Shown: positions 1 to 40,130 of the stretch, in pieces
How the letters are laid out: each line of letters begins with the position of its first letter
Position numbering within the stretch: the first letter of the stretch is position 1
Virus record (IMG/VR): IMGVR_UViG_3300012001_000014
Location: 703 to 40,832 of that record
DNA from: a virus
Reading direction: 5' to 3' (one strand)
Length of the DNA stretch: 40,130 nucleotides
Program-made: the position numbers and the translations under genes
Notes under the pieces: model-generated
Seen by the model: only the letters and a program-made list of their open reading frames with translations
Told to the model about the DNA's origin: nothing
The model's database searches: none

Positions 1-176
1 GCCCTAGACTAGGCACGTGTTCTGTTGAGATTAAAAAGGAAGCAGCGGTGCATCCAGTATGGCATTGGAATGGTGATTATGAAAATCCGACAATATCACC
101 AAGCATTGGTTGTGAAACAAAAGGTATCTGCTGCCCTAAGCATATAAATGTAACGAATGGGATAGTAACCCCTTAA
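1..176 (+). CDS. DUF6527-like protein, 5' end cut by window
   Basis: An open frame enters from the left edge (first full codon at base 3) and stops with TAA at 174-176, giving about 57 residues. The stretch WHWNGDYENPTISPSIGC, followed by further cysteines and an I..G.I ending, resembles the small DUF6527 family, which is common in phages and has no established reaction. The N-terminus lies outside the window. The bases here are visibly more AT-rich than in the replication genes downstream, as in the next two genes. The family call rests on the W-NG-xxPT-SPSI signature alone. Confidence 0.6.
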   Translation, partial: PRLGTCSVEIKKEAAVHPVWHWNGDYENPTISPSIGCETKGICCPKHINVTNGIVTP

Positions 177-199
177 ACTAAACAACACAGGAGATTGAA

Positions 200-370
200 A
201 TGAGCTTTGACGATATTCCAGAAGATAGAGAGCTAAGTTTTAGTTGCCCTAAATGCCATCAAGGTAGTGTTACTCAAAACATCATTACAGGCAAATGGGA
301 ATGTTTCTCATGCGATTTCTCTGCTGGACAAGATGAATCTGACAATCAAGACGAAACGATAGAAGGCTAA
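200..370 (+). CDS. Small zinc-ribbon protein, 56 aa
   Basis: ATG at 200 follows an AGGAGAT ribosome site with normal spacing. The product is 56 residues, with two CxxC knuckles (CPKC at about 16-19 and CFSC at about 35-38) separated by 15 residues, which is the layout of a zinc ribbon. The C-terminal third is acidic (DESDNQDET). Such mini-ribbons in phage early regions may bind nucleic acid or host proteins, but no specific family is recognised. The next gene starts 2 bases after the stop, so the two are probably cotranscribed. Confidence 0.65.
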   Translation: MSFDDIPEDRELSFSCPKCHQGSVTQNIITGKWECFSCDFSAGQDESDNQDETIEG

Positions 371-372
371 AC

Positions 373-543
373 ATGATTAACGAAGAAGAAATTATTACCT
401 ATCCAGAACCAATTGGAAATTTTAAAGAAGGTCAATGGTGGATAGAAGAGTTAGATAGAGAAGCTGCCATAAGTTACAACTTAGAATTTAAAAGAGCAGT
501 TGCTACTGTGCACCATCTTTTACTATCAACTAAAAGGCAGTGA
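373..543 (+). CDS. Hypothetical protein, 56 aa
   Basis: The open frame runs from ATG 373 to TGA 541-543. It begins 2 bases after the upstream zinc-ribbon gene and abuts the next ATG at 544. The protein has an acidic N-terminal half, a WW pair near residue 22 and a basic C-terminus. No family is recognised. The packing (stop followed directly by start) supports a real gene in an early operon. No strong ribosome site precedes it, which fits translational coupling to the gene before it. Confidence 0.5.
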   Translation: MINEEEIITYPEPIGNFKEGQWWIEELDREAAISYNLEFKRAVATVHHLLLSTKRQ

Positions 544-768
544 ATGATGAAAATTACTATTAACGCGTTAGAACTACGTTCTTCACCGGTATTAGCGGAT
601 ACGGTACCGGTACTAAAACTCAGCCCTGACGTTTTAGTTACCGATAAATTCAGGTTAGAATTTGACCAATGGCTACTTGATTTATTTGGTAGCACTAAAG
701 TCGTAAGAGTAATGGGTAATATGTTCTTCGCCCGCCCAAAGGCCGTACCACTTACCGAGGAGAATTAA
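544..768 (+). CDS. Hypothetical protein, 74 aa
   Basis: The frame starts at ATG 544, directly after the TGA of the previous gene; a second ATG at 547 is an equally possible start. The product alternates short hydrophobic and charged stretches and has no cysteines or membrane segment. No family is recognised. A GAGGAG ribosome site for the following gene lies over its 3' end. Confidence 0.5.
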   Translation: MMKITINALELRSSPVLADTVPVLKLSPDVLVTDKFRLEFDQWLLDLFGSTKVVRVMGNMFFARPKAVPLTEEN

Positions 769-769
769 A

Positions 770-961
770 ATGAAACACCATCCGAATGAACGAATTGTAC
801 TTGACCGCTACGGAAGCTCGTACGAACCCCCAGAGCACTTTAATAAGCGCAACGGCATAAAGTATGGCCGTGAGATCAGCCAAGCGCTTAAAACCCCATC
901 CAATGAGGACTGGGCCGATGTTAATGCCCTAGTCGGTTCGCATGGGTATGAAATAGATTGA
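770..961 (+). CDS. Hypothetical protein, 63 aa
   Basis: ATG 770 is preceded by GAGGAGAA at good spacing. The 63-residue hydrophilic product is rich in H, N, E and Y with no recognised domain. It is the last gene before the strong promoter at 971, so it probably ends the first operon, although no terminator hairpin is seen between its stop and that promoter. Confidence 0.5.
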   Translation: MKHHPNERIVLDRYGSSYEPPEHFNKRNGIKYGREISQALKTPSNEDWADVNALVGSHGYEID

Positions 962-970
962 AATAAACAC

Positions 971-1000
971 TTGACAAACGATAATAGCGACTGCTACACT
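971..1000 (+). promoter_or_regulatory. Sigma70-like promoter with extended -10
   Basis: A perfect -35 TTGACA (971-976) is followed after 18 bases by TACACT (995-1000), preceded by TGC as in extended -10 elements. Transcription would start near 1007, about 50 bases before the CTG-started mini-gene at 1058. It shares the ctgcTA -10 context with the promoter at 9852-9880, so both are probably read by the same host polymerase. Confidence 0.75.
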
Positions 1001-1057
1001 AGCTACTTATTAGTAACAAATACTTAATTTTTAAATAATCAATACAGGAGATATACC

Positions 1058-1219
1058 CTGTACGGAAATCACGCGATTAGAAACATCAATGACGCTCGTG
1101 TCCACGACGCCATAACCGCTTTACAGGCCAAGGCCGATGAAGCAAAAGCACAGAACCACCCACGTGCGGCTGTATTCCAAACCCAAGCCGACCAGCTAAA
1201 GGCCGAAAATAGCCACTAG
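1058..1219 (+). CDS. Hypothetical 53-aa protein with CTG start
   Basis: No ATG, GTG or TTG opens this frame. A strong AGGAGAT ribosome site at 1046-1052 sits 5 bases before CTG 1058, and the frame runs to TAG 1217-1219. The protein is Ala/Gln/Lys-rich and amphipathic, with an apparent helix (ALQAKADEAKAQ...), and codon choice looks coding. It lies alone between its own promoter (971-1000) and terminator (1248-1274), suggesting strong independent expression. No family is recognised; its function could be anti-host or regulatory, but nothing in the sequence shows this. Confidence 0.6.
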   Translation: MYGNHAIRNINDARVHDAITALQAKADEAKAQNHPRAAVFQTQADQLKAENSH

Positions 1220-1247
1220 CAGAAGCACTTTTTTAGATACCCCATAA

Positions 1248-1274
1248 ACCAGAGCTTAAGGCTCTGGTCTTTTT
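1248..1274 (+). terminator. Rho-independent terminator
   Basis: ACCAGAGC (1248-1255) pairs perfectly with GCTCTGGT (1261-1268) across a 5-base loop, followed by CTTTTT. It ends the mini-gene transcript. The ribosome site of the next gene begins within a few bases of the T-run. Confidence 0.85.
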
Positions 1275-1287
1275 AACGGAGAAAATC

Positions 1288-1506
1288 ATGCAATTATTTG
1301 GATTAGAGATTAGTAAAGTACCTAAACGAGCTAACACGATATGGGCTAGGCCTGAGTTAGGCCCCATAGGTGTTCTAGTCACCGAACTGACGCCTGACGA
1401 ATTACGTCGGGAATTAACATGGGTAGTGCAACAACTAAACGGGGGCGCAGCATTACACGTCAGTTCTTGTGACCCCTTTCGTAGAATATTATCAAGTCGG
1501 AGATAA
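1288..1506 (+). CDS. Hypothetical protein, 72 aa
   Basis: ATG 1288 has an ACGGAG ribosome site just after the terminator T-run. The 72-residue product has no membrane segment and a strongly basic C-terminus (PFRRILSSRR). No family is recognised. The next gene follows after 2 bases. Because a terminator sits directly upstream and no promoter is obvious in the gap, expression probably depends on read-through. Confidence 0.55.
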   Translation: MQLFGLEISKVPKRANTIWARPELGPIGVLVTELTPDELRRELTWVVQQLNGGAALHVSSCDPFRRILSSRR

Positions 1507-1508
1507 AA

Positions 1509-1991
1509 ATGACTAAGCATATACATAGCGAGGTAATCAAGGCTTGGGCCGATGGTGCTCAGATTGAGCTTGAGCATAGGGGTAACTGGTTTCGTGACCC
1601 GAATCCGTATTTTTTCGACAGTAGCCAGTACCGTGTCTACGACCCTCATCGGGAATTGAAAGCGGCTCAGGCCGCTGGTAAGACTATCCAGTACTTGGGT
1701 AATCACGGGGGGTGGGATAGCGTTGCTAGTCCTGGTTGGCTATACCCACCGGGGCGTTACCGCATTAAACCCGAGGTAAAGCCAGATAAGGTAATCTACG
1801 GCGGTATTGCTAACTACAACGTTTTCGCTAATCAGAGCAATATACCCCTGCTAGCCGATAACCCTAACGGTGATCTTTACTATGATGTTGTAGCCGCGAG
1901 ATTCAGTACGCTAACCGCCCAAAACATCAACAACCTGAAACTCACCTTCGACGGCGAAACAGGTAAACTCAAGAAAGCCGAGATACTTTAA
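1509..1991 (+). CDS. Phage hypothetical protein, 160 aa
   Basis: ATG 1509 follows a GGAGA ribosome site. The N-terminal part (MTKHIHSEVIKAWADGAQIE...) resembles small phage proteins starting with M..H..VI..WADGA.I, which have no known activity. A later part has aromatic and glycine-rich stretches (GGWDSVASPGWLYPPGRYRI). The stop TAA (1989-1991) overlaps an ATG at 1991. The last sense codon plus stop reads CTT TAA, and a good open frame continues in the +1 frame (see 1991-2187). Confidence 0.65.
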   Translation: MTKHIHSEVIKAWADGAQIELEHRGNWFRDPNPYFFDSSQYRVYDPHRELKAAQAAGKTIQYLGNHGGWDSVASPGWLYPPGRYRIKPEVKPDKVIYGGIANYNVFANQSNIPLLADNPNGDLYYDVVAARFSTLTAQNINNLKLTFDGETGKLKKAEIL

Positions 1992-2187
1992 TGAAAATAT
2001 CAACTCTGTTAACCACGCTTACCGCAGTAATAGCGACTACCCTACCTCCGGTGCGTATCGCGGCGGTACGGTAAAGAAGCTAAAACGCAACCGTAAAGTA
2101 GTACCGACGGGTAACAAGTACAAGCCCCACCAAGGGGCACAGGAATGCGCAAGACGCATGAAACAACTTTCCATAACCAAGGAGTAA
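1991..2187 (+). CDS. Small ORF with out-of-frame start; possible frameshift
   Basis: From 1990 to the TAA at 2185-2187 one frame stays open and codes a plausible basic protein (INSVNHAYRSNSDYPTSG followed by a Lys/Arg-rich stretch). It has no ATG, GTG or TTG at its beginning. The only ATG, at 1991, is in another frame that gives just 27 residues and stops at 2074. One extra A in the AAAA run at 1994-1997 would join the ATG to the long frame. Alternatives are a +1 shift at CTT TAA extending the upstream 160-aa protein, slippage on the A-run, or a weak start such as ATC. The boundaries given include both frames. Confidence 0.45.
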
Positions 2188-2191
2188 CACA

Positions 2192-2596
2192 ATGCCATTA
2201 GAACAAGATTTACAGGCGCTTACGAGCGCAATTATAAGTCTCACCAACGCACTTAATAACTGCCCGGATGTACCCTCGGTACTGAATGAGCCTACCGAAG
2301 TAAAAAAGTCAGAAAAACCTGTGACTACTGTAAAAACAAAGGTGGTTGCCGATACTTCTTCGACTGTGACTGAACCGGAGCCAGAAGTAGTTGAAGAGGC
2401 CGACTTGACCGGCGGCGAGCCAGAAGAAATAGTTACCTTAAAAATGCTGGCAACCAAGTTCACCGACTTAGTAGAACTTGATCGACCCAAGGCGGTAGGA
2501 TTGTTGCAAGGTCGCAAATTAGCTAAGGTAAGCCAAGCCAAGCCAGAAGACTTCGCGGCGATCTACGCCGAGGTTTTGGAGCTTCTAAATGGCTAA
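2192..2596 (+). CDS. Phage hypothetical protein with C-terminal helical domain
   Basis: ATG 2192 follows AAGGAG. The 134-residue protein has a helical N-terminus (about 1-25), a long acidic Val/Thr/Glu/Pro linker (about 30-80) and a compact C-terminal helical part (about 82-133, with LATKFTDLVELDRPKAVGLL and EDFAAIYAEVLELL). This C-terminal type often occurs in phage proteins encoded beside DUF2800/DUF2815 genes and may be a protein-protein adapter; that role is inference. It overlaps the start of the DUF2800 gene by 8 bases. Confidence 0.6.
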   Translation: MPLEQDLQALTSAIISLTNALNNCPDVPSVLNEPTEVKKSEKPVTTVKTKVVADTSSTVTEPEPEVVEEADLTGGEPEEIVTLKMLATKFTDLVELDRPKAVGLLQGRKLAKVSQAKPEDFAAIYAEVLELLNG

Positions 2597-3872
2597 GCAC
2601 GCGGAGTTGAGTCCATCCAGTGCCGAGCGCTGGATGCACTGCCCCGGTTCAGTAGTCCTCTCACGGGGGCTACCGAACACGAACAGTGATTTTTCTGACG
2701 AGGGCACTGCGGCGCATTACCTCGCCTCGGTGTGTCTGACTCTGGACACTAACGCTGCCGAGTACCGAGGCCGTGAGATTTACGTAGGTGAATGGGGCGA
2801 GGCTTTCTCAATCCACACCGAAAAAACGCCACGGTATAAGCTTACGGTAGGTACCGACTTCGCAGAGCATGTGCAAAGTTACCTAGACTATGTACGTGGT
2901 ATCGTTAACCTTACCGGTGGCGTGCTGCATGTTGAGCAACGGCTGAGCCTAGAAAACATTACGGGTGAAGAGGACGCCGGAGGTACAAGTGATGCCGTCA
3001 TTATCACCGACGATGAACTAATCGTAGTTGATCTTAAGTTTGGCATGGGTGTAAAGGTCGAAGCCGATGGTAATCCGCAATTGGGTATCTACGGGCTGGC
3101 TGCGATGGATAAGTATGAAATTATCCATGACTTCAAGCTTGTCCGTAAAGTAATCCACCAGCCCCGTCTAGGCCATGTTTCAGAAGAAGTGTTAACACTT
3201 GATCAAATGTCAGACTTCAGGGGAGGTGTAAATGACTCGGTCATAAATGTCCGCGCAGCTACGCACAGCTATGAAGAAGGCGGCCTTATTACTGAAGGTT
3301 GGTTTGACAGTTATCTCAAACCTAGTGGAGACGCTTGCCGATGGTGTAAAGCCAAGGCTACTTGCCCTAAGCTAAGTGCTTATATTGAGGAGTTAGTCGG
3401 TGCTGATTTTGAAGACCTGACTGAAGAGGTCGTCGATGTTAGGGGGCTAGACCCAGAAGAATTGAGTTTACGCCTCAAAGTCGTAGATTTGGTAGAGGGC
3501 TGGTGCAAGGCCGTACGTGCCGGGGTTGAGAGCTTGCTCCTGCTAGGTACACCCGTGCCAGACTTCAAGCTGGTACAAGGCCGCAAGGGTAATAAGTCGT
3601 GGGATGACGAACAAGCCGCTGAAGCCGCGCTCAAGGCCATGCGCCTGAAGGTCGACGAAATGTATAACATGAAACTGGCTACGCCTACAGCGATAGAAAA
3701 GGTGCTTAAGGATTCACCTAAACGCTGGAATAAAATTATACCTTTGATCGTGCAACGTGACGGTGGCCCTAGCGTAGCACCAGCAAGCGATAGGCGGCCA
3801 GCCATGGTTATCACCCCAGTGGCCGACGATATGGTCGATTTGACCGATGAATTAGATGACTTGGTGGGTTGA
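2589..3872 (+). CDS. DUF2800 protein, PD-(D/E)XK nuclease-like
   Basis: The 427-residue product opens with LSPSSAERWMHCPGS and matches DUF2800, a phage family related to RecB/Cas4-type PD-(D/E)XK nucleases. Visible active-site candidates are E116, D135 (GTSDAVI), D148-x-K150 (VVDLK) and Q164. C18 and three C-terminal cysteines in GDACRWCKAKATCPKL (about residues 245-265) match the four-cysteine iron-sulfur pattern of AddB/Cas4-like nucleases. A role in processing DNA ends during replication or recombination is inferred. It sits immediately upstream of the single-strand binding protein, a usual pairing. The stop codon overlaps the -35 box of the promoter at 3869. Confidence 0.85.
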   Translation: MAKHAELSPSSAERWMHCPGSVVLSRGLPNTNSDFSDEGTAAHYLASVCLTLDTNAAEYRGREIYVGEWGEAFSIHTEKTPRYKLTVGTDFAEHVQSYLDYVRGIVNLTGGVLHVEQRLSLENITGEEDAGGTSDAVIITDDELIVVDLKFGMGVKVEADGNPQLGIYGLAAMDKYEIIHDFKLVRKVIHQPRLGHVSEEVLTLDQMSDFRGGVNDSVINVRAATHSYEEGGLITEGWFDSYLKPSGDACRWCKAKATCPKLSAYIEELVGADFEDLTEEVVDVRGLDPEELSLRLKVVDLVEGWCKAVRAGVESLLLLGTPVPDFKLVQGRKGNKSWDDEQAAEAALKAMRLKVDEMYNMKLATPTAIEKVLKDSPKRWNKIIPLIVQRDGGPSVAPASDRRPAMVITPVADDMVDLTDELDDLVG

Positions 3873-3897
3873 CAAAACGAGTTAAGTAGCGTAAGCT
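3869..3897 (+). promoter_or_regulatory. Probable sigma70-like promoter overlapping the DUF2800 stop
   Basis: A perfect TTGACA lies at 3869-3874. The best-spaced -10 is TAAGCT (3892-3897, 17-base spacer); a better TATACT at 3899-3904 is too far away at 24 bases. A transcript starting near 3904 would meet the hairpin terminator at 3923-3947 before reaching the SSB gene. Confidence 0.5.
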
Positions 3898-3922
3898 ATA
3901 TACTCTTGCTCTAGTAGCAAAA

Positions 3923-3947
3923 CCCACTCTTCGGAGTGGGATTTTTT
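3923..3947 (+). terminator. UUCG-loop terminator
   Basis: CCCACTC (3923-3929) pairs perfectly with GAGTGGG (3934-3940) across a TTCG tetraloop, followed by A and six Ts. It lies between the DUF2800 and SSB genes. It either ends the upstream operon or attenuates transcripts from the promoter at 3869. Confidence 0.85.
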
Positions 3948-3979
3948 AAAAGTAAATATTCCAAATTGGAGATTCAAAA

Positions 3980-4522
3980 ATGAAATTGCAACTTAAAAAT
4001 GTACGTCTGGCTTTCCCTCAGATTTTTACTCCCGGTTCCTTCGACGGTGGCGACAAGGCTTTCTCAGCCGCTTTTATTTTTCCGCCAGATCACCCAGCTA
4101 AAAAAGTGTTAGACGACGCCTGTGAAGCCGTTGCCAAGGAAAAATGGGGCGCTAAATGGGAGCCTATTTATAAAGCTCTCGTCAAAGGCGATAAGCTCGC
4201 TATCCACGACGGCGATACAAAAGCTCAGTACGAAGGTTATGAAGGTAACTTTTTCGTCAATGCCCGCAATAAAGTCAAGCCCACTATCCGCGACGTCGAC
4301 GGCCGCACTGAATTAATTGAAGCCGATGGTAAGCCCTACGGTGGATGTTACGTCGTAGCTCACATTGAGCTGTACGCACAGGACAATGCCTTCGGCAAAC
4401 GTATCAATGCCAGTTTACGCGGTGTTCAGTTCTACAAAGATGGTGACGCCTTTGCGGGTGGCTCACCAGCGGGGGATGACGAGTTCGAGTCCTTGGCCCT
4501 AGATGACGACGATTTAGTGTAG
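3980..4522 (+). CDS. DUF2815 single-stranded DNA-binding protein
   Basis: The 180-residue protein begins MKLQLKNVRLAFPQIF and contains the DUF2815 pattern (YEGYEGNFFVNA, a GGCYVVAHIELYAQDN stretch and an R-G-VQF region). The family is predicted to have the OB fold of T7 gp2.5. The C-terminus is acidic and ends in DDDDLV, the usual tail by which SSBs contact polymerase and helicase. It is likely to coat single-stranded DNA at the fork. ATG 3980 has a TGGAGAT ribosome site after the UUCG terminator, and a second terminator follows the stop, so the gene forms its own transcription unit. Confidence 0.85.
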   Translation: MKLQLKNVRLAFPQIFTPGSFDGGDKAFSAAFIFPPDHPAKKVLDDACEAVAKEKWGAKWEPIYKALVKGDKLAIHDGDTKAQYEGYEGNFFVNARNKVKPTIRDVDGRTELIEADGKPYGGCYVVAHIELYAQDNAFGKRINASLRGVQFYKDGDAFAGGSPAGDDEFESLALDDDDLV

Positions 4523-4531
4523 TAAACCAGT

Positions 4532-4552
4532 CCTCAGAAATGAGGGCTTTTT
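4532..4552 (+). terminator. GAAA-loop terminator after the SSB gene
   Basis: CCTCA (4532-4536) pairs with TGAGG (4541-4545) over a GAAA loop, followed by GCTTTTT. The stem is short but typical. Its T-run is also the first arm of the 19-bp inverted repeat at 4546-4622, so the two structures compete for the same bases. Confidence 0.7.
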
Positions 4553-4622
4553 AGTGGGCTAGCTGACGGGCGCCCTCCCGGCAACGCAACCTTCAGGTTG
4601 TTTAGCTAGCCCACTAAAAAGC
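4546..4622 (+). repeat. Perfect 19-bp inverted repeat enclosing two hairpins
   Basis: Bases 4546-4564 (GCTTTTTAGTGGGCTAGCT) are the exact reverse complement of 4604-4622. The 39 bases between them form two further hairpins: CGGG/CCCG (4567-4570 with 4577-4580) and CAACC/GGTTG (4587-4591 with 4596-4600, loop TTCA). As RNA this would be a three-way junction on a 19-bp stem; as DNA it could extrude a cruciform. Confidence 0.85.
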
Positions 4623-4825
4623 AAATTATTGGGAAGTGGAGCGTACTTTTCCACCAGTACCGTCTTATGGGCGGGAAAGCGTTGTAAACGTGAGCCGTGG
4701 CTGATATCACGGTAAAAGGTTTCGATGCTCTGTTAGCAGTAGGCCTAGCCACCACAAGAACATATTCACTAGGGCATAGCAGAGTAAACACCCGTAGGCG
4801 CTGGCAACTGGGTTCAGGGTGAATC
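4546..4825 (+). ncRNA. Candidate structured non-coding RNA or replication origin region
   Basis: The gap between the SSB stop (4522) and the ATG at 4864 is about 340 bases with no credible gene. After the three-way junction (4546-4622) come more local stems: GTGGA/TCCAC (4636-4640, 4650-4654), CCGTG/CACGG (4695-4699, 4708-4712), an 8-bp stem CTCTGTTA/TAGCAGAG with one G-T pair (4728-4735, 4777-4784) topped by CCTAG/CTAGG (4744-4748, 4769-4773), and CACCC/GGGTG (4789-4793, 4817-4821). This density suggests a structured RNA, or an origin given the position between SSB and polymerase genes. It matches no RNA class I recognise. Strand is assumed from the flanking genes. Confidence 0.5.
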
Positions 4826-4863
4826 GAAGCAACTTATCAACACTAATTTTAGGAGAAAGTAAC

Positions 4864-5148
4864 ATGAGCGAATTTATCAATGTTATTGAAGCAAGCCCAA
4901 ATGAGGGTTTTGATTGGTCAGATGGTACTATAAAATATTTCACGGCTGAAGAAGCCGCTAGATGCGATTTAGTATCGACAAATAAAGTCCTTGAAGAAAC
5001 CTCGGATATCGTACTACAGCGTAAGCTAGTTAAGGGTTTTGAACTCGTTGGAGAGGTTAAAAAGACCTTCACAGGGTTAGTTAAAGTTCCAAACTCTTCG
5101 AAGTACTCAGCGGCTATCCACGTAGATGTGGTGCTTAGGGCTAAATGA
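4864..5148 (+). CDS. Hypothetical protein upstream of DNA polymerase, 94 aa
   Basis: ATG 4864 is chosen because AGGAGA lies 7 bases upstream; a longer frame from GTG 4819 would run into the structured region and lacks a ribosome site. The 94-residue product has an acidic, aromatic first half and a C-terminal beta-like part (KTFTGLVKVP...YSAAIHVDVVLRAK). No family is recognised. It overlaps the polymerase gene by ATGA, so it is translationally coupled to it and may be a replication accessory protein (inference from position only). Confidence 0.6.
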   Translation: MSEFINVIEASPNEGFDWSDGTIKYFTAEEAARCDLVSTNKVLEETSDIVLQRKLVKGFELVGEVKKTFTGLVKVPNSSKYSAAIHVDVVLRAK

Positions 5149-7208
5149 CTAAACTCTACCTTGACACGGAAACGTATTCTGAAACCCCCATCCGCAATGG
5201 GGGATATCGCTACACGGCTGACGCTGAGTGCATGATCGTTACCTACGCCTTTGACGATGGTCCCGTGCAAGTCTGGGATGCAACGCAGAACCCGCTTATA
5301 CCAAACGACTTGGATACTGCGCTGGATAACCTCGAAATAATTATCACCTGCCACAATTCGCAATTCGATAGAAACGTACTACGGCAAGCGCTTGGCTATG
5401 TCATACCGATTGAACGTTTTCGTTGCACGATGGTAAGGGCCATGCAGCATGGGCTACCTGGTAGCTTGGATAAGCTCTGCGATATTTTTAAGATCGGCGC
5501 TAATGCCAAGCACAAAGAGGGCCATGCCCTTATTCTTTTCTTCTGCAAGCCTAATAAGGGCGTAAGGAATACCCATGTCTCACACCCCGAAAAATGGCAA
5601 CAATTCATTGACTACGCTCGATCAGACATTACTTCGATGCGGGAACTTGATCGTATACTCCCAAAGTGGAATATCACTGGAAGTGAGTTGGCCTACTGGT
5701 ACGCTGACCAACGGTGTAATGATAGAGGAGTTGCTCTTGATGTCGGACTTGCAGAGGGAGCGCTTAGAGCGGTTGATAAGGCTCAGCGCACACTGAAGGA
5801 ACGTACGCAGGAGTTAACCAACTACGACGGCCTAGGCGAAGGCTTAGAGAGTACATCCAAACGGGATAAGATGCTGGTCTACATGCTTGAAGCGTATGGC
5901 GTTTCGCTACCTAATCTACAGATGGCGACTATTGAACGGCGCTTGGAAGACCCGGATTTACCGAGAGAGTTAAAAGAGCTATTGGCAATGCGCTTGCAGG
6001 TCAGCACCACTAGCACCAGTAAGTATAAAGCCATGCTCAAAGCCGTGAACGACGATGGCCGAGTACGTGGTTTAATCCAATTCTCGGGGGCTATCCGTAC
6101 GGGTCGCGATGCTGGTCGTACAGTTCAACCACAAAACTTCCCAGCGCGTAACCTAATGGACCAAGAGGATATTGACTTAGGTGTACGCTTGCTAAAACAA
6201 GACAGCGCCGATATGGTCTACGATAACATCATGCACTTGACGAGTTCATGCCTACGCTCAACGCTTATAGCTCCGGAAGGTAAAAAGCTGATCTCGGCTG
6301 ACTTGGCCAACATCGAGGGCCGCTATCTGGCTTGGGCCGCTGGCGAAGAGTGGAAGCTGCAAGCCTTCAGGGATTTTGATAATGGTACTGGCGAGGACAT
6401 CTACAAGCTGGCATACGCCAAGGGATTCAGGATAGATGCCACTGACGTTGACGGAGCACAACGGCAGATAGGTAAGGTTCAAGAATTGGCGCTAGGGTAC
6501 GCCGGAGGGGTGGGGGCATTCCTGACCTTCGCCGCGGGGTACAACCTAGACCTAGATGAGCTAGCAGAAGCGGCGTACGATACTTTGCCGTATGAAATTA
6601 AAAAAGAAGCGGAAGGATTTTACGAATGGACAGTGAAAAAAAGGCGTTCCACCTTCGGACTACCCAAAGAGGTCTTCGTCGTTTGCGAATCGTTCAAGCG
6701 CTTATGGCGGCAGGCCCATCCGATGGTGGTCGCGCTCTGGGCGGGGCTGGAACAGATAGTAGTAGAGGCTATATCCACCCCAAGCAAGTCTTTCTCCTAC
6801 GGCAGATTCAAAGCGCGACGGGATGGGCAATGGCTTAGAATCATAATGCCTTCGGGGCGTTCGCTTTGTTTCCCCTACCCAAGGGTAGATGACAAAGGCG
6901 CGATCAGTTTTATGGGCGTGCACATGTATACCCGTAAGTGGGAACGTCTTAAAACATTCGGGGGAAAACTTGCGGAAAATGTCACTCAGGCAGGAGCGAG
7001 AGACGTATTCAAGCATGGTTTACAATTAGCCGACGAGGGTGGGTACCCACTTGTATTTCCCGTCCACGATGAACAGGTCGTAGAGGTGCCGGATACCGAG
7101 GAATATTCGGTAGAAGAGCTATGCAGTTACATGTCCACGGTGCCAGATTGGGCAGAAGGATTGCCACTGGCCGCTGAAGGCTTCACTTCATACAGATATA
7201 GGAAATAA
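5145..7208 (+). CDS. DNA polymerase I-like (family A) with 3'-5' exonuclease
   Basis: The 687-residue protein is the replicative polymerase. The N-terminal proofreading domain shows exo I DTET (D7, E9), exo II HNSQFDRNVL (about 70-79) and exo III YARSDITSM (about 160). The polymerase domain carries motif A SADLANIEGR (about 384-393), motif B near QIGKVQELALGYAGG (about 445-460) and motif C VHDEQV (about 639-644). Its length suits phage family A enzymes lacking a 5' nuclease domain. The ATG overlaps the previous stop (ATGA). All catalytic carboxylates are present, so it looks functional. Confidence 0.95.
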   Translation: MTKLYLDTETYSETPIRNGGYRYTADAECMIVTYAFDDGPVQVWDATQNPLIPNDLDTALDNLEIIITCHNSQFDRNVLRQALGYVIPIERFRCTMVRAMQHGLPGSLDKLCDIFKIGANAKHKEGHALILFFCKPNKGVRNTHVSHPEKWQQFIDYARSDITSMRELDRILPKWNITGSELAYWYADQRCNDRGVALDVGLAEGALRAVDKAQRTLKERTQELTNYDGLGEGLESTSKRDKMLVYMLEAYGVSLPNLQMATIERRLEDPDLPRELKELLAMRLQVSTTSTSKYKAMLKAVNDDGRVRGLIQFSGAIRTGRDAGRTVQPQNFPARNLMDQEDIDLGVRLLKQDSADMVYDNIMHLTSSCLRSTLIAPEGKKLISADLANIEGRYLAWAAGEEWKLQAFRDFDNGTGEDIYKLAYAKGFRIDATDVDGAQRQIGKVQELALGYAGGVGAFLTFAAGYNLDLDELAEAAYDTLPYEIKKEAEGFYEWTVKKRRSTFGLPKEVFVVCESFKRLWRQAHPMVVALWAGLEQIVVEAISTPSKSFSYGRFKARRDGQWLRIIMPSGRSLCFPYPRVDDKGAISFMGVHMYTRKWERLKTFGGKLAENVTQAGARDVFKHGLQLADEGGYPLVFPVHDEQVVEVPDTEEYSVEELCSYMSTVPDWAEGLPLAAEGFTSYRYRK

Positions 7209-7210
7209 TT

Positions 7211-7426
7211 ATGAGCTACTTTGACGATAATGAAGACAGAATAATCTACGGTAGAAAGCAAAACCAACGCAATTTGCAGGTAACATGTGAACGTTGCGGA
7301 GCTACCGATCTTGAGTGGCAAGAGGTATATACCGCTGACGGTGTTACCAAGTACAGATTAGTAGAGCATAAAAAAGCCCACGTTTGCAAAATGCAGGATG
7401 ACGAATTCGAGGACCGTAGTAAATGA
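7211..7426 (+). CDS. Small zinc-finger-like protein, 71 aa
   Basis: It starts 2 bases after the polymerase stop. The 71 residues contain CERC (about 26-29) and a later HVC (about 57-59), a partial zinc-ribbon layout with a possible His ligand, on a charged background. The function is unknown; nucleic-acid binding is possible. It overlaps the next gene by ATGATG at its end, indicating one operon with the polymerase. Confidence 0.55.
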   Translation: MSYFDDNEDRIIYGRKQNQRNLQVTCERCGATDLEWQEVYTADGVTKYRLVEHKKAHVCKMQDDEFEDRSK

Positions 7427-7623
7427 TGCTGGCCGACCTGCCCGTAGAGCATCCCCTCAGGAATACCGCCCTAGTCGAGATAGGCGCACGGTACAAGCAC
7501 CATAGCGCAAAACTTTGGAGTGAGGTGAAGCCTAGTTTCGGGATAGCCGATAAGACTTTTAACATGCTCGGCCCGGCATGGACTCAGTATGACGATTGGC
7601 AAGCAAACAAAACCGGGGTTTAG
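7423..7623 (+). CDS. Hypothetical protein, 66 aa
   Basis: The start is ATG 7423 (or the adjacent ATG 7426), overlapping the previous stop. The 66-residue soluble protein contains a central stretch ARYKHHSAKLWSEVKPSF and no cysteines. No family is recognised. It is packed between the polymerase and the VRR-NUC nuclease genes, so it is probably a middle gene. Confidence 0.5.
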   Translation: MMLADLPVEHPLRNTALVEIGARYKHHSAKLWSEVKPSFGIADKTFNMLGPAWTQYDDWQANKTGV

Positions 7624-7626
7624 CGA

Positions 7627-7779
7627 ATGATAACCTACCTGACTGTAATCCGATATCACGACGGTACATCGTCGTGCTGCAAAGCACAGGGTGCCGATAG
7701 CATAGCGTCTGCTCGTCAGACGATATTTGCAAAAGTACCAGAAGCAAAGATCGGGCTTGTTTTAGTTGAATCTTTATGA
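7627..7779 (+). CDS. Hypothetical protein, 50 aa
   Basis: A short frame from ATG 7627 to TGA 7777-7779 fills the space between two genes. It codes for 50 residues with an amphipathic, beta-then-helix look (MITYLTVIRYHDG, then ASARQTIFAKVPEAK). No family is recognised. The tight fit (3 bases after the previous stop, ribosome site of the next gene just after its own stop) supports it as real. Confidence 0.5.
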   Translation: MITYLTVIRYHDGTSSCCKAQGADSIASARQTIFAKVPEAKIGLVLVESL

Positions 7780-7790
7780 CAGGAGCTACC

Positions 7791-8069
7791 ATGAAAGAAT
7801 ACCATATTGAACAGTACCTCGTTAAAATGATTAAGCATCACAAAGGCGAGATTCGTAAGGTGCAATGGATAGGCAGAGCGCATGCAATGGACAGGTTCGT
7901 AGCGCTTAATGGTGTCTGGCTGGTGGAATTAAAAAGGCCTAAGGGGGTAGAGCGCCCCGGCCAGATACGGGAACGTATCCGTTTGACCAAGCATGGCGTA
8001 CGTTGCCGTGTGATTAATAGCTTAGAAGGTGTTGATGAATTCATAGCTGAAGTTTTAACGTGCGCCTAG
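7791..8069 (+). CDS. Stand-alone VRR-NUC nuclease
   Basis: ATG 7791 is chosen because AGGAG lies 5 bases upstream; an in-frame ATG at 7776 would add five residues. The 92-residue protein has the VRR-NUC form of the PD-(D/E)XK fold: helix, then D34 in HAMDRF, then the core E46-x-K48 in VWLVELKRP, then Q58 in RPGQIRER. In phages such single-domain enzymes cut branched or structured DNA. They are often encoded beside an SNF2 helicase, as here, suggesting joint action in recombination or resolution of replication intermediates (inference). Confidence 0.85.
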   Translation: MKEYHIEQYLVKMIKHHKGEIRKVQWIGRAHAMDRFVALNGVWLVELKRPKGVERPGQIRERIRLTKHGVRCRVINSLEGVDEFIAEVLTCA

Positions 8070-8248
8070 CTGACATAGTTCAGCAAATACTACAAGAGCC
8101 TGAACTACAAGGCGGCACGGTGCTGAGTCCTATCTGCCCTATGTGTAAAGTCTTACCTAGGGCGCGTAATAAAAAATCTGGTTGTCTCGCTTCATATTGC
8201 GACGCTTGCCGAAGAATAAAGAACAGAGCGTACCCAAGGAACCGATAA
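8060..8248 (+). CDS. Small four-cysteine zinc protein, 62 aa
   Basis: The start is GTG 8060, overlapping the end of the nuclease gene by 10 bases. CPMC (about 26-29) and YCDAC (about 46-50) give two CxxC pairs spaced like a zinc knuckle, followed by a basic tail (RRIKNRAYPRNR). This suggests nucleic-acid binding; no family is recognised. The stop TAA shares its last A with the ATG of the helicase gene, so the two are coupled. Confidence 0.6.
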   Translation: MRLADIVQQILQEPELQGGTVLSPICPMCKVLPRARNKKSGCLASYCDACRRIKNRAYPRNR

Positions 8249-9654
8249 TGCTAGACAGACGTAAATTCAGGGGCTACCAAACCCAAATAGTTAACTACAT
8301 CATCCGACACAAGCGCTGTAGCGTTTTCTGTTTCATGGGCGCAGGAAAAACGGTATCAACCCTAACCGCCTTAGAGGATTTAAACTTACTCGAAGACGTT
8401 TTCCCCGCGTTAGTCCTAGCACCCTTGCGCGTTGCTAAAAGCACATGGCCTCAAGAAGTACGCGATTGGCCCCACTTAAAGCACTTGCGAGTCAGTCCTA
8501 TTGTCGGTAATGCCGCCAACCGCATAGGAGCTTGTAATACCAAGGCCGATATTTATACCTGTAATTATGATAACCTCGTCTGGTTGGTGGAATACTACGG
8601 CGAGCGCTGGCCTTTCGTTACCGTGGTAGCCGACGAGTCTACGCGGTTAAAGAACTTCAGGACTAGGCAGGGGGGTGTTCGTACTAAAGCTTTGGCTACC
8701 GTAGCTTTCTCAAAAATAAAGCGCTTTATTAACCTAACTGGAACGCCCGCGCCGAATGGTTTAATCGACTTATGGGGGCAGAATTATTTTATAGATGGGG
8801 GCCAACGCCTCGGTAGGACTTTTACGTCTTTTACTAGCCGATGGTTTCAGCGTGCTTTCAACGGCTTTGGGTCAGAACCCTTGGAGCATGCTCAGAAACA
8901 AATTGAAGACGTCCTGCATGACGTATGCCTGACCATTGACGCAAAGGACTGGTTCGATCTCAAAGAGCCTATCGTTTCTAACCGCTACGTAGACTTGCCG
9001 ATACGCGCTCGTCAGCTATACAAGGACATGGAAGACGAAATGTTCATGGAAGTTGAAGGCCACGAGATCGAAGTCTTCAACGCAGCCGCCAGAACCCAAA
9101 AGCTTTTGCAAGTTGCTTCTGGCGCAGTCTACGTGGACCCGCTTACCGAAAGCGATTTAGACCGCAAACACAGCAAGGAATGGAAAGTAGTGCATGACCT
9201 GAAGATGGAAGAGCTTGAGTCTATCATAGAAGAATCGGCGGGGATGCCCGTGCTGGTGGCCTACCATTTTAAATCCGATTTGGCTAGGCTACTTAAGCAT
9301 TTTAAAACCGCCAGACAGCTAGACGCTAGTTCGGCTACCATTGACGCTTGGAATAAGGGTAAGATACCAATCCTATTGGCCCATCCAGCGTCGGCCGGAC
9401 ATGGGCTTAACTTGCAACATGGTGGGAATATCATCGTGTTCTTCTCACATGACTGGTCATTAGAAAACAGGCTTCAGATACTAGAACGAATTGGCCCGGT
9501 AAGACAGCTTCAGTCTGGGTATGACAGGCCCGTATTCGTTTATAATATAATTGCACGCGATACCGCCGATGAAATGGTTATCGCGCGGGTGGAAGGTAAG
9601 CAGAGTATACAAGATATTTTCTTAAACGCAATGAAAGTTAGAGGGTTACTATAA
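8248..9654 (+). CDS. SNF2-type DEAD/DEAH-like helicase
   Basis: ATG 8248 overlaps the previous stop (TAATG) and has AAGGA upstream, so the longer open frame from 8182 is not used. The 468-residue protein has Walker A MGAGKT (K34), motif II DEST (129-132), motif III LTGTPAPN (163-170), motif V around AHPASAGHGLNLQ (about 380) and a motif VI of the form QILERIGPVRQ rather than the usual RxxRxGQ. This matches the phage SNF2 subfamily that moves on DNA using ATP. With the polymerase, VRR-NUC and SSB genes it forms the replication/recombination set. Confidence 0.9.
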   Translation: MLDRRKFRGYQTQIVNYIIRHKRCSVFCFMGAGKTVSTLTALEDLNLLEDVFPALVLAPLRVAKSTWPQEVRDWPHLKHLRVSPIVGNAANRIGACNTKADIYTCNYDNLVWLVEYYGERWPFVTVVADESTRLKNFRTRQGGVRTKALATVAFSKIKRFINLTGTPAPNGLIDLWGQNYFIDGGQRLGRTFTSFTSRWFQRAFNGFGSEPLEHAQKQIEDVLHDVCLTIDAKDWFDLKEPIVSNRYVDLPIRARQLYKDMEDEMFMEVEGHEIEVFNAAARTQKLLQVASGAVYVDPLTESDLDRKHSKEWKVVHDLKMEELESIIEESAGMPVLVAYHFKSDLARLLKHFKTARQLDASSATIDAWNKGKIPILLAHPASAGHGLNLQHGGNIIVFFSHDWSLENRLQILERIGPVRQLQSGYDRPVFVYNIIARDTADEMVIARVEGKQSIQDIFLNAMKVRGLL

Positions 9655-9845
9655 TGGCCGATGAATGCGATAACGCAAACGACGATTTAGAAAAGGCCTA
9701 TGATCGTGCCGCTAGGTACGTCAGAGAGCAGGTAAGGGATATGCCGATAGGCGAGGCAGGTGAATGCATACGCTGCGGTGAGGAAAGCCCTAGGCTGGTT
9801 AACGATGTATGCGCACGGTGTAGAGATAAATTTAAATTGCGTTAA
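9654..9845 (+). CDS. TraR/DksA-like zinc finger protein
   Basis: The ATG shares a base with the helicase stop (TAATG). The 63 residues begin MADECDNANDDLEKA and carry ECIRCGEESPRLVNDVCARC, giving ligands C38, C41, C53 and C56. The layout resembles the short TraR branch of DksA-type proteins, which bind the secondary channel of host RNA polymerase and change promoter choice. The N-terminal helix is short, as in TraR. It is the last gene before the promoter at 9852. A plain zinc ribbon remains the alternative. Confidence 0.65.
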   Translation: MADECDNANDDLEKAYDRAARYVREQVRDMPIGEAGECIRCGEESPRLVNDVCARCRDKFKLR

Positions 9846-9851
9846 AAGTAG

Positions 9852-9880
9852 TTGACATACGTTGTAGCACCTGCTATTGT
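9852..9880 (+). promoter_or_regulatory. Sigma70-like promoter with extended -10
   Basis: TTGACA (9852-9857), a 17-base spacer and TATTGT (9875-9880) preceded by TGC make a strong host-type promoter. It begins 7 bases after the TraR-like stop codon and 32 bases before ATG 9912, and probably drives the run of small genes to 11934. Confidence 0.75.
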
Positions 9881-9911
9881 CTAATCGTAAATTGAATCCA
9901 GGAGAAACAAA

Positions 9912-10220
9912 ATGGATAAATTCCGGATAGGTCAAAAGGTACGGATTATTAACAGTACTAGTTTTCCCCAAGTAATTGGGGAGGTAGTCGTTATTACCGC
10001 TGCTGCACAATGGTTCCATAATAAACGCTGTAGTTGGTATGGCTATGAGGTAGATTTACCCAAGGTGTGGCATCCTACCGAGGGCAGATACTTTGACTTC
10101 AGACCTAAAGAAAAATACCTTGAGCCAGTTTACGACGGCGATGAAAAGGGCTCTTGGGATGCACTGGCCGGTATCTGGTCGCCGCTTGTTATAGTTACGA
10201 AGGAGAAACAAAGTGGTTAA
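9912..10220 (+). CDS. Hypothetical protein with SH3-like N-terminus, 102 aa
   Basis: ATG 9912 has a CAGGAGA ribosome site and is the first gene after the 9852 promoter. The first 35 residues (FRIGQKVRI...QVIGEVVVITAA) have the alternating pattern of a small beta-barrel of SH3/KOW type. The remainder is rich in W, Y and charged residues. Function is unknown; it may bind nucleic acid or host protein. It overlaps the following GTG start by 8 bases. Confidence 0.55.
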   Translation: MDKFRIGQKVRIINSTSFPQVIGEVVVITAAAQWFHNKRCSWYGYEVDLPKVWHPTEGRYFDFRPKEKYLEPVYDGDEKGSWDALAGIWSPLVIVTKEKQSG

Positions 10221-10395
10221 AAACTACGGCGATCATCACGGCATCACCCGATCCGATAAACTACTTGCCCGATACAAAGACGAGCAACGCGCCATGAAGT
10301 GGTACAAGGGTGATTGGTTTATCGTCACTATAACAGGGCTATCGTTAGCCTTTACCGCTATTGGCCTAGTGGCCCTAATCGTTTACCTACCATAG
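10213..10395 (+). CDS. Small single-pass membrane protein, 60 aa
   Basis: GTG 10213 is preceded by AGGAGA. The first 35 residues are charged and the last 25 form one hydrophobic segment (FIVTITGLSLAFTAIGLVAL), giving a C-terminal anchor. Together with the next gene, also C-terminally anchored, it forms a pair of small membrane proteins in the early/middle arm. Possible roles include superinfection effects or membrane attachment of replication, but none is shown. Confidence 0.55.
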   Translation: MVKNYGDHHGITRSDKLLARYKDEQRAMKWYKGDWFIVTITGLSLAFTAIGLVALIVYLP

Positions 10396-10405
10396 GATAA
10401 TTAAG

Positions 10406-10633
10406 ATGTTTAAATCATACACCGAGCGCTGTAGGGCGTATTACCGTAACAAGCCTCTTACTCAAACTGAGCTTGAGATCATGCTGTACCAAGCAAAACG
10501 AAAAATACTCAGGGGTACTAAAGGTGTAAGAGAGGATAAAGTCGTATGCATTTTCATTGGCCTTATCGCCATTTTATTCATAGCTACCGTTTTAGTGTCT
10601 ATATTTGGTAGAGGGGTCGTAGTTGTCGTCTAA
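10406..10633 (+). CDS. Small membrane protein, 75 aa
   Basis: ATG 10406 follows a weak GGATAA ribosome site. The N-terminal 45 residues are basic and helical; residues about 47-68 (VVCIFIGLIAILFIATVLVS) form a membrane segment, followed by a short tail ending in five valines. Basic N-terminus and C-terminal anchor suggest N-in topology. No family is recognised. The layout repeats that of the gene before it. Confidence 0.55.
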   Translation: MFKSYTERCRAYYRNKPLTQTELEIMLYQAKRKILRGTKGVREDKVVCIFIGLIAILFIATVLVSIFGRGVVVVV

Positions 10634-10781
10634 TTTACGGGCTTTAGTAGCCCATGCCGCTGTGCATCGCCACGCACGTTTTACAAGTAAAGCCATCCCA
10701 GAGGCTACGATCTGGGGCGTTCTAACACATCCCGATTACCATTGGGAAATAAAGGAGCTTCAAGATGAAACCACAGACTAA
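10623..10781 (+). CDS. Probable overlapping small gene with TTG start, 52 aa
   Basis: An open frame starts at TTG 10623, right after an in-frame TAG, and runs to TAA 10779-10781. It overlaps the previous gene by 11 bases and the next by 17. It fills an otherwise empty 131-base gap with a plausible protein (SSNLRALVAHAAVHRHARFT, later ATIWGVLTHPDYHWEIKELQ). Codon use resembles that of its neighbours. No family is recognised and the start codon is weak, so confidence is moderate. Confidence 0.45.
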   Translation: MSSNLRALVAHAAVHRHARFTSKAIPEATIWGVLTHPDYHWEIKELQDETTD

Positions 10782-11175
10782 AGGTATTGCTTTGCTTTTT
10801 TTACTAGCGCCATTGTTCGCCCATGCTGGTGTTACCCAGCTACGAGCGCCTAATGATACAGAAGGGCATATTGTCCTTACCTCAGAGGCGTGCAAGCTGC
10901 CAGAGGCTAGTAAAATAGCTAGCCTATACGTTCATGAGGGGGAGTCATTACAACGCGCTTACAGCGTCGCCTACGAAGGCACTAAAGACGAGCAACGTTT
11001 TGAAGCATGCTATGCTGTTGGTGCGCTCGGCCCTGATAATGTACCAGAAGCGGGCGCCGAAACTATCGGCGTCATTATACGCATTGTTAACATATTCGTG
11101 GTTGACGCTGGTGTGGTGCATATATTCGCGCATCAACTTAACGAATTCCAACCCTACGCGGATAGTACATTGTGA
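10765..11175 (+). CDS. Secreted/periplasmic protein, 136 aa
   Basis: ATG 10765 has an AAAGGAG ribosome site. The N-terminus is a textbook signal peptide: basic start, a hydrophobic core (IALLFLLAPLFAHA) and probable cleavage after AHA at about residue 21. The mature part has two cysteines (about 43 and 82) that could form a disulfide, and a hydrophobic beta-like stretch near residues 100-122. A secreted protein in an early arm suggests periplasmic action, for example in superinfection exclusion, but this is inference. The stop overlaps the next start by 4 bases. Confidence 0.6.
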   Translation: MKPQTKGIALLFLLAPLFAHAGVTQLRAPNDTEGHIVLTSEACKLPEASKIASLYVHEGESLQRAYSVAYEGTKDEQRFEACYAVGALGPDNVPEAGAETIGVIIRIVNIFVVDAGVVHIFAHQLNEFQPYADSTL

Positions 11176-11384
11176 AAACCTTTAAGGATTGGCTAGAAGA
11201 GTCGGGTCTTTTATATGCGCCGTTCTATACCCTCGGCGATTTCAAAAGGTGTTTTGAGGCTGGGGTCGAAGCCGGTGCTGGGTCTATTGGAAAAGTTGGG
11301 GGGTCATTATCAACACTACAATCGGCGGCGCAGAAAGAACAGTTCAAATTGGATAGGACAGCTTTTCAGGGCGATTGCGAATAA
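11172..11384 (+). CDS. Hypothetical protein, 70 aa
   Basis: The start is GTG 11172, overlapping the previous stop as GTGA. The first 40 residues (FKDWLEESGLLYAPFYTLGDFKRCFEAGVEAG) are helix-forming, the rest flexible. No family is recognised. Its TAA shares a base with the ATG at 11384. Confidence 0.5.
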   Translation: MKTFKDWLEESGLLYAPFYTLGDFKRCFEAGVEAGAGSIGKVGGSLSTLQSAAQKEQFKLDRTAFQGDCE

Positions 11385-11572
11385 TGGCTGAACCTATCCG
11401 AGAGGTAGAGCGCTGGCAATGGCATTCAGTTATGCACTGCGTTGTAGAGATAATACGCACAGGGCACTACATGAATACCGTCGTAGTAAAACTACCAGAC
11501 GATTCCGAAGTAGAGACCGATTTGGTTTTACTATTCAGAAGGGGATTGAAAAATGAAAACGTTCACACTTGA
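11384..11572 (+). CDS. Hypothetical protein, 62 aa
   Basis: ATG 11384 is chosen because it overlaps the preceding TAA (TAATG); an upstream in-frame TTG would add three residues. The protein has an aromatic N-terminus (ERWQWHSVMHC) and a beta-like middle (MNTVVVKLPDDSEVETDLVLLF). No family is recognised. It overlaps the next gene by 20 bases. Confidence 0.5.
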   Translation: MAEPIREVERWQWHSVMHCVVEIIRTGHYMNTVVVKLPDDSEVETDLVLLFRRGLKNENVHT

Positions 11573-11756
11573 AACGCCTAATGCTCACGGCATCACGCAC
11601 GCCAATCGGATACGGGTCAATGGTATCAAGGTATGGATGGTAAGCATCCCAGACGATACGCACATAGTCGTACGCGCATGGCACTGGTACGACTGGATTT
11701 CATATGGTGGCTACAGGATTTGCTACTTGGTTAAATGCTTTTTAGGGGTGAATTAA
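11553..11756 (+). CDS. Hypothetical protein, 67 aa
   Basis: ATG 11553 lies inside the end of the previous gene, with GGGGA upstream. The 67-residue product is rich in H, W and Y, with a hydrophobic C-terminus (YRICYLVKCFLGVN) that is too short and polar to be a clear membrane anchor. No family is recognised. Confidence 0.45.
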   Translation: MKTFTLETPNAHGITHANRIRVNGIKVWMVSIPDDTHIVVRAWHWYDWISYGGYRICYLVKCFLGVN

Positions 11757-11757
11757 A

Positions 11758-11934
11758 ATGAGAGCTAAACCGCATGCATTTAGGTTCAACGCTAATGGCA
11801 AGCCGCTATTTGCGGCTACTACGACTAGGCATAAAAAAGAGAACAAGCGCTTTCCAGCCGCGATAGCTAATACTTGGACTACTGAGGGGTATGTGGCGGC
11901 TTACTTCGCACTTCAATCGGTAACGTTTAAGTAG
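11758..11934 (+). CDS. Hypothetical protein, 58 aa; last gene of the plus-strand arm
   Basis: The open frame runs from ATG 11758 (one base after the previous stop) to TAG 11932-11934. The basic 58-residue protein (PHAFRFNANGKPLF, then TTTRHKKENKRFP, then WTTEGYVAAYFALQ) has no recognised family. Its final 8 bases overlap the 3' end of the convergent DUF1353 gene, and no hairpin terminator separates the two arms. Confidence 0.5.
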   Translation: MRAKPHAFRFNANGKPLFAATTTRHKKENKRFPAAIANTWTTEGYVAAYFALQSVTFK

Positions 11935-12322
11935 TACCGTAGTGGCTAGCACCACCAACACGTACGCCGGCGTAGAACATATTAGCTTTTACTCTACTAA
12001 CCCCAGTCACTTCTAAGGCTTCGCGTAATACGCTATCGGCCATACTACGCGGTAGTACCCCCGTAGAGTACAGGTAATCGTGTATTACCCCCGGCTCTTG
12101 ACCCATATCACCTAACGCCAAGAACATAAAAGGTAAACGTGGTACTGAAGCTAGATCAGTAACGAAGCCAGCGGGTGCCGTAATGGTACCCTTAGCTACG
12201 TCGGATAGGTATGAGAAGTCGTGGAGTAACTGGTATAGCTGACGCCCATCACGGTTGCACAACGGGAAGCCCTTGACATCCCACATCAGCCGCATATCTA
12301 GCTGGCAGAGGAATTTGCTCAT
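11927..12322 (-). CDS. DUF1353 family protein
   Basis: The 131-residue product has the DUF1353 signature: FVTDLASVPR (about residues 54-63), the HDYLY stretch (about 81-85), and an R..AD..L..AL...GV...A..FY..VR.GG ending. The family is widespread in tailed phages near lysis and tail genes; its activity is not established, though the conserved D, H and Y residues suggest a catalytic or metal site. It is the last late gene. The start overlaps the lipoprotein stop by ATGA. Confidence 0.85.
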   Translation of the reverse strand: MSKFLCQLDMRLMWDVKGFPLCNRDGRQLYQLLHDFSYLSDVAKGTITAPAGFVTDLASVPRLPFMFLALGDMGQEPGVIHDYLYSTGVLPRSMADSVLREALEVTGVSRVKANMFYAGVRVGGASHYGTT

Positions 12323-12747
12323 GGTGCTTTAGGTGTTACCAGTTTGTCAACCCCGATACCAACCCCTGCGCCTAATGCTGCTGCGCCAAGTCCGGGCGCT
12401 ACTAGCGCGGGAGCAAGTGCGGGTAGTAAGGGGGCTAGTACTGCTGCCACAGCCGCTTTAGTAGCCTCAGTGACGGCGCTAGTGAAGGCTTCGGCTGCGA
12501 TTTTTTGACCAGCGAACGCGGCCACACCTTGCTCTTTCAAGTCTACGGTATAGTTATCGCCTTGCTTTGTGACATGGGCTTCAAGGTTAGCGATCTCTTT
12601 ACCGTTGCGCACATCCACAGCGCAGCATACGACTTGGCCGTTGCTATCGGTAAAAGGTTTGACGGAGTACGACGCATTACCCGCGTATTGCAGACTCGGG
12701 CAAGCGGTAAGTAATAATACTAGGGGTAATACTAAAAGTGCTTTCAT
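12319..12747 (-). CDS. Lipoprotein of the lysis region
   Basis: The first 16 residues form a lipoprotein signal (MKALLVLPLVLLLTAC) with lipobox LTAC and C16 as the lipidated residue. The middle (residues about 25-80) is beta-like with two adjacent cysteines (VVCCAV). The C-terminal third is a long Ala/Leu/Pro/Gly-rich hydrophobic stretch that could span a membrane. It could act as an outer-membrane partner in lysis, but at 142 residues with a hydrophobic C-terminus it does not look like a normal o-spanin. It is coupled by ATGA overlaps on both sides. Confidence 0.7.
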   Translation of the reverse strand: MKALLVLPLVLLLTACPSLQYAGNASYSVKPFTDSNGQVVCCAVDVRNGKEIANLEAHVTKQGDNYTVDLKEQGVAAFAGQKIAAEAFTSAVTEATKAAVAAVLAPLLPALAPALVAPGLGAAALGAGVGIGVDKLVTPKAP

Positions 12748-12911
12748 GGCTTATCTCCTTGGTTTAAATGGTAGACACCTAAGCCAACCAGCGCAAGCTG
12801 ACAGGCATTGATTAGGGGTTCTATTGGTGACAGGTTCAGGTATACCGCAGTAGTCCATACGGCTACGGCTGTGACGCCTACCGTTAATTTTACTATTAGT
12901 TGTACGTCCAT
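12744..12911 (-). CDS. Small two-segment membrane protein, candidate holin
   Basis: ATG 12911 is chosen: AAAGGA lies about 8-10 bases upstream, and it starts just after the previous stop, whereas the longer frame from 12935 overlaps that gene. The 55-residue product has two hydrophobic segments (about 4-24 and 34-50) and a short charged tail (NQGDKP), as in class II holins. Position between the endolysin block and the lipoprotein supports a lysis role; no sequence family is recognised. Confidence 0.55.
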   Translation of the reverse strand: MDVQLIVKLTVGVTAVAVWTTAVYLNLSPIEPLINACQLALVGLGVYHLNQGDKP

Positions 12912-12912
12912 T

Positions 12913-13386
12913 TTAGTTACATCCTTTCGGGTCAATATACTTGGTATATCCGCCTACCCAATCGGTTGTGAGGATAGCCCCAGCTTGGTCAATGGTAAGG
13001 GTTTTATCCGTACAGATTAAGTGGTGTAGCTTTACTTCTAATAAATCTTTCTGGTGGGCATTGCACGGTCCTTCGTACGATTGTATCTGAAGGTTGCCGA
13101 TAACGTCAGCGCCACCGCCCGTCAAGGCCCATACGTGGTCTACTTCATCGCATACATTGCTAGGCCCAGTACATTCAGGTGAGTGCCTAGGAGTCACCCC
13201 GGCTGCGGCGTAGACTGCTTTCTTTGTAGCTTCTGAGGTATGCCTTACCAGCTTCGTGCTAGTGGTGCATAGCTCTTGCATACCTACCGTACGACTTACG
13301 CTGTCGGCTTTGGCATAGTTTATGCATACGCCATCCCATACCAAAAAGCCAATAAAAACTGCGATTGTAATCTTATGCGATTTCAT
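12913..13386 (-). CDS. Secreted HNH-like nuclease family protein
   Basis: The N-terminus (residues 1-28) has a hydrophobic core and an AKA-type cleavage site, so the protein is probably exported. The mature part contains EVDHVWALTGGGADVIGNLQ (D83, H84, N98), then GPCNAHQKD (H111) and a C-terminal helix with DW. This is the pattern of bacterial secreted HNH-fold proteins (E-x-DH-x-PL-x-GG...NL...A..KD.LE). Six or more cysteines suggest disulfides. It could digest DNA in the periplasm or after lysis. It overlaps the endolysin gene by 4 bases and so is expressed with it. Confidence 0.65.
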   Translation of the reverse strand: MKSHKITIAVFIGFLVWDGVCINYAKADSVSRTVGMQELCTTSTKLVRHTSEATKKAVYAAAGVTPRHSPECTGPSNVCDEVDHVWALTGGGADVIGNLQIQSYEGPCNAHQKDLLEVKLHHLICTDKTLTIDQAGAILTTDWVGGYTKYIDPKGCN

Positions 13387-13925
13387 ATAGTTACCCTATT
13401 TAATAACCAACCAAAGATAAATTCTTCGTTCTTCTGGTACTTCTCCACTAGCTCAATGTAGTGTGTACCTTGCAAGCAGTTCATAGCCCTTAGTAGTACC
13501 AGTTCGCCGTTGGTGTTGTGAGTCTTCAGGTAAGTACTAAGCGCTAGGATTGAAGCGGGGCCTATGATACCGTCCAGCGCCATATTCGGATGACCCTGCA
13601 CGATGTTGTTCAGTGAATTAAGTGCACGTTGGAATACCTTCGTCGCCGTACCTTGACCGCAATTTACGCCGGTGTCAATTAATTCTGCCCCGATACGTTC
13701 GTTAATATTGTAGACCAAGTGAAAATTCCAGTCTAGCACGTACTGTTTAGTGTAGATCATTACCGCGATAGCGCGAGGCATATCCTTCATCGCGCCAAGG
13801 TAGCCATAGTGTCTGGCCGTCGAGAGCGTGATACCGAAGTTTGTTTCGCCGCCCGAGTCGTTAGGGTTATTAGAATAACCCCCTTCTGTCGTTATCACCT
13901 TATCAATGATACCGGCTAGGCTCAT
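13383..13925 (-). CDS. GH108 family endolysin (peptidoglycan hydrolase)
   Basis: The 180-residue protein begins with ITTEGGYSNNPNDSGGETNFG, the GH108 signature with catalytic E14 in EGGY. The C-terminal part (about 95-180, with DGIIGPASILALSTY) matches the PG_binding_3-type domain usually fused to it. Family members cleave peptidoglycan glycan strands. There is no signal peptide, so release through a holin is expected. The start overlaps the upstream membrane-protein gene by ATGA and the stop overlaps the HNH gene. Confidence 0.92.
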   Translation of the reverse strand: MSLAGIIDKVITTEGGYSNNPNDSGGETNFGITLSTARHYGYLGAMKDMPRAIAVMIYTKQYVLDWNFHLVYNINERIGAELIDTGVNCGQGTATKVFQRALNSLNNIVQGHPNMALDGIIGPASILALSTYLKTHNTNGELVLLRAMNCLQGTHYIELVEKYQKNEEFIFGWLLNRVTI

Positions 13926-14239
13926 GGCTGTTCACCTGTTAGAGTCGCTTTCCTGCGTACTGAGTAATTATCGGAACGTATAGGCGCGTGGTTATACGCC
14001 CGCAGGTCATCACGTATATCCCTTAGAGTCTGATTGGTTACTGTCATTTGCTGCTCTTGACGGGCTAGCCGTTCGGGTAATAAGCTTAATACCGTTTGTT
14101 GTTCTTCGAGTACCTTCAGGCGCTCGTCAGCCTTTGCTGTGTAGGAGGCAATCCACCACACAATACCGAACATTTGTATTACTATTACCCACAGTAAACC
14201 TGTAGAAATTCGGTATGTCAGTGTTGATTCACTCGCCAT
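13922..14239 (-). CDS. Membrane protein with coiled coil; spanin- or holin-like
   Basis: There is one N-terminal membrane segment (residues about 12-32, LLWVIVIQMFGIVWWIASY) followed by a long charged helix with heptad spacing (about 35-80: ERLKVLEEQQTVLSLLPERLARQEQQM). This layout fits an inner-membrane spanin or a phage membrane protein placed before the endolysin. The short C-terminus is basic. It overlaps the endolysin start, supporting a lysis role. No family is assigned. Confidence 0.55.
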   Translation of the reverse strand: MASESTLTYRISTGLLWVIVIQMFGIVWWIASYTAKADERLKVLEEQQTVLSLLPERLARQEQQMTVTNQTLRDIRDDLRAYNHAPIRSDNYSVRRKATLTGEQP

Positions 14240-14260
14240 AATATTACCCTCCTCTTAGTG

Positions 14261-14629
14261 TTATACGGTACCTTTCAAGGCCCACATTTGATCTAACTGG
14301 TCATCTGAAATACCCAGAGCTAAAGCTGCTGCGGCAAGTACTGGGTCTAGACGTTCGTAATCTGCTGCGCATTCCCAAGCGTCCTTGTTCTCTTGGGTTG
14401 AGGTAGCGATAAAGGCTTCTACTGCTGCACGAAGGCCAACCTTAGTGAGGATTTTGCGAACATCCCATTTGGATAGCGTTGGAATTGAAGCTCGCTTTAA
14501 AATTTCGTTAAATACCCATTCGCTATTAATATATTCATGAAACTCATCTGGCCTTTCTATAACATCTATATCATTTGGGGATATTTTGTCGCCAACGTAA
14601 TAACCAATATTTTCATTGATATATGGCAT
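14261..14629 (-). CDS. Putative tail fibre assembly protein
   Basis: The 122-residue acidic protein follows directly after the fibre gene (TAATG-type overlap at 14629). The C-terminal half (KVGLRAAVEAFIATSTQENKDAWECAADYERLDP) resembles phage tail fibre chaperone-like proteins with a helical D-x-W core. The 5' part of the gene (about 14480-14629) is markedly AT-rich compared with its surroundings, suggesting exchange together with the receptor-binding fibre. The assignment rests on position and general similarity. Confidence 0.5.
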   Translation of the reverse strand: MPYINENIGYYVGDKISPNDIDVIERPDEFHEYINSEWVFNEILKRASIPTLSKWDVRKILTKVGLRAAVEAFIATSTQENKDAWECAADYERLDPVLAAAALALGISDDQLDQMWALKGTV

Positions 14630-16059
14630 TATAAGTTCCTTTTAGCTGTGATTTTGTATTTCCAATCGGCAGCAGTCAATGTACAAAAACCTCCAGTAGA
14701 TGCATTGGCGACAAGGTATCCGCTATTGGAGCCTCGTCTATTAATAACAGTATTTTTCAACTTCAGTATGGATGGATTGTATGGGATGTTTGTAGCAGAA
14801 GTTTGCGGATTATCTAACATATCTCCAATAGAATAACCCTGTTCTGCGGTAGTGCATTGGATTGTTTCCGTAATAGTAACTTCTTGCGTGCCCATATTAT
14901 GATTTTTTGTGTAAGCTGCCGTCGCTGCTATCAGCGTTGCTGTATAGCCAGAATCATACTGTCCAGCATAAGCCCGTACACGAATCGCTGAAATATTGGC
15001 CGCACCGCAATCAACCTCTGCAACAATAATTCTGTTACTTTGAACTGCCGTTGCACCATTACCTAAATACATGATGTGATTAAGGTAATCGTAGGTGTAT
15101 TGATTATTTGTGATAGGAATCGTGCCACCATACTGGAATGCATCTGCAACTATGACAAAACCAGCAGTATCAGCTACGGTGTCATACCAGATATAGTTAG
15201 TCTGTGATACCGTCAAGCCAGCAACGGTTAAATCGGTCGAACGTACTTTATTCAGATTTCTCTGTGAACCATCAGTATTAAAGCCATTTCCTACCGTTGC
15301 CATAAATGCAGATGTTGAACCTTTTAACGTACAGCCAGTGGCAGCAGATGTGCCAATTTGCGACTGTGGAATCAGGTCAGCAATACCAGTTGCAGTTACA
15401 GGGCCATATACTACGCATTGACGGACAGGTACATCAGTTCTAACTGCTGGGGTTAATGGATTAAGTAAGATTACATCCGTACCGTCATACCAGTTATCAG
15501 TGACTTGATTAATTAATGCTTGGGCTGAGGTGACAAATTGCTTATTGCCTGAAGCATCGTAATATTTCCAGTTCTTAGCACCTAATGCGTTCCAATTCAT
15601 AGTCGGTGAACCAGTAGGCGTGGCATTTAACGTTAAGGCTAGTCTAACATTAGTGTAAGTAGTCAGTGCTGGCGAGGCTGTAACCGTATAGGCTGACGAT
15701 GTTCCTCCAGTGGTATATGCCGTATATGTTTGATTAGCTAGGCTAGACTTATTTACACCTTGTAGATTTGATAGGGAAACACCAGCATCAATAACATCGG
15801 ATAAATTGTTAGCGGGTAATAAACCGCTAGCGCCTTGTTGAGCGAATAAAGCCCAAAGCCCAGCGGCCAGATCAGTTGCGAAAGACGCCCCAGCTATGTT
15901 ATTTACTAGGCATACGTACGTAGAACCGCCATAGGACACCAGATTATTAATAACGTAGTCCACTGTACCCGTAATCCATGCGCCGCGCCAAGACCAACCG
16001 AGTATTGTCGGTGGAACTGGCGGGGTAGTAGCGTTACCGTTGCGGTCAGTCTGGCTCAT
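14629..16059 (-). CDS. Tail fibre / receptor-binding protein
   Basis: The 476-residue protein starts with AAGGACAC upstream of ATG 16059. Residues about 20-75 (WSWRGAWITGTVDYVINNLV, then a YVCL and GLWALFAQQG stretch) resemble the small aromatic carbohydrate-binding repeat found in phage fibres. Residues about 78-110 (GLLPANNLSDVIDAGVSLSN) are a typical fibre linker. The remainder is Thr/Ser/Asn-rich and beta-like, with no catalytic signature. It is probably a second receptor-binding fibre, separate from the spike at the right edge, with the following gene as its chaperone. Confidence 0.7.
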   Translation of the reverse strand: MSQTDRNGNATTPPVPPTILGWSWRGAWITGTVDYVINNLVSYGGSTYVCLVNNIAGASFATDLAAGLWALFAQQGASGLLPANNLSDVIDAGVSLSNLQGVNKSSLANQTYTAYTTGGTSSAYTVTASPALTTYTNVRLALTLNATPTGSPTMNWNALGAKNWKYYDASGNKQFVTSAQALINQVTDNWYDGTDVILLNPLTPAVRTDVPVRQCVVYGPVTATGIADLIPQSQIGTSAATGCTLKGSTSAFMATVGNGFNTDGSQRNLNKVRSTDLTVAGLTVSQTNYIWYDTVADTAGFVIVADAFQYGGTIPITNNQYTYDYLNHIMYLGNGATAVQSNRIIVAEVDCGAANISAIRVRAYAGQYDSGYTATLIAATAAYTKNHNMGTQEVTITETIQCTTAEQGYSIGDMLDNPQTSATNIPYNPSILKLKNTVINRRGSNSGYLVANASTGGFCTLTAADWKYKITAKRNL

Positions 16060-16107
16060 TGGTAGTGTCCTTTTTCGTGACTATACACGTCTAGATTAAA
16101 ACTTCAA

Positions 16108-19100
16108 CTACTGTTGCTTATCGCCATGGCCTTTGACAAACCCTTCGGCAAAATCCCAAGCGTCTTGTGGATGCTCGTAGCCTGTCTGCACGTTCCGAAG
16201 GTATTGGATAGAAGCACCTGCTTGACCTAACCCCGGTATATGCGTGAAAGTACCTAAAGCGTCGGCGGTATCACGGATGCCCGTGTGCACGTCACGCTCT
16301 TGTGCAACCTTAACTGCGTCGATAATAGGTTTGGTTAAAGACGATAAAGCTGATTCTATGCCGAGAAGACCAGCACCACGGTAGCCTTGAACCATTTTCC
16401 AAGCGTCACGAATACCGGGTAGGATACCTGCTACTTCATCGGCCGCAGCCTTTGCCATCCACCATAACGGGCCGTGCTTGTCGTTCATCGGGTTACCTTC
16501 GATCAAATATGCCGTCATAAAAGCGGGCACCATCACGGCCATAAAGCCCTTGCCTAGCGCTTCTGGTTTTGAGTAGCCTTGCGTTTTCAATTCGTCGAAC
16601 ATATTAGCCGTTTGGCCGTAAGTGTTATTCATGAAGCCATAAAGCGTGGTCATCATCTTAATTGCTTCGTTGCGTTCATTCATAATCAACGAACGTGCTG
16701 TTTCAATCTGTGCGCCGTGCGCTTCGCGTACTACTTTATTGGCGTAGTTAACTGCCTCTTGCTCTGACATTGGCTTACCCGTACCACCCTTATTGACCGG
16801 TAGCCCTTCGGTAATACCCCGATTGTAAGCGGCCCATGCTGTCGGTACGGCAGTCATGAAGTCCGTAGCTGCAACACCCGCATGTCCAAAGCGATGGGCC
16901 TTATCCATGAATGACTCAGGTTCAAACATGGACTGCGAGAGTTCTTTGTAATCACGGTCCTGTTGCATCCAGCGTGCCGCGAGTTCAGGGAACTTGGCGA
17001 TACCATCCTGAGCTTGCTTGATCGGTGAAGTAGCCATATCCCGTACGGCGGCGGCTAGGTATTTTTCAGACCCTACAAAGTAGCCAGTAGTCTTCAACCC
17101 GGCGGCGCTACTATGTTTTAGTATGGTCATGACACGGAAACCAATACCATTGATTACCAACCCCGTACGTGTGTACGACATGGCCTTGGAGAAGGCTTGT
17201 GCGCCCCGTTCCTGCGCGGCTGAGTTGGCCGCGTTGCCTAACCATTGGCGCATACCCGTATAGGCTTCTGGCCCGTAGGTCAACTGAAACTGGTTCCTGA
17301 AGTCTGGGTGTTCTATGATCTTGTGCACGTCTATTATAGCCTCGCGGTATGACAGGTCGTGTATTGATTCCTGCATGGTCTTGGCTATATTCGTATAATC
17401 AAGGTCTACACGATCAGTGTAGCTAGCTAGCCGATTATTCAGTGAGCCATTGGTCGTTACATCGTTGCGGAAGTAATTAGGACCAAATAAGCCCTCCGTT
17501 TGCCCAGAGGCTATAACTTGGCCTTGTTTATTACCAAGTTTTGAGCGTAATGGGTCGTATTTTATAGGCGCATAGCCGCCCTTCATTTCACCGAACTGGG
17601 TGTTGAATGGGCGTGGTTCTATCTTATTTGGTTGAATGTTACCAAGCCTATCTGTCATAGCCTGTATTTCAGGGTAATCGGCGTCGAACTTATCCCAGAT
17701 AGTTTGAACTGCTGACCAGTCTTTTTCAGCCATGTGTTCGTGCAGTAGCTTGGAAACATTAGCCGGTTCCCAATTCCAACCTTTGGTAAGCTTGCTAAAA
17801 TTAGACTCGTTACCTACGTGCAATGCGATACCAATTAACTGCTTGCGAGTCAAGTCCATCATTTTGTTACCGAGATCGGGGTCTTGCAGGTACTTATTGT
17901 CAATCTTATCGTGCATACTTTCTTGCCAGTCTTTACCCAACCGTTCCCCTTCGGCTTCAAAGAACTTGGATAAAGCTTTTTGACGGCTCATTTTGGTATA
18001 AGTGGCATTGAACATGCGATCATAAACATACCTACCGAATGGGCCGAATAGCTCATGCATGTCGTATTGGTTACGTTTGTATTCTTCAGGCTTCATTTCG
18101 ACCAGAAGGCTATGAAACCATGATTTCATCTTTTCAAACGTAACTTTGGCTTTACTATCAAAACGATCAGAAGGTTTTATCAATATCTCTTCAGGCGTGT
18201 ACTTAGATCCACGTGCTAGTAATTTTGGTAGAAATTTCGTTTTAACAACGGCGTCTACGTCTTCACGCTTGCCATTTACCGTAATCGTTTTAAGTTGTTG
18301 GCCTATCTTTTCCATCGAGCGTATTGAGTCTACTACACCACGGAACTCTTCTACCGTAAGCTTCTGGTAAGACTGGGGGCGACCTTCATTCAGAACGGCG
18401 TCGGATAAGGCGGGTGAATAACCCCCCTCGGCCATAGCGGTTGCCCAAGTCTTAAGCGCAACCTTCTCGGCTGAAGGCTGCATGGTAGGGTTCTTACGCA
18501 AGTCGAAGCGATCTATCGTTGATAGTATCTGGTCACGTACTTCAGGGTCCATCTTAAGTAGTACATCGCGCTTGTCGAAGCGCAATAGGTACTGGCGGCC
18601 CTTGTTGATATCGTCGGTAGCATCCATCGCTGCACGCGAAAGGCGATTGTTCAGTAATGCTGCGCGTTGCTGCTCTACCGCACCGCTAGGGTCTTTAGGC
18701 GCTAGCTTAAGCGCTTCTTTATTCGCTCTGGCTTCTGCGGCTGCGTACTGTGCTGGCCGCAAGTCTTCAATCACCTTACTGCTAATCGCGGTATTGGCTG
18801 CCTCTTTTGCCGCCGCGTTAATCTCACGCACTGGAACTGCGGATTTAGTAAGTATCTTAAGACCCGTTGCCATGAACTTAGCGCGAGCTTCGTTATGGAT
18901 AGCTACATCAGCGGCACGCGCGATGGAATTCTTATCGGACAATTCGCTATGCTGCTCAAGCATACGCTGATCGGTCATACCTTCGATCATATCCTTGCGG
19001 CTACCCTCGGCTTCGATAGCCTTATGCATATCGGCGCCATTCTGGTAGCCGAACTGCTCGGCAATTAAATCCTCGTCGGTACCCTTTCCCGCAGCCTTGA

Positions 19101-22100
19101 GCGCTTTTTTAGCTAGCTGGGCTGGCCTAGTATCAACCTCGGCGGTAATTTCAGCCTCAGCATCGCGCCGTTGAGTATTAGCCTCCCGTTGTAATGCCCG
19201 AAGCGCTTTGCTCTTGGCATTGCTCAACCACTTCATATCGCGCATTGACCTAGCTTGCATGGTACCGATAGCGTCTTGAGTTGCCTGATCGCCCTGCTCG
19301 GCGTAGGCTTTCCAAGTAGCTTCGTCTACGCCGTCTGGTTTGGTATCGAACAATTTTTTGTAACCGTTAAGGTCTTCAGCGCGTTTGATAGCCTCTTCGC
19401 TAGCAAACATACGATCAAAAACCTGACGTACTTCTGGCGCGATATCGGCAGGAGCGAGGTCTTTGTAGACATTCATCATCCAGGCCTTAACACGGCTGAA
19501 GACGCCTTGTAATTCTACCGAGGGGGCTTTACCTTCTAGAAAGTATTTTTCTAACCCCTCGGCAAACTGCTCATGCACAGCACGTTTGTTTTCAAAGTCT
19601 GAGTTATTCCAGCTATTTAAACGCGCTTCTGGGGTATCGCCGTTAACACCAAACTTTTCTAAAAGGGTGTCAAGGTCTTTGCGGGTAGCTTCTGACGCAC
19701 CCTCACGGCTGGCGAGAAAGTTCTTTAGTTCTAAGAAATGATGTCCAAGCTCATGGATGAACGTAGACAGATCGGCGCGGCGTGTTAATCCGATTGTGGC
19801 TGTTTCGGGATTATAGGTGCCTCGTTGGTCTTGGCCGTAGGTTCCTCGTCCGGCTTGTTCAACCCCGCCAGTAGCATCGGCCCCAGCCTCGCGCGGTATA
19901 ATTCGATCTGCTTCATTACCTCGGGAGGTATGGGCGAAGCCTTTTGCAACGGCTTCGCTAATGTTGCCTTTTTCATATTCACCTTTCAATGCTGACAGAA
20001 GAGTCTCTTCTAAGTCCTGTTTATCATTATACGCGTATTTATTAGCATCTGCTACACTTATTTCTTTGGCGTTACCTTTACCGAAGCTATTATCCAGTAC
20101 CGTTACCTTTACTCGTGGGTCGTCTTTATAGTCTTCGGCTATGCGCTGTACGGTATCGGCAGAACCAATATGCGTTGAAGCATGAGCTTCAATAGGCACC
20201 GTGCGTCCAGTACCGAAGTTGCGCTCTTGTTTCATAGCTCGGGGCAATGCGCCATTGACAAGCGCGTCTACTGCATGCCGTACAGTCAGTATGATATCCA
20301 CGGTTTTCCCAGCATCAAGCGCTTGTTCGACTTTGGCTTTTGAGCTGTCGTAGGTACTCATGTTGGTATCGTAAACTATCTGGGCTCCCCCCACAGCTTC
20401 AGGCATAGCTTTCAACAACGCGCTGGTTTTACCCGCGCCTGTACCCCCCGCCGTGAAGAGTACCGTAGGTAACTCACCCTCTTTCGGTGCCTCTTGCAGT
20501 TTTGCTGCGTATAAGTCCTTTACGAACTGGCTAGCTGGTCCATGCACTGCGGCCGATAGCGAACGGTCTTTCAAATAGTGTGGTGATAATTCACGCGCTA
20601 CGTCGGTATTGATAATCTTGCCGCCAAGTGCATCTGGCCGTGTGTTGTACTCGGCTACGGCTTTACTAAAATCTTGCAGTTTACCCGTAAGTGCCCTACC
20701 TATATCCTCAGAGTTTAAACCTTTTGGCGTTTGTTGGTTGTAGCTACGATCACCACCGAGTACGCTCTGCACGTCGAATGGCTTAAGAGCGAATAGCTCG
20801 GAAGCTTTCATGCCTTCTTTGGCCGCTTCATTCACGTAAGCCGCCGTTGCGATCTTGGCGTAAGTACTACTTACGTCATTCCGGTACATGCTGGTTTCTT
20901 TTATCTTTTGCAGAATGGTATTTTCTACCAGCTTATTATCCGCGCTAGAAGCCTCGTCCTTAGAAGCTGACTGAATTATCCTGTCGGCTGTCTCACTCAT
21001 CGTTTGTTGCTGCTTAGACTTTTCGTCGAGCATTTGCGCGTATGTCAACCCGTCTGGTGAAGTCTTGAGGTCGTTGATAATAGACTTCTCGGCTGGGTCG
21101 CCAGCCAAGTGGGTAGCGTAATCGGCAATAGAAATTTTTACGTCACCATTAGTACCAAGCGCTTCAGGTAACTGGCGCGCTACGTCTGGCATTTTCTGAT
21201 TTAATACCGCGTCGCTCCAACCTGCCTGATCTAATGACTCAGCAAGCTTCTTAGCGGGTACATAGACTTCGCTGGTGCCGTCCTCGGTCATCTTAGCTAC
21301 AAACTGGTTGAAGGCTTCAGGGGAATTCTTGCGTAGCTCACTAGCCTGAGCCAAGGCCGAAATATCCATCATAGACTCATGGCCTTGCTGAGCTTGTTCG
21401 ATTTTACTAGTTAGGGCTGCGTGATCTTGCACGGCGTTTTGGTACTCAGAGTAGTCGTGAGGGTTATGACCCATACCAACGCTCAAGAAGGCATTGGTTA
21501 AGCCTCCTACTACGTCAGCCGTTGGACTCCAAGGTTGTTGGTCTTCACTGGTAAGGTTATGCGCTGCCCGTTGCGCTTCAGTTAACGCTACTCCCGTAGG
21601 GATACCCGTCAGCCCCCTAGTTAAGACGCTACCTTGTGAGCCAATCGGCATGGATAGGGTCAATAGCGTAGACAGCATTTCTTTAGTCGCTTCTTTAGAA
21701 GCTAACCCCGCGTCACCCGTTTTAGCATAGACATCAGAGTACGTATTAGTCGCACTATCCGCTATTGGCAGCCAAGCCGCTTTTGAAGTATTACCAAAGG
21801 TATTAGCTAGGATGGTAGAGATTTTAGCAGACACCTCACCCGCTTTAGCTGGGATACTTGCGGGGCCAGTAGTGACCATTTCACCGAGCATTACCGCGGT
21901 ATTACCGAGGGCCTGAGCCACTTGATTGCCTAGAGGGGCATCACCTGTAAGCGTAAGGCGCTGTATATCAGCATTAAGCCCTGCTGTCACTGCTTGCCGC
22001 TGACTAGCGGGAGTTAGGTACCCTAGGGTATTTTCCCCAAACTTTGTAAGATTCTTCTGCCCGATAGCGATACCCGATAAGGCTGACGAACCTAGGCTTT

Positions 22101-22566
22101 TAATATCATCCCAAGCGTCCGAGGGGTTAGCCAAAGCTCTCGCCGGATAGCTGGCTAGCATGCCTACCGCTTTTTCGATACTGCCTAATACGTTGGCGTC
22201 TTTCCAGCCTACATCGGCGTTAGCCTGATCTGTCAACCAAGCTCCCGTTTTGGGAGAATTTGCCGTAATGGTATCTGCGTTGTTTTGTTGCAACGTAGCG
22301 TCTGTCTGCGCGCGGTTAACGTCGACAATCGAACCTTTGTCTACATTTAAAGCGCGTGCTGCATTCTGACGTTTGGCTTCTACGGTAGGGTCAGTCAAAG
22401 ACGCACGGTACAATGCTGCGTGAAGCGCATCGGTAGTTGCCCTCGGTGCTGCTTTAGCCATAGCATCAAAGTCATCTACAGGCGCAGCGGGGGGAGCTAC
22501 AGGCGCAGCGGGTACATGTGTAAGCCCCGCTTCTTTAGCCATTGCATCGAAATCATCAGTAGCCAT
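16108..22566 (-). CDS. Giant polyvalent ejection protein: zeta-like kinase plus zincin
   Basis: The 2152-residue protein is the largest in the window and the last of the internal virion block, the place of T7 gp16. The N-terminus repeats DDFDAMAK twice (about 4-11 and 31-38). A P-loop GGTGAGKTS (K713) in a zeta-toxin-like kinase context follows. Next is a metallopeptidase: HELGHHFLE at 938-946, with a second acidic motif HEQFAEGLEKYF at 998-1009 and a conserved PS..L...F...K.WM...Y tail. Long helical segments fill 1100-1700. The C-terminal 450 residues (with GFRVMTILKHSSAAGLKTTG) match regions of phage large polyvalent proteins. No lysozyme motif is seen. It is presumably injected with the DNA. 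Confidence 0.8.
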   Translation of the reverse strand: MATDDFDAMAKEAGLTHVPAAPVAPPAAPVDDFDAMAKAAPRATTDALHAALYRASLTDPTVEAKRQNAARALNVDKGSIVDVNRAQTDATLQQNNADTITANSPKTGAWLTDQANADVGWKDANVLGSIEKAVGMLASYPARALANPSDAWDDIKSLGSSALSGIAIGQKNLTKFGENTLGYLTPASQRQAVTAGLNADIQRLTLTGDAPLGNQVAQALGNTAVMLGEMVTTGPASIPAKAGEVSAKISTILANTFGNTSKAAWLPIADSATNTYSDVYAKTGDAGLASKEATKEMLSTLLTLSMPIGSQGSVLTRGLTGIPTGVALTEAQRAAHNLTSEDQQPWSPTADVVGGLTNAFLSVGMGHNPHDYSEYQNAVQDHAALTSKIEQAQQGHESMMDISALAQASELRKNSPEAFNQFVAKMTEDGTSEVYVPAKKLAESLDQAGWSDAVLNQKMPDVARQLPEALGTNGDVKISIADYATHLAGDPAEKSIINDLKTSPDGLTYAQMLDEKSKQQQTMSETADRIIQSASKDEASSADNKLVENTILQKIKETSMYRNDVSSTYAKIATAAYVNEAAKEGMKASELFALKPFDVQSVLGGDRSYNQQTPKGLNSEDIGRALTGKLQDFSKAVAEYNTRPDALGGKIINTDVARELSPHYLKDRSLSAAVHGPASQFVKDLYAAKLQEAPKEGELPTVLFTAGGTGAGKTSALLKAMPEAVGGAQIVYDTNMSTYDSSKAKVEQALDAGKTVDIILTVRHAVDALVNGALPRAMKQERNFGTGRTVPIEAHASTHIGSADTVQRIAEDYKDDPRVKVTVLDNSFGKGNAKEISVADANKYAYNDKQDLEETLLSALKGEYEKGNISEAVAKGFAHTSRGNEADRIIPREAGADATGGVEQAGRGTYGQDQRGTYNPETATIGLTRRADLSTFIHELGHHFLELKNFLASREGASEATRKDLDTLLEKFGVNGDTPEARLNSWNNSDFENKRAVHEQFAEGLEKYFLEGKAPSVELQGVFSRVKAWMMNVYKDLAPADIAPEVRQVFDRMFASEEAIKRAEDLNGYKKLFDTKPDGVDEATWKAYAEQGDQATQDAIGTMQARSMRDMKWLSNAKSKALRALQREANTQRRDAEAEITAEVDTRPAQLAKKALKAAGKGTDEDLIAEQFGYQNGADMHKAIEAEGSRKDMIEGMTDQRMLEQHSELSDKNSIARAADVAIHNEARAKFMATGLKILTKSAVPVREINAAAKEAANTAISSKVIEDLRPAQYAAAEARANKEALKLAPKDPSGAVEQQRAALLNNRLSRAAMDATDDINKGRQYLLRFDKRDVLLKMDPEVRDQILSTIDRFDLRKNPTMQPSAEKVALKTWATAMAEGGYSPALSDAVLNEGRPQSYQKLTVEEFRGVVDSIRSMEKIGQQLKTITVNGKREDVDAVVKTKFLPKLLARGSKYTPEEILIKPSDRFDSKAKVTFEKMKSWFHSLLVEMKPEEYKRNQYDMHELFGPFGRYVYDRMFNATYTKMSRQKALSKFFEAEGERLGKDWQESMHDKIDNKYLQDPDLGNKMMDLTRKQLIGIALHVGNESNFSKLTKGWNWEPANVSKLLHEHMAEKDWSAVQTIWDKFDADYPEIQAMTDRLGNIQPNKIEPRPFNTQFGEMKGGYAPIKYDPLRSKLGNKQGQVIASGQTEGLFGPNYFRNDVTTNGSLNNRLASYTDRVDLDYTNIAKTMQESIHDLSYREAIIDVHKIIEHPDFRNQFQLTYGPEAYTGMRQWLGNAANSAAQERGAQAFSKAMSYTRTGLVINGIGFRVMTILKHSSAAGLKTTGYFVGSEKYLAAAVRDMATSPIKQAQDGIAKFPELAARWMQQDRDYKELSQSMFEPESFMDKAHRFGHAGVAATDFMTAVPTAWAAYNRGITEGLPVNKGGTGKPMSEQEAVNYANKVVREAHGAQIETARSLIMNERNEAIKMMTTLYGFMNNTYGQTANMFDELKTQGYSKPEALGKGFMAVMVPAFMTAYLIEGNPMNDKHGPLWWMAKAAADEVAGILPGIRDAWKMVQGYRGAGLLGIESALSSLTKPIIDAVKVAQERDVHTGIRDTADALGTFTHIPGLGQAGASIQYLRNVQTGYEHPQDAWDFAEGFVKGHGDKQQ

Positions 22567-24302
22567 TATTGTCCTTGAAGTGTTTGTGAAAGGGCGCGTT
22601 TACGCCATGCAGTCTGAACCTGCGCGTCAGTCAAAGGTTTACCATTTATTTTGCTGGATGAGGTTTGTAGTTTTTGAACCCAATCGCTTGGGGGTCCTTG
22701 GTAAGCTGGCGCAGGGCTTGGCGCGTACCAGTGGTTTTCACCATACGTTGTATTAGCACTGGCCGCAATAGCCCGTTGGTCATCTGGTGTTGGTGCCTTG
22801 CCCGGATGCTGTGCTTGCCAGTCCATGAGTGATGACTTAACGAAACCTTTGAAGGCGTCGTTATTAGCCTCCGTGATGTTCTTTTTAAGACCCGCGGGCT
22901 TGGCCGCTTCTAGGATATCATCGTCCAGTTCCAATGGTTTTTGTTGCTTGACAACGGTATCGAATTCGTCGATGACTTTAGCTGTTAGCGCTGGGCCGAT
23001 AGTAGGGCCGTATTTTCCCCATATCTCGGCATGGGATTTAGTCGCCAGAGTTGGGTCCGTAATCGCGCCGTAGAAAGAGGCCCTAGCTTGAGGTGTTTTG
23101 TACTTTGCAGCTTCGGCACGGTTGGCGTCTTCATCTTTCCAGTTTTGCATTTCGTGCGCATGCGACGTTTGTGACCATGCAAATTGTTTTTGACTTTGCC
23201 CGAACTGCACATCCTGACGATTCTGCATTATGTCTTGCCGTTCGTCAGTTCCCATGTAGTCGTAAACTTTAGACTGTTGCATCGGTGTTAAACTTTGGAA
23301 TTGTTGTGAACCTAGTACAGCGGCTTTGGCTGCTACAGGGTTACCACTCTGGTGGTACAGCATAAGTACACTACCTTCGGCTTGCGCTTGCGCTTTGTCA
23401 TTGGCCTGTTCTAGGTTATTAAAAATAGCCTTAGCTGCATTGTATGCACCGGGTGTGGTAGCGCTTTTAGTAAGCGTCAATTCCACTTCGGTCAATGGTT
23501 TACCAGAAGCTATCATCGACTGGGCTTGTACGGCAAGCTTCTGCCCTTCAGCAAAGTCATTCGCAGGTTTTAATCTATCCGCAAATGCTTGTTTTTGCTG
23601 ATCGGTGAGTAGATTCCCCGCAGCTGCGAAAGTGGCGTTGGCCGAAGCGGTATCGTTATTAGCTAGCTCATGCGTCAGTATCTTAGAATAAAAGTCACTG
23701 CGTAATGCCGCAAGCCCTTGGCTAAGCATATCGGGGTCACTGACCCCCAGCCGCACCATTTCCTTGGCATAGGTGTCTTCTAAACTCAGCATGGACTGGG
23801 CCACGACGTCGGGTTGTGTGTAACTGGCCATAGCGGTGGCTTCTATCGCCCCCAGCCGATCGATATAGACTTGGCCTCGGAATCTGTATGCTTCACCCAT
23901 AGCGTAGCTTATACGCCCGGCGTCGAAGGCTACCGCGCGTCGTGCGGCTATCTGCTGGAATTGTGCTTTTTGGGCTGGTGTAGCTAGGCTATCAGTAATG
24001 CTCTGCACACTGCCTTTGTACTGATCCTGCGAATTCTGGTTAAAGTCTGTCATCAGAACGCCACCACCTTTTATACCGCTATACTCAGTCTTGAGGTCTA
24101 GCTCTTTTTGCATTAACTGCGTTTCAGCGTCAGTCGTTTTTAGCTGGTCGAGCTTGGCTGTTTCCTGCGCGGCCATTTGCGATATCTGTTGGCCTTGTGA
24201 TATCTGCGCTGCGTCTACCGCGTCGGGGGTATAAGAAGCCACACCGCTGCTAGGCTGTGGCGTTACCCGTTGGAGTTCGTCTGGGTTAGGAAGTAGAGCC
24301 AT
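22566..24302 (-). CDS. Internal virion (ejection) protein, gp15-like position
   Basis: The 578-residue protein is almost wholly helical and rich in Ala and Gln, without membrane segments or enzyme motifs. It lies between the gp14-like gene and the giant polyvalent gene, the order seen for T7 internal virion proteins gp14-gp15-gp16. It is expected to be part of the inner core or the channel that crosses the periplasm on infection. Its TAA shares a base with the next ATG. Homology to T7 gp15 itself cannot be claimed by eye. Confidence 0.65.
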   Translation of the reverse strand: MALLPNPDELQRVTPQPSSGVASYTPDAVDAAQISQGQQISQMAAQETAKLDQLKTTDAETQLMQKELDLKTEYSGIKGGGVLMTDFNQNSQDQYKGSVQSITDSLATPAQKAQFQQIAARRAVAFDAGRISYAMGEAYRFRGQVYIDRLGAIEATAMASYTQPDVVAQSMLSLEDTYAKEMVRLGVSDPDMLSQGLAALRSDFYSKILTHELANNDTASANATFAAAGNLLTDQQKQAFADRLKPANDFAEGQKLAVQAQSMIASGKPLTEVELTLTKSATTPGAYNAAKAIFNNLEQANDKAQAQAEGSVLMLYHQSGNPVAAKAAVLGSQQFQSLTPMQQSKVYDYMGTDERQDIMQNRQDVQFGQSQKQFAWSQTSHAHEMQNWKDEDANRAEAAKYKTPQARASFYGAITDPTLATKSHAEIWGKYGPTIGPALTAKVIDEFDTVVKQQKPLELDDDILEAAKPAGLKKNITEANNDAFKGFVKSSLMDWQAQHPGKAPTPDDQRAIAASANTTYGENHWYAPSPAPAYQGPPSDWVQKLQTSSSKINGKPLTDAQVQTAWRKRALSQTLQGQ

Positions 24303-24304
24303 GC

Positions 24305-24853
24305 TTAACCCCCATTCGGTCTATACGAAAAATCAGTACTACTTTCTAAGCTAGGGATACCACCACCGCTATTAGGTGCCGGTGTACTGCCCCATGTATT
24401 GGCTAGTTGGCTACCGCTATTTAAAACAGTAGATATAGCTTTCATGCGCCCCGCTGCGGCGGCTTGTTTACCGCTGTACTTAGTAGCACTAGCTTTATCT
24501 GTCATGTCACGGGCATTTTCATTAGCGTTATACATACGGGTATCAGCGGCCAGTTCACCCTCGCCGTGTATGCCTTGCAGGATTTTAACTACCGTGGGGT
24601 CGAGTGCGCCCCCTCCGGATGCGGCTGCTACCGCTATCGCGCGAGAAGCGATCAAAGCGGATTTACGTTGTTCATCCTGCGCTAGCTGAGTTCCTTGCGC
24701 TACTTGCTGACCAGCATCCTGACGTAACTGCGCAGCCTGATAATTGGCTAAGCGTTGCTGGTCTTGACCTTGGTTATTCTGTCCTTGCGCCGTTAATAGC
24801 GTGCCAACTACCCCGGTAGCCAGTGGCGCAAAGGATTGCATTTGATCGGTCAT
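24305..24853 (-). CDS. Internal virion protein, gp14-like
   Basis: The 182-residue protein has an Ala/Gln-rich helical first half and the segment ASRAIAVAAASGGGALDPTV near residues 70-90, a pattern common in podovirus internal proteins of the T7 gp14 type. A short hydrophobic N-terminus (PLATGVVGTLLTA) could insert in a membrane after ejection. The C-terminus is Ser/Pro/Gly-rich. It overlaps the GNAT-like gene by 4 bases. Confidence 0.65.
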   Translation of the reverse strand: MTDQMQSFAPLATGVVGTLLTAQGQNNQGQDQQRLANYQAAQLRQDAGQQVAQGTQLAQDEQRKSALIASRAIAVAAASGGGALDPTVVKILQGIHGEGELAADTRMYNANENARDMTDKASATKYSGKQAAAAGRMKAISTVLNSGSQLANTWGSTPAPNSGGGIPSLESSTDFSYRPNGG

Positions 24854-25221
24854 TTATTTACCCTCACCATCATTTCACGGTTTTCATTTTTAAAGCCCGT
24901 AGACTCAAAGCCGAAGTGTTTGCCGAAGGTTTCTGAAGTTATCTGTTCAGGGTCCGGGTACGAAACTACGATACTATACCTCTTAACGATTTCTAATACC
25001 ATACGGCACGCGCGGATAATATCTTTTTTATACGGTTTCATCGGCTCGCGTATCTCAGAGAACAAAACCATCATATTATGTACGCGGTAGACGCCACCTA
25101 ATCCGACGGGTTTACCGTCGAGTCTTGCTATCACCGCGCGGCATGAATACAGCGGCGCTTGCCCGTAGAACTCGCTTACATCCTCTTGAGTAGCGTAACT
25201 AAGTTTTATTTTACTTGGCAT
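24850..25221 (-). CDS. GNAT-like protein of the virion block
   Basis: The 123-residue protein has a GNAT-like order: an N-terminal helix (ATQEDVSEFY), strands with VIARLDGKPVGLGGVYRVHN, a central helix, and a late KHFGFESTGFKNENREMMV ending typical of acetyltransferase folds. In T7-like phages a small GNAT-clan protein (the gp13-type family) lies between tail tube and internal proteins, as here, and is required for virion assembly rather than known to acetylate anything. Overlaps join it to both neighbours. Confidence 0.65.
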   Translation of the reverse strand: MPSKIKLSYATQEDVSEFYGQAPLYSCRAVIARLDGKPVGLGGVYRVHNMMVLFSEIREPMKPYKKDIIRACRMVLEIVKRYSIVVSYPDPEQITSETFGKHFGFESTGFKNENREMMVRVNK

Positions 25222-27856
25222 TTACTTCAAACACCGCAGTGGCCGCTACTACCGTACAAGGCCTCGGCGCATTTGCTACTAGGCATAATCGTGCGTTTGT
25301 GTCGAACACACCATTAAATTCCATAGATTCTAGGTCATAATCCTCCCAGATGTAGTTAGCGTCAACTACGGCGCCCTGTTCCATTTGTGGTAAGTCATCC
25401 ATAGTGGTGTAATCCTGCCCATACAAGAGGCCTTGGGCATGGGTATCAGCGAGTAGCAAGCCGAGCGAATTAATCTTTTTACGCAGGTTAAGGTCTTTCA
25501 TCTTTACGCTGCGGTACTTGGCTTGATAACCTAACCCAACGACGGCTACCGATACTGCTTGTGGCAGCACTATCGCACCGCCTGTCACTAGGTACGAGCC
25601 TTGGTCCTTACCATCGGCCCAGCACACTACCGTACGCGCTTCTAGGTGGCTTAAACCGGATAGGGTGGCCGTTGGTGCGCCACTGTAGTAAACGAAAGCG
25701 TCTGCTTGCTTATTGGACGTGCCACCGACGCATTCGCTTTGCTTGGCCCACTTCTCCAAGTAGCGTACTGTTACACCACCAACAGTGCGTGCTACGGTGT
25801 AATAGACTACATCCTCCTCGTCACCCGGCAAGGTGACAACGTCTTCGATAACGCCATCCGTTACGATTGTCACCCAAGCCTTTACGTCTTCGGTTTTATC
25901 AAAAACGATCATCGCTACCGTACCGTCGCTACGTACAAAATGCAGCCGTGTATCCGGCCGACGTTGTACTGCGATACGCAGTAACGCTGGCAGACCTATT
26001 TCAGGGCAGATAGCCGTTAAGTCTTCAGCGCTGAAGGTAAGGTAATACTGGTCCATCACCATTTCATAAACCCGTGAGCCTGAGCGATCTACGAAGACCG
26101 CTGAGGTGTCAACCTTGGCCGCTTCTACACCCTTAGAACCACGGCTAGTGGAGGCTTTCAAGTTGAAATTGGTAGGTGTTAACGGCTCGCCCAGACTTGA
26201 TGACCTGCACGTATACTCCGCGCCTTGGGCACCCATTAAAAGCTGTTGCGATTCCAGTAGCCAGTTGATCGTATCTACTGGCCCGAAGCCAATTGATCGG
26301 TTTATCGGGCCAGAATCGCCCACTGTCGAGTCGTCAAAGTTAGCATAATCATCAGACACTGAACCAATTACTTTATCCTTACCCGCCCACCAGACACGGC
26401 CTTCATATAATCCAACGGCTGAAGGATAGCCGCGACGTGGCGACCATGAACCTTCTAGCCAGTTGACCGTAGCTGTCAAAGCACCGAAATCCTTTACCAC
26501 TTGAGCGTATACCGCGGTAGGTGAAGTGTACTGCGTAATACGCGCGATACCCCGAATAGTACCCGCGCTATAAGCCAATGAGACCGTAGCAGAGCCACTG
26601 GTATAACTGGCGGGTTTAATACCTATGCGATAGTAGATAATCTGATTGTCGAGAGTATCGTTCAATGTCGTACTTTGGTTCGTAGTGTAGCTAGAAACAT
26701 CTACCCATGAACCGATAGAGCCAACGGAGCGCTGAAGCGTTATAGTACCTACCCATGTGCCTGTGACAGTTATACCAAATACACGGCCTGAGCCTATACC
26801 CGTAACGCGAATGGGGTCGGAGTACAAGTCTGCTCCCGCAATTACGTCCGATACCGTCTGCCCTGTCGAGTCGATAGCTATCAGCCCACCGACATTGGTT
26901 GATTGAAAGAATGCGGCTGAGGCCGTAAGTGTGATATCCCCTTTAATTGCATTCGGTGCGATGGTAATGGGTGAGGTATTCTCTACCCTGAATGGTCCTA
27001 AGTTTGCTACGTAGTCGACTACTGACCATGAGGTAGTAGACCTGCGTTCAATACGTATCTGACGGATGCCTGAGCAAGCGATAAAAATAACATCGCCAGA
27101 CTGTTTGTACCGTATGTTTGGTAGGTCGTTAACGCCCCAAGGCGTTGCCAAAGTCATTACTCCGGCTGGCGCTATTACGCATGAGTCCACGTAAGTGGTG
27201 GCACTTATGCGAGACATGAGTCTGACGTAGACATTCGCACCCGGTGGGGTGAAAGCCAATGAATGCACACCGGGGCGAAGTGTAGTCTCATTGATAAGAT
27301 CATCCGTACCAGCAGCGGTACTACCTACCCGCAGGATGCATTCACCATACGTGACTGTAATATTTAGTGCATGTTCTTTACTGAAGTCGCCGCCAGCTAC
27401 CGTTACCGTCTGGTCGCGTATCGCTGCGGCATTACCAGTGCCAAGGAGCAACATATAACCGCCTGTACCCCATGACGATACCCCACCCGCTTCATCGTTA
27501 TCCGTCCAGCTAGTGAGGTTGGTATCGAAGGTGCCGTTGGCGATCGCAGTTGCGACTGCAACTCTGGTTACTAAGGCCTCGCTGACGCGCATACGTAATA
27601 CGTTGGCTGTTAGTTCTACGAGGGCCGTATCGGTAGTAGAGAAGATAAAAGGGAGTTGGCGTGAGAAGTTATTACCCGCGATACCGCCTAGGTATTGAAG
27701 GCCGGGGCGTAATGACATAGGGCCTAAAACTCTAGGCACCCAATTTTGTTGCTCTTGTGCACTCATCGACACCCTCTTGATATCGACGCGACCAAGTGCT
27801 AACTTGCTGACTACACCGCGATTAAACGCGAGTAGTGATACCTCTTCTTTAGCCAT
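25211..27856 (-). CDS. Tail tubular protein B (nozzle), gp12-like
   Basis: The 881-residue protein opens with the characteristic FNRGVVSKLALGRVDIKR, then ENQ-type SAQEQQNWVPRVLGPMSLRPGLQYLG, the signature of podovirus nozzle proteins. The rest is beta-rich, including a Thr/Ser-rich middle (about 100-430) and a conserved region around PSAVGLYEGRVWWAG (about 490). It should form the distal hexameric tube on which fibres sit. It follows tail tubular protein A after 3 bases. Confidence 0.88.
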   Translation of the reverse strand: MAKEEVSLLAFNRGVVSKLALGRVDIKRVSMSAQEQQNWVPRVLGPMSLRPGLQYLGGIAGNNFSRQLPFIFSTTDTALVELTANVLRMRVSEALVTRVAVATAIANGTFDTNLTSWTDNDEAGGVSSWGTGGYMLLLGTGNAAAIRDQTVTVAGGDFSKEHALNITVTYGECILRVGSTAAGTDDLINETTLRPGVHSLAFTPPGANVYVRLMSRISATTYVDSCVIAPAGVMTLATPWGVNDLPNIRYKQSGDVIFIACSGIRQIRIERRSTTSWSVVDYVANLGPFRVENTSPITIAPNAIKGDITLTASAAFFQSTNVGGLIAIDSTGQTVSDVIAGADLYSDPIRVTGIGSGRVFGITVTGTWVGTITLQRSVGSIGSWVDVSSYTTNQSTTLNDTLDNQIIYYRIGIKPASYTSGSATVSLAYSAGTIRGIARITQYTSPTAVYAQVVKDFGALTATVNWLEGSWSPRRGYPSAVGLYEGRVWWAGKDKVIGSVSDDYANFDDSTVGDSGPINRSIGFGPVDTINWLLESQQLLMGAQGAEYTCRSSSLGEPLTPTNFNLKASTSRGSKGVEAAKVDTSAVFVDRSGSRVYEMVMDQYYLTFSAEDLTAICPEIGLPALLRIAVQRRPDTRLHFVRSDGTVAMIVFDKTEDVKAWVTIVTDGVIEDVVTLPGDEEDVVYYTVARTVGGVTVRYLEKWAKQSECVGGTSNKQADAFVYYSGAPTATLSGLSHLEARTVVCWADGKDQGSYLVTGGAIVLPQAVSVAVVGLGYQAKYRSVKMKDLNLRKKINSLGLLLADTHAQGLLYGQDYTTMDDLPQMEQGAVVDANYIWEDYDLESMEFNGVFDTNARLCLVANAPRPCTVVAATAVFEVNAK

Positions 27857-27859
27857 TTT

Positions 27860-28495
27860 TTATCCTAGGAGAGAGCCCCGGTTGCCACCGTCGCGGCGGT
27901 TAATACTGCCTTTTTGCCTCGCTCTTGACCAATTGCCTTGTGGTAGGAACTTGGTACCTTCTTCTAACGCATCTTTTGAACGAGCGTCGCGGAAGGCTTG
28001 TACTAATTCTTTCTTCATGCCGCTAAGGTCTTCGCCTGATATCCTAGGACCGGCTTTTACAGCTAAGTAAAGCTGCACAGCGTTCACGAATGTCTGGGGC
28101 CACATTGCCATATTACTGCCATAGCTGACGTCGTCGCTTACATAGGATACATAAATCGGATTAAGATCAGCGTACCAGTTACCAGCCTCTTCGGTGTACT
28201 GATTTAGTGGTACGTTGAAATACTCATCTTGGCACATGGCGTATAGCCGCACGAAGTCTGTAGGTTGAGTGAACTGGTTCTTAAACCCGAAAGAAGCTAC
28301 AAAGCCAACGTTGGGTACGAACTTGGCCGTGCGCATGGCGAATTTCCAGAAACCTTGCTGAAGACACGCAGCTATCGCCCCATCCCACTGGGCATCTAGT
28401 GCCCTGCGGGGTTCCCGATTCTCAGTGAGAGAAGCTAAAGGTCGCTCTTTTAAGTTATAAAGAGCACCGTTATAAAGCGACAATTGCGTGGTCAT
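27860..28495 (-). CDS. Tail tubular protein A (gatekeeper), gp11-like
   Basis: The 211-residue protein has the expected size and pattern: an N-terminal SLYNGALYNL helix, ENREPRRALDAQWDGAIAACLQ and GFWKFAMRT, a middle PTDFVRLY...Y and a basic Arg-rich C-terminus. Such proteins form the dodecameric ring between portal and nozzle. Neighbour order (capsid, gp11-like, gp12-like) fits T7-type phages. Confidence 0.88.
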   Translation of the reverse strand: MTTQLSLYNGALYNLKERPLASLTENREPRRALDAQWDGAIAACLQQGFWKFAMRTAKFVPNVGFVASFGFKNQFTQPTDFVRLYAMCQDEYFNVPLNQYTEEAGNWYADLNPIYVSYVSDDVSYGSNMAMWPQTFVNAVQLYLAVKAGPRISGEDLSGMKKELVQAFRDARSKDALEEGTKFLPQGNWSRARQKGSINRRDGGNRGSLLG

Positions 28496-28499
28496 GGTA

Positions 28500-28949
28500 T
28501 TACACTACCGTATTAGCTGCGTAACTAGCTAACCACTTAGTAGCATCAGCTTTTGACGCAAAATTTTCTTTGATGACTTCACGATCTGATTTGCGTACTA
28601 CCCGCGCTTTAGTGTTTTGCGTCCAGTCCACCTCGTACTCGGCCATTTTATCTTTTAAAGTATCTACCGCGCTGCTCCTACCTTCGGGTAAACTCTCGGC
28701 TAGTTCATGGAAGCGTAGGACAGATACCTTGGCCCAATTACGCGCGCATGAGCTTACCATCACTTCAGCGAAATACGTTCCTTCTTCGTCCATAATCTCA
28801 ATTCTATCGGTAGGGTGCAACTTTGCAGCGGTATGCGCCCAGAAAGCCGGGTTCTTAATATCGTCAAAGGGAGTGCCGTAGGGTAATGTTACCGCGAATA
28901 CAGAGCGTACGTACTCTGCTTGGTTTAGTTTATCTTGCATTAAAGCCAT
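28500..28949 (-). CDS. Phage virion-block hypothetical protein, 149 aa
   Basis: ATG 28949 is chosen because AGGAGA lies just upstream; a longer frame would cross the hairpin at 28967-28996. The protein contains NPAFWAHTAAKLHPTDRIEIMDEEGTYFAEVMV, which suggests a small beta barrel, followed by charged helices and a C-terminal KADATKWLASYAA helix. Similar proteins lie between capsid and tail tube genes in related podoviruses; the role is unknown. Confidence 0.6.
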   Translation of the reverse strand: MALMQDKLNQAEYVRSVFAVTLPYGTPFDDIKNPAFWAHTAAKLHPTDRIEIMDEEGTYFAEVMVSSCARNWAKVSVLRFHELAESLPEGRSSAVDTLKDKMAEYEVDWTQNTKARVVRKSDREVIKENFASKADATKWLASYAANTVV

Positions 28950-28966
28950 TTTATATTCTCCTAGAA

Positions 28967-28996
28967 TAATGGGGCACTTAGTTAAGTGCCCCATTA
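28967..28996 (-). terminator. 14-bp perfect hairpin after the capsid genes
   Basis: Bases 28967-28980 (TAATGGGGCACTTA) and 28983-28996 are exact reverse complements separated by 2 bases. It lies between the small capsid-associated gene and the tail block. On the minus strand it is followed by TTCTAGG rather than a clean T-run, so it may be a partial terminator or an RNase processing/stability hairpin that sets capsid mRNA apart. Confidence 0.6.
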
Positions 28997-29025
28997 GTAT
29001 ACATAACTCTCTACTAAAATACTAC

Positions 29026-29313
29026 TTAGTTGGAGTTAGTACCTGAAGCTACTGTAGTAGAGTCACTTAAGTCTACTGCACCCGGTGCTGTCGTACTAAC
29101 AGTAATCACCACGTGTGACGACACGATATTGGATGCGGTATTGCGGTGTAGTAAAATGTCGCCTACTTTCATACCCCGATTACCGCCGTCACTAATGAAC
29201 CCTGTTACTTGTACCGTAGCGCCCGCGTCAGCGGAGTTGTGTGTCCATTGTTGCCCAGCGCCCGTCATAGGGCTTTCGGTAACTAAACACAAATTTGCTG
29301 GTGTATAAGCCAT
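29026..29313 (-). CDS. Small capsid-associated protein, possible decoration protein
   Basis: The 95-residue protein lies directly after the major capsid gene. It is Thr/Ser/Val-rich and beta-like (ATVQVTGFISDGGNRGMKVG, SSHVVITVSTTAPG) without charged helices. This composition and position fit a head decoration or head fibre protein, but no family is recognised by motif. The hairpin at 28967-28996 follows it. Confidence 0.6.
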   Translation of the reverse strand: MAYTPANLCLVTESPMTGAGQQWTHNSADAGATVQVTGFISDGGNRGMKVGDILLHRNTASNIVSSHVVITVSTTAPGAVDLSDSTTVASGTNSN

Positions 29314-29347
29314 GATTTAATACTCCTTTATTTAATTTGGTTGTAAA

Positions 29348-30181
29348 TTATAGTGCTGCGTAAGCTGAACCGTCATGGTTTAGAACCACGACACCGGCGT
29401 TTTGCAATAATTTAGAACCAGTATACACTGTCGTACGAGCGAATGAATAGTCTTGCTCTTCATCACGGCCTACTGAGGTAGTAATGCCGCCTGAGTTAAT
29501 CGCATTGCCGATAGAGTTCTTGTGATACAAGAAACATTTTTCGGCACTGGTACCCTTGCCCGGTAAGTTAGGGTGCACAATGAAGTTCACTCCTGCCCAA
29601 CGGTACATGGTATATGCGCCATCAAATGGTTTGTTGCTCACGTAATCTACTGACGCAAACTCTTTAGTTTGCATTAGGTATGCGTGGAAAGCTGGTGTGA
29701 TTAAAGCTGAGATATTGCCATCCAATGGGATTGCGTTGTTACCTAAGACTGCTAGGCCCCACATCACCAGGCTCAAGCTAGCTGTATTAGCTGCGCCGGT
29801 GTTTTGGGTAGCGGTATTCAACTCGCCGATAATGTCTTGGTCAAGTTTACGGTTAACTACACCCAATGAAGTTTCTTGCATGATACGGCGTTGATCGCCT
29901 TGTGATGCAAACACGTTGAAACCTGATTTACGATCCAAGTCATGCCACTCAACAAGAGTAGCTGTGTATTGATCGTTAGCATCTGCACGTGCTGGAATTA
30001 AACCGTTAAGACCACGTGTTACGGCGGTAGCGTTACCTGAACCCGCGACTAGAAAGACGGCGGCATTACCTTTGATTTCTGTTTCAGTGGTAACAGTGTT
30101 ACGCACTAATGATTGGTTCTGCTCAAATGCGGCGATAAATTCGGCGCGGTATTGCGTTTGAAAGGCTGAATCTGTAGACAT
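29348..30181 (-). CDS. Major capsid protein
   Basis: The 277-residue protein begins STDSAFQTQYRAEFIAAFEQ, then ETEIKGNAAVFLVAGSG, a middle LDQDIIGELNTATQN helix, and a beta-rich P/A domain with AGVNFIVHPNLPGKG and an R..DYSFARTTVY stretch. Length and pattern fit the HK97-fold capsid family found in BPP-1-like and related podoviruses. ATG 30181 has AAGGAG upstream. It follows the scaffold gene after a 174-base leader, which probably allows high separate expression. Confidence 0.85.
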   Translation of the reverse strand: MSTDSAFQTQYRAEFIAAFEQNQSLVRNTVTTETEIKGNAAVFLVAGSGNATAVTRGLNGLIPARADANDQYTATLVEWHDLDRKSGFNVFASQGDQRRIMQETSLGVVNRKLDQDIIGELNTATQNTGAANTASLSLVMWGLAVLGNNAIPLDGNISALITPAFHAYLMQTKEFASVDYVSNKPFDGAYTMYRWAGVNFIVHPNLPGKGTSAEKCFLYHKNSIGNAINSGGITTSVGRDEEQDYSFARTTVYTGSKLLQNAGVVVLNHDGSAYAAL

Positions 30182-30355
30182 GATTGATACTCCTTAGTTA
30201 ATTGATATAAATTACATATCAGCTAGTTTGGGGTATCCTTGGCTTCATATCTGACGGGTGCCTCTTACGAGATCGTCCAACAAAACATTAAAGGGGCCGT
30301 GCTTGCTGGTGTTACTAATTCAGCACGGTACCCCTTTTAAAATAAAATACAACTA
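30182..30355 (-). promoter_or_regulatory. Structured leader between scaffold and capsid genes
   Basis: This 174-base gap is the largest in the late arm. Bases 30288-30303 pair with 30322-30340: TTAAAGGGG with CCCCTTTTAA, and CCGTGCT (30297-30303) with AGCACGG (30322-30328), interrupted by a TA bulge. A further small stem (CTC-TTAC-GAG near 30262-30271) follows in the leader. No good sigma70 promoter was found on the minus strand. It is likely to be a processing site, partial terminator or stabilising 5' leader for capsid mRNA. Confidence 0.5.
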
Positions 30356-31363
30356 TTATTTCATTTTTTCTTGCACTGTTATTAGATCACGGTACCGAGC
30401 TTGATTCTTCTCGGCTAGTGGACCTTTCCAGTAGTCACTGGTTTTGTCGCCCATCATCTTAGTAAGACCTGCCAACTCTGTTTCAATCGCTGCTGCGGCA
30501 TTGGTACCAGAACCCGGTACGACGGTAGCCACCGGATTAACTTGTCGAGCTAAATCAGCCAACCAGCGCAAGGTATCTGGATGTGAACCTAATGGCGTGC
30601 CATCGGCCAAGCGTGCGCCCGCCAGTAAATCGGGTACGCTGCCGGGGGCTGTTTCAAGTAAGCCCTTAATCAAGCTCTTGTTGAGTTTAGTCTCTGGCCC
30701 CCAGACTTCGCGCAAGGCTTCTTCACCCGTTTCTTTGGCGTTGTAGTCTAACTGATTGCGTGCTTCGATTTGCTTTTCCTGCTCTTTGAAGTACCAAGCC
30801 AAGCTGCTCTTGACTTGCTCTGGGCTAAGATTAGCGTCCAGTGCATTTTTCAAGAAGTCATCGACGACTGGTTTATCGGCTTCGCCAATCACTAATCCGT
30901 CTGGTAGCTTCGTGTCGTAGTCTTCTGCCTTGGCTGGAATACCATTCTCAGTACGCCACTCAGCTAACTGCTCTGGGGTAGCGTCTTTAGGTAAGGCGCT
31001 CTTCATTGTGCCACTGGCGATTTTATTCTGCGCAGCGATCAGCGCCTCGGCCATTGAGTCTACTGAAGTATAACGCGCTAGGCGTTTTTCCAGTTTCTCG
31101 TCACCTTTTGCAATTCGGGTACGGATGGTGGCCCAGTCATCTACCGTAGCCACGACGTCATCATTACCGGTGTCTTCGTTTGTGGTAGCGGCCGTGGCCG
31201 TGGCTTCTGTGGTATTTGTTTCGGTACCTGCGGTATTTGTTTCAGTGGTAGCTGCTGCGGTATTGGTTGCCGTTGTCGTTGTCGTAGTTGCTGCGGTATT
31301 GGTTGCCGTTGTTGCGGGGGTATCGGTAGCTGTTGCTGCCGCGCCCGTGTTTTCGTCTGCCAT
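30356..31363 (-). CDS. Scaffolding protein
   Basis: The 335-residue protein lies between Bbp19-like and capsid genes, the usual scaffold position. Residues about 7-70 are a low-complexity Thr/Ala/Asn tract. The body is helical and highly charged (DEKLEKRLARYTSVDSMAEA, then TPEQLAEWRTENGIPAKAED, typical of podovirus scaffolds), and the C-terminus is Lys-rich (YRDLITVQEKMK), as needed to bind capsid shells. The N-terminal tract is encoded by short direct repeats (see 31254-31312). Confidence 0.8.
   Translation of the reverse strand: MADENTGAAATATDTPATTATNTAATTTTTTATNTAAATTETNTAGTETNTTEATATAATTNEDTGNDDVVATVDDWATIRTRIAKGDEKLEKRLARYTSVDSMAEALIAAQNKIASGTMKSALPKDATPEQLAEWRTENGIPAKAEDYDTKLPDGLVIGEADKPVVDDFLKNALDANLSPEQVKSSLAWYFKEQEKQIEARNQLDYNAKETGEEALREVWGPETKLNKSLIKGLLETAPGSVPDLLAGARLADGTPLGSHPDTLRWLADLARQVNPVATVVPGSGTNAAAAIETELAGLTKMMGDKTSDYWKGPLAEKNQARYRDLITVQEKMK
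31254..31312 (-). repeat. Direct repeat coding the scaffold Thr/Ala tract
   Basis: A 23-base unit at 31254-31276 recurs exactly at 31290-31312, 36 bases (12 codons) apart, in frame. Related shorter units (GGTATTTGTTTC) lie at about 31211 and 31232. The tract can grow or shrink by slippage without breaking the scaffold reading frame. Confidence 0.75.
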
Positions 31364-31386
31364 TTTTAATGCTCCTTGGTTGTGGT

Positions 31387-31683
31387 TTAATTATCTTTTA
31401 ATGCACTTAAATTAAGTGTTATCAACTTTACTATCTGCAAACCAACGCCACGTTTACCTGCGGCATAGGCACTTTCCATAGGGTCAGTCCTGAAGGTATT
31501 CTGGTAGGTTTCTGACGCTGAATAGATTATCCAGTTTATTGCGCGTTGTTGCTGCGCTGGGCTGGCCTCACCACGGACAAGGGCTTGTAAAGCCCCTGCG
31601 TCTGCGATCTCCCAGTCGGCTGGGTAATCCGCACTACGACGGATTACCCTTTTAGATGTAGCAACTCTTTTAGGCGTAGTCAC
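31387..31683 (-). CDS. Bbp19-like phage protein
   Basis: The 98-residue protein has a basic N-terminus and a helical core: QQQRAINWIIYSASETYQNT, then FRTDPMESAYAAGKRGVGLQ. The last motif (F-x-D-P-x-x-x-A-x-x-x-G-x-R) is typical of the Bbp19-like family in podoviruses, located between portal and scaffold. Its function is not known. It begins 3 bases after the portal stop. Confidence 0.75.
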   Translation of the reverse strand: MTTPKRVATSKRVIRRSADYPADWEIADAGALQALVRGEASPAQQQRAINWIIYSASETYQNTFRTDPMESAYAAGKRGVGLQIVKLITLNLSALKDN

Positions 31684-31686
31684 TAT

Positions 31687-33348
31687 TTACATCCCTTGAG
31701 TATTCTCTGTAAGGCTCGAAGGATTGCGACCACCTTGGGGTGCGCCTTCGTGTAAGGTCTTCACAACATCGGCTCCTTGTTGCATAGTTGAGAGCAATTG
31801 AGCGGATTGTTGCTGCTGTTTATCGGCATCAACAAGTTTTTGTACTTCACCCTCACTGCGTGTCCAAGCCGCAGGGACGCCTATCGACTTGAGTACGTCG
31901 CGTAAAGCTTTACTCGCGTCAATGATATGCACTGCCGTAGGGTCAACCTGCACAGTCTGTGCCAGCATTTGACCAGCTTCGATAAAACGTTGACCTTTCT
32001 CGCGCTCTACAGCATCGTGTAGTGGAGACTCAAAGGCAAATTCGATCTCTTTACCGCGTAGCTCGGTAGGCATGTCCATCGGTGAACCGAATGCGCCAGC
32101 CCGTAGCATTTTGTTAAAAGTAATTTCACAAAGAGGGGCGTTGTACTCAGTTTCCATTGGCTCAAACAAGGGCATGGCTTGACGGATATACTCCTGAATC
32201 CGCTGTCCGACTTCATAAGCCGTCATATCATTCCCTGCTTGAGGTAAAGCGATCTTATTTAGATAGAAAGCTTCAGCGATCATTTCACGGGTGTCCTTGG
32301 TCATTTCTAACCCAAGTGTAATGCCGCTCTTATCGTTGGTAATTGGCCGTAGTACCTCGCCAAGACGCTCGTCGTAATCACTATCTACAAAAGTTATACC
32401 ACCCGCATAGACATTGATATCACCCCTGATAGCTTCTTGAGTAGCCAATAGAGGTGGGCTGACGGCCTTTTCACCAGCTTCAAGCAATACGGCTGTCATG
32501 GCCTGTATCAAACGTGCGTCTGGCAATGCTGCTACCGTAGCGGGGGAATAGGCGTACTGAGAGCCTGAAACAGTCTGCCAGCGAGGTATTCCGTACTCCT
32601 GTTCGAATACTCCAACCTCTTCGATAATGGCTTTGTGATCAATGTCGATATAAACTGACTTGAATTTGGTCTTTACTTTAGCCCCGTACTCGCATTGGTC
32701 AGCGGGTAGGATTACGTGCCAGACATTAGTTTCAGCGTAGGGGTCTTTTTCAAGCTTGGTGATAATATCCGGGTGCAATTTGTCACGTCCGAATGTTGAA
32801 GCTAATAGCCGTGCGGATGGTTTCCAGCGCCGATAGACGGTTTCTACCCCACCCCCTTGGTCTTCTACCCAAGCCATATCCCGCAAGTGCCAGCACCGGT
32901 ATAGCATGCCCGTAGCTGTAGGGTTAAGCGTTGTCTGAATGGCGCATTGCCCGAAAGTAGCAAAATCGTGATCGCCCTCTTTAGTGGCCCGTACGAACTG
33001 GCTAGTCTTGTGATACATGGCCCGGCGCATACGGCCTTCAGCCCATTCAATCCATTGCCTTGCTTCGACACCAATGGTATCCCAATTGTCTGTCGTGCGT
33101 ATGTGGTACCAGTTTTTGCTTGACGGCCTGAGCATAGAACCAAATGCGTTACCAAGGTCGCGTCGTGCGAGTATCGGGTAGCTTGTCATCAAGTGATCGG
33201 CAAAGGTGTCGCCCATGTTGCGTGAAGCTGTGAAGTCAGCTCGCTCTGGGTAGAAGTTCTCAGCAAGCGCTTGCCATAACGTCATTAACGCCGTACGTTT
33301 ACTGAAGAGCTGTTCACCTTGTTGCTGAAGGTAGGTAGGTAAGTCCAC
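31687..33348 (-). CDS. Portal (head-tail connector) protein, T7 type
   Basis: The 553-residue protein starts with a helix (LPTYLQQQGEQLFSKRTALM), then NFYPERADFT and SYPILARRDLGNAFGSMLRPSSKNWY, the pattern of T7-type head-tail connectors. The middle carries WRRW-like YRRWKPSARLLASTFG, and the C-terminal part is Gln-rich (DADKQQQQSAQLLSTMQQG). It forms the ring for DNA packaging with the terminase and for tail attachment. Length agrees with the family. Confidence 0.9.
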   Translation of the reverse strand: MDLPTYLQQQGEQLFSKRTALMTLWQALAENFYPERADFTASRNMGDTFADHLMTSYPILARRDLGNAFGSMLRPSSKNWYHIRTTDNWDTIGVEARQWIEWAEGRMRRAMYHKTSQFVRATKEGDHDFATFGQCAIQTTLNPTATGMLYRCWHLRDMAWVEDQGGGVETVYRRWKPSARLLASTFGRDKLHPDIITKLEKDPYAETNVWHVILPADQCEYGAKVKTKFKSVYIDIDHKAIIEEVGVFEQEYGIPRWQTVSGSQYAYSPATVAALPDARLIQAMTAVLLEAGEKAVSPPLLATQEAIRGDINVYAGGITFVDSDYDERLGEVLRPITNDKSGITLGLEMTKDTREMIAEAFYLNKIALPQAGNDMTAYEVGQRIQEYIRQAMPLFEPMETEYNAPLCEITFNKMLRAGAFGSPMDMPTELRGKEIEFAFESPLHDAVEREKGQRFIEAGQMLAQTVQVDPTAVHIIDASKALRDVLKSIGVPAAWTRSEGEVQKLVDADKQQQQSAQLLSTMQQGADVVKTLHEGAPQGGRNPSSLTENTQGM

Positions 33349-33600
33349 TTAATTGCCACCTAATGTTTGGCTGTCACTAGTATCGCTGAGGATTGTGCTA
33401 GCTCGCCCACCTCGGGATTGTTGCGCTAGGAGCGCTTGGCGTTTTGCCGCTAGCGTTGCCTCAGAATCCTCGGTAGGCATTACCGTAGGTGTCGAAACCT
33501 GCGGCGCATACTGTTTAGGGGTATCCGGCCTGTTCATCATGCCACCGATTACTGAAACACCTGCGGCAATTAACGGTATAAAAGGGACTACTGCGGCCAT
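33349..33600 (-). CDS. Small protein with RGG-AST-LSD C-terminal motif (1 of 3)
   Basis: The 83-residue protein has a hydrophobic N-terminus (AAVVPFIPLIAAGVSVIGGMM, one likely membrane or buried segment), a Pro/Thr linker, and a C-terminus AQQSRGGRASTILSDTSDSQ followed by TLGGN. The ending matches those of the next two genes upstream. Its stop abuts the portal gene. Position between terminase and portal suggests a virion or packaging accessory, function unknown. Confidence 0.6.
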   Translation of the reverse strand: MAAVVPFIPLIAAGVSVIGGMMNRPDTPKQYAPQVSTPTVMPTEDSEATLAAKRQALLAQQSRGGRASTILSDTSDSQTLGGN

Positions 33601-33601
33601 A

Positions 33602-33781
33602 TCATCCTCCTAGCGTATCTGATAAAACTGTTGAAGCTACGCCGCCGCGTTGTTGCGCTGCGGCTTGCGATCTTTTCTTTGCCATGTCTGTTACTGTCGT
33701 GTCCTCGACAGGAATGACTTTTTGCGCTGGTATCGGCGCTTGTGCTTGTTGTTTTTGCCCACCACCAAACATGCCGCCCAT
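33602..33781 (-). CDS. Small protein with RGG-AST-LSD C-terminal motif (2 of 3)
   Basis: A short frame from ATG 33781 to TGA at 33604-33602 codes 59 residues. It begins MGGMFGGGQKQQAQAPIPAQ and ends QQRGGVASTVLSDTLGG, almost the same ending as its downstream neighbour. It lies 1 base from each flanking gene, and AGGAGG near its 3' end serves the next start. The repeated C-terminus argues strongly that it is real and paralogous. Confidence 0.65.
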   Translation of the reverse strand: MGGMFGGGQKQQAQAPIPAQKVIPVEDTTVTDMAKKRSQAAAQQRGGVASTVLSDTLGG

Positions 33782-33782
33782 A

Positions 33783-34139
33783 TCAGCCTCCTAGTACACC
33801 AGAAGACGCCACAGCGCCACGTTGTTTTCTTTTGTTCATTACATCACTCAGGATAGAGTCTAAACCTTCTGAGTCTGCTGTTGTATCAAGTCCTAAGTCT
33901 TTACGTATCTTTGCATTGGTCGGTGCGTCGGTGGAAGGTGTTGTGGCGATTGGCGTAGAGGCCCCGACTGTCATACCACTCAAGCCTAAATCTGGCCCTG
34001 CATTGCCTCCCCCTACAGTAATCGCTGGACCTTTATTCGTACCTAATACCGAGCCAAGTACAGAATTAGGTGGAGCTACGTATCCGGGGTCACCCGGTTT
34101 TTTTTGTACTTTACTGCTCGCGCTTACCGTTGTAAACAT
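33783..34139 (-). CDS. Small protein with degenerate RGG-AST C-terminal motif (3 of 3)
   Basis: The 118-residue protein is Gly/Pro/Thr-rich in its first 75 residues and has a charged helix (LDSILSDVMNKRK) before a C-terminus QRGAVASSGVLGG that is a degenerate form of the ending shared by the two genes downstream. Its ATG (34139) shares a base with the terminase stop. Function is unknown; a small virion or packaging factor is possible. Confidence 0.6.
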   Translation of the reverse strand: MFTTVSASSKVQKKPGDPGYVAPPNSVLGSVLGTNKGPAITVGGGNAGPDLGLSGMTVGASTPIATTPSTDAPTNAKIRKDLGLDTTADSEGLDSILSDVMNKRKQRGAVASSGVLGG

Positions 34140-36727
34140 TATTTTCTCCCAACCCTGCCTAAGTTAACCTTCGGTACACTATGCTTATTTTTCCAACCAC
34201 CCTGCACATTCGCTTGTTTTAGTCCATCCCACCAAGCCATTACCACTGCGTCACCCTTATCCGGTGATCGGCCTAAACGTTTAACCAAGTCGGCCTTTGG
34301 CTCAACCTGTATACCGTTAGGGCCTATCTTGTAGCTTGGTGCACATAAATCGGCCACTAGCTCGGGGTCTTCAGGCAACATTATCGGTGAACCTTGTTCT
34401 TGTGAAGGGTCCAGCGCTTCACGAAACCGCCAGTAAGCTTCAGCCCGTACATTAAAAAAAGTTATCTGCTTGTCTACGGTACGCCTATTGGATTGCTTAA
34501 CACCCATGTAACTCGCCGTATCAATACCATTTTCTTTTAGGTGCGCGTAAGCATCCCCACCCCAGCCACCCCCGATATCAATAATTACTTTGGCGCTATC
34601 TCGTCGGCTGGTAATTACCAGCCCCGCAACGGTCTTGCCATCCGGTGTGAGTTTACCTGCTACTACTTTGAGCGGAGCATACCAGCCGTCGTAGCGAATT
34701 GCAAGCACTGTATTATCGGAGTTACCACTCCACATTGTACTCCCGCCCCGACGGACCATTATCGTTTTTAATGGTGTAGATACACAGTACACCAAACCCT
34801 CATAGGGTACTCGTTGTACTTTTTCTTTGTCTATGTAAGCTTCTCGGCCTTGAGTTTCTGTAACGGTGTAGCAATCCTTTTTGCGGATTACTTTTCTGTT
34901 ACCTATACTGAATTCGCTACCCGCTAGGTGTACGCATTTTGCTTTACCACACCGTCCGAGTTTGCTTAATACTTCTTGTATGTCATCTACCAGTAGTTTG
35001 CTCGTCGTAGTGTAACTACTGGTACCACCCCTGTTTATCGAGCCATCACCTAAACGATACTCTTCAAGGAAAGCTTCAAGTACTTCTGGTGGGGCTTCTT
35101 TTATCTCCCTTGGTATTTTTTTGTTAGCCGCATGTACACCGCAATTAACTGCTAACCATTCACCTATAGTATTGTTCGATAATTCCCACCCGCTCCTACT
35201 TTTTGTTTCGCGCGCTACTAACCCCATACGTTTTAGTAACACACCTATCCGGTCGTATTTATACCCCTTATTTTGTGAGATATTTATGCGCCATCTACCG
35301 TTAGCTCTAACCTCTTTAAAAGTGCATCCTTCGGATACAAACCAGCCTAAAAATCTAGCCCAGTCCTCGAAGGTAAAAGAATACTCTTTATCCCTGCTAC
35401 CCCCGTTGGGCATTATTAAGCTGGTTTTAAAACTTTTCGTAACGGGCGTACTACCTACCCACGTATTCGTCCTTTTTGAATTAAAATACCTAGGCAGGGC
35501 ATCGTACCGCTGCACGCTATAGGCCGTAGCTTTTGGACTCTTAGCTAAAAGATTATGGTTATCAGTGATAGCAAAATTTATTCCCCTAGCAGGTTCGTAC
35601 ACATTTAGTTCGCCCTTAAAAGGGTAAGCGTGTAGATGTGTAATACCACCCCACTTGGCTATTTCACCATCTAGCGTAAGGACTTTTTCCGCACCAGTTA
35701 AGGCACTAAATAATTTCCACCCATCATCGGTGAGTATTTCTGTCTTGTCGTCAAAACAACCACCTTGTGCCACGTCCACACCAATAGCACACATCGGTAC
35801 ATTAACAGGCGGCACGCTTTTCCAGCGCTTTTGCGCCTCGCGCACCCAACTTGTAGGAATGGTTTGGAAAGCATTATCCGCTAGACCGGCGGTAAAACTA
35901 CCGTCACGGTAAGCTGCGCGATACTCGGCTGGAAGGCCATCTAACGTAGCCCCATAATTCGTTGCTGCGAGGTCGGGATTGTCTGATAACTTGGCGGGGA
36001 TGAAAGTCCTAGACCGCGCGTAGACTTCTTCATCATTGACGATATGTGGGCCTCTGCCATCTACTTCAACCTCTTTACCATCGTCGCCCGTGGTATACCA
36101 GCGGAGTTCACCATACTGAGCAGGGTTAGGGTGCGTTGGGTCTAACCATGCGCCCCAGCGTTTCAACACCCATAGGCCTTCTGGTTGTGTTGGGGGATTA
36201 CCTGCGGCTACTATACGGCAACGTTGATTGATATCTACCGAACGATTCCAGCCGATGATAAAGGTGTACTGGCTTTCGGTAAAGTCACTGACTTCGTCAA
36301 AGCAGTATAGATCTTTAGGGTGCCCTTTACGTTTTTGCTTATCCTCTTCAAGCTGGCAACCACCAAGCTCAACTAACCGTCCATCTGATATGCGCCACAT
36401 ACCGTGTTGCGCGCTCCACCCGTCACGTGTGCCGAGGATACTAGCCATGCGCTCCACTAACCCGTCGACTTCTTTATTGGTGCGCCGCAGTATAAGCGAG
36501 TTTTGGTGCGCAGTAATCGCCAAGCCTATCTCAAGGTCGGTCTTGCCTCCACCCGCTTGGCCGCCGTAGAATATTTCGTCAGCTTCAGAAAAATAGGCCT
36601 CTATCTGAGGCCCGGGGTTAGGTACCCATTTCATGCTTTTGGTAGAATCCAAGGCGACCTTTGTGAGTTCGCCTTGGGCTTCTGGTGACAGGCTCGTGAG
36701 TTGAGCCAGTATTTCGTTTAAATTCAT
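34139..36727 (-). CDS. Terminase large subunit, interrupted by an intein
   Basis: The 862-residue precursor carries terminase residues 1-323 and 670-862, joining to a 516-residue mature enzyme. The ATPase shows Walker A YGGQAGGGKT (54-63, K62), Walker B with D144-E145 in YCFDEVSDF, and a coupling-type AAGNPP. The nuclease domain begins CAIGVDVAQGG (D318, first RNase H-like acidic residue), where the intein is inserted, and resumes SDNTVLAIRYDG with later acidic residues. It cuts and pumps DNA into the prohead through the portal. Activity requires protein splicing. The start overlaps the upstream gene by ATGA. Confidence 0.93.
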   Translation of the reverse strand: MNLNEILAQLTSLSPEAQGELTKVALDSTKSMKWVPNPGPQIEAYFSEADEIFYGGQAGGGKTDLEIGLAITAHQNSLILRRTNKEVDGLVERMASILGTRDGWSAQHGMWRISDGRLVELGGCQLEEDKQKRKGHPKDLYCFDEVSDFTESQYTFIIGWNRSVDINQRCRIVAAGNPPTQPEGLWVLKRWGAWLDPTHPNPAQYGELRWYTTGDDGKEVEVDGRGPHIVNDEEVYARSRTFIPAKLSDNPDLAATNYGATLDGLPAEYRAAYRDGSFTAGLADNAFQTIPTSWVREAQKRWKSVPPVNVPMCAIGVDVAQGGCFDDKTEILTDDGWKLFSALTGAEKVLTLDGEIAKWGGITHLHAYPFKGELNVYEPARGINFAITDNHNLLAKSPKATAYSVQRYDALPRYFNSKRTNTWVGSTPVTKSFKTSLIMPNGGSRDKEYSFTFEDWARFLGWFVSEGCTFKEVRANGRWRINISQNKGYKYDRIGVLLKRMGLVARETKSRSGWELSNNTIGEWLAVNCGVHAANKKIPREIKEAPPEVLEAFLEEYRLGDGSINRGGTSSYTTTSKLLVDDIQEVLSKLGRCGKAKCVHLAGSEFSIGNRKVIRKKDCYTVTETQGREAYIDKEKVQRVPYEGLVYCVSTPLKTIMVRRGGSTMWSGNSDNTVLAIRYDGWYAPLKVVAGKLTPDGKTVAGLVITSRRDSAKVIIDIGGGWGGDAYAHLKENGIDTASYMGVKQSNRRTVDKQITFFNVRAEAYWRFREALDPSQEQGSPIMLPEDPELVADLCAPSYKIGPNGIQVEPKADLVKRLGRSPDKGDAVVMAWWDGLKQANVQGGWKNKHSVPKVNLGRVGRK
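34721..35758 (-). mobile_element. LAGLIDADG homing-endonuclease intein in the terminase
   Basis: The element is 346 residues, from Cys1 (TGT at 35756-35758) to Asn346 (34721-34723), followed by Ser+1 of the C-extein. Block A is CFDDKTEILT; block B has T65-x-x-H68 in FAITDNHNLL; block F is VYCVSTP (323-329); block G is MWSGN. The usual penultimate His is Gly345, as in many phage inteins ending GN-S. The endonuclease has both LAGLIDADG helices: FLGWFVSEG (E143) and FLEEYRLGDG (D238), so it looks active. AT-rich patches suggest a separate origin. Boundaries are inferred from motifs. Confidence 0.92.
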
Positions 36728-36996
36728 TGGGGAAAGCCAGTGAATACCGTTGGTGCGACGGCATAAGTAAGCTTTATGTAGTCGTTAGGAGCGAGCAACA
36801 CGCTACCCGCTATTAGTCCAAGGATAAAATACGCGGCATTATCGCGGCTTACTGAAATTACCGTTACCGTGCCGCCGCTAATAACCAGCAATATAGGAAA
36901 GCCCGTAGTGTTTTGCCATGCCACTGTAGAAGCCGGCGGGGTAATAACTGCGGGTGCTGCTGCTGCATTACTATTGCCGCTTTGTCTCCAAGGCAT
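36724..36996 (-). CDS. Small beta-rich protein between spike and terminase, 90 aa
   Basis: The 90-residue protein has an Ala/Pro N-terminal stretch and strand-like hydrophobic segments (TGFPILLVISGGTVTVISVS, FILGLIAGSVLLAPNDYIKL). This looks like a small virion attachment or fibre-cap domain rather than a membrane protein. It lies 10 bases after the spike stop and overlaps the terminase start by ATGA. No family is recognised. Confidence 0.55.
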   Translation of the reverse strand: MPWRQSGNSNAAAAPAVITPPASTVAWQNTTGFPILLVISGGTVTVISVSRDNAAYFILGLIAGSVLLAPNDYIKLTYAVAPTVFTGFPQ

Positions 36997-37006
36997 TGTA
37001 TCTCCC

Positions 37007-40000
37007 TTAAACTGCTACATCTACATTAAATACCGCTGAAGCCGGATTTACCGCGCCGACGGTGCAATTAGTACACCGTACAGTTACCGAAGCGCCTCCC
37101 GAAGTTACGAAGGCCGTGTATGATATACCTGCGCTTATCGCGGCTATCTTTACGCCCACGATACATTGGGCACCATCCCTGAAGGTTACGTTTGTCGGGG
37201 CTGCGATAGTAAGATCAGAGGTAGTATTCGCGGCTACGCTAGGGAAGTCTAATGTTGCACTTACCGTGTAGTATTCGCGAACAGAAGCCCAAGTACTCGG
37301 CATGAATGTCATCGTAACTGCTGTGACATTGGTCAGACATGGTAGGTCTGCGCCTGTTACCGCGTTGCCTAGTACGAAAGTGGGAGTAGCACTTAGATTG
37401 TCTACTGACTTAATTACCCCCACTAAGGCTGCCGCGGCGGCCCCCGCACCGGGTATACTTACCGCGGTACCTATTCCTACATTTAACCCTGACACCGTTG
37501 ATAGTGTAAAAGTAGCTCCTGCTCCGGTAGTACCTGTCACAGTACCCGCGCTAGTGGCACCAGTACCTTTACACCAACCCGTAGTAGCCTGAGTAGCTGC
37601 ATAAAAGGCCACACCGGTATCTGAAGAGGCAAGCAAGTCACCATTCTTAGAGATAGAACTAGATTGTTGCGCTGCTGCTAATAAACCGGATTGTCGCCCT
37701 TGGCTAGCTGACTGTGCCATACCATCCAGACGGTAGGGTGTGGCTGCTGTAGAAGCGTTCTTGCCGCCTTTTACCTGCGCCAGCCATTGCCTGTTACCAT
37801 TCGTACCAATCGGTACGGTCATACTGCGTGCGGTACCATTGTCGTTGTTATACGCTGAACCCATACCTTGCAGTATGCAGTTTTCAAAGTCTGGTGCCAA
37901 GTCAGCATTACCACGATTGGCTACAATGCGGTACATTTCGCCCTTGATACCTACAGCCACATCCAGTGCCATGTCCTTGATAGATACCCCAATACCATTA
38001 GGCCCGATCACGGAGGGGTTGGAGCCGCATTCAACACGTACCACAGCGATCTTTGAGCTACCGAACACCGTATCACGCGCCATAGCTCCGTTAATCTCGA
38101 AGCGGTTGCCGTCAATGACGATAGCGCCTTCGTAGGAGATATAGCTAAAGTCTGCGTACAAGAATCCTAAGCCACCACAAGCAACGCTGTTAATGGTCTC
38201 TGCTGTAGCTGCGCCGCCCATATTCCAAGTACTACCGGCAATTTGCAAGCCCCCGATACCGAGTGAACCGATCTGGTGATCGTAGACCATCGTAATATTA
38301 CCTGTACCTGCGCTAGTGATATTTATCGCTGTACCTGCAATCGCGTTGGCTGGGGTAGTAGCGAACTGGCATGTCTGCGCATCTACATAAATCGGGAAGT
38401 AGGCAACACCAGCAACTAATCCGCCCGGCATTGTGCCGTCGGAGTATAAGAAGACCGCATGCAGACTACCCGCCCCGTTACCAGTTGTGCCTGTCATAGC
38501 TTCACTAGCAATCAGTTGGGATGCACTGACGGTGTAAGTGCCAATACCGCCACGACCTGTACCAAGTGCAGTAATCGTAGTACCACCCGTAATACCTGCA
38601 CCAGCTACGGTTTGCCCCACACACAGAGTGCCTGAAGTCATAGCCGTTACGGTCAGTACCGTACCCGCAGAACCGGAGCCATTATCTATTCCCGCGGTGT
38701 AGCTGGAGGGAGTGGTACCAACTGTAATCGGATTTTGTTGGCCGGAGCCGTACACAGTAGCCCGTGCTGACTCAAGGGTAGGACTAGCCACAATGATGTT
38801 CTTGTCATTGGTATAGGTGAAAGTATCTGCTGCTGCACTAACTGAAGCCACGTTGAAAGCAGCCATGAAAGAAGCTATTACAATGTTACCTGTGCTAGTG
38901 ACGGTGTAAGTAATCGGACTCGTACCTGCGATTGCATTTGCTTGGGTACGATACAAGACCAAGTTATTCTGGTCAGTACCTTTACCCGCAAAGTACATCC
39001 CGCCGCCTTGAGTATCAAGCAGAGCTGCGCCACCATCACCGACGGTGGGCATTACCCCGGCTGCGGCGTTCCACATCAGTATCGCGGTACCGAAGGGTAG
39101 AGTAGGGAACTGTACGTTAGAACTGTTACCGATAGGTATCACACCCGTTGCGCCATTAGCGATAGCTGTAGTAAACATCGCTGGGGTAATAGTAGCAAAA
39201 GTTTTGTTAGCAACCGTAGTCGAACCCCGCACACGCATGGCGTATCCACCGATAGAATCAGCCCTGAAGCGGTTCATCTTGAGGTTCAAGTAGTACGGGA
39301 TAGAGAAGCCGTCGCATTTTTGCGCACCACCCGTGCCGGTAGATGTACCCGCTACTGTTAACTCGTCAAAGTCTGTCTGGTTATCTATCGAAGTATCGAA
39401 GTACATGATCGCGGGGAAAGTGTTATTACCCGCTTTCAAGTTAATTCTGTGTATGCCACCCCATGGTACCGCGGTAAGGTATACACCACCCGTCCAGTAA
39501 ATCAGTGGTTTGAAGTTGCCATCCGCATGAATCCAACGGCATGAGCCAGAGGTCGAGCCACTAAAGATAATGGTATTGTTAGGTAACTTATGACCGTTGG
39601 AGTAGTAGTTACCGTCGGCAAAGTCAAGGATGTAAGTTTCTGTACCCGCAGTATGTGGCAAGCTGCTACCAGTCAGATACGCAATCGCAGCATCAATGGC
39701 CGTTGTGTTAGTTGTCGCATCACCTGACGAGTTAGAAGCTTTTGCACCCCAAGCCCTTACAGGGAATCGTACCAATGAAGACCAAATTCGTATAAACCGC
39801 CCTGAGCCAGCTGTAGGTTGTATTACCGCGCCACCATCGTCTGCTGTAGACGAACCGGATTTGTAGTAGAAACCGCCACCACCACCGTCGTTATCTGCGT
39901 AGTACCCACGAACGAAGAGCGCTTGGCCGTCTGTTAGTGTCGCTACGTTTAAAGCTTTTAGCGCTGCGATAGTGGCTACCGTAATATCCGAAGCACCACC

Positions 40001-40130
40001 CCCACTACCAGCGGGTACTCCCCATGTAGCATCACCACGTAAAAATGTCGTAGTGTTATTAGGCGGCGTAGGAACCGCACCACCTACCGTAGCCGACATA
40101 GCTGGTAGATCGGAGTTTACCGCTGCCAAT
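37007..40130 (-). CDS. Tail spike/fibre protein, N-terminus cut by window
   Basis: At least 1040 residues are visible and the frame is still open at the right edge; the TTG near 40129 is not a convincing start. Near the beginning is the fibre linker [12 protein letters not shown], then [20 protein letters not shown] and [20 protein letters not shown], the typical entry to a right-handed beta-helix spike of pectate-lyase type. Later segments repeat modules such as [20 protein letters not shown] and [20 protein letters not shown]. It probably binds and possibly degrades host surface sugar; no catalytic residues can be assigned. The C-terminus is complete. Confidence 0.8.

Follow-up and report, generated by a model that had tools for sequence, protein, structure and literature searches.

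The stretch of viral DNA analyzed here (the window: 40,130 nucleotides, positions 703 to 40,832 of record IMGVR_UViG_3300012001_000014, a 47-kb virus contig) carries on its minus strand a compact block of six genes that reads, in transcription order, as a spanin-like protein with a transmembrane segment and coil, a GH108 endolysin, an HNH-type protein, a small transmembrane protein, a lipoprotein and a DUF1353 protein. Its features are listed below, where L and G numbers are our handles for loci and whole records, A2 is an alignment of the window protein with 33 relatives (34 rows) and A7, the larger alignment, holds 120 viral and bacterial sequences.

13922..14239, minus strand: spanin-like protein with an N-terminal transmembrane segment and a coiled-coil-like region; weak PHROG matches to Rz-like spanins (best E 7e-4) and a weak L005 homolog (E 2e-4)
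13383..13925, minus strand: endolysin, GH108 plus PG_binding_3 (Pfam 5.9e-19 and 4.7e-15; phrog_315 endolysin)
12913..13386, minus strand: HNH protein, predicted to be secreted; open reading frame of 157 residues with an ATG start, family alignments A2 and A7, beta-beta-alpha models, viral and bacterial relatives
13306..13386, minus strand: its signal-peptide-like segment, residues 1-27, from hydropathy and an A-K-A motif; cleavage after A27 is an estimate
13135..13146, minus strand: E81-V82-D83-H84, strand 1 of the HNH core; none of E81, D83 and H84 varies across the 34 A2 rows; predicted strand 80-84
13090..13095, minus strand: N98-L99, strand 2; invariant in the alignments; predicted strand 99-103
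13036..13050, minus strand: K113-D114-x-x-E117, core helix; K113 and E117 invariant and D114 conserved in at least 90% (120 rows); predicted helix 110-127
12744..12911, minus strand: holin candidate (unproven), 55 residues with two hydrophobic segments by hydropathy; L128 and L016 have counterparts in the equivalent position, 27% and 24% identical
12319..12747, minus strand: lipoprotein with a C-terminal hydrophobic segment; 62-63% identical to those of L016 and L005, and 73% over 82 residues to that of L128
11927..12322, minus strand: DUF1353 protein, final gene of the block (Pfam 4.5e-22; L005 homolog)

At four of the five junctions the genes overlap by 4 bases, as the HNH start codon does with the GH108 endolysin stop, an overlap that the first-pass annotation had already reported; at the fifth, a 1-base gap separates the HNH stop codon from the ATG of the small transmembrane gene. 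The HNH gene thus lies inside a contiguous lysis block, as its initial assignment to the lysis region implied. That it sits between the endolysin and a candidate holin is right as to place, but the start listed for the latter gene, TTG at 12935, is more likely the ATG at 12911, and none of the family libraries searched names the 55-residue product as a holin. The lipoprotein has a second hydrophobic region at residue 100, and its shape may be u-spanin-like. The whole block is found downstream of packaging and structural genes on the same strand (terminase, head-tail adaptor, major head protein, tail and internal virion proteins). Scans for promoter-like sites gave 7 against a shuffle mean of 7.9, nothing above shuffles, and scans for terminator-like sites gave 0 against 4.2 in shuffles.

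Three further genes of the window deserve mention. Positions 16108-22566 encode a polyvalent late protein of 2152 residues that lies among the virion genes and combines a Zeta_toxin-like domain (E 9.5e-9) with a sub-cut-off LPD22 match and a match to phrog_9880 (function unknown); positions 22566-24302, likewise among the virion genes, encode a 578-residue protein that matches phrog_10475 'endolysin' (E 1.4e-9) and is perhaps a second, virion-borne wall hydrolase; and positions 14629-16059, transcribed ahead of the lysis block, encode a tail-fibre-like protein that matches CBM_5_12 weakly and below the cut-off (E 0.0012).

Residues 1-27 of the HNH protein have the shape of a signal peptide, in agreement with the first reading of the sequence: a basic n-region, a hydrophobic stretch with a mean hydropathy of 2.9 and A-K-A ahead of D28. 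A hydrophobic N-terminal segment is present in 78 of the 80 distinct viral cores of the family, the window included (L180 and L194 fail the test), versus 173 of 821 other open reading frames at the same loci, a comparison in which the family was scored over the whole stretch ahead of the core and the control frames over their first 60 residues; 69 of 80 bacterial members also pass. In keeping with disulfides, two cysteines, C40 and C125, are invariant in the 34 rows of A2 and at least 90% conserved in the 120 sequences. Another pair, C108 and C156, is complete in 6, reduced to one cysteine in 15 and missing from 57 of the 78 cores scored, by a count with a loose window in which seven of the 15 single cases (L149, L150, L153, L155, L158, L162 and L164) are not clean tests because a cysteine lies just ahead of the scoring window and another in the tail. 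L135/L136 have both cysteines of this pair, and the closely related L134 has neither. The pair marked out a clade with support of 94/85 in a first tree; this clade was lost in a larger one and was dropped, though the two cysteines still co-occur.

The beta-beta-alpha metal fold, whose absence from a structure prediction had been named as a refutation, is predicted with confidence. AlphaFold2 models reach a pLDDT of 80 for the full-length protein (34 sequences) and a pLDDT of 86.6 with a pTM of 0.80 for the mature part (120 sequences); the former places strands at 80-84 and 99-103 and a helix at 110-127, with pLDDT of 86-96 across the block, and the latter repeats the same order, the core arrangement of the HNH, or beta-beta-alpha-metal, nuclease superfamily. 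The motifs that had first suggested an HNH-type core (C-D-E-V-D-H, N-L and A-H-x-K-D) are all present, but the histidine of the last is not conserved in the family, being E in L005 and V in L016. Conservation instead falls on E81, D83, H84, N98, K113, D114 and E117, kept in the window protein and all 33 of its A2 relatives, and on D83, H84, N98, L99, K113, E117 and W143, invariant in the 120 viral and bacterial sequences and including the His, Asp and Asn expected of HNH nucleases; because these residues are invariant across both sets, the core motif is more than chance. By analogy with HNH enzymes in general, H84 is the putative general base and D83 a putative metal ligand. Values of dN/dS are 0.03-0.27 in 12 of 15 pairs of relatives, the other three being saturated, which points to purifying selection in the relatives as judged from their codons; family conservation and these ratios together led us to reject a chance open reading frame at 12913-13386. 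The window protein itself sits on a long branch in the tree and is without the TPG and WP motifs of most relatives.

Profile searches for HNH families, also proposed initially, gave a divided answer: no Pfam or NCBIfam family names the window protein, and PHROGs return a weak HNH match (E 8e-4). Pfam PF01844 (HNH) does not match it at E <= 1 and matches 28 of the 34 A2 rows at E <= 0.1 (best 0.0027), and 15 of the 34 touch Endonuclea_NS_2 at the same cut-off (best 2.3e-5). The best structure match in BFVD is an 'HNHc' protein of an uncultured phage (E 2e-10, TM 0.80). Matches to solved structures in the PDB are weak (best Z 4.8 by VIA-align, Foldseek E 0.15), which weighs against a lysis nuclease; they are mostly HNH-type nucleases (ranks 1-15 of 24 in one search, 10 of 11 in another), with Cas8f-HNH, Rhs2-CT, McrA, Gme HNH and colicins E9 and E7 among them, where Rhs2-CT, like Cap5, is presumably an HNH-type nuclease. 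The closest solved fold is the Cas8f-HNH domain of Type I-F HNH Cascade (Z 4.8, rmsd 3.2 over 79 residues; profile E 0.005), a cytoplasmic CRISPR effector domain that shares the HNH core and little else with the window protein; a Z score of this size may reflect a common arrangement.

Successive viral scans returned 2, 35, 10 and 97 relatives, 80 of the last 97 being kept, and with L003, L037 and L042 left out as repeats the family comprises 116 IMG/VR loci (the window and L128 included) with 80 distinct cores, that is, 79 besides the window. One pattern run over 84,980 bacterial and archaeal genomes gave 159 bacterial relatives, of which 80 were kept, with carriers that include Pseudomonadota, Deinococcota, Acidobacteriota, Gemmatimonadota, Actinomycetota, Chloroflexota and Patescibacteria-type lineages. 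In the Patescibacteria-type carriers (L073, L079, L094, L098, L105, L106, L107, L116, L124 and L126) one may speculate that the protein serves nucleotide scavenging from outside DNA. The initial statement that lysis cassettes normally contain no such enzyme fits GenBank to the extent that five different family members used as queries gave 0 matches in 50,697 phage records, but not IMG/VR, where the combination recurs; the GenBank search works, since the window's GH108 endolysin has 519 matches in the same records. Two features of the distribution weigh against a role in lysis: L004, L139 and L205, which branch closest to the window protein in the larger tree, are outside recognized lysis cassettes, and many large-phage members lie near genes that by eye look like ribonucleotide reductase, terminase or YkuD. 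At five large-phage loci (L178, L183, L186, L190 and L200) the secreted HNH adjoins a secreted YkuD-like (L,D-transpeptidase) gene, by Pfam in L186 (1e-18) and by eye in the rest. At L002 (1394-3946) a terminase-like reading frame has, from its translation only, an apparent Hint/intein-like insertion.

We then placed six wall-hydrolase families in whole viral records, 42 of them for PF05838 and 38 for the others, and found PF05838 in 5 of 42 and, of 38 each, phrog_90 in 2, PF08291 in 2 (1 over the cut-off), PF07486 in 7, PF00959 in 6 and PF01510 in 1. The gap between HNH and hydrolase in the 18 records with a match is below 1 kb in 11 (G031 by a sub-cut-off match), 1.8-2.5 kb in four, and 4.5, 14 and 34 kb in the remaining three. 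The HNH gene lies closer to wall hydrolases than under random placement (Fisher p 3e-4 for 11 records, one per apparent lineage; 1.2e-3 for the 10 that remain when the window is left out). These values carry some selection bias, as the families are curated yet were partly picked after the neighbors had been viewed. The test omitted G031, a 463-kb contig whose hydrolase match is below the cut-off, and six near-relatives (G006, G009, G011, G038, G039 and G041), of which G009 (1.8 kb) and G038 (2.2 kb) are unfavorable; the 24 of 42 records that had no hydrolase match went unscored, G005, G007, G010 and G019 of these having been searched with PF05838 only. A local scan detected a hydrolase in 21 of 80 loci, 20 within 2.4 kb and 16 within 1 kb, and its linkage p values (7e-7 with 15 loci, 5e-6 with the 14 other than the window) overstate the linkage because the hydrolase seeds were taken largely from genes beside the HNH. 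The same scan detected no hydrolase at the other 59 loci, a further point against the lysis-nuclease reading.

By our own grouping, 15 phage groups, with fewer independent gains than that, carry the HNH about 1 kb or less from a wall hydrolase, of eight families in all, or a holin: the window, L128, L001, L005, L016, L006/L012, L044-L046, L149/L150/L158, L155, L162, L164, L151, L165, L147 and L027. Family libraries support a GH108 endolysin (window, L044-L046), a phrog_90 endolysin (L001, L005), M15_3 (L016), M15_4 (L128), Muramidase (L151), Phage_lysozyme2 (L165), Phage_lysozyme (L147, L164), Hydrolase_2 (G006, G011, G033) and GTA_holin_3TM (L027) within this distance, while the lysis context of L149, L150, L158, L155 and L162 comes from the local scan; M15_3 and M15_4 we take to be related to each other. 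Kinship also runs between groups, the HNH proteins of L149 and L162 being 83% and those of L151 and L165 81% identical. On the larger tree a lysis label set by hand on 16 rows needs 9 changes, at least 4 of them forced by well-supported branches (6 changes, at least 5 forced, in the first tree with the label likewise hand-set on 10 rows), and one supported clade (99/98) unites L149, L162, L128, L155 and L164, all in a lysis context and with hydrolases of GH108, M15_3, M15_4 and GH24 types. Together these data indicate that the gene recurs beside lysis genes in independent phages, a result to be read with the selection bias noted above.

The block is conserved, with parts that can be exchanged. 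The lipoprotein is common to the window, L005, L016 and L128, with 62-73% identity over the matched part, and DUF1353 to the window and L005, with a DUF1353-like gene recognized by eye at that place in L128. The endolysins of these phages differ: GH108 in the window, a degenerate GH108 with a phrog_90-type enzyme in L005, M15_3 in L016 and M15_4 in L128. It is important to note that L128, which from its early genes would be a Mu-like phage, was retrieved by a scan with the lipoprotein only, independently of the HNH, and that the HNH was found at the same place. In L016, a patatin-like phospholipase (9138-9941; Pfam 1.1e-28) follows the lipoprotein where the window has DUF1353. Searches of 50,697 phage and 72,556 plasmid records gave no match to the lipoprotein, and a second scan with it yielded nine IMG/VR loci, five of them new. 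A secreted HNH stands beside or near the block in six of the nine (L127, L128, L129, L134, L135 and L136), where L127 and L129 are contigs of L005 and L016 and their HNH was known beforehand; L132 and L133 carry another HNH, which brings loci with an HNH gene beside or near to eight of nine, and L130 carries none. These rows amount to fewer independent cases because L132 shows no difference from L133 across 10 kb, and L135 agrees with L136 at 97% identity across 7.1 kb. In L134 about 0.9 kb separates the HNH from the small transmembrane gene, and an extra reading frame precedes the lipoprotein.

Comparison of L132/L133 with L135/L136 reveals a gene-for-gene replacement. The slot between endolysin and membrane gene holds the secreted HNH in L134 and L135/L136 and a 114-residue HNH of another type in L132/L133, and the DNA flanking it in the two pairs is 84-90% identical on both sides, similarity ending 12 bases past the endolysin stop codon and returning some 15 bases short of the slot gene's end. 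The replacing gene (L132:5448-5792) is assigned to HNH by its motifs (CxxC, VHH and NCHLFFGH) rather than by family search; its product has no BLASTP similarity to the secreted HNH that could be detected (E 8) and, by hydropathy, no hydrophobic, export-like N-terminus. The L132 state looks derived, because L132 retains the opening bases of the frame that encodes the secreted HNH. A scan with the replacing HNH gave 24 loci (L208-L231) and a single match in the 50,697 phage records. Among 16 loci whose neighbors were inspected by eye, L210, L211 and L215 show the same sort of lysis block (in L215 a transmembrane-coil gene, the HNH with a 4-base overlap, a lysozyme-like gene and an Rz-like gene), L212, L213, L214 and L216 have it adjoining small membrane genes or a DUF1353-like gene, and the other nine have no lysis gene recognized by eye. 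Two unrelated HNH types therefore use the same slot. The lack of an export-like N-terminus in the replacer counts against the reading of a secreted lysis nuclease, since either export is not essential there or the replacer has another job. Such an exchange between modules this closely related nevertheless suggests that nuclease activity itself is under selection at this position.

In light of these results, we consider it an even call that the window protein is a secreted HNH nuclease and a working part of the phage lysis module, cutting unpackaged DNA at or after lysis. We infer late expression, since the gene, linked to the endolysin, comes where the structural genes end, and translation would be coupled as well. 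The protein would be exported by the Sec route before lysis and its disulfides would form outside the cytoplasm, so that replicating phage DNA in the cytoplasm would be spared. Around or after lysis it would cut DNA outside capsids, that is, the host chromosome and unpackaged phage DNA, while packaged genomes would stay protected by the capsid; the benefit would be the freeing of virions from a DNA gel and the removal of competing or transformable DNA. The unsecreted replacer would reach the same DNA once holin and endolysin open the cell. A broader proposal is more tentative, and we hold it with some doubt: in many tailed phages that infect uncultivated bacteria, a dedicated lysis nuclease would be a regular, exchangeable part of the lysis module alongside endolysin, holin and spanin, either a Sec-exported, disulfide-bonded HNH or an unsecreted NCHLFFGH-type HNH released with the endolysin, and would destroy unpackaged DNA at lysis.

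A nuclease with a signal-peptide shape and cysteine pairs would also suit a different task, waiting in the periplasm to cut the entering DNA of a second phage, and the large-phage genes that lie outside recognized lysis genes, some beside envelope enzymes (YkuD, Hydrolase_2), fit such superinfection exclusion. We judge it rather unlikely: the window gene is joined to the endolysin where the structural genes end, which would make it late, and the substitution of an unsecreted HNH in closely related modules speaks mildly against any role that needs the periplasm before lysis. DNA cutting at lysis suits both gene types better than a periplasmic guard, a reading that is most plausible for the large-phage members. 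In streptococcal prophages the spd genes lie near lysis genes. Spd1 and Spd3 are secreted DNases encoded by Streptococcus pyogenes prophages, as an excerpt of PMC4710455 describes, and like the window HNH they are phage-encoded and secreted, but they are lysogen-borne in a Gram-positive host. They lend some weight, as does the presence of the family in many bacterial genomes, to the view that the window gene is cargo (a moron), a secreted DNase carried among late genes that aids the lysogen or local population through use of extracellular DNA or competition; that view is improbable for a gene inside an overlapping block, with neighbors shared by four different phages (window, L005, L016 and L128), in a family that adjoins hydrolases of eight families. 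Nor do we give much credence to an HNH fold without DNase use (inactive, structural or inhibitory) or to an RNase: the long branch and missing TPG and WP motifs would allow it, but every family-invariant core residue is kept and the relatives appear to be under purifying selection.

HNH genes next to endolysins, as in the window, have been described in T1-like lysis cassettes of Drexlerviridae, where the part of PMC13164509 on these genes presents them as homing nucleases of sporadic occurrence and says nothing of export; homing genes are further described, in an excerpt of PMC10448857, as clustering near terminase and ribonucleotide reductase genes, as several family members seem to by eye, and the replacing HNH could itself be one. 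A homing-type gene that settles at module boundaries is nevertheless the least probable of these readings for the window, since homing requires action in the cytoplasm while 78 of 80 cores have an export-like N-terminus, and no extra DNA-targeting domain is apparent in 157 residues, a single domain of about 130; we rejected it as the main reading. HNH nuclease bacteriocins (colicins E9 and E7, pyocin AP41) are DNases released by cell lysis; their proteins include domains for receptor binding and translocation, and each is paired with an immunity gene. The DNase domains of colicins E9 and E7 match the fold of the window protein weakly (Z 2.4 and 2.2) and pyocin AP41 matches by profile at E 0.63; the window protein is a single domain, with no receptor or translocation domain and no immunity gene among the adjoining endolysin, small transmembrane, lipoprotein and DUF1353 genes, and a bacteriocin was rejected.

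Our literature search found no description of a secreted HNH in lysis cassettes. Phage-encoded secreted DNases and HNH genes near lysis genes are already known, and what is new here is a recurrent, exchangeable HNH of the lysis module. According to section 4.4 of a review (PMC9145820), there are no reports of phages actively degrading extracellular DNA, and whether they release DNases at the end of infection is discussed there; the secreted HNH family offers concrete, testable genes for that question. If the lysis-nuclease reading is true, a DNA-clearing step would be added to the scheme of holin, endolysin and spanin, with consequences for burst release, biofilm DNA, transformation and post-lysis gene transfer, and the recurrence of the gene in various uncultivated phages suggests that DNA cutting may be an overlooked part of cell bursting. 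Two 'HNHc domain containing' proteins of uncultured Caudovirales, A0A6J5L196 and A0A6J5KMW5, are listed by domain name only, with no role or lysis context; they have the same predicted fold over nearly their whole length at 40% and 24% identity, respectively, and are probably members or near relatives of the secreted HNH family.
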